Source: a virus. From it: a DNA stretch of 30,040 nt. This document shows, one piece after another, positions 1 to 30,040 of the stretch. How positions within the stretch are numbered: the stretch's first letter is position 1; each line of letters opens with the position of its first letter. The notes below the pieces were generated by a model, which saw only the letters and a program-made list of their open reading frames with translations, did no database searches and was not told where the DNA came from. The position numbers were made by a program, and so were the translations under genes. The DNA lies in IMG/VR virus record IMGVR_UViG_3300009000_000031, positions 1 to 30,040 of that record. One strand, given 5' to 3'.

Positions 1-1
1 A

Positions 2-394
2 GCTGAAGCAGAACTAATGCGGTTACACCCTGACTTTGGTGACATCCGTGACAGTGATGAGTTCCACGAGTGGGCAGAAGAGCAGCCTAAGTGGGTACAA
101 GATGCGCTGTATGATAATGACAATGACGCACGTTCTGCTGCTAGAGCCATTGATTTGTACAAAGCTGACATGGGCATTGCTAAAACAAAACCTAAGTCAG
201 ATAAAGCTGCAGCTAAGTCTGTATCTACAAAAGACTCACGTAGTAAGCCACAGGAAAATGAGGCAACTACATATCTAAAAGAATCACAGGTACAAAAGAT
301 GTCGCCGCAAGAGTATGAAAAGCGGTCTGACGAAATCATGGAAGCTATCCGTAGTGGAAAGTTTATCTATGATGTATCTGGCTCTGCTAGATAA
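2..394 (+). CDS. Probable capsid scaffold/assembly protein, C-terminal part (5' truncated)
   Basis: The frame is open from base 2 at the window edge, so this is the 3' end of a longer gene; the first in-frame ATG at 17 is probably internal. The visible 130 residues are charged and Ala/Lys/Asp-rich, with no membrane segment. They include an LHPDFGDIRDSDEFHEW-type stretch and an Ala/Arg helix running into IDLYKADMG. As I recall, this pattern occurs in proteins encoded just upstream of the capsid gene in marine podoviruses. Low complexity, high charge and the position immediately before the major capsid gene fit a scaffold that is removed during head maturation. No catalytic motif is visible. 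The role rests mainly on position and composition. Confidence 0.6.
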   Translation, partial: AEAELMRLHPDFGDIRDSDEFHEWAEEQPKWVQDALYDNDNDARSAARAIDLYKADMGIAKTKPKSDKAAAKSVSTKDSRSKPQENEATTYLKESQVQKMSPQEYEKRSDEIMEAIRSGKFIYDVSGSAR

Positions 395-402
395 AAAAAG
401 TG

Positions 403-430
403 TTGACAAATAGTTATTTGTAAGTATAAC
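403..430 (+). promoter_or_regulatory. Sigma-70-like promoter for the capsid operon
   Basis: A perfect -35 TTGACA (403-408) and a -10 TATAAC (425-430) are separated by 16 bp in the gap between the scaffold stop codon and the capsid start. The start site would fall near 437, giving a leader of about 200 nt. It is the only good promoter match seen in a non-coding part of the rightward arm. The same TATAACTAT sequence occurs at the leftward promoter near 27053. No start site has been mapped. Confidence 0.65.
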
Positions 431-433
431 TAT
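407..433. repeat. Nested inverted repeats over the capsid promoter
   Basis: Two perfect dyads share bases. CAAATA-GT-TATTTG spans 407-420. ATAGTTAT (410-417) is complementary to ATAACTAT (426-433) with 8 bases between. They cover the end of the -35, the spacer and the -10, a usual place for an operator. A repressor site is inference, and AT-rich promoter DNA can form such dyads by chance. Confidence 0.45.
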
Positions 434-441
434 AGTCAGAT

Positions 442-475
442 TAGTGTAACTGTGTAGCGCAACATGGTTACACTA
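442..475 (+). ncRNA. 5' stem-loop of the capsid mRNA leader
   Basis: Bases 442-455 pair with 462-475 along 14 consecutive positions, two of them G-U, closing a six-base loop AGCGCA. With the promoter at 403-430, the hairpin would begin within about 5 nt of the predicted transcript start. No T-run follows it, so it does not look like a terminator. A 5'-terminal hairpin of this kind can protect an mRNA from end-dependent decay. The pairing is read directly from the sequence; the function is inferred. Confidence 0.6.
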
Positions 476-633
476 CTATTCGCAAACAGCCAAGTCTTAC
501 GGATTACCTGACGAACATGGCCCGTAGAATAGCAGGACGGCCATCTTGCTAAAATACGCACCCAATGTGAATCAGCCTCCTGATTAGTCTTGCGAGTTTG
601 TATCTGTAAAATGCTACAATAGGAGATTTTAAA
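476..633 (+). other. Capsid mRNA leader with further hairpins
   Basis: This part of the leader contains no convincing gene. ATGGCC (517-522) can pair with GGCCAT (539-544). AGCAGGA (531-537) can instead pair with TCTTGCT (544-550), and the two pairings exclude each other. AATCAG (570-575) pairs with CTGATT (580-585) around a CCTC loop. AGGAG at 621-625 is the capsid ribosome-binding site, 8 bases before the ATG. Leader-type regulation is possible but unproven. Confidence 0.5.
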
Positions 634-1692
634 ATGGCATTTACTTCCGCTGCGGGGTATGGCAATCTTCCTAACGGTAATTTTTCACCCGTAATTTACA
701 GCAAACAGGTGCAACTTGCTTTCCGCAAGTCTGCTGTTGCTGAAGCTATCTCAAACTCCGATTACTTCGGTGAGATTGCTAACATGGGTGATTCCGTGAA
801 GATTATCAAGGAACCCGAAATCACAGTTAAGGCTTATGAGCGTGGTACAACAATCACCCCACAAGACCTTGACGATGAAGACTTCAGCCTGACAATTGAC
901 AAAGCTAACTACTTTGCATTTAAGGTTGACGACATTGAAGAGGCACACAGCCACGTTAACTTCCAGTCTTTGGCAAGTGACCGTGCTGCGTACCGTTTGG
1001 CTGACCAGTTTGACCAAGACGTTCTTGGCTACTTGTCAGGCTACAAGCAGTCTGCACTTCATGCAAATGCTGACACAGTAAACACAACTGTTAACGGTTC
1101 TGTTGCTGTTTCAACTGCAGGTACAGACGAATTGCTTGCCAGCATGAAGCTGGACGCATCTGACTTTAACTCTGGTACTGCGGGTGAAGCGATTGCTATC
1201 CTGCCACGTACTGGTGCAGGTGCTGCTCCAACTGCCGCAGGTGATGCAAATCCGTTGCAAATCATTGCCCGTATGTCACGTCTGCTAGACCAGCAGAATG
1301 TTGACACACAGGGTCGTTGGCTTGTTCTTGATCCAGTGTTCATGGAAGTATTGAAAGACGAAGATTCTCGTCTGTTTGATGCTGACTTTGGTGGGTCAGG
1401 CTTGCAGAACGGCATTGTAAGCAACAACATCCACGGCTTCACCGTGTACTCGTCTAACAATTTGCCAGCACTTGGTACTGGTCCTTCCTTTGCAGGAACA
1501 AACAGTGCCGTTAACTTTGGTGTAATTGTTGCTGGTCATTCATCTGCTGTTGCAACTGCAGAGCAGATTAATAAGACCGAAACCTACCGTGACCCTGACA
1601 GCTTTGCTGACATTGTTCGTGGTATGCATTTGTATGGTCGCAAGATTCTCCGTCCAGAGGCTCTTGTGAACGCCATCTACCACTTAGCGTAA
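634..1692 (+). CDS. Major capsid protein
   Basis: This 352-residue protein forms the icosahedral head shell. Its length, the position after a scaffold-like gene, and the order before the tail adaptor and nozzle genes all fit the HK97-fold capsid proteins of marine podoviruses. Visible hallmarks are an N-terminal region with AFRKSAVAEAISNSDYFGEI, a likely E-loop with FAFKVDDIEEAHSH near residues 95-110, and a C-terminal YRDPDSFADIVRGMHLYG segment before KILRPEAL. There is no signal peptide or membrane segment. The start has AGGAG 8 bases upstream. Codon choice looks richer in G/C-ending codons than in the tail genes, in keeping with very high expression. Its own promoter, the 5' hairpin and a downstream terminator form a high-output unit with the next gene. 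Confidence 0.88.
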   Translation: MAFTSAAGYGNLPNGNFSPVIYSKQVQLAFRKSAVAEAISNSDYFGEIANMGDSVKIIKEPEITVKAYERGTTITPQDLDDEDFSLTIDKANYFAFKVDDIEEAHSHVNFQSLASDRAAYRLADQFDQDVLGYLSGYKQSALHANADTVNTTVNGSVAVSTAGTDELLASMKLDASDFNSGTAGEAIAILPRTGAGAAPTAAGDANPLQIIARMSRLLDQQNVDTQGRWLVLDPVFMEVLKDEDSRLFDADFGGSGLQNGIVSNNIHGFTVYSSNNLPALGTGPSFAGTNSAVNFGVIVAGHSSAVATAEQINKTETYRDPDSFADIVRGMHLYGRKILRPEALVNAIYHLA

Positions 1693-1705
1693 AGGAGAAT
1701 AGATT

Positions 1706-2215
1706 ATGGCTACTGTAACTACTCTTGCCTCTACTGCCCGTGGCGTTGGCGCACGGGGTCGTCAGCCGTACATGGTACAGCAAACGATTGATTTGGCTGC
1801 TGCAGTAACTGCTAAAGGTTCTGCTCTTGCTGCCAATGACATCATTGAAGCGATTACCGTACCTGCTGAAACACTCATTCTTACCGCAGGGTTTGAAATG
1901 ACTGCTTCTGTACAAACGGCTGCTGATGGTTGTACTGCTAACCTTGGTGTTACTGGTGTAGATGTTACTCGTTTTGTGTCAGCTTTTGACATTGACGATA
2001 ACTCTGCTTCTTTGACATCTGGTGTTGGCTATGCAACTATGGCTGATGCATCTGCTCCAATCTTCATCGAAGCTGAAGACACAATTGACTGGGAACTTCA
2101 GGCAGCAACTACTGCTCCAACTGAAGGTAAAGTCCGTGTGTTCGCAGTTCTGATGAATATGGCAGACACAGGTGACATGGCTGCTGATGAAGTAGATCGT
2201 GACACACTTGCCTAA
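1706..2215 (+). CDS. Probable capsid decoration/head stabilisation protein
   Basis: This 169-residue protein is rich in Ala, Thr, Val and Asp, with no membrane segment or enzymatic motif. Alternating hydrophobic stretches such as ETLILTAGFEMTASV and KVRVFAVLMNMAD suggest a beta-rich fold. AGGAG lies just before the ATG, and only 13 bases separate it from the capsid gene, so both should share one mRNA that ends at the terminator at 2221-2258. Its codon use resembles that of the capsid gene. Co-transcription with the capsid gene inside a terminator-bounded unit suggests a product needed in similar copy number, such as a shell-decorating protein. No family could be named with certainty. Confidence 0.6.
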   Translation: MATVTTLASTARGVGARGRQPYMVQQTIDLAAAVTAKGSALAANDIIEAITVPAETLILTAGFEMTASVQTAADGCTANLGVTGVDVTRFVSAFDIDDNSASLTSGVGYATMADASAPIFIEAEDTIDWELQAATTAPTEGKVRVFAVLMNMADTGDMAADEVDRDTLA

Positions 2216-2220
2216 ATAGT

Positions 2221-2258
2221 TGAGGGGGCAGGGCAACTTGCCCCTTCACTTTTCTTTT
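2221..2258 (+). terminator. Rho-independent terminator after the capsid operon
   Basis: Bases 2221-2230 pair with 2239-2248 (ten pairs, one G-U, with a GGGGCA/TGCCCC core) around an 8-base loop. The stem is followed by CTTTTCTTTT. It starts 5 bases after the decoration-gene stop. No promoter is visible between it and the next gene, so the tail genes probably depend on read-through, which would set their lower expression. Confidence 0.85.
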
Positions 2259-2270
2259 GAGGAATCATAG

Positions 2271-2999
2271 ATGGCTACGACATTTTTACAATTAGTAAAT
2301 CAAGTAAACAGACGTTTGAATGAAGTTGAACTAACTTCTGCAAACTTTGCAAGTGCGACAGGTTTTTATGCACACGCAAAGGACGCTGTTAATGCATCTA
2401 TTAGATATATAAATCAATCCGAATTTGAGTGGCCTTTTAACCATAATGTAGAAGAATTAACACTAACGGCTAATCAGAGCCGTTATTCTTTTCCTGCTGA
2501 TTGCAAGGTAATTAACTTTGATACTTTTAGAATTAAAGAAAATAGTTCACTAGGTAATTCTACAACTCGTATATTACCTATGACATATGAAGAATACTTA
2601 GATAAATTTGTAGCACAAGAATATAACAACACCAGTTTTCAAGGTGTTCCCACCCGTGTAGTACACGCCCCTTCCCTTGAGTTTATTTTATCCCCAGAAC
2701 CAAATGCTGCATATGAGTTAGTATATGAGTACTTTAACTTTACTGCTGACTTATCTGCAAACAGTGATACAATAGTAATACCTGATAGGTTTGTTCATGT
2801 GATTGTAGATGGTGCTATGCACTATGCGTACTTGTTCCGTGGTAATACGCAAGATGCGTTGGTAATGAAAGAAAAGTTTGATGAAGGCATTAAATATATG
2901 CGTTCAATGTTGATTAACCGTACACGGTATGTGCGTTCTTATATGATTCCGCAAAACACAGGTGGTGGCCTTAGATACGGATATTCTTCAATAACATAG
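2271..2999 (+). CDS. Head-tail adaptor, tail tubular protein A-like (T7 gp11 type)
   Basis: This 242-residue protein lies right after the head genes. It begins with a helical FLQLVNQVNRRLNEVEL segment. It continues with DAVNASIRYINQSEFEWPFN and then RYSFPADCKVINFDTFRI, and ends in a helical C-terminus with DRFVHVIVDGAMHYAYLFRG. This is the pattern of the gp11/gp4 adaptor family, whose dodecamer sits between portal and nozzle. T7 gp11 is about 196 residues, so this is somewhat longer. GAGGAA precedes the ATG. Codons become markedly more A/T-ending than in the two upstream genes. The next gene starts 9 bases later and encodes the nozzle, the usual partner. Confidence 0.78.
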   Translation: MATTFLQLVNQVNRRLNEVELTSANFASATGFYAHAKDAVNASIRYINQSEFEWPFNHNVEELTLTANQSRYSFPADCKVINFDTFRIKENSSLGNSTTRILPMTYEEYLDKFVAQEYNNTSFQGVPTRVVHAPSLEFILSPEPNAAYELVYEYFNFTADLSANSDTIVIPDRFVHVIVDGAMHYAYLFRGNTQDALVMKEKFDEGIKYMRSMLINRTRYVRSYMIPQNTGGGLRYGYSSIT

Positions 3000-3008
3000 G
3001 GGTAATTT

Positions 3009-5189
3009 ATGGCTGATGCATGGAAAACCTATGCCGTTGAGTTTCGTGGTGGTCTTATAAGTAATCTGTCACCTTTGCAGCAGGGTATTAACGCACCGGG
3101 TAGCGCAAGAATACTACGTAACTTTGAACCGTCTGTTGAAGGTGGCTATCGTAGAATTGAGGGCTATGACAAATACGACAGTAATATAATTCCGCCATAT
3201 GGCGCACCAAAGGTACATGGTGGTAGTCAAAGCGGTACATCACTTACAATAGCAAATATACACCAAACACCTGTTGCGGGTGATGTGTTGACATTTACAG
3301 GTGGTGCAGTTGCAGGTGCGGCGCAGACAGGTACATCACTAGACGTAGACGGATTAGATGTAACCCCATCTGTAAATGATACATTTACTATAGAAGGTGA
3401 CACAACTGTATACACAGTAAGCGCAGCAACGGCTCTTGTAGGTACAGCATCTACTCTTACAATAACACCAGAGTTAGCAGTTACTCCTACAGACAACGCT
3501 GTTCTTAGTTTCAGATATACTATAGCCACAGGCGGCGTGAGTTTTTCTGCAGGTGTAAACAGAGCAACATTAACATTTGACCAAACAATGGTGGTCAATC
3601 CGTCAGATCAAGATGACATTACGTTTGTATCTACCGTACTAGACTACCTTGCATTAGGCGTAGCAAGCTGGGAAAGCCAAGCTATTGTTGCTAAAAATGA
3701 TGACATATACAGCACTACAGGTACTGGCTATACTAAAATAAATGTGCCTAGTTATGGTACTGTATTAGTAAATGGTGGAAGCCAAACAGGTTCGTCATTA
3801 GCGGTAGATGGTTTAGACGCTACTCCGCAACCACAAGATCAGTTTACTATTGCTGGTGTAGACTTAATATATACAGTTACAGCAGCACCTAGCGTTACTT
3901 CTGGTGCAGCAACTATAAGCATAGACCCAGCACTTAACTCTAGCCCAGCAGATAATGCCGCCATTACATTTATATCTACCAGTAGAGAAGGTGCATCACG
4001 TACCCGGTTTGCTAAATACAACTACGATGGTACGCAAAAGATTGCTATAGTTGACGGTGCCAATGCACCAGCCACATATGATGATAGTATATTTACAGTA
4101 CTAAACGATGCTCCAGCAGATGTAAAAGGCTCATCTTTTGTAAGCAATTTTAAAAATGCTTTGTTCTTTGGTAAAGGAACTAATCTTAATTTTACTGCAC
4201 CATATACAGACAATGACTTTTCAGTAGCTAATGGCGCAGGTGCAATCAACGTAGGCTCACCAATTACTGGACTAGAAGTATTTCGTGACCAATTAATTAT
4301 TTTTACTGAAGTATCTATACAAAGATTAGTCGGTAACACTATCGCAGACTTTACATTGCAGCCAGTAACAAACGATATTGGCTGTATTGAAAGTGACACC
4401 ATTCAAGAAGTCGGCGGTGACATTATGTTCTTAGCACCTGATGGTCTGCGACTGTTAAGTGCAACAGATAGAATTGGTGACTTTGGATTAGGTGTTGTAT
4501 CTAAAACTATACAGGATGACTTAACGACATTTATTTCAGCGAATACAAATTTTTCAAGTTGTGTTATTAGAGAAAAGTCGCAGTATAGAATATTAGGGTA
4601 CAACAATAACATTACGCAGGAAAATGCTCAAGGTATTATTGCTACGCAGTTTGCAGAACAGGGCGGTGCAAATATGCAGTATGCAGAAACAAGAGGCATA
4701 CGAGCATATGTAGCAGACAGTAACTACCACTTAAATACAGAAGTCGTGGTTTTTGCTAATAATGATGGCTACTTGTATCAAATGGAATCAGGAAGTGATT
4801 TTGATGGTACACCAATACTAATTACTTTTGCTACGCCGTTTATTCCTATTGAAGACCCACGTGTACGAAAAACTTTTTATAAGATATTTTTGTACACAGA
4901 TCCACAAGGTAGTGTGGCATTTGATTTAAGTTTAAAGTTAGATTTTGACGAATCAGGTATAATACAACCAGCACCTATTAACATTCAAAACACACAGGGT
5001 ACTGTTGGTTTCTTTGGACAAGGTACATTTGGTGTAACATCATATGGAGCCAAGCTAGTTAAACTATTTGAAAGTCAAGTTGTTGGTTCAGGATTTGCAG
5101 TTTCATTCTTGTTTGATTCTGCTACAGAGGCACCGCCGTTTTCCCTTGACGCATTAACGGTAGAATATGCCACTAACTCAAGAAGGTAA
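3009..5189 (+). CDS. Tail nozzle, tail tubular protein B-like (T7 gp12 type)
   Basis: This 726-residue protein is near the size of T7 gp12 (about 794) and directly follows the adaptor gene. The N-terminus (AVEFRGGLISNLSPL, then APGSARILRNFEPSVEGGYRRIEGY at about residues 29-53) is typical of nozzle and stabilisation proteins of podoviruses. The core has LEVFRDQLIIFTE near residue 420, followed by propeller-like beta stretches. Three copies of a Gly/Ser/Thr beta unit (about residues 71-100, 104-170 and 256-324) are inserted in the first half. The protein should form the hexameric tail tip that contacts fibres and internal proteins. The ATG follows AGGGG. The tail-fibre gene begins 5 bases after its stop codon. 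Confidence 0.75.
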   Translation: MADAWKTYAVEFRGGLISNLSPLQQGINAPGSARILRNFEPSVEGGYRRIEGYDKYDSNIIPPYGAPKVHGGSQSGTSLTIANIHQTPVAGDVLTFTGGAVAGAAQTGTSLDVDGLDVTPSVNDTFTIEGDTTVYTVSAATALVGTASTLTITPELAVTPTDNAVLSFRYTIATGGVSFSAGVNRATLTFDQTMVVNPSDQDDITFVSTVLDYLALGVASWESQAIVAKNDDIYSTTGTGYTKINVPSYGTVLVNGGSQTGSSLAVDGLDATPQPQDQFTIAGVDLIYTVTAAPSVTSGAATISIDPALNSSPADNAAITFISTSREGASRTRFAKYNYDGTQKIAIVDGANAPATYDDSIFTVLNDAPADVKGSSFVSNFKNALFFGKGTNLNFTAPYTDNDFSVANGAGAINVGSPITGLEVFRDQLIIFTEVSIQRLVGNTIADFTLQPVTNDIGCIESDTIQEVGGDIMFLAPDGLRLLSATDRIGDFGLGVVSKTIQDDLTTFISANTNFSSCVIREKSQYRILGYNNNITQENAQGIIATQFAEQGGANMQYAETRGIRAYVADSNYHLNTEVVVFANNDGYLYQMESGSDFDGTPILITFATPFIPIEDPRVRKTFYKIFLYTDPQGSVAFDLSLKLDFDESGIIQPAPINIQNTQGTVGFFGQGTFGVTSYGAKLVKLFESQVVGSGFAVSFLFDSATEAPPFSLDALTVEYATNSRR

Positions 5190-5194
5190 AAACT

Positions 5195-7624
5195 ATGGGA
5201 ACAGGATACACTAGAAACGATACAGCTAATAATATTGCTGATGGTAACGTAATTAACGCTGCTGACTTTGATGGCGAATATGATGCCATTGAAGCAGCCT
5301 TTAATGCTACCACAGGACATACACACGATGGTACTGCTGCAGAAGGTGGTCCTATTACTGTGGTTGGCCCTGTGCAAGATGTGGTTGTGTCGTCTACAGA
5401 AATGCGTCCTAAGACGACTAACACACTAGACCTTGGTACATCTTCTCTTGAGTATAAAGACCTTCACCTTGCTGGTACAGCAAACTTACCTACCGTAGAC
5501 ATTGACGCAGGTGCTATTGACGGAACTACCATTGGTGCTAATAGTGCTGCTGCTGGTACATTTACTAACCTTACAGGCAGCACAGACCTTACGTTAGCTA
5601 GCGGCGCAACTGTGACTGCTATTCTTGACGAAGACACAATGACTTCAGATAGTGATACAGCACTAGCTACGCAGCAATCTATTAAAGCATACGTAGATTC
5701 TCAAATAGGTGGAGCAGATGAACTCAGTGAAGTACTTTCTAACGGTAATACTACTGGTGGTAATAATATTGATGTAGATGATAATGACAGAATCCGTGTT
5801 GGTGCTAATCCTGATTTAGAAATATATCACGATACTGCATCTAATCAAAGTAGAATTTTTGCAGCAGGTACTGGTGATTTGCGTATTGCTGCTACAGATT
5901 TAAGATTGTCTGCTACTGCTGGTACTGAAACATACTTACATGGTACTGCTAATGGTGCTGTAGACATCTACTATGATAACTCTATTAAACTTTCAACAGA
6001 AAGCACAGGCATTGATGTTACTGGAAATGTAGATTTATCTACTGATGCATCTGCTATTAATCTTGGTGCAGGTAGCGAAGTAAATATTACACACGTAGCA
6101 GATACAGGCGTAACACTAAACGTAGAAAACTCTACAACAAACGCAGTAACTGATGTTCTTAAACTACAAGCACAAAGCAGTGGTACACCTGCTGTCGGCA
6201 TCGGTACTGGCGTTGAGTTTTCCACTGAAACTGCTTCAGGTAACTTAGAAATTGGTGGCGTTATTGAGTCATCAGCCAGCGGCTTAACACCTACATCTGA
6301 AGAATTTGACATGATATTCAAAACCATGTCAACTGGTACTGCTGCTGCAGAACGCTTAAAGCTGAATGGTTCGGGTGCTACTGTTGGTAATGTCAATGTA
6401 GATGGCAACACTGTTAGCAGCACAGATACTAACGGCGATATTAACCTATCACCAAACGGAACTGGTACAGTTGTAATTAATACAGACCTCGATGTTGATA
6501 ATATTAATATTGATGGTAATGCTATTACAAGCACAAATGCTAACGGTAACATTGAACTTACTCCTGCTGGCACTGGAGAAGTTGACATTACCAAGGTAGA
6601 CATTGACAGTGGTGCTATTGACGGTATTACTTTAGGTACAAACAGTCCTGTTACGGAAGCGCAAATTGACAATATTAATATTGATGGCAATGCTATTACA
6701 TCTACCGATACAAACGGTAATATTGCACTGACACCAGATGGCACAGGCGAAGTTGATATTAGCAAAGTTGATATTGATGGCGGTGCTATTGACGGTGTAA
6801 CTATTGGTACTAATAGTCCAGTAACAGAGTTACAAGTAGATAATATAAATATTAACGGCAACAGTATTATAAGTACAGATACGGCTGGAGACATTATACT
6901 TGATCCTAATACCACAGGTAATGTTTTTATAGGCAACTTTGAATTTGACGCAGACCAAAGTATAGGTGCGGGTCAAGATAATTATGTGTTGACATATGAT
7001 AACACTGGTGGTACAATACAGCTTGAAGCATTACCGGGAACAAGTATATCAAGTGATACATCACCTGCTCTTGGTGGTACACTTACTGCAGATGGCTTTA
7101 ACATTGAGTTTGATGACAGTGGTGCAGCAACAGATGATCGCTTGCGGTTTGGTACAGGTAATGACCTAGAGATTTATCACGATGGTACTGACAGTATTAT
7201 TGATAATGCTACAAGTGAAGGTAGCATCAAGATTCAAGATACATCATCTACTGTATTAGAGATTGGTGCAGATGAAGTTACTGTAACAGGACGTGCATTA
7301 AGTTCAGATGGAACTGATGCTGTTACAGCAGAAGATGATGCTAGTTTTGATTTATCTGCTAATACTAATTTTGAATGTACCCCTACTGCCGATGCAGAAA
7401 TTACATTTTCTAATATTGTAGAAGGTCAGTCAGGCAATATTAAGTTTGATAACTCTGGAGGACACGCTATTACTGCGAATGCTGTAGTTGCAATGAATGC
7501 ATCAGCACTAACTGCTCTACAAACAGCAGGTGTATATCACTTAGCTTATTATACAGTAGGTACATCAGGAACAAACGATGTGTTATTATCAGTATCAGGT
7601 TCACTGACATCAGAAGGTGTGTAA
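5195..7624 (+). CDS. Tail fibre protein with tandem 57-residue repeats
   Basis: This 809-residue protein is rich in Asp, Gly, Thr, Asn and Ile. The N-terminus (GYTRNDTANNIADGNVINAADFDGEYDA) is a typical start of marine phage tail fibres, probably the attachment to the nozzle. The middle carries units with NINIDGNAITSTDTNGNI and LTPDGTGEVDI motifs, beta-helix-like and suited to a long trimeric shaft. Two LEIYHD motifs (near residues 208 and 656) flank the repeats, suggesting an older duplication. The C-terminus (NVVEG-like SGNIKFDNSGGHAITA, then TAGVYHLAYYTVG) forms a compact beta end. The ATG follows AGAAGG. The protein probably acts in host binding or as the base for the adhesin encoded next. 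Confidence 0.72.
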   Translation: MGTGYTRNDTANNIADGNVINAADFDGEYDAIEAAFNATTGHTHDGTAAEGGPITVVGPVQDVVVSSTEMRPKTTNTLDLGTSSLEYKDLHLAGTANLPTVDIDAGAIDGTTIGANSAAAGTFTNLTGSTDLTLASGATVTAILDEDTMTSDSDTALATQQSIKAYVDSQIGGADELSEVLSNGNTTGGNNIDVDDNDRIRVGANPDLEIYHDTASNQSRIFAAGTGDLRIAATDLRLSATAGTETYLHGTANGAVDIYYDNSIKLSTESTGIDVTGNVDLSTDASAINLGAGSEVNITHVADTGVTLNVENSTTNAVTDVLKLQAQSSGTPAVGIGTGVEFSTETASGNLEIGGVIESSASGLTPTSEEFDMIFKTMSTGTAAAERLKLNGSGATVGNVNVDGNTVSSTDTNGDINLSPNGTGTVVINTDLDVDNINIDGNAITSTNANGNIELTPAGTGEVDITKVDIDSGAIDGITLGTNSPVTEAQIDNINIDGNAITSTDTNGNIALTPDGTGEVDISKVDIDGGAIDGVTIGTNSPVTELQVDNININGNSIISTDTAGDIILDPNTTGNVFIGNFEFDADQSIGAGQDNYVLTYDNTGGTIQLEALPGTSISSDTSPALGGTLTADGFNIEFDDSGAATDDRLRFGTGNDLEIYHDGTDSIIDNATSEGSIKIQDTSSTVLEIGADEVTVTGRALSSDGTDAVTAEDDASFDLSANTNFECTPTADAEITFSNIVEGQSGNIKFDNSGGHAITANAVVAMNASALTALQTAGVYHLAYYTVGTSGTNDVLLSVSGSLTSEGV
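6497..6900 (+). repeat. Tandem 171-bp repeat inside the tail-fibre gene
   Basis: Near-identical units begin at 6497, 6668 and 6839, each 171 bp apart (57 codons). The first two are full and the third diverges after about 60 bases. A shorter related unit lies just upstream, near 6392. Each full unit carries the NINIDGNAIT, LTPxGTGEVDI, GAIDGxTxGTNSPVTE sequence order. The spacing keeps the reading frame, so copies can be gained or lost without breaking the gene. Confidence 0.8.
6989..7017 (+). promoter_or_regulatory. Possible internal promoter in the tail-fibre gene
   Basis: TTGACA (6989-6994) is followed by 17 bp and TACAAT (7012-7017), an 11 of 12 match to the sigma-70 consensus. It lies inside a coding sequence, about 640 bases before the adhesin gene, so a chance match is possible. 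If active it would supply the long adhesin and later genes. Confidence 0.3.
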
Positions 7625-7631
7625 TTAAAAT

Positions 7632-10600
7632 ATGAGTATTGTAAAAGGAAATCATGCTGGACTGGGCGGTGCGGGTGCGCCGGGTGGACCGTTAAGTGGC
7701 GGCGGCGGTGACTTCGCCTATCCTACTACTATAAATCAATCTCTGCGGTTTGATGGTTCTGCGGCATATCTAAGTAAAAATGATTTTGGAACTTCGACAG
7801 ATGTAAACAAACGAACTTTTTCAACTTGGATAAAACAGTCTAAAGTACGTTTTGCAACTTACGATAGTATTATTTGTGCTGCCGCTAGTGGTATTGAAGG
7901 TATTATTTTTGAAGATACTGAAAAAATAGGACTCATAGAAAATAGTTCCACATATTTTTCAAATGCCCTATTTAGAGATCCTACAGCTTGGTATCATGTA
8001 TTTTTTACATTTGACCATTCAGCAGGTGAGTATAAACTTTACATAAATGGTTCTTTAGAAAAAGGTGTTTCTGGAGCCACAACCAGTACAATGGATAAAC
8101 TTATCAATACTGGTCATCTAACCACAATAATGAAACGAAGTAACGCTTCTCAGTATATAGATGGTTATCTTGCTGAAACTGTTGCTCTTGATGGCTATAT
8201 TGGCGATATAAATGATTTTGCAGAAGATATTAATGGCGTTTGGGTTCCAAAGAATCTTTCTAGTGCTGGGTTTACTTATGGAGTAAATGGATTTTATTTT
8301 ACGTATAAAAGTTCGGATATAAACACCACAGGTAGTTCTAGGGATGACCCTTATGGATCAGCTACGGATCAACCAAACAATACTATTGCAGATAATTCTG
8401 GTCAGGGAAATCACTTTACTATAAATGGTATAACTGCAAACGATGTTGTGCCGGATACACCCACTAATAATTTTTATACTATGAATCCTAATATGAGGCC
8501 GGAAACAGCAACAAGTAGTAGTACTTATCCTGAAGGTGCTATAGGTTACAAAAATAGTAGTGGTAGTTATCAAAATGGTGGTTATAGCAGTGCTGCAATA
8601 CCCGTATCTGGAAAATGGTACTTTGAAGTTTATGTAAAAACCAAAGGCGGATCACCCGGAATAGGTTTTCAGACTATTGACAGAAGTATATTCTCAAGTT
8701 ACAGAGGTTATTTTGATTACAGTGGACCGGGCAGTTACTCCAATCAAATACCTTTATACAACTCTACTGGAAAAATTTATTATGGTCCTACAAGTGGTGG
8801 CAAAAACGAAGTTACAGGCCAAGACACTTGGACAACAGGAGATATTATTCAAGTTTTTGTAAATGTTGATGACAACGAAGTATATTTTGGAAAAAATAAT
8901 ACTTGGCAAAATAGTGCGGACCCAGATGCTTTAACAGGTGGCCTTTCAATGGGGCTTGCAAACCCATCAGCAGGTAGGGTTGTTCACGCTATGGCACTAG
9001 CATATAGCAGTGGAGAATATCTATTTAATTTTGGTCAGGATGATACCTTTGCTGATAATAAAACAACCGGTTCAGCAGAGGCATCTGACGCAAACGGTGT
9101 AGGCGATTTTTATTATACCCCGCCAACAGATGCGTTAGCTTTATGTACTTCCAATTTACCAACACCAGCTATTGGCCCAAATCAAGATGCTGGTTTGCAA
9201 GTTGACGATCATTTTGAAACTATTCTTTATACAGGCACAGGTGGAGAACAACACATTGGTTCGGGTGGCGTACAGCATCCTCAAGATGTCACTACTATTG
9301 CTAATAGTCTTAGGTTTGAGCCTGATGATGAGCCAGCATTATCAAAAAGCGATTTTAGCACACAGACTAATACTAAAAAAATGACAATATCTGTATGGGT
9401 CAAACGTGCTGGTCTAGGTGCTAGAACAAATATTATATTTGCAAAAAGTGGTAGTAGTGCTTTTTTACAGTTTGATTCAAGTGACAAAATAACATGGAAT
9501 GCATACAATACGGGATATACCAGCTTTACAAGTGATAGAGAATTTAAAAATACATCAGCTTGGTATCACATTGTTGCTCAAGCGGATAGTCAAGACCAAA
9601 CTGGCGCAAACATACATAAGGTCTATGTAAATGGAGAATTAATATCTGGAACAACCAGTGGATCATTTGTGCCGGATGATACAGCCACCATGTTATTGCG
9701 TAATGGTGTTACTACTTATATTGGTGATGACACTGATGGTGCCTATCACTTTGATGGCTACCTTGCTGAAATGAATGTAATTGATGGTAGTATAGTTGAT
9801 CCAACAGAATTTGGTCAATTAGGTTCTAATGGTTATTGGATTCCAAAGGCAGTGTCGGGTTTAACATTTGGCGATAATGGTTTCTATCTTGACTTCTCTG
9901 ATAACTCAACTGCTAGTGCATTGGGTACAGACAGTTCAGGTAAGGGTAATGATTTTACACCGTCTGTCAATATAGAAACAACTGACCAGATGGGTGACAG
10001 TCCTACACAGAACTTTGATACTTGGGATCCAAACAATAATTATAATTACAATGCACCAACTGAAGGAAATCTTCGTGCTTTAACTAGCGGCAATAACGGA
10101 ACGCAGCGATCTACTTTTGCTGTATCATCTGGAAAATGGTATTGGGAAGCTAGAAACGGAAGTGCAGGTTCTGGTAGTATGGTAAGACTCATTGGTATCG
10201 CTAAAAAAGATACAACTATAAGTAGTATCCCATATAATAATAGCGATTGTTATTTATACTACGATCAGGGCAATATATATAATGGCGGAGATCAGGGGTC
10301 ATACGGTGACTCTTGGAGTGCTGATGGTGACATAGTCGGTGTTGCATTTGATGCGGATAATGGTGCGCTTTGGTTTAGTAAAAACGGTACTTGGCAAAAT
10401 AGTGCAACAGCATCAGAGATAGCGGATGGCACCACAACTAACGCAGCTTTTACGGGCATTGAAGGTACTTATCTTATGATGGTTAGTAAGACAGGTGGCA
10501 CATCAAGCAATGACCCACATCATGCTAACTTTGGGCAGGATCCAACTTTTGCTGGAGATGAAACAGCACCAGCTACGGATAAAACGGACGCTAATGGTTT

Positions 10601-12005
10601 AGGTAAATTTTTCTATGATGTACCTACAGGTTTCCTCGCATTAGTAGACGACAACATTCCCAAAGAAGGTATAGATAGTCCGGATTTTGTATGGATTAAA
10701 GAAAGAGATGCTAATGTCCATCACTATTTATTTGACACAATTAGAGGACCAAAAACATATGTACAATCTAGTGTAGCCCATAGTACATCAGAAGCCACAA
10801 GAACAGATGATACTACTTTAATATCTTTTGATCCTCAAGGATTTACCATTGGCTCTAATGGTGATGTTAATGGAAGTGGTGATTCATATGTAGCTTGGAT
10901 GTGGAAAGCAGGTGGGCCTTCTCCTACACGAAATTATACTGTAAAAGTTGATGCAGATGCTAGTGATGGCGATCAAAATAAATATTTGTTTGATGGAAAT
11001 ACAACTATATATGCTCCTACATTAACACTACAACCGGGTGGTACATATACATTTGACCAATCAGACAGTAGTAATACAGGTCATCCACTTCGTTTTTCTA
11101 CTACATCAGACGGTACTCATGGCGGTGGCTCAGAATATACAACGGGTGTAACAACAGCAGGTACGCCGGGTACTGATGGTACAACAACTATAGTTCTTGC
11201 AAGCGATGCACCAACTTTATACTATTATTGTTCATCACATAGTGGTATGGGTGGACAAGTTACTCCTAATACAAAACGTGGTTCAAGTAATTTTAAAGGC
11301 GGTAAAGAATCAATTGTAACTGCTAATCAAACTGCTGGATTTAGTATAGCTAGTTATGTTGGAGATCATACTTCTGCTGGTCTAAGCGGTAGACCTGTTG
11401 GTCATGGATTATTAAAACAGACAGAATTTACGCTTATTAAAGATCGTGGTAATAATAGTAATAACGACAACTGGAGCCTGTCATCAACACATATAGGTGA
11501 TGATTATATATATTGGACTAGCATGAATCCAACTGGAACTGCACAAGTATACCCAACGTCAGGAAATGATGAAACTGTAACTGTTGGCATTTCTGGTACA
11601 ACTGCCGCAACTAGAACAAATAACGAAGATAATCACAATTTTATTATGTATAATTTTCATTCAGTGGATGGTTATTGTAAGCTGGGAAGTTATGAAGGAA
11701 ATGGTATTGCGGAAGGTCCTTTTGTTTACACTGGGTTTAAGCCAAGATGGGTTATGATAAAATGTTACGAAGGAACAGGTAACTGGTTTATATTAGATTC
11801 AGTAAGAAGTCCTATCAATGAAATGGATGATAGACTTGATGCTGACAACTATAATGATGAAGACACATCAAATGCAGACATAGACTTTTTAAGCAATGGG
11901 TTTCAGATACGCACCGCTTCAACAGCAGGTATAAATCAAAACAATAATGGGCATTTCTATATTGCATTTGCTGAATGTCCATTTAAATATTCTAATTCTA
12001 ACTAG
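7632..12005 (+). CDS. Large tail adhesin with two LamG-SPRY units, a cupredoxin-like domain and DUF7483-like regions
   Basis: This 1457-residue protein is a probable receptor-binding or adhesion protein on the virion surface. Domains in order: a Gly-rich N-terminus; LamG-like lectin fold 1 (about 37-195, with WYHVFFTF and GYLAETVALDG); SPRY-like fold 1 (about 325-475, with SGKWYFEVYV and FGKNNTWQNSA); LamG-like 2 (about 555-735); SPRY-like 2 (about 833-970); a DUF7483-like segment (about 1014-1094); a cupredoxin-like domain (about 1100-1213); and a DUF7483-like C-terminus. The cupredoxin part has H1151, C1200, H1203 and M1206 in type 1 copper-site order. The ATG lacks a clear ribosome-binding site, since GAAGG lies about 15 bases upstream. 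The gene is very A/T-rich. Carbohydrate binding is inferred from the folds; domain edges are approximate. Confidence 0.72.
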   Translation: MSIVKGNHAGLGGAGAPGGPLSGGGGDFAYPTTINQSLRFDGSAAYLSKNDFGTSTDVNKRTFSTWIKQSKVRFATYDSIICAAASGIEGIIFEDTEKIGLIENSSTYFSNALFRDPTAWYHVFFTFDHSAGEYKLYINGSLEKGVSGATTSTMDKLINTGHLTTIMKRSNASQYIDGYLAETVALDGYIGDINDFAEDINGVWVPKNLSSAGFTYGVNGFYFTYKSSDINTTGSSRDDPYGSATDQPNNTIADNSGQGNHFTINGITANDVVPDTPTNNFYTMNPNMRPETATSSSTYPEGAIGYKNSSGSYQNGGYSSAAIPVSGKWYFEVYVKTKGGSPGIGFQTIDRSIFSSYRGYFDYSGPGSYSNQIPLYNSTGKIYYGPTSGGKNEVTGQDTWTTGDIIQVFVNVDDNEVYFGKNNTWQNSADPDALTGGLSMGLANPSAGRVVHAMALAYSSGEYLFNFGQDDTFADNKTTGSAEASDANGVGDFYYTPPTDALALCTSNLPTPAIGPNQDAGLQVDDHFETILYTGTGGEQHIGSGGVQHPQDVTTIANSLRFEPDDEPALSKSDFSTQTNTKKMTISVWVKRAGLGARTNIIFAKSGSSAFLQFDSSDKITWNAYNTGYTSFTSDREFKNTSAWYHIVAQADSQDQTGANIHKVYVNGELISGTTSGSFVPDDTATMLLRNGVTTYIGDDTDGAYHFDGYLAEMNVIDGSIVDPTEFGQLGSNGYWIPKAVSGLTFGDNGFYLDFSDNSTASALGTDSSGKGNDFTPSVNIETTDQMGDSPTQNFDTWDPNNNYNYNAPTEGNLRALTSGNNGTQRSTFAVSSGKWYWEARNGSAGSGSMVRLIGIAKKDTTISSIPYNNSDCYLYYDQGNIYNGGDQGSYGDSWSADGDIVGVAFDADNGALWFSKNGTWQNSATASEIADGTTTNAAFTGIEGTYLMMVSKTGGTSSNDPHHANFGQDPTFAGDETAPATDKTDANGLGKFFYDVPTGFLALVDDNIPKEGIDSPDFVWIKERDANVHHYLFDTIRGPKTYVQSSVAHSTSEATRTDDTTLISFDPQGFTIGSNGDVNGSGDSYVAWMWKAGGPSPTRNYTVKVDADASDGDQNKYLFDGNTTIYAPTLTLQPGGTYTFDQSDSSNTGHPLRFSTTSDGTHGGGSEYTTGVTTAGTPGTDGTTTIVLASDAPTLYYYCSSHSGMGGQVTPNTKRGSSNFKGGKESIVTANQTAGFSIASYVGDHTSAGLSGRPVGHGLLKQTEFTLIKDRGNNSNNDNWSLSSTHIGDDYIYWTSMNPTGTAQVYPTSGNDETVTVGISGTTAATRTNNEDNHNFIMYNFHSVDGYCKLGSYEGNGIAEGPFVYTGFKPRWVMIKCYEGTGNWFILDSVRSPINEMDDRLDADNYNDEDTSNADIDFLSNGFQIRTASTAGINQNNNGHFYIAFAECPFKYSNSN

Positions 12006-12016
12006 GAGATATAATA

Positions 12017-12589
12017 ATGCCTTGGAAACACGGACACAAAATATTAAGACCGGGAACAGCTTGGACAGATAGCAATGGAACACTGCATTCTGGTTTGTGG
12101 ATGAGGTATAATGATGCGTTTAAAGCAAGATATAATATTGTGTGGGAAGAGCCAGCCCCAGTGCAAGAACCTGTTGACAACCGTTTTTATTGGGGTCGTA
12201 ATCTTGACGGCACACTAATACCAAAATCACTAACTGACATAAATGAAGTCGATGAAGATGACAATCCTATATTAGACGAAGGCGGCAATCAGGTTGTAAC
12301 ACTTGGCCTCAAGTCAATCCACAAAGCACAAACAAAAGAACAGGCAGGTTTGTTGCTTGCACCAACCGACTGGCACATCGTAAAGGCTGCTGAAGTATCT
12401 GGGTATACTGTACCTAGTGAAGTCACAACATATCGTGTAGCGGTACGCACAGCAAGTAATACAATAGAAACTGCAATAGACAATGCAGCAGACTTGGATG
12501 CTTTTATTGCTCTGTTTGATATTCCAGTAGATGATAACGATAATCCAACAGGTAATGCGCCGATAAATGACTGGCCTGACGAGATTTAA
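12017..12589 (+). CDS. Tail-fibre-associated protein (DUF4376-like C-terminus)
   Basis: This 190-residue soluble protein begins MPWKHGHKILRPGTAWTDSNG and has an acidic middle (residues about 75-90). Its C-terminal part runs TDWHIVKAAEVSGYTVPSEV and then YRVAVRTASNTIETAI. As I recall, the pattern of TDWxxxR/K.., xVPxEVxxYR, then a helix resembles domains at the ends of phage tail-fibre assembly proteins and DUF4376-type proteins. Such proteins are usually encoded next to fibre genes, as here, where the adhesin ends 11 bases upstream. AGGAGAT precedes the ATG. It may be a fibre chaperone or a minor tail component. There is no membrane segment. Confidence 0.5.
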   Translation: MPWKHGHKILRPGTAWTDSNGTLHSGLWMRYNDAFKARYNIVWEEPAPVQEPVDNRFYWGRNLDGTLIPKSLTDINEVDEDDNPILDEGGNQVVTLGLKSIHKAQTKEQAGLLLAPTDWHIVKAAEVSGYTVPSEVTTYRVAVRTASNTIETAIDNAADLDAFIALFDIPVDDNDNPTGNAPINDWPDEI

Positions 12590-12591
12590 AC

Positions 12592-12819
12592 ATGGAAATG
12601 ACAAGCCTCATAGATATACTTATTGGTTTAGTTGTAGCTGGCCTTGCATGGTTTTTGTCTGACCAAAGCAAAGAGCAGAAGCGGTTGAACATTTTAATAA
12701 ACAAAACACGTGAAGAGTATGCTACACGCAATGAACTCCGTGATGATATGAGGCAGGTTATGGAAGCACTACATCGTGTAGAAGATAAACTAGATAAAGT
12801 ATTGAGTAGGGAACTGTAA
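12592..12819 (+). CDS. Small membrane protein with coiled coil; holin or spanin candidate
   Basis: This 75-residue protein has one hydrophobic helix near the N-terminus (about residues 5-22, IDILIGLVVAGLAWFL). A long charged helix follows with heptad-like spacing (about 25-75, many Lys, Glu, Arg and Leu). The likely topology is one membrane pass with a coiled coil outside the bilayer. Single-pass holins and inner spanins can look like this, but so can small virion membrane proteins. No endolysin gene is next to it. It starts 2 bases after the previous stop, and the next gene starts 1 base after its own stop, so it is translated as part of the virion operon. An alternative ATG lies at 12598. 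Confidence 0.65.
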   Translation: MEMTSLIDILIGLVVAGLAWFLSDQSKEQKRLNILINKTREEYATRNELRDDMRQVMEALHRVEDKLDKVLSREL

Positions 12820-12820
12820 A

Positions 12821-14944
12821 ATGGCAATGTTTAAAGCATTTAAACCTAGTGGCATGGAGAAGATAGCACGGTCTATGGGCTATCAAGGTAATATGCAGGG
12901 ATTTCAAGACTTCCTTGCACAAGACCCTATGAAACAACAGAAGATGAATGACTATACAAACAAAGCTATGCAGATGGCTAAAGGTGGTGTAGTTAAAAAG
13001 TTTCAGACAGGTGGGTCAGTGCAACCAAATGCAGTATCTTCGGATGGGCCGGGTATTACGCAGGAAACAGTTAAACGTATTTACGATCCTACATTACCAA
13101 CAGGTGGTGTCACTACTCCTCAACTAACACAGTACGATACTGGACAAGAGTTGCAGCCCGGTGTAGGTACAGTTACTGGACAAGTTGGGGTGGGAACACA
13201 AACAGCTAAAGCATATACAGCACCACCTGTAACTCAGCCTACTCAAGCTAATTTAATGCAAGCAGATACTGCTACTGCTAATGTAGATGCTGCTGTAACA
13301 GCTACTCAAGCTGCACAGTCAAATCCGCAAGACCCACGCACACAAGTAACTGCCGCACAGCAGACTGCTTCATCTGTAGGTAACTTGCAAGCAGCACAGG
13401 GAAATGCAATACTTATTAACAATCCTGTACAGCGTCAAATACAACAAGGCGAACTGATTAGTGGCACAGGTGTTGATGCTACTAAAGCTGCACAAGTAAC
13501 TGCACAGACAGATGCTGCTGCTGCACAGGCTAATCCATCTGCACAAACTATGGTGGCTACACAGCTTGACGGTTTGATGCAGCAGTTTCAAGGCGGTGCT
13601 ACACCAGCATGGGCTGCAGGGGCTATGAGGGCTGCTACATCGTCTATGGCTGCTCGTGGGTTAGGTGCATCATCTTTGGCTGGTCAGGCTATTGTACAGG
13701 CTGCTATGGAGTCTGCAATGCCTATTGCAATGGCAGATGCACAGACAGTAGCCAAGTTTGAATCGCAAAACTTATCTAATAGGCAGCAATCAGCAATGCT
13801 GGCTGCAGAGCAACGTGCTAGGTTTATGGGCCAAGAGTTTGACCAAGCCTTTCAAACAAAGGTAATGAACGCTAGTAAGATTAGTGACATTGCCAATCAG
13901 AACTTTACAGCAGAGCAGCAGGTACAGCTAGAAAACTCACGTGCTGCTAATACAATGAACCTGCAGAACCTGTCTAACTCACAGGCTCTTGTAATGGCTG
14001 AAGCATCTGCACTAGCACAGTTGGATACAGCTAATTTAAGCAATCGTCAGCAAGCTGCAGTACAGAACGCACAAAATTTCTTACAGATTGACATGGCTAA
14101 CTTGTCTAATCGCCAGCAGACTGAACTGTTCAAAGCACAGCAGCGTGTACAGGCAATGTTTACAGATCAAGCTGCAGAGAATGCTGCAAGACAGTTTAAC
14201 GCTAGTTCACAGAATCAAGTTGACCAATTCTTTGCAAGCCTTGCATCTCAAACTTCACAGTTTAACGCAACACAACAAAATGCACAGTCACAGTTTAATG
14301 CAGGTCAAGCTAATACTATTGAGCGTTTTAATGCTGAGTTGAATAATCAGCGTGACCAGTTCAATGCACAGAACCAGCTTGTGATTGCACAAAGTAATGC
14401 ACAGTGGCGTAGGCAGATTGCCACAGCAGATACTGCAGCTATTAATCGTGCTAACGAACTTAATGCTTCAGCAGTGTTGGATATTAGTAAGCAAGCATAC
14501 AGCAACTTATGGAACTACTATTCAGATACGATGGAGTGGGCATGGACATCTGCTGAAAATCAAATAGACCGTGTTAACGCTTTGGCTATTGCAGAACTGG
14601 ATGCTAAGACACGTAGCACAATTGCAAATGAGCAATCTTCTGGTGCTGCTGGTAATGCTATCGGTGGCTTGATTGGCACACTAGGTTCTGCATGGATTAT
14701 GTCGGGTGGCCTTTGCTGGGTTGCCCGTGAAGTGTATGGCAAACAGAATGTACAGTGGTTTATCTTCCGTACATGGTTACAGTATGATGCACCAAAATGG
14801 TTTAAAAAATTATACATGACACACGGTGAAAATTATGCTAAACTAATAGCTAAAGTACCGCCATTAAAATGGGCAACTAAGAAACTTATGGATATGGTAG
14901 TAGAAAAAAAGAAGGAGAAGCATAATGTCTCGTGCGCTTACTGA
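12821..14944 (+). CDS. Internal virion protein rich in Ala/Gln/Asn repeats, with a CWVAREVYG C-terminal domain
   Basis: This 707-residue protein is dominated by Ala, Gln, Asn and Ser. The N-terminus has MQMAKGGVVKKFQTGGSV, a motif I associate with marine phage virion proteins. The middle (about residues 315-560) is a long helical region with repeated NLSNRQQ motifs (four similar copies) and later QFNA repeats (QSQFNAGQ, DQFNAQ), consistent with an extended coiled coil. A short Gly/Ala hydrophobic segment at about 612-630 (AGNAIGGLIGTLGSAWIM) precedes a distinct C-terminal domain. That domain starts at CWVAREVYG and is rich in Trp, Tyr and Lys. Placement among the ejection-type genes, as in T7 gp14-gp16, suggests a core or ejected protein. 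The end overlaps the next gene by 20 bases. Confidence 0.6.
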   Translation: MAMFKAFKPSGMEKIARSMGYQGNMQGFQDFLAQDPMKQQKMNDYTNKAMQMAKGGVVKKFQTGGSVQPNAVSSDGPGITQETVKRIYDPTLPTGGVTTPQLTQYDTGQELQPGVGTVTGQVGVGTQTAKAYTAPPVTQPTQANLMQADTATANVDAAVTATQAAQSNPQDPRTQVTAAQQTASSVGNLQAAQGNAILINNPVQRQIQQGELISGTGVDATKAAQVTAQTDAAAAQANPSAQTMVATQLDGLMQQFQGGATPAWAAGAMRAATSSMAARGLGASSLAGQAIVQAAMESAMPIAMADAQTVAKFESQNLSNRQQSAMLAAEQRARFMGQEFDQAFQTKVMNASKISDIANQNFTAEQQVQLENSRAANTMNLQNLSNSQALVMAEASALAQLDTANLSNRQQAAVQNAQNFLQIDMANLSNRQQTELFKAQQRVQAMFTDQAAENAARQFNASSQNQVDQFFASLASQTSQFNATQQNAQSQFNAGQANTIERFNAELNNQRDQFNAQNQLVIAQSNAQWRRQIATADTAAINRANELNASAVLDISKQAYSNLWNYYSDTMEWAWTSAENQIDRVNALAIAELDAKTRSTIANEQSSGAAGNAIGGLIGTLGSAWIMSGGLCWVAREVYGKQNVQWFIFRTWLQYDAPKWFKKLYMTHGENYAKLIAKVPPLKWATKKLMDMVVEKKKEKHNVSCAY

Positions 14945-15143
14945 TATAGTTAAAGCATATTACAATATGGATATTGAAAATATGCCTAGCGATAAGCCTG
15001 AAAAACCTACAGGTGGATTGCTATCTAAAACAACCGCAGGTAACAAGATGAGTGAGGGTTTAGATTTATCTAATCCAGCAGTTCGTGTAGCAAAACAAAT
15101 GCAGGTTATACGTAAACACAGGGGTGAAATAAAAAATGGCTGA
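14925..15143 (+). CDS. Small virion-operon protein of unknown function
   Basis: This 72-residue, lysine-rich soluble protein starts MSRALTDIVKAYYNMDIENM. It has a strong ribosome-binding site (AAGGAG, 8 bases before the ATG) and is translated out of frame from the last 20 bases of the preceding gene. Its stop overlaps the next start by 8 bases. Tight overlap on both sides in the internal-virion block argues that it is real and co-expressed. I recognise no domain. A minor virion part or an assembly factor are possible roles. Confidence 0.6.
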   Translation: MSRALTDIVKAYYNMDIENMPSDKPEKPTGGLLSKTTAGNKMSEGLDLSNPAVRVAKQMQVIRKHRGEIKNG

Positions 15144-15624
15144 AGAATTTTTTGATGCTCCTATTCCCGGTATGTCACTAACGCATGAGTTAGGGGCAAG
15201 ACCTTGGCAACAACCATCACAGTTTTCTACTGTAGATGAAGCCATTGAGTATTATATGGCAAGCATGACAACAGAAGAGTTTATGGATCAGATTATTGAA
15301 GTGTTAGAATTAGGAGTTCCTGTAACCTCTATTGCTAATAGTATGCAACTGTCTAGCGTTATGGAAGGTAAACATACTGTAGATGTAGGTATGCTTGTAG
15401 TGCCAATACTTATGGAATTAATTATGTTGTTAGGTGATAGTGCAGGTATTGACTATGAAACAGGTTTAACTAATCCTGATAAAGATAAGCCACGTAATTC
15501 AGCGTTAGCTAAATACGCAATGGAATATAAAAAGAAACTAAATAAAGTAGATACTGAAGAGTTAAAGAAAGACGAAGAGTCTGATATAGAAGAACCTAAA
15601 GGTTTAATGGTGAGGAAGAAATAA
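15136..15624 (+). CDS. Conserved marine phage structural-type protein, function unknown
   Basis: This 162-residue protein starts AEEFFDAPIPGMSLTHELG and continues with RPWQQPSQFSTVDEAIEYYM, an arrangement I recall from structural-region proteins of many marine phages. A hydrophobic stretch at about residues 93-110 (VDVGMLVVPILMELIMLLG) could be a membrane or core helix. The C-terminal 35 residues are Lys/Glu-rich. AGGGG precedes the ATG, and its TAA overlaps the next ATG (TAATG), implying coupled translation with the following internal protein. It may be a small ejected or core protein. The biochemical role is unknown. Confidence 0.6.
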   Translation: MAEEFFDAPIPGMSLTHELGARPWQQPSQFSTVDEAIEYYMASMTTEEFMDQIIEVLELGVPVTSIANSMQLSSVMEGKHTVDVGMLVVPILMELIMLLGDSAGIDYETGLTNPDKDKPRNSALAKYAMEYKKKLNKVDTEELKKDEESDIEEPKGLMVRKK

Positions 15625-17177
15625 TGGGATTATTTAGCGGCAGTTTTGGTAGAGGTCTTTTAACTGGTTTTGCATCTAGTGTCGATAAATCTATGCAGGA
15701 CGCTTTAGAAAGACGTAATAGTGAACTTAGTGAAGCACGTAAGTATATAAAAACTAGAAACGCTGCGAAAGAAGATGCCTATCAAGCAAGAAAGTTAAAA
15801 GTTGACCAAGAAAATAAAGAAGCCTTTGAACTACTTGCAACAGAGTTGGGTGGAGATGTTGACTTTACAGCAGCCGCCTTTGAAAGATTAGGTAGTGCAG
15901 AAAAGGTAAAAGCATACTTAGCTAATGTTGATAAAACAAGAGCAACTTTACAGCCGGGACAAAAATACGATGCGGCGGCTGATTTTGAAGGTTATGTCAG
16001 AGGTGAAACACCCATTACTCAATCTGCTTTTCTCGCAAGTAAATCTCCTGAAGCACCCGATCTTACAGTAAGTTCGTCTATGTTTGAAGTAGATGACCCT
16101 ATTGGAAGACTGTTTGGTAGAGAAGGACAAGCTGCAAAAAGAGCAGCAGATAGGATGAATGCAAGCGTAGCCAGCACTGCATCTGCTGCACGGCCTTCTC
16201 TTACAGGCATGGGTAAAGTCAGTGGCTTAGACTTTACTAGGCAGGTTGCTGCTCAAGAAGCTGGGTTTGCAGCTACTGAACGAGCAAGAGACACACAACG
16301 ATTTGATATGGAAGTAGGTGCGTTTGACCAAAACGCTAAACGCATTGACCAAGCTATGCAGATTGCTGACGCCGCTGAAGCACGTGCTAACAGAAAAGAG
16401 GCTACAGATGCAGACCAACGTGCTAGAGACAACGCCCGTCAAGACGTAGCAGACTTACAGAGGCAGCAGCAACTAGAACGTGAAGCTGAAAATCATATCT
16501 TGAGTAAAAGAGCAGCAGAGCAAGGTATTACTCTAAATGAGTTGAAAATACAGAAAGAAAAATCTCCACCAGAGTTTAAAGACTTTGAGGAAATGTTTGT
16601 GTATGCTGAACAGAAGTTGGCTCAAGGCGGTCTTACACCACAACAACGTAATGATTTTGATGCACTAAGACAAAGTGCGATTGATGGTACGCAAGCGTGG
16701 AAAGAAGCTAACCCAGAGGCTGATGATGATGCCCAGTTCTCCCCACAAAGTGTAAACGCTGTATTTAATGCGCAAATTAAAAGAACTATGGGTAAAGCAG
16801 GATTATATGATGGTGTAGCAGATAAAGTTAAACAAATAACAGAAGGTAATGCCGAATCTTATTTCGATAACTTTAATCAGGCTATAAATGCCGTAGAAAC
16901 TACGTATGGTACAAGTGACGAAACTATGCGTAATGCGATAGAGGCACAAGAAAATGTACTTGCACAAGATGTAAGGGCATTTATTGATAAACAGTTGGCT
17001 ATACCTGCACAAAAATCCAAGCGGTTAAAAGTATTTGATGGTTCCCCAGATGAATTGATAGATAATGCCTATACTGCTAACGCTTATTCAAAGGGAGATA
17101 TTGTGCAGTATAATGAAAATGGCGTTACTAAATACGCTATATGGACTGGTAGAGATTTATATGACGGGGACTACTAA
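15624..17177 (+). CDS. Probable internal (ejected) virion protein, T7 gp15-like position
   Basis: This 517-residue protein has an N-terminus GLFSGSFGRGLLTGFASSVD, glycine-rich and mildly hydrophobic. Charged helices follow, including a Gln/Glu/Ala/Arg-rich coiled-coil region at about residues 222-311. The C-terminus is shorter and more globular, ending in YNENGVTKYAIWTGRDLYDG. No enzyme motif is visible. It sits directly before a 1196-residue protein, as T7 gp15 precedes gp16, and its stop codon overlaps the next ATG (TAATG). Both probably belong to the internal core that is ejected into the host at infection. The assignment rests on gene order and composition rather than recognised sequence similarity. 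Confidence 0.58.
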   Translation: MGLFSGSFGRGLLTGFASSVDKSMQDALERRNSELSEARKYIKTRNAAKEDAYQARKLKVDQENKEAFELLATELGGDVDFTAAAFERLGSAEKVKAYLANVDKTRATLQPGQKYDAAADFEGYVRGETPITQSAFLASKSPEAPDLTVSSSMFEVDDPIGRLFGREGQAAKRAADRMNASVASTASAARPSLTGMGKVSGLDFTRQVAAQEAGFAATERARDTQRFDMEVGAFDQNAKRIDQAMQIADAAEARANRKEATDADQRARDNARQDVADLQRQQQLEREAENHILSKRAAEQGITLNELKIQKEKSPPEFKDFEEMFVYAEQKLAQGGLTPQQRNDFDALRQSAIDGTQAWKEANPEADDDAQFSPQSVNAVFNAQIKRTMGKAGLYDGVADKVKQITEGNAESYFDNFNQAINAVETTYGTSDETMRNAIEAQENVLAQDVRAFIDKQLAIPAQKSKRLKVFDGSPDELIDNAYTANAYSKGDIVQYNENGVTKYAIWTGRDLYDGDY

Positions 17178-20100
17178 TGTCTTCTTTACGAGAACAACTA
17201 AAACTAAAGAGGCAGCAGTCTTTTACTGATGATGCTTTATCATCTGATATTCAGGATGATGAGGAAGAAGGTCAAAGTCTTAAAGATAAATTAAAGGCTA
17301 GGAGACTACAGGCAGCACAAGCAGAACAAGATGAAGTTGTAACTGCCCCCGACACTACTGTAGTATCTTTAAAAGACAGACTAAAAGCTAGACGACAGGG
17401 GCAGCAATTAGATACTGCTGTCTCAACAGAGCCTGTAGATACAGGTGAAGTACCTGAAGGCTTTAAGGCTGTTCCTCAAGTACCTACTGGTGATGCACCA
17501 GAGGACTATCTCCCCAAACTAGAACCCATTGATGCGCCTACACCAACAGTGTCAAAACAGACTGACTCTGCGTTTAACTATGCCCGTACTGCAAAAACAG
17601 CAGAGGAACTTAGTAATATTGGCAGTGTAATACCAGAAAACTTTATAGAGGAATCTATAGCAGAACCTTTCCAGCCTATTGTAGAATGGATTGGTAAAGC
17701 AGCAGGTAAAGACATTAGAAATCTAGCTGTAGCTATGGAAGCTGTGTCGGACACTACTGCTAATGTTGGGGTAGCCTTAACTAAAGGATTAAAAGCTGTC
17801 GGAGTTGACATACCTTTTGAGGACAGAGTAGGCGGTGAGAAGTTTGCTGGTGATATGGGTATGATGTTAGAAATGATGGAGAATATGGTTCCCGGTGCTT
17901 CAGCGGCTATGCGTCCCGTAAGAAAACTATTTAGAGAAGCCAAGCAGACAGCCAAGTTAAAAGCAAGGGGTGAGAAAGCCCGTGCTAAACTACTTGACCG
18001 TAAGATGAACATCAACAAGGCCAAGGAAGCTACAGCAGAAGAGATAGCAACTAAGACGGCACGGGCTGAACAAGTTGCGGCGGAGAACGTAGACTTAAAG
18101 AATGAACTTATTGTAGGCTTTGAGGAACAGACAGGCAAGACTATCTCAACTGTAGTAGATGGTGTGCGTGTAGTTGATGATGAACTAGCACGTAAAGCTG
18201 GTAAAGAAACTGCTGAAGAGATAAGTTTTAAAGAAACTAGAAGTGAGACAGCTAGAGCGTTAGGTCTTGGTGATGTCGAGGCTGATGATGCAGCTAAACT
18301 AGCTGGCGTTGGTGATACACTTACTGCGCCTATACTCAAGCCAGAGAAGCTAGATGGTTTAGTTGCTGCAGCATCTGACCTAAAGACTAAGTATCCTACA
18401 GCGTTTGATAATGATAAGACTGTAATAGATAACCTACTTGACCTGACTATCAACAAAGAATTGATAGCGGGTGACGAACTCATCGACACACTGAACAAGT
18501 ACAATGTATCCTTTGAGGATTACATTCTTACTGTTGTAGGGTCTGGCTCAGAGGCAGGTAAAGTACTCAACAAGCTGTCTCAGATTAAACGTGCAAGGCC
18601 CCTAAATGAGATGCAAGACTTGCAACGTGCAGCTACACAGGCACGTCAAGGTGCTATACGTAATAACATTATGCGCCTAGAAGGTATACGCCGTGGTGGT
18701 CTGGTGTCTCAACTTGCTACCGCTGCACGTAACCTACAGTCTGCAGGTATTCGTTCACCCATGGATTCACTAGGTAACGTAATGGATACTGCTTTATATA
18801 ATATGGGCGAAGCAAAAGGTGTGGGTGGTAAGGCTGCTGCTGGTGCTAAGTCTCTTATCAGTAAAGAAAACTGGAAGGATAGCTTTGCCAATATGAAGTA
18901 TATGTTTGGCCCTGAAAACAGACAGGATGCCAAAGATTATGTTGACTTTATCTTGGATAGACCTGAACTAGCCAAGCAGTTTGACCTTATGTTTAACCAG
19001 CTTAACGAATTACAGGCGGCTACTGGTAGGGGTATGGCACGTAAAGAGCAAGTAGATAATTTTATAGAGGCGGCTAGACAACGTGCCAAAGACACTAAAA
19101 CAAAATTTGATTTAAAGAAAGCTAGACGGGAAGCTGAAGCGGCTGCTGATGCTACACCAACATTAGGTAAAGGTGTAGATACAGTGCTATCTGAACTAGA
19201 GGATGGTGTCAGCGTACTAAACAGTGCTAACCGCTGGCAAGAATACCTTGTACGTAGGGGTGCATTCCTTGGTGAACTAGAACGCCTAGTCAAGCGTGAA
19301 TATAAGATTGATTTAATTGACACGTTGAATGATGGCAAGATTAAAGACTTGCTCAATGATTCAACTACAGTGCGTCCTAAAGGGGCTAGGTCATTCAATG
19401 AACTGGTAGCTGATGCTACTAACAATGCACTAGATGTAACCTACGCAAAGCAGCCTGACATCGGCGTGTTCAGAGAAGCTACATCATTCATTACTCGTAA
19501 TGGTTTGACTGTTGTAATGCCATTCCCACGTTTTATGTTTAACTCAATGGAGTTGATGGGTAATTATGCGGGTGGTGCATCTATACCCTTGACAAAAAAG
19601 ATTATGGGTCAAATACCTAAAGGCACTAAACTATCCGCTAAAGATAGACAACGTATCTCACGTAACCTAGTAGGTATAGGCGCAGTTGGTGCAGCTTACA
19701 TGGCTCGTAGTGGTGAGGATGCACCTGCAGACTATAAAGAGATTAATGTAGGCGATGGTACAGTGATGGATACTACACCACAGTTTCCGCTACGTCAGAT
19801 GCTATACTTAGGTGAAGCAACTAAGCGTATAAAGGATGGTACGTTTGATGACTTTTGGAATGGTAAAGAGTTCGCAGAAACATTCTTGGGTACTAATATA
19901 CGTGTAGGTGTAGGTAATAGCCTTGTAGATGAAGTGGTACAGCTTGCAGGTGACTCTGACTTAACTAGAGATGAAGTTGCAGCAAGGCGTGTAGGCCGTG
20001 CGTTAGGTAACTATCTATCTACTTGGGCTGTACCGTTTGCACAGATAATTGACAGTGAACGTGCGCTAGGTATACGGGGTGAAACATACAAGGATGTAGC

Positions 20101-20767
20101 ACAAGACCCTACACTAGAGTTTGGTTCTACATTTGGGAAGGAAGTTAAAAGACCTTTTGATGCTCGTGGTTTTACAACGTCGCCAAAAGAAGAAGCAGAC
20201 TTTCCTAATCGTGAACGTCTATTCCAAGACGAATCAAGTAGAGTAGCTTCAGCATTAAAGGTTGGGTTAGGGCTTACCTTGAGAACACAAGATAGTGAAG
20301 AGGGTGAATATATTAAACGCCTTGGCTTAACTGAGTTTGAGTTGGGCAGCACATCTAAAGTACCTAGTGTACGTAGATTTGAGAATGAACAACTACGTAG
20401 CATTATACCCGGCATTGTGTCTGCTGCACAGGCTTATGAAGAGGCATCTCGTGAGACATATAAAAGTAATACAGAACTACAGAAAGAAATGACTGAGCAA
20501 GAGTTTGTTAACAGTCGTATCAGACCATTAATAAAGTCTCAAATCAGAGCAGCTAAACAAGAGTTAACTGATGGTAACACAATTAACTCAGAAGCACCTG
20601 CTTACATTGAGGCAATGACTGCATACCGTAGGCTACCAAAGGATATACGTAAAAATGCGGCATCAGAGTTTTTGTTAAGTCGGGGTAGACCTGCTGATGG
20701 TGCTAGTGTGGAAGACTTATTTGCCCTTGCTGAGTATGGTAAAGCATTAAAGGATGCGTACAGATAA
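17177..20767 (+). CDS. Very large internal virion/ejection protein, T7 gp16-like position
   Basis: At 1196 residues this is the last gene of the rightward arm, matching the place and scale of T7 gp16 (about 1318). The N-terminus carries three copies of a basic amphipathic motif (SLREQLKLKR at 3-12, SLKDKLKARR at 34-43, SLKDRLKARR at 64-73) separated by acidic linkers. The rest is mostly helical. Possible membrane-active stretches are VVMPFPRFMFNSMELMGNYA (about 778-797) and VGIGAVGAAYMA (about 831-842). I see no lysozyme or transglycosylase signature, so a peptidoglycan-cleaving activity is not supported. It probably helps form the DNA translocation channel. The stop codon runs into the A-tract of the convergent terminator. 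Confidence 0.6.
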   Translation: MSSLREQLKLKRQQSFTDDALSSDIQDDEEEGQSLKDKLKARRLQAAQAEQDEVVTAPDTTVVSLKDRLKARRQGQQLDTAVSTEPVDTGEVPEGFKAVPQVPTGDAPEDYLPKLEPIDAPTPTVSKQTDSAFNYARTAKTAEELSNIGSVIPENFIEESIAEPFQPIVEWIGKAAGKDIRNLAVAMEAVSDTTANVGVALTKGLKAVGVDIPFEDRVGGEKFAGDMGMMLEMMENMVPGASAAMRPVRKLFREAKQTAKLKARGEKARAKLLDRKMNINKAKEATAEEIATKTARAEQVAAENVDLKNELIVGFEEQTGKTISTVVDGVRVVDDELARKAGKETAEEISFKETRSETARALGLGDVEADDAAKLAGVGDTLTAPILKPEKLDGLVAAASDLKTKYPTAFDNDKTVIDNLLDLTINKELIAGDELIDTLNKYNVSFEDYILTVVGSGSEAGKVLNKLSQIKRARPLNEMQDLQRAATQARQGAIRNNIMRLEGIRRGGLVSQLATAARNLQSAGIRSPMDSLGNVMDTALYNMGEAKGVGGKAAAGAKSLISKENWKDSFANMKYMFGPENRQDAKDYVDFILDRPELAKQFDLMFNQLNELQAATGRGMARKEQVDNFIEAARQRAKDTKTKFDLKKARREAEAAADATPTLGKGVDTVLSELEDGVSVLNSANRWQEYLVRRGAFLGELERLVKREYKIDLIDTLNDGKIKDLLNDSTTVRPKGARSFNELVADATNNALDVTYAKQPDIGVFREATSFITRNGLTVVMPFPRFMFNSMELMGNYAGGASIPLTKKIMGQIPKGTKLSAKDRQRISRNLVGIGAVGAAYMARSGEDAPADYKEINVGDGTVMDTTPQFPLRQMLYLGEATKRIKDGTFDDFWNGKEFAETFLGTNIRVGVGNSLVDEVVQLAGDSDLTRDEVAARRVGRALGNYLSTWAVPFAQIIDSERALGIRGETYKDVAQDPTLEFGSTFGKEVKRPFDARGFTTSPKEEADFPNRERLFQDESSRVASALKVGLGLTLRTQDSEEGEYIKRLGLTEFELGSTSKVPSVRRFENEQLRSIIPGIVSAAQAYEEASRETYKSNTELQKEMTEQEFVNSRIRPLIKSQIRAAKQELTDGNTINSEAPAYIEAMTAYRRLPKDIRKNAASEFLLSRGRPADGASVEDLFALAEYGKALKDAYR

Positions 20768-20796
20768 AAAAAAAAACAGGGGAATCAAATCCCCTG
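20766..20796 (-). terminator. Terminator for the leftward replication arm
   Basis: CAGGGGA (20777-20783) pairs perfectly with TCCCCTG (20790-20796) around a 6-base loop. Read on the minus strand, the hairpin is followed by 11 T residues (the A-run 20766-20776), a canonical intrinsic terminator. On the plus strand only CTCCTTT follows, so rightward termination would be weak. It lies between the convergent arms and also holds the stop codon of the 24-residue microprotein. Confidence 0.88.
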
Positions 20797-20859
20797 CTCC
20801 TTTACTAATACATGCAACAAATACATATATAGCATTGCTACAATACCTAATAGTATCAT
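20785..20859 (-). CDS. Putative 24-residue membrane microprotein
   Basis: The reading frame encodes MILLGIVAMLYMYLLHVLVK then EQGI and stop. Its ATG overlaps the mazG stop codon (ATGA), the same junction used by other genes in this arm, so translation by re-initiation is plausible. Residues 2-19 are almost wholly hydrophobic and could span a membrane once. The stop codon lies in the loop of the transcript's own terminator hairpin. No separate ribosome-binding site is obvious. Such a short frame could arise by chance, but the junction and composition argue for a real product. It could be a tiny holin-like or regulatory membrane peptide; function unknown. Confidence 0.45.
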   Translation of the reverse strand: MILLGIVAMLYMYLLHVLVKEQGI

Positions 20860-21182
20860 CGGTTATCGCCATCACCTTGTAGACGATTCCTAGCTTTCCT
20901 ATCCGCCAGTTTCTCCAAGTTGTCTTCCATGATTTTACCAAGGTTCACTCCTAACTCTTGCGATAGTACAGCAATATACCAACAGACATCACCTAGTTCC
21001 TTTGTAATCTCTGCACGTTTAGCGGGGTTATCACCATCACGTATCAGCTTCTTAGCCTTGTTAGCAATCTCACCTGCCTCACCTGTCAGTCCTAACGTCA
21101 AATACGCTAGGGCTGTTTCTTTTGGGAAGATGGCTGTAGTACATGCTTTACTTTGGTATTCTGATGCTGTTATGCCACTCAT
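20856..21182 (-). CDS. mazG: MazG-like nucleotide pyrophosphohydrolase
   Basis: This protein hydrolyses nucleoside triphosphates to monophosphates and pyrophosphate. Phage MazG proteins are thought to clear aberrant dNTPs or alter host nucleotide signalling. The chosen start gives 108 residues. The all-alpha NTP-PPase signature is present, with ExxE in GLTGEAGE, ExxD in KELGD, and the later DNLEKLADR segment, all metal- and substrate-binding parts of the family. The ATG at 21182 has AAGGAG six bases upstream. An in-frame ATG at 21227 (123 residues) has only a weak AAGG and would overlap the previous gene. The ATGA junction links its stop to the microprotein. It belongs with nrdJ in nucleotide supply. 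Confidence 0.85.
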   Translation of the reverse strand: MSGITASEYQSKACTTAIFPKETALAYLTLGLTGEAGEIANKAKKLIRDGDNPAKRAEITKELGDVCWYIAVLSQELGVNLGKIMEDNLEKLADRKARNRLQGDGDNR

Positions 21183-21204
21183 TTGTTTCTCCTTCATCCA
21201 CTGT

Positions 21205-21438
21205 TTAGCTTCTTGCTCTAGCTTCATTTGTCTGTACCTTGTTTAGCTGCTCATAGTAGGCATCATTCCAACCACGCTGCCACTCACGTGCTTGCATAGT
21301 ATGGGTGTCCATATTAGGACGATGCTCTAGATATACGCCCTTCTTATTAAACCTGCCACCATGCTTAAATGCTTCATATCCCCACTGGTATTGAATACGC
21401 AGCGGAGCATCGTACTTACTTAATCCATTACGCCGCAT
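21205..21438 (-). CDS. Ribosome modulation factor (Rmf/CrpP-fold)-like protein
   Basis: This 77-residue basic protein contains GYEAFKHGGRF, then RPNMDTHTMQAREWQRGWNDAYYEQL. E. coli Rmf has the same order: GYQAG, a Gly-Arg, a Pro-containing turn, then xWLGGWREA. The GY-A, G-R, P and W-xx-GW-xx-A positions align. Rmf drives 100S dimer formation and silences ribosomes, while CrpP-type relatives have other reported roles. Here a longer insert separates the two halves. AAGGAG lies before the ATG, and the gene overlaps its upstream neighbour by 11 bases. A role in slowing or redirecting host translation is inference; the family assignment is moderately secure. Confidence 0.55.
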   Translation of the reverse strand: MRRNGLSKYDAPLRIQYQWGYEAFKHGGRFNKKGVYLEHRPNMDTHTMQAREWQRGWNDAYYEQLNKVQTNEARARS

Positions 21439-21970
21439 CTACTAACTCCTTTTTGAACTCATTGAACAGTGTCTTTGTTTGATGGTTGAATATCTTGATA
21501 GCTTTTACATTATCAATCTTAAACCATTCACCCTTACGTTCATCGGCAAAGTGCTGGAATATCTTATGCATCTCAGCTTCTTTACTGTGTCTATTGTCTG
21601 TCTCAAGACGGGCGATGATACGGTAGTCACGGAATGGTGAGGATGTTTGGTATCCGTTACAGCGGTCATCAGCATTGACTGCCTTACCTACCTTTACCCA
21701 TCCTAGCCATGCGTCATTGACAATGGCGTACACTTCCCCTTCTTTTGTAGATTCAATCTGTTCATGTGACCATGCATCATCAAGTGACTTGTATCTACCT
21801 GCCTTCCACAAAGGATGAGATCGTGGGATATACTTACCATTGACCCACATACGCCGTGCATTCTTTGTTTGGTATTGTTCTAAGCGTTCCCGCTTACCAT
21901 CACTGGGAATGTACCACCATTCTCCATCTTCAAATACTGTCTTAGCTGTCTTCAGTACGCTTTTCGTCAT
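21428..21970 (-). CDS. T5orf172/MUG113-type GIY-YIG superfamily protein
   Basis: This 180-residue protein has a C-terminal GIY-YIG-like domain (about residues 78-152). GEVYAIV stands in the GIY position, WVKVGKA in the YIG position, followed by R103, Glu at 131 and 133, H135, and the terminal EWFKI. This is the T5orf172 pattern, in which a Glu-plus-His region and a GEWF motif follow the YIG strand. The first 70 residues (EWWYIPSDG, then MWVNGKYIPRSHPLWKAGRY) look like a separate small domain, perhaps for DNA recognition. Members may be nicking or homing-type nucleases or DNA-binding proteins; activity here is unproven. GGAG precedes the ATG. The gene lies between nrdJ and the Rmf-like gene, and the 44-aa frame overlaps its start. 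Confidence 0.7.
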   Translation of the reverse strand: MTKSVLKTAKTVFEDGEWWYIPSDGKRERLEQYQTKNARRMWVNGKYIPRSHPLWKAGRYKSLDDAWSHEQIESTKEGEVYAIVNDAWLGWVKVGKAVNADDRCNGYQTSSPFRDYRIIARLETDNRHSKEAEMHKIFQHFADERKGEWFKIDNVKAIKIFNHQTKTLFNEFKKELVDAA

Positions 21971-22076
21971 AGGATTTCTCCTTTTCTTTTTGTTTCAACC
22001 ACTCTTCTCTGCAAGGGTGATGAACAGGTGGGTTATGTTGCACCCACCCGTCACCTGTCTTCCATACTACACTCAT
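21942..22076 (-). CDS. Putative 44-residue protein filling the nrdJ downstream gap
   Basis: The frame starts at an ATG overlapping the nrdJ stop codon (ATGA), runs through the roughly 100-base gap, and ends 29 bases inside the GIY-YIG gene in another frame. It encodes MSVVWKTGDGWVQHNPPVHH, then PCREEWLKQKEKEK and an acidic tail. The N-terminal half has three His and one Cys in 9 residues, a possible metal-binding cluster, and two Trp, unlike random sequence. The gene is otherwise unannotatable and I do not recognise a family. Context suggests co-translation with nrdJ. Function unknown. Confidence 0.55.
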   Translation of the reverse strand: MSVVWKTGDGWVQHNPPVHHPCREEWLKQKEKEKSYDEKRTEDS

Positions 22077-24001
22077 GCTGCGTTCAAGTCAACTACTTCA
22101 CAAACGCCAGCAGTACAAGCCAACTCACGTCCACCTGATGTAGTATCTTCCTTCTCAAACTCCTGAAGCATAGACCAGTCTACGTTCTTTGGCATCTTAG
22201 CTGCCCACTTTTTGTATGTGTCAGCATCAATGTCCTGATAAGGTGCTTGCTGATATGTATGCTCACTGAATGGCAGGAAGCTGATACCGCTGACCTCATC
22301 AAAGTGTTCGTAGACCCACGCACCTACAGCCATCCATTCATTCTCTTTTACAGAGATGGTGACTGATGGTTTGTGTTCACACCAGTGACGCTGATAAGTC
22401 AGCCACAGTTCAAGCTGTTCAATGGCTGTCATACCTGTGCGTGTCACTGCGTTCTTAGGTGACTTCATAGGGAAGCTAAACACTGTCGTTGAGTCGGGCT
22501 TCATTACGTCAGGTTCAGCAGGTATATCCTGTGAAATCAAGAACTGTGTCAATGGGTCTTTGTTATCCCCACGGACAGTGCGAATGTAGTATGGGTTGTG
22601 TCTGGCGTGAATGCCACTAGCACTATCTACAAGCTGCGATACCGTACCACTAGGCTTGACACAAGTGATAGCAGCAGACTGCTCAATGCCAAGTTCAAAT
22701 GCCATAGCTGCATTAGCTTCAATGGCAGTGACACGCAGCATCTCAAGTGTATCTGCTACTTGCTTGCCCTTGTGTAGTTCAGCACAATCCATGATGCCTG
22801 TCAGGGATACACCAAGCAAGCGTTCCTGCTCTGTATTCTGCCGCCAAATCTTACGTAGGTAACGAAAGTTTGTCAGTGTAGATTGGAATGTACCTAGAAT
22901 AGTGGCAAGGCGTACCTTCTCTTTCAATGATGCCAGCGTGTCCGTTTCACGTGCAACAACCTCTGACAAGTTACAGAACTGGTATGGACGTAGGATAATC
23001 TCAGAGCAAGGGTTGCAACCAAAGTCTTGGTCAGCATCACGCCTACCATTCTTAGCTGCTTGCTTCCTAGCTGACTCACGATTGAAGATACCACGCTCAC
23101 CTGACTTACTATCATACAACGACAACCACTCACGCATGAATGTACCCATCTCTGGCTTCTGCTTGTACGCTACAGAGTTATTAGCCAGCGCACGTTGACC
23201 TTCATTCTCCCACCACTGACCTGACTTGGCATGAGCCATCTGGTCATCATTAAGATTAGACAATGAAATCAATGCGCTACGGCGTACGCCACCAACCACA
23301 ACAACTTCACCAATCTTGCACATGATGTCGTGACACTCGATTGGATACAGTCTGCGACCTGCTGCACCTTTGAACTTCTGTATGACAAACTCAAATAGTT
23401 CAACTAAAGGCTGTGGGCCTGATGCACGACCGCCGAATGTCTTCAGTCTTGCACCTGCAGGGCGAACCTCACTCACATCAAACTTTGGAACTTGTCCAGC
23501 ATATAGCATGAAGATAAGTTCCTTCAGTGACTTTGCCCAACCGGGGCGGCTGTCACCTACCTTGATTACTGTGTCTGTCTCGTGAAACTCTTCATTTACC
23601 ATAGGCAGCTTCTCAATGTTATGACGTTCTACACTGAAGCCTACACCTGTACCACACATGAGGATGTACATAGTCTCATCAAACGCACGTGGGCTATCCA
23701 CTGGTACGTATGAACAGTTGTATCCACCCACATGGCAGCGGTCTAGTGCTGGTCCTGCAGTCATCAACGCCCTCATGCTAGGCATGATAGACTGATTGAG
23801 TACGGCTTCTTCTAGTTCCGCCCTCAGTGTATCTGGTAGCTTGTAACCGCAATAGCTACCCAAGTGATTAGCCATATAATCAAAATATCTTGTAACTGTT
23901 TCACCCCATGTCTCCCTTCGTTGCTCATCTTCTTTCCATCTTGCATAGCGTGAAAGGGCTATGAAGTTCTGGTAGTCTGTTGGTAATGTATTGCTAATCA
24001 T
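22073..24001 (-). CDS. nrdJ: Adenosylcobalamin-dependent ribonucleotide reductase (class II, monomeric)
   Basis: This enzyme reduces ribonucleoside triphosphates to deoxyribonucleotides by a B12-generated thiyl radical, feeding phage DNA synthesis. The 642 residues hold all key cysteines: C96 in GGYNCSY and C343 in QFCNLSE are the likely redox pair, C332 in NPCSE is the radical cysteine with E334, and C629 and C634 near the C-terminus form the CxxxxC pair that re-reduces the active site. PSGTVSQLVD near residue 455 is a phosphate-binding loop. The layout resembles the Lactobacillus leichmannii enzyme (about 739), though shorter. No separate small subunit is needed or present. GGAG lies before the ATG. 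B12 dependence implies that the host makes or imports cobalamin. Confidence 0.92.
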   Translation of the reverse strand: MISNTLPTDYQNFIALSRYARWKEDEQRRETWGETVTRYFDYMANHLGSYCGYKLPDTLRAELEEAVLNQSIMPSMRALMTAGPALDRCHVGGYNCSYVPVDSPRAFDETMYILMCGTGVGFSVERHNIEKLPMVNEEFHETDTVIKVGDSRPGWAKSLKELIFMLYAGQVPKFDVSEVRPAGARLKTFGGRASGPQPLVELFEFVIQKFKGAAGRRLYPIECHDIMCKIGEVVVVGGVRRSALISLSNLNDDQMAHAKSGQWWENEGQRALANNSVAYKQKPEMGTFMREWLSLYDSKSGERGIFNRESARKQAAKNGRRDADQDFGCNPCSEIILRPYQFCNLSEVVARETDTLASLKEKVRLATILGTFQSTLTNFRYLRKIWRQNTEQERLLGVSLTGIMDCAELHKGKQVADTLEMLRVTAIEANAAMAFELGIEQSAAITCVKPSGTVSQLVDSASGIHARHNPYYIRTVRGDNKDPLTQFLISQDIPAEPDVMKPDSTTVFSFPMKSPKNAVTRTGMTAIEQLELWLTYQRHWCEHKPSVTISVKENEWMAVGAWVYEHFDEVSGISFLPFSEHTYQQAPYQDIDADTYKKWAAKMPKNVDWSMLQEFEKEDTTSGGRELACTAGVCEVVDLNAA

Positions 24002-24004
24002 CTC

Positions 24005-24151
24005 TTACTCCGTTATCGTTCTAATGTTTCTAATACTAGCACCGTCAATATCATAAAAGTATTCTTGGATGCTTTCCTCTAATTCCTCGCCCACCTGCCC
24101 ATCAGCAGGGACGGGATACTCTTCCTCGTCAATATCAATTGTAATGAACAT
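24005..24151 (-). CDS. Small acidic protein of 48 residues
   Basis: The frame encodes MFITIDIDEEEYPVPADGQV, then GEELEESIQEYFYDIDGASI and RNIRTITE. It begins 1 base after the DUF3310 stop codon and ends 3 bases before the nrdJ ATG, filling a gap of about 150 bases in the operon. The strand-strand-helix-strand look (FITIDID, a helix, ASIRNIRTI) suggests a compact alpha-beta fold. I recall similar small acidic proteins in marine phage replication regions, but none with a known role. There is no strong ribosome-binding site, so it is probably translated by coupling. Confidence 0.65.
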   Translation of the reverse strand: MFITIDIDEEEYPVPADGQVGEELEESIQEYFYDIDGASIRNIRTITE

Positions 24152-24152
24152 C

Positions 24153-24473
24153 TTAACTCGCATCTGCCATTACCTCTTCAATCAACCTATCCAGATACCA
24201 TCTGGCTTTCTGCAAATCTTCAATGGGTTTATCCTTGTAGTCAAAACGCCATAGATATTTCATAATGTTACCCTGCAGGTAATACTTGAAGCCGCCGTCT
24301 GTGGCTGCACTGATAGCGTCAATACATTCAATGCCTGTCTGATTATAGTGTGGTGGACTGTTGACCATATCCACGTTACCATAAATCTCTTTACCTTCCT
24401 GCTCTGCTAAATCTGCCCATTTAGGATTTAACTCTGCTGCTTTGGCTTTCATAAACTGTTCGTGCTTCATCAT
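24153..24473 (-). CDS. DUF3310 domain protein
   Basis: This 106-residue soluble protein carries the DUF3310 signature in its second half: VNSPPHYNQTGIECIDAI, then YLQGNIMKYLWRF, and DLQKARWYLDRLIEE. DUF3310 proteins are widespread in phages, sometimes labelled nucleotide-kinase-like, but their activity is not established. The conserved His-Tyr and the Trp-Arg-Phe segment suggest a helical ligand-binding fold. The ATG overlaps the upstream stop codon (ATGA), and the 48-aa gene follows after 1 base. Its position next to nrdJ hints at a link with nucleotide metabolism, which is inference. Confidence 0.8.
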   Translation of the reverse strand: MMKHEQFMKAKAAELNPKWADLAEQEGKEIYGNVDMVNSPPHYNQTGIECIDAISAATDGGFKYYLQGNIMKYLWRFDYKDKPIEDLQKARWYLDRLIEEVMADAS

Positions 24474-24841
24474 GCTGACCCCTTTGTCCTGCTGTTAAAG
24501 TTAAGGTGTACTACATTACCATCATAGGTCTTTTCCACACCCGCTTCTTCCTCCAGTTCTACATCAATATCCATCTCGTTGTCAATAACTTTTGTGACAT
24601 ACTCGTGAACAATATTGCGTAGTTCCTCTACCTCTTCCATGACAGGCACAGCAGCACACATCATCTTAGCAAAGTGCATGACCTGATAGTAGTCGTCATC
24701 ATCAAGAGGATTGTCAGGCATAGCCATTATAGATATATCAACTTCGCCTGACCACTTACCATCGTTATCAGCGAATGGTCTGACACGTATAAGGAAGTCC
24801 TCGTTTTGTATTTCTTTAGATAGTTTATCCATCATATTCAT
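24470..24841 (-). CDS. Acidic protein of unknown function
   Basis: This 123-residue protein is rich in Asp, Glu and Met (FLIRVRPFADNDGKWSGEVD, then NPLDDDDYYQVMHFAKMM). It has an amphipathic helical middle and a very acidic stretch at about residues 90-105. No family was recognised. GGAG lies 6 bases before the ATG, and its TGA overlaps the ATG of the DUF3310 gene. An alpha-beta N-terminus followed by acidic helices could suit a regulator or a DNA-mimic-like protein, but nothing in the sequence proves this. Confidence 0.6.
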   Translation of the reverse strand: MNMMDKLSKEIQNEDFLIRVRPFADNDGKWSGEVDISIMAMPDNPLDDDDYYQVMHFAKMMCAAVPVMEEVEELRNIVHEYVTKVIDNEMDIDVELEEEAGVEKTYDGNVVHLNFNSRTKGSA

Positions 24842-24843
24842 GC

Positions 24844-25296
24844 TTATCTCCTTTTTACTTTCGTGCCGCCAAACTTAATAAACTTTGGATGCTTGTTTTT
24901 ACCCTTCTCCTTCAGCCACTCTTCCGGGATAATCCTGTCGTAGTATCTGAAGCCGTGCTTGATGCACCAGTCTGCGTATGAAGACTTAGCACCCTTGCTT
25001 AGTTTAGCCTTGCTGTTAGTAAACACAAAGCGTATGTCCAGCTTGGGATGCTGCTTCTTAATAGCTATATGCTTTCGTCTATCTGCAGCCATGAACCTGC
25101 CCTTTGTCTCAATGATAATACCATTGTCGAGAACAAAGTCAGGGGTATAGGTGCGGTAGGCTAGGTCTTCCCATTCAATCTTGATGTCCTCGTAGCCATA
25201 TTTGACCTTGTTTTCATCAAGATAAATGGATAGCTTGTATTCTAGCCCACTGCGATACCCATGTCGTATTGCCATACGCCGTGCCTTATGGAGCAA
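24844..25296 (-). CDS. Endonuclease I, T7 gp3-type Holliday-junction resolvase
   Basis: This enzyme cuts branched DNA and Holliday junctions and helps break down host DNA. The 150 residues match T7 gp3 (149) closely in order: SGLEYKL with E19, YTPDFVL with D53, IIETKGRF with E63 and K65, and then HPKLDIRFVF. The four residues correspond to T7 catalytic E20, D55, E65 and K67. The C-terminus has SYADWCIKHG and IIPEEWLKEK, followed by a basic tail. The frame begins at TTG (25296) with GGAG six bases upstream and overlaps the exonuclease gene by 11 bases. An ATG at 25275 would remove seven residues and keep all motifs. Confidence 0.9.
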   Translation of the reverse strand: MLHKARRMAIRHGYRSGLEYKLSIYLDENKVKYGYEDIKIEWEDLAYRTYTPDFVLDNGIIIETKGRFMAADRRKHIAIKKQHPKLDIRFVFTNSKAKLSKGAKSSYADWCIKHGFRYYDRIIPEEWLKEKGKNKHPKFIKFGGTKVKRR

Positions 25297-26140
25297 TTAC
25301 ATCTCCAATGTAGCTGACGGTAGGCGGATTCTTGGCCTGTGACATTACAGATGGACGCTCAGTAAGACTATCCCAACAATCGTGACGGTAGTTACAAAAT
25401 CTGCATCCATCATTAAGGACTTTATTACCTGTGGGCTTGCCACGAAAAGTCTCAGGCACTGGTTCAAAACATCTTTCAAACTTGTTCTCCTTTACTTTAT
25501 CTACGGTATTTTTAATCTTGGATACTTCGGTATCCACGTCAAGACCTGTAGCTGGTACATACTTGAACTGACCATTGGCTTTGTTGACTACCCACCAGCC
25601 ACCCGCCTTCTTGTCTGCAGCTTTAGCATAACCAGCTAACTGAGCCACATACCCGAAGCCATCACCGCTGGCAAGAGTGTCATAGGATTCAAACTTGTTT
25701 CTATATGACCAGTCTGAAGCTGATTTAATATCATCAACTGCACCATCAATGATGAGGTCATAAGAACCAGAAACGCTATCGTCACCAAGGTCAAGAGAAA
25801 CTTTATCGGTGTCTTCATACTTAACTCCTGCTTCTTTAAGGATGCCTTTGAACACTGCTTCAACAATGTCACCAATCATCATGTTCATTACGAATGTTGT
25901 CGGAAAGGGTAACGCTACCTCTGGCTTGTTCTTGTCATACCAGAGTTGGCAAGTTGGCCTACCTACGTTTGACATACGTAGACCGAACTTGTCACGCTTG
26001 TTACCCCCACCGAACTGACGTGCTGCCGCAGCCATCACATCAAGACCAATCTGTGTGATTGTCCGTTGTGACATACTTGATTTGCCTGTTACGGCATTCT
26101 CAAGATACTGATGCAGTGCCAGTTCAGCAGGATGGTTCAT
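25286..26140 (-). CDS. PD-(D/E)XK exonuclease with Cas4-like Fe-S cysteines
   Basis: This 284-residue protein stands where T7 gp6 exonuclease would be expected, beside endonuclease I and the SSB-like gene. Its nuclease core reads GSYDLIIDG (D128), DDIKS (D137, K139), then YVAQLAGY (Q168, Y171). This is the D, (D/E)xK, QxxxY order of the RecB/Cas4 family. C64 near the N-terminus plus C246, C249 and C255 (CRFCNYRHDC) give the four-cysteine set that holds a 4Fe-4S cluster in Cas4 and AddB-type nucleases. It probably degrades DNA ends for recycling or recombination. Its ATG overlaps the SSB stop codon (TAATG). Polarity of digestion cannot be read from sequence. Confidence 0.82.
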   Translation of the reverse strand: MNHPAELALHQYLENAVTGKSSMSQRTITQIGLDVMAAAARQFGGGNKRDKFGLRMSNVGRPTCQLWYDKNKPEVALPFPTTFVMNMMIGDIVEAVFKGILKEAGVKYEDTDKVSLDLGDDSVSGSYDLIIDGAVDDIKSASDWSYRNKFESYDTLASGDGFGYVAQLAGYAKAADKKAGGWWVVNKANGQFKYVPATGLDVDTEVSKIKNTVDKVKENKFERCFEPVPETFRGKPTGNKVLNDGCRFCNYRHDCWDSLTERPSVMSQAKNPPTVSYIGDVIAP

Positions 26141-27018
26141 TATGCTACCTCTTCTTCAAACTCGACATCAACCACACCGTCAATGTCTACTTCATCCAAG
26201 TCCATATCGTTTTTACTTGACGCTTTCTCTGCGTAAGTATTGATGATGTACTCGTTGTAGTTAGTAACCCACGACATGAAGTCAGCAAACTTTGTCTGGT
26301 CATCCTGTGTGAGTTCCACTGTGTTAGTGATGTCCAAGGATGTAGTAGGCAAGTAGAAGCTATTACCGTTAGGCAGCTTACGCTCTTCAGTATTCAGCGT
26401 AACATTGTGCTGCACAGGAAGACGTTTCATCTTGGCAAGCTGTGTAAACACACCACCAATAGTCTTGAAGGCGTCACGATTCTCTACTTCCCAGATGAAT
26501 GGCGTAGCTTCTAAGTCTACAGGATTACCATCCGCATCCTTTGGGTTAACCAACTCAACTGTACCAAGCACTACACGTACACGCTTGATGGAACGGATGA
26601 GTTCCTTAGTAGCATCTGGCAGGGACTTGAAGTCTTCAATCCAACCAGAAGGCTTACCACAGTTGAAGCCGCCATCGTTATCTTTCAAGTCCATGTTAAG
26701 CGTATCAGCCATAACAGTCTTGACGTAACGATTAGGTGTGCCACCATTGCCCATCACAAACTTCTTGTACATGAAGCGTTGTAGGAATGGACGCATTACT
26801 GCCGACTCTGCATAGTACGTAGGGCCATCAGGAATCTCCAGCTTGTATGTACCACCCTTGACCTTGATGGTATCCGAACCAAGGATAGGTGTGTGGTTGA
26901 TGCGCAGACGAGCAAGGAACATACCCTGTTTCTTCTGTGCAGGTGCCTCGTTAGCAAGACCCATAGCCTTTGCCATTTCAGCGTAGTTATTAGTATCAAT
27001 CGTTGTAATATCGTTCAT
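26140..27018 (-). CDS. Probable single-stranded DNA-binding protein
   Basis: With the start at 27018 the protein has 292 residues. The central part is beta-rich (GMFLARLRINHTPIL, then TYKLEIPDGPTYYAESAVMR, and RVRVVLGTVELVN) and fits an OB-type fold. The C-terminal 22 residues are strongly acidic (DMDLDEVDIDGVVDVEFEEE), the tail by which phage SSBs such as T7 gp2.5 recruit polymerase and helicase. It lies directly between polymerase and exonuclease genes. AAGGAG precedes the ATG at 27018. A longer start at 27051 would lie upstream of the expected transcript start of the promoter at 27053-27081. No direct family match is claimed. Confidence 0.7.
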   Translation of the reverse strand: MNDITTIDTNNYAEMAKAMGLANEAPAQKKQGMFLARLRINHTPILGSDTIKVKGGTYKLEIPDGPTYYAESAVMRPFLQRFMYKKFVMGNGGTPNRYVKTVMADTLNMDLKDNDGGFNCGKPSGWIEDFKSLPDATKELIRSIKRVRVVLGTVELVNPKDADGNPVDLEATPFIWEVENRDAFKTIGGVFTQLAKMKRLPVQHNVTLNTEERKLPNGNSFYLPTTSLDITNTVELTQDDQTKFADFMSWVTNYNEYIINTYAEKASSKNDMDLDEVDIDGVVDVEFEEEVA

Positions 27019-27052
27019 GTTTATTAACTCCTTTTCAGTTGTAAGATGCATA

Positions 27053-27081
27053 GTTATATCAGATTACGTCCTTCACGTCAA
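27053..27081 (-). promoter_or_regulatory. Internal sigma-70-like promoter for the SSB gene and following genes
   Basis: On the minus strand TTGACG (27081-27076), 17 bp, then TATAAC (27058-27053), with TGA directly before the -10 (extended -10). The -35 and most of the spacer lie in the last codons of the polymerase gene. The start site would be near 27046, just ahead of the AAGGAG and ATG of the SSB gene. The -10 context TATAACTAT is identical to that of the capsid promoter. Confidence 0.65.
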
Positions 27082-29101
27082 GCCAATTCGGGCCTATTTT
27101 TGCCTCTAATAATAAAGGCACATTGAACTCAACACCCCAGCGTTGGGTGATGAGATAAGGTAGTGCATCATTAGTCTGCTGTATGACATTGATTACCTGC
27201 GCTTCTTCGTCAGGATGTATGTCAATAACAATACTGTCATGCACTGAGTTCACTATACACGATTGCATACCCTTGAGCAAGCTATCAATGTGCAACAATG
27301 CAATAGGCACTATGTCTGCTGTAGCAAACGATTGCACAGGGTAGTTCTTAATCTGTGTAAAGTGTGAGACACGTCCAGTGTGCTTACGCACCACATCAGG
27401 GAACGCAAACTCACGACCACTGGGCGTGGTAATCTTTCTTGTGTTCACAGCCTCTTTAGCCAGTCGGGAATGCCAATCGGCAACACCTTGGTATTTGTCT
27501 GTGAAGTGGGTGTAGTACTCTGCTTCCGCTTTTGTTCTGCCGTAGCCTGTCGCACCGTAGAGTGGCGCAAACGTGTGAGCCTTCGCATCCTGTCTACTCG
27601 TAGGTTGACCAGCATCACTAATAACTTTAGCGGTATATGAGTGTACATCAAATCCAGTAGATACTTCTTCAATAGCAACCTCATCTTGTGATAGGTAGGC
27701 TGCAGCACGGAACTCTAACTGTGCGAAGTCAGCTTCCATTACCTTGCCACCAGCAAATCGTGACACAAATACTTTCTTCACAGGAAACGTGCCGCCACGT
27801 GGCATGTTCTGCATGTTAGGGTCAGCACCAGAGAAGCGGCCTGTAGCTGTACGATGCTGTAACAAACGTACATGCAGCTTACCGTCTTGCTTTGTGTATG
27901 TACTAATGCCCTCAACAAAGGATGATAGGTATGTGTCTACTGCACTGAGCCTACGCACTTTGTATAGGAAGTCAACAGCGTCATTCATACCACGCTGCTT
28001 GGCAGCAGACTCTAGTAACTCTAGGTTCTGCTTGCTTGTGCTGAAACCGTTGGCACTTGCCCACTTAGCTGAAGGTGGCTTAAACTTTAGCCCCGCCAAG
28101 TCCACACTAGGTATAAGAAGATAACCAGCCCCATCACAGCGTGTACATTTATTTGTTCTAGCAAATGGTGTTCCATCTTTTTTAACCTTTCGTATTTGTC
28201 CAGTACCATTGCAGTCACTACACTGCTTTGCATTGGTCTTGTATATCTTCTCTGTGCCGCCAGCAATCAGGCTGCGGAAGTCTGCATCATCCATGTATGG
28301 GTCAATAGCGTTGCCCCAATACGGCTTGTCAACAACCTTACGACTGTAGATAACCCAAGACAATTGCTCTGGGCTGTTGAGGTTGATAGGTGTGTCACCC
28401 ATCAGCTTACGCACATGAGCCTGTAGGTCATCGGTCAGTTGCCGCTTCTCATTCTCAAACTCCTCACGCACCTCATCCAACTTAGATAAGTCTACAGCAA
28501 AGCCACGCTGATAGATACGTGACAGGCACACAGCTACCTGATTAGTCAGGTCTACTGTACCACGTAGGCCACTGTCTGCTGGTGTATTCAAACGATACAT
28601 CAGCTTGTCAGCAAGTTGCTGCGTAGCATGAAGGTCAGCAGACAGATACTCAGACAACTCATCATGTGGTATGTCACGAGTACTGTAGCCCTGCTTGAAG
28701 TATTCCTTCAGTGTGTCCTGCTTCTTGGTGTCCAACTCATAGCGTTCTGCACAAGCCTCAAGAGATAGCGGCTCTTTGATACCACGCTGCAGAACATACT
28801 CTGCCAGCATCGTGTCAAATACTGCGCCATCGTACTTGAAGCCTGACTCCCATAGCCACAGCAAGTCATGCGCTGCATTGTGGCAGATGAGTACAGTAGC
28901 TGCATCAAGGAACTCCTGCACTAATACATGACCATACTCATCTGCATTCACGTCACTATGGTCAAACGTGACGATGCGTTTAACGCCTTGGTCATTGAGC
29001 ATACCCACCATAGTCAGTGAGTTATCAGGCTCAAATGGGTCAAGGTGCATCTTACCATCACGCTTGGTGACGGTGTTCTCTACATCAAGTGTTAGTTTCA
29101 T
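27059..29101 (-). CDS. polA: Family A DNA polymerase with 3'-5' exonuclease and a DnaJ-type zinc insert
   Basis: This is the replicative polymerase, 680 residues. The exonuclease domain has LDVENT (D6, E8), CHNAAHDLLWL (D79) and YLSADLHAT (Y152, D156). An insert at about 294-327 carries CSDCNGTGQ and CTRCDGAG (C294, C297, C319, C322), a CxxCxGxG pair like the DnaJ zinc centre. The polymerase core has RTATGRFSGADPNMQNMP, motif A EADFAQLEFRA (D458), motif B R503, K507, F511, Y515, and motif C VHDSIVID (D622). F511 stands at the E. coli 762 position. A DnaJ-like centre in the polymerase was reported for HMO-2011. AAGGATGAG precedes the ATG. There is a 17-base overlap with the upstream gene. Confidence 0.93.
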   Translation of the reverse strand: MKLTLDVENTVTKRDGKMHLDPFEPDNSLTMVGMLNDQGVKRIVTFDHSDVNADEYGHVLVQEFLDAATVLICHNAAHDLLWLWESGFKYDGAVFDTMLAEYVLQRGIKEPLSLEACAERYELDTKKQDTLKEYFKQGYSTRDIPHDELSEYLSADLHATQQLADKLMYRLNTPADSGLRGTVDLTNQVAVCLSRIYQRGFAVDLSKLDEVREEFENEKRQLTDDLQAHVRKLMGDTPINLNSPEQLSWVIYSRKVVDKPYWGNAIDPYMDDADFRSLIAGGTEKIYKTNAKQCSDCNGTGQIRKVKKDGTPFARTNKCTRCDGAGYLLIPSVDLAGLKFKPPSAKWASANGFSTSKQNLELLESAAKQRGMNDAVDFLYKVRRLSAVDTYLSSFVEGISTYTKQDGKLHVRLLQHRTATGRFSGADPNMQNMPRGGTFPVKKVFVSRFAGGKVMEADFAQLEFRAAAYLSQDEVAIEEVSTGFDVHSYTAKVISDAGQPTSRQDAKAHTFAPLYGATGYGRTKAEAEYYTHFTDKYQGVADWHSRLAKEAVNTRKITTPSGREFAFPDVVRKHTGRVSHFTQIKNYPVQSFATADIVPIALLHIDSLLKGMQSCIVNSVHDSIVIDIHPDEEAQVINVIQQTNDALPYLITQRWGVEFNVPLLLEAKIGPNWLDVKDVI

Positions 29102-29522
29102 ATTTGCTCATCCTTACTCTTCCTGTCAGGGTTAATGGAATCTGGTAGAACATCTCGCCAGAAGCTATATATTTATTAGATACCTCTACTGGTGTCAAGT
29201 CTTTAATGTCTTCCGACTTAAACATAAGTGCATCAGACAGTTCCTTATTCCATACAAAGAACAGGGTAGGCTTGTCAAAGAACTTAGACTTACGTTCAGG
29301 TAGCTGTAGTGTGTCATACGGAAACACTGAGCCACTCCATACTGTCTTGACTTCGCACTCCACATAGAACTTACCCTTGCTGCCTTCCGCAATCAAGTCC
29401 TGTCCATACGTATTCGGGTTCTCCCATATCTTGTAGCCTCGTATCTGCATGTACTCCATAGTACGAACACGAGCAGGTTTGTCATGCTTGCCATGTAAGG
29501 CTTCACTAAACTGTTTCCTCAT
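29085..29522 (-). CDS. Putative PD-(D/E)XK-fold nuclease or resolvase-like protein
   Basis: This 145-residue protein has YGQDLIAEGSKGKFYVECEV then KTVW: D42, and E57-V-K59 on the next strand, the spacing of a PD-(D/E)XK site. PYDTLQLPERKSKFF and then PTLFFVWNK follow, a layout seen in small restriction-type and resolvase-type nucleases. It lies between helicase and polymerase, joined to the helicase by ATGA and overlapping the polymerase gene. A role in processing replication or recombination intermediates would fit, but the motif is short and the fold is inferred. Other short nuclease-like proteins cannot be excluded. Confidence 0.5.
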   Translation of the reverse strand: MRKQFSEALHGKHDKPARVRTMEYMQIRGYKIWENPNTYGQDLIAEGSKGKFYVECEVKTVWSGSVFPYDTLQLPERKSKFFDKPTLFFVWNKELSDALMFKSEDIKDLTPVEVSNKYIASGEMFYQIPLTLTGRVRMSKYETNT

Positions 29523-30040
29523 CCTTCGTACCTCGCAGTCTGATAGTTAAGTTCTACGTTCACCATACCGTGCCAGCCATTCAGCTTGTTCTTCACGATG
29601 TTGATGTGACGCAATGGGCTGTCTTCCTCTTGGCCTTCCACACTAGGTGACTTGCCAATCAGTATCATCAAGTCAGCTTCAGCAGCCTTACCTGTACGTG
29701 AGCCTTCCATCATAGACTGATTAAGCTGTGACCTACCCTCTGCCTCTGCAGATAACTGTGACATATAGAATACAGCACAGTCGTATGTCTTGGCAATCTG
29801 CCGTGCATAGATAGCACAAGCCTTGAGTGCCTCATCAGGTCTGGCATAGTTACCTGCCACACCGAACTTGTCACCCATGTCAAGCACAAGGATGTCAGGG
29901 TTGTTAGCCTTGCAGACTGATTCAACCCATGCCATGTCACGACCACCTGCATCTTTAATCCTGATGTTATTCATCACAGGTTCATACAGTGCCTTGGCCT
30001 TGCCTATGTTGTCACGCACCTCACGTGCAGTCATGCCAGC
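29519..30040 (-). CDS. DnaB-type replicative helicase, C-terminal part (5' end outside window)
   Basis: The frame is open to the window edge, so only the last 174 residues are seen; the ATG at 30034 is probably internal. The visible part has the RecA-fold Walker B strand PDILVLDMGDKFG, then CAVFYMSQLSAEAEGR (motif H3-like, with the sensor Gln). MEGSRTGKAAEADLMILIG follows, and then HINIVKNKLNGWHGMVNVEL with the Lys/Asn-rich arginine-finger region. These are hallmarks of DnaB/T7 gp4-type hexameric helicases that unwind the fork ahead of the polymerase. The Walker A loop and any primase domain lie outside. Its stop codon overlaps the next ATG (ATGA). Confidence 0.85.
   Translation of the reverse strand, partial: AGMTAREVRDNIGKAKALYEPVMNNIRIKDAGGRDMAWVESVCKANNPDILVLDMGDKFGVAGNYARPDEALKACAIYARQIAKTYDCAVFYMSQLSAEAEGRSQLNQSMMEGSRTGKAAEADLMILIGKSPSVEGQEEDSPLRHINIVKNKLNGWHGMVNVELNYQTARYEG

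Follow-up and report, generated by a model that had tools for sequence, protein, structure and literature searches.

The question raised by this locus is what a stretch resembling the copper site of amicyanin is doing in a predicted phage tail protein. By the window we mean the whole stretch of DNA that was analysed, 30,040 nucleotides of the IMG/VR record IMGVR_UViG_3300009000_000031. Comparison and prediction show that the stretch is a modular insertion with a cupredoxin fold, and that its four putative ligands are strongly conserved at the protein level. Most probably this modular domain of the tail binds metal and serves attachment to the host surface; copper loading and attachment are the parts that we infer.

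The ORF holding the domain (Table 1) matches two PHROG families, 19943 (virion structural) and 24898 (tail fibre). It is surrounded by a head and tail module, which includes the major capsid protein at 634, an SU10-type adaptor at 2271 and a protein at 3009 with distal-tail and amidase matches. The region of this ORF is identical in two other assemblies, thus the domain-bearing gene region cannot stem from faulty assembly of this contig. A gene for a B12-dependent (class II) ribonucleotide reductase was also noticed in the window (22073-24001, minus strand), in a gene block of opposite orientation.

Table 1. Coordinates of the tail protein gene, its predicted domains and the putative copper ligands in the window
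Feature	Position	Strand	Evidence
Large tail/adhesin structural protein, 1457 aa (LamG, SPRY, DUF7483 and inserted cupredoxin)	7632..12005	+	ORF list, Pfam, PHROG
Laminin_G_3 / concanavalin-like lectin domain, best stretch residues 578-719	9363..9788	+	Pfam PF13385, E 5e-23
SPRY domain, best stretch residues 835-926	10134..10409	+	Pfam PF00622, E 4e-14
DUF7483 N-terminal part, upstream flank of the insertion, limits approximate	10620..10925	+	alignment; two DUF7483 stretches (Pfam)
Predicted cupredoxin domain, residues about 1100-1213	10929..11270	+	profile searches, alignments, structure prediction
His1151, predicted first copper ligand	11082..11084	+	codon CAT; invariant in 82-sequence alignment
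Cys1200, predicted copper ligand	11229..11231	+	codon TGT; invariant in 82-sequence alignment
His1203, predicted copper ligand	11238..11240	+	codon CAT; invariant in 82-sequence alignment
Met1206, predicted axial copper ligand	11247..11249	+	codon ATG; invariant in 82-sequence alignment
DUF7483 C-terminal part, residues 1216-1450	11277..11981	+	Pfam PF24299, profile positions 107-330

An earlier, sequence-only reading had placed the domain at 10930-11271. The domain is real, but position 10930 is out of frame; in the frame of the ORF it starts at 10929 (or 10935) and ends at 11270. The same reading was right in regarding the domain as an insertion between two DUF7483 segments. Pfam matches DUF7483 twice in the protein, on either side of the cupredoxin domain, and alignment with the homologues from roseophage CRP-406 and methylophage MEP301, tail proteins that have no such domain, joins the two flanks directly. 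Cyanophage S-B68 has the cupredoxin domain at the same place of DUF7483, thus the module is gained or lost as a unit. These alignments show the stretch to be a separate domain, inserted as a module into DUF7483.

The AF2 model of the window domain, computed from an 82-row alignment (pLDDT 90.6, pTM 0.84), is a beta-sandwich, all beta save for one short helical turn. Its best PDB match in Foldseek was a three-domain CuNIR (2dv6, E 1.3e-3, probability 1.00), closely followed by antibody light chains; no match fell below E 1e-3, and the TM-scores were between 0.5 and 0.6. When a sister domain of the P-HM2 type was modelled from its own alignment (pLDDT 96.3), all 50 of the 50 PDB matches listed were cupredoxin-fold proteins, the best at 2.3e-5. 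By prediction, the domain has the Greek-key beta-sandwich of the cupredoxin superfamily, weakly so from the window model alone, and the proposed similarity to cupredoxins was borne out at this level.

Profile comparisons pointed in the same direction. The PDB sequences matched by the profile were almost exclusively cupredoxins (CuNIR 5.5e-6, pseudoazurin 4.3e-3, plastocyanins 6e-3), and hhalign detected a relation to pseudoazurins (91.9%, 7e-7) but none to azurin-like proteins (0.2%), a cadherin-like control yielding 0.1%. A PDB search with the single sequence of the window domain gave nothing useful, and the match in NCBIfam was a weak one to plastocyanin (E 0.13). Against the Pfam family Copper-bind (PF00127) the window domain scored 15.3 bits, which is below the curated cut-off of 21.2, and this was the only place in the record where Copper-bind matched. 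A related domain from Flavobacteriaceae (L440) passes the same cut-off with 26.1 bits, and the relative in L400 scored 20.2 bits alone and 24 in the genome search. Read from the sequence, the ligand arrangement is that of a type 1 copper site, with a His upstream, then Cys, His and Met placed by prediction between the last two strands. We are highly confident that this is a cupredoxin fold with an intact ligand set, the fold and the ligand site being well supported by prediction and comparison.

The four residues singled out beforehand, H1151, C1200, H1203 and M1206, turned out to be exactly the invariant columns, and the only ones, in an alignment of 82 diverse IMG/VR sequences with identities down to 25%. 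The chance that four given columns coincide with the four invariant ones of 111 would be about 1 in six million under the assumption of equivalent columns, an assumption that does not hold. An alignment of 20 sequences that includes isolate phages has five invariant columns, the four ligands and one core Phe. All four ligands (HCHM) are present in 388 of the 396 full-length copies; the remaining eight are six HCHK, one HCYM and one that is cut off. The C-x2-H-x2-M spacing, predicted to match the seven-residue ligand loop of amicyanin, was confirmed in 393/396 copies. Far from varying freely, the ligand positions hold the family's most conserved residues. The ligand codons are mixed (CAT 194, CAC 121; TGT 211, TGC 104), and since synonymous codons are used freely, the constraint acts on the protein.

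The full-length copies were picked by profile coverage, and the pattern used in one scan contained the Cys. Selection bias was therefore possible in this set, and two checks were made. When the N-terminal region of gp9 served as the only query, so that the domain itself played no part in the retrieval, the C-terminal domains at the loci obtained were intact in 21 of 21 cases. The second check concerned the partial copies that had been removed by the coverage filter. Most of the distinct ones were without the C-x2-H-x2-M loop, and these loop-less copies occupy specific second positions in Kyanoviridae virion proteins, in which the first copy is often intact. The loop is replaced by LYYYDQGA, LYYFNSIN, LYYYCASGPGHENEGG and similar sequences; the first two kinds have none of Cys, His and Met, and the LYYYCASGPGHENEGG kind keeps a Cys and a displaced His but no Met. 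The degenerate cyanomyophage paralogues lose the ligand loop as a unit. The fold survives without the loop in these copies, therefore retention of the ligands elsewhere points to a metal site.

IMG/VR contains at least 600 stretches matching the pattern, and of the 600 examined 585 encode relatives, in agreement with the earlier remark that similar stretches are common in marine virome proteins. Because of this proportion, and because 46 records of isolate phages match the domain at E<=1e-3, C-x2-H-x2-M cannot be regarded as a chance motif. The isolates carrying the domain include Kyanoviridae cyanophages, pelagiphages and methylophages, some with several matches per genome (four in P-SSM2, four in S-CAM4 and five in S-RIM2, some of them partial). 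On phages the domain is found in tail fibres and baseplate wedge proteins, and T4 gp9-like fibre connectors have it at their C-terminus; the PHROG families of these proteins are tail fibre and baseplate families. Examples of cyanophage gp9-like connectors ending in a cupredoxin domain are L096:1-1221, L094:853-2028 and L320:1987-3282. In cyanomyophage virion proteins of about 1355-1370 aa (L182-L254, e.g. L093:4744-5022, L184) we also observed a second, split cupredoxin-like copy, which has a long insert and no copper loop.

The domain is not confined to phages. A scan of genome contigs, for which the query was a closer alignment of the family and not the 82-row one, identified 74 loci in marine bacterial and archaeal assemblies. 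Many of the cellular ORFs start with a signal and a lipobox-like sequence, among them MGII archaeal proteins that have collagen repeats and the SAR86 protein in L447, whose gene adjoins a dehydrogenase gene. Short SAR86 lipoproteins of about 170-190 aa, which consist mostly of the domain, are found at L447:1438-1959 (minus strand), L363:4779-5342 and L386:4863-5363. In the SAR86 order (the order of G005) 77 of 151 genomes matched at E<=1e-3 and 43 even reached values below 1e-15; some of the weak matches may be ordinary cupredoxins. Only one of 147 genomes matched in the order Pelagibacterales (the order of G012), thus the Pelagibacter loci are more likely to be phage. In a FastTree tree of the domain, calculated from 92 positions and without support values, phage and cellular copies were mixed. 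Judged by these sequence comparisons, the window domain belongs to one large family common to marine phages and to predicted exported lipoproteins of marine bacteria and archaea.

It is useful to compare the domain with known cupredoxins. Amicyanin (Paracoccus, PDB 1aac) and plastocyanin (PF00127) resemble it in the predicted Greek-key fold and in profile and fold matches, and amicyanin also in the upstream His followed by a C-x2-H-x2-M loop of the same length between the last strands. They are, however, stand-alone exported electron carriers, amicyanin serving methylamine dehydrogenase as a single exported protein, whereas the window domain is one part of a 1457-aa phage structural protein and scores below the Pfam cut-off. 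The cupredoxin domains of CuNIR (2dv6, 6tfo, 6hbe) gave the best profile and fold matches, they are likewise fused modules, and the 6hbe loop YVYICSIHPYMKG aligns to the ligand loop of the window domain, but the catalytic nitrite reductase domains are absent from the phage protein. The exported cupredoxin lipoproteins of SAR86, other marine bacteria and MGII archaea (L363, L447, L374, L400) belong to the same family by profile and have the same four ligands; they differ in their lipobox-like N termini, their cellular gene neighbours and their expected location at the cell surface or in the periplasm, the window domain being on the virion. Cyanophages encode plastocyanin (petE) as an auxiliary photosynthesis gene. 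This is also a cupredoxin of marine phages, but a stand-alone one for host electron transport and not a virion domain, and it did not come up in the present searches.

We propose that a cupredoxin with His, Cys, His and Met on a loop of amicyanin length was inserted ready-made into the DUF7483 region of a tail adhesin. From what is known of cupredoxins the domain would bind metal, preferably copper. Free copper is scarce in the cytoplasm, in which tail proteins mature, and copper would probably be loaded after the particle has left this copper-poor compartment, the site possibly being filled with zinc until then. The bound metal would stiffen the ligand loop. In known cupredoxins the ligand loop is part of the face that docks to partners, and on the tail it could become a docking face for attachment. 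The partners may be surface or periplasmic proteins which normally meet the cupredoxin lipoproteins or copper-handling proteins of the host; nothing in the sequence names a host partner. A role in attachment is suggested by the tail fibre and baseplate PHROG families, the position at the ends of gp9-like connectors, the LamG and SPRY domains alongside and the lipoprotein relatives. Taken as a whole, a metal-binding type 1 cupredoxin module in a tail adhesin, with a docking face that serves attachment, seems to us a probable reading. As to its parts, we predict with considerable confidence that the domain will bind copper in vitro, and regard the role in attachment as about evenly balanced between true and false.

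Among the alternatives, the one that survives best is that in the virion the same cupredoxin binds not copper but another metal, zinc taken up in the cytoplasm or iron, which is only a structural staple. Cupredoxins made in the bacterial cytoplasm can indeed take up zinc. A precedent in marine phage tails is iron bound at the HxH motifs of tail fibres, the subject of the Trojan or Ferrojan horse hypothesis (PMC11705849). Those fibres are similar to our case in having a proposed metal site on a marine phage tail fibre, but they are trimeric and coordinate iron octahedrally (PMC11705849), whereas the window domain would have a folded Cys-Met-His2 site and no HxH motif is found in its sequence. 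The soft, amicyanin-type Cys-Met-His2 ligands are a copper set, and we consider a non-copper staple unlikely.

Type 1 copper proteins mostly carry electrons, and the domain could accordingly be an electron carrier or redox device, such as a redox-triggered fibre switch or a protection against oxidants, rather than a part of the attachment apparatus. This would also explain the conservation of the ligands. The search of the same protein, however, revealed neither a redox partner nor a catalytic domain, and the LamG and SPRY binding domains alongside and the position at fibre connectors speak against such a function, which we find rather improbable. A plain beta-sandwich spacer, metal-free and with ligands that are a relic of folding constraints, appears improbable to a similar or slightly greater degree: the loop-less Kyanoviridae copies evidently still work as structure, yet although the fold can do without the ligands, nearly all full-length copies keep the four at exact spacing, and so did every copy fetched independently of the domain. 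The last alternative, an Ig-like domain such as phage virions commonly carry, in which YYYC would be the YYC motif of an Ig V-set, can be regarded as nearly excluded: the PDB matches do include Fab light chains and public entries for the P-HM2 and MED4-213 relatives mention Ig domains, but Pfam detects no Ig family (E<=10), the sister model had cupredoxin-fold proteins throughout its listed matches, a C-x2-H-x2-M loop has no place in Ig, and the single Cys of the domain means that there is no Ig intersheet disulphide.

The recurrence of the domain on tail and baseplate proteins of many marine phages and on surface lipoproteins of marine bacteria suggests that a metal site common to cellular copper proteins is employed by phage tails. 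The cupredoxin superfamily has long been known; the phage-tail context and the shared marine family are new. Blue-copper domains are familiar as exported electron carriers and as parts of oxidases, and the open-access literature searched, with few subscription journals covered, yielded no description of cupredoxins on phage tails or baseplates; what comes closest is the proposal of iron at the HxH motifs of tail fibres (PMC11705849). A metal-competent version on marine phage fibres and baseplates would bring copper into the chemistry by which phages attach, and would make phages participants in the binding of copper in the sea, surface lipoprotein relatives being present in about half of the SAR86-order genomes searched. 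A protein consisting of the domain is small enough for immediate laboratory testing. A more far-reaching and, in our estimate, doubtful version is that copper-loaded cupredoxins on the fibres and baseplates of marine phages, in several copies per genome, dock on the host partners of the shared surface cupredoxin lipoproteins, with transfer of the domain between cells and phages; this would be the equivalent, for copper, of the Trojan-horse idea for iron.

A few observations were made in passing. Two predicted giant virus proteins named beta-sandwich protein, A0A481Z6J5 and A0A481YVH3 (Pithovirus LCPAC302, Marseillevirus LCMAC201), match the fold. The Epulopiscium single-cell assembly L393 (LJDB01000095.1) contains a marine-phage-like protein with the domain, possibly as a contamination. 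In the Pelagibacter phages Hodr and Baldr the locus tags are apparently swapped between L085 (OQ414636.1) and L101 (OQ414635.1).
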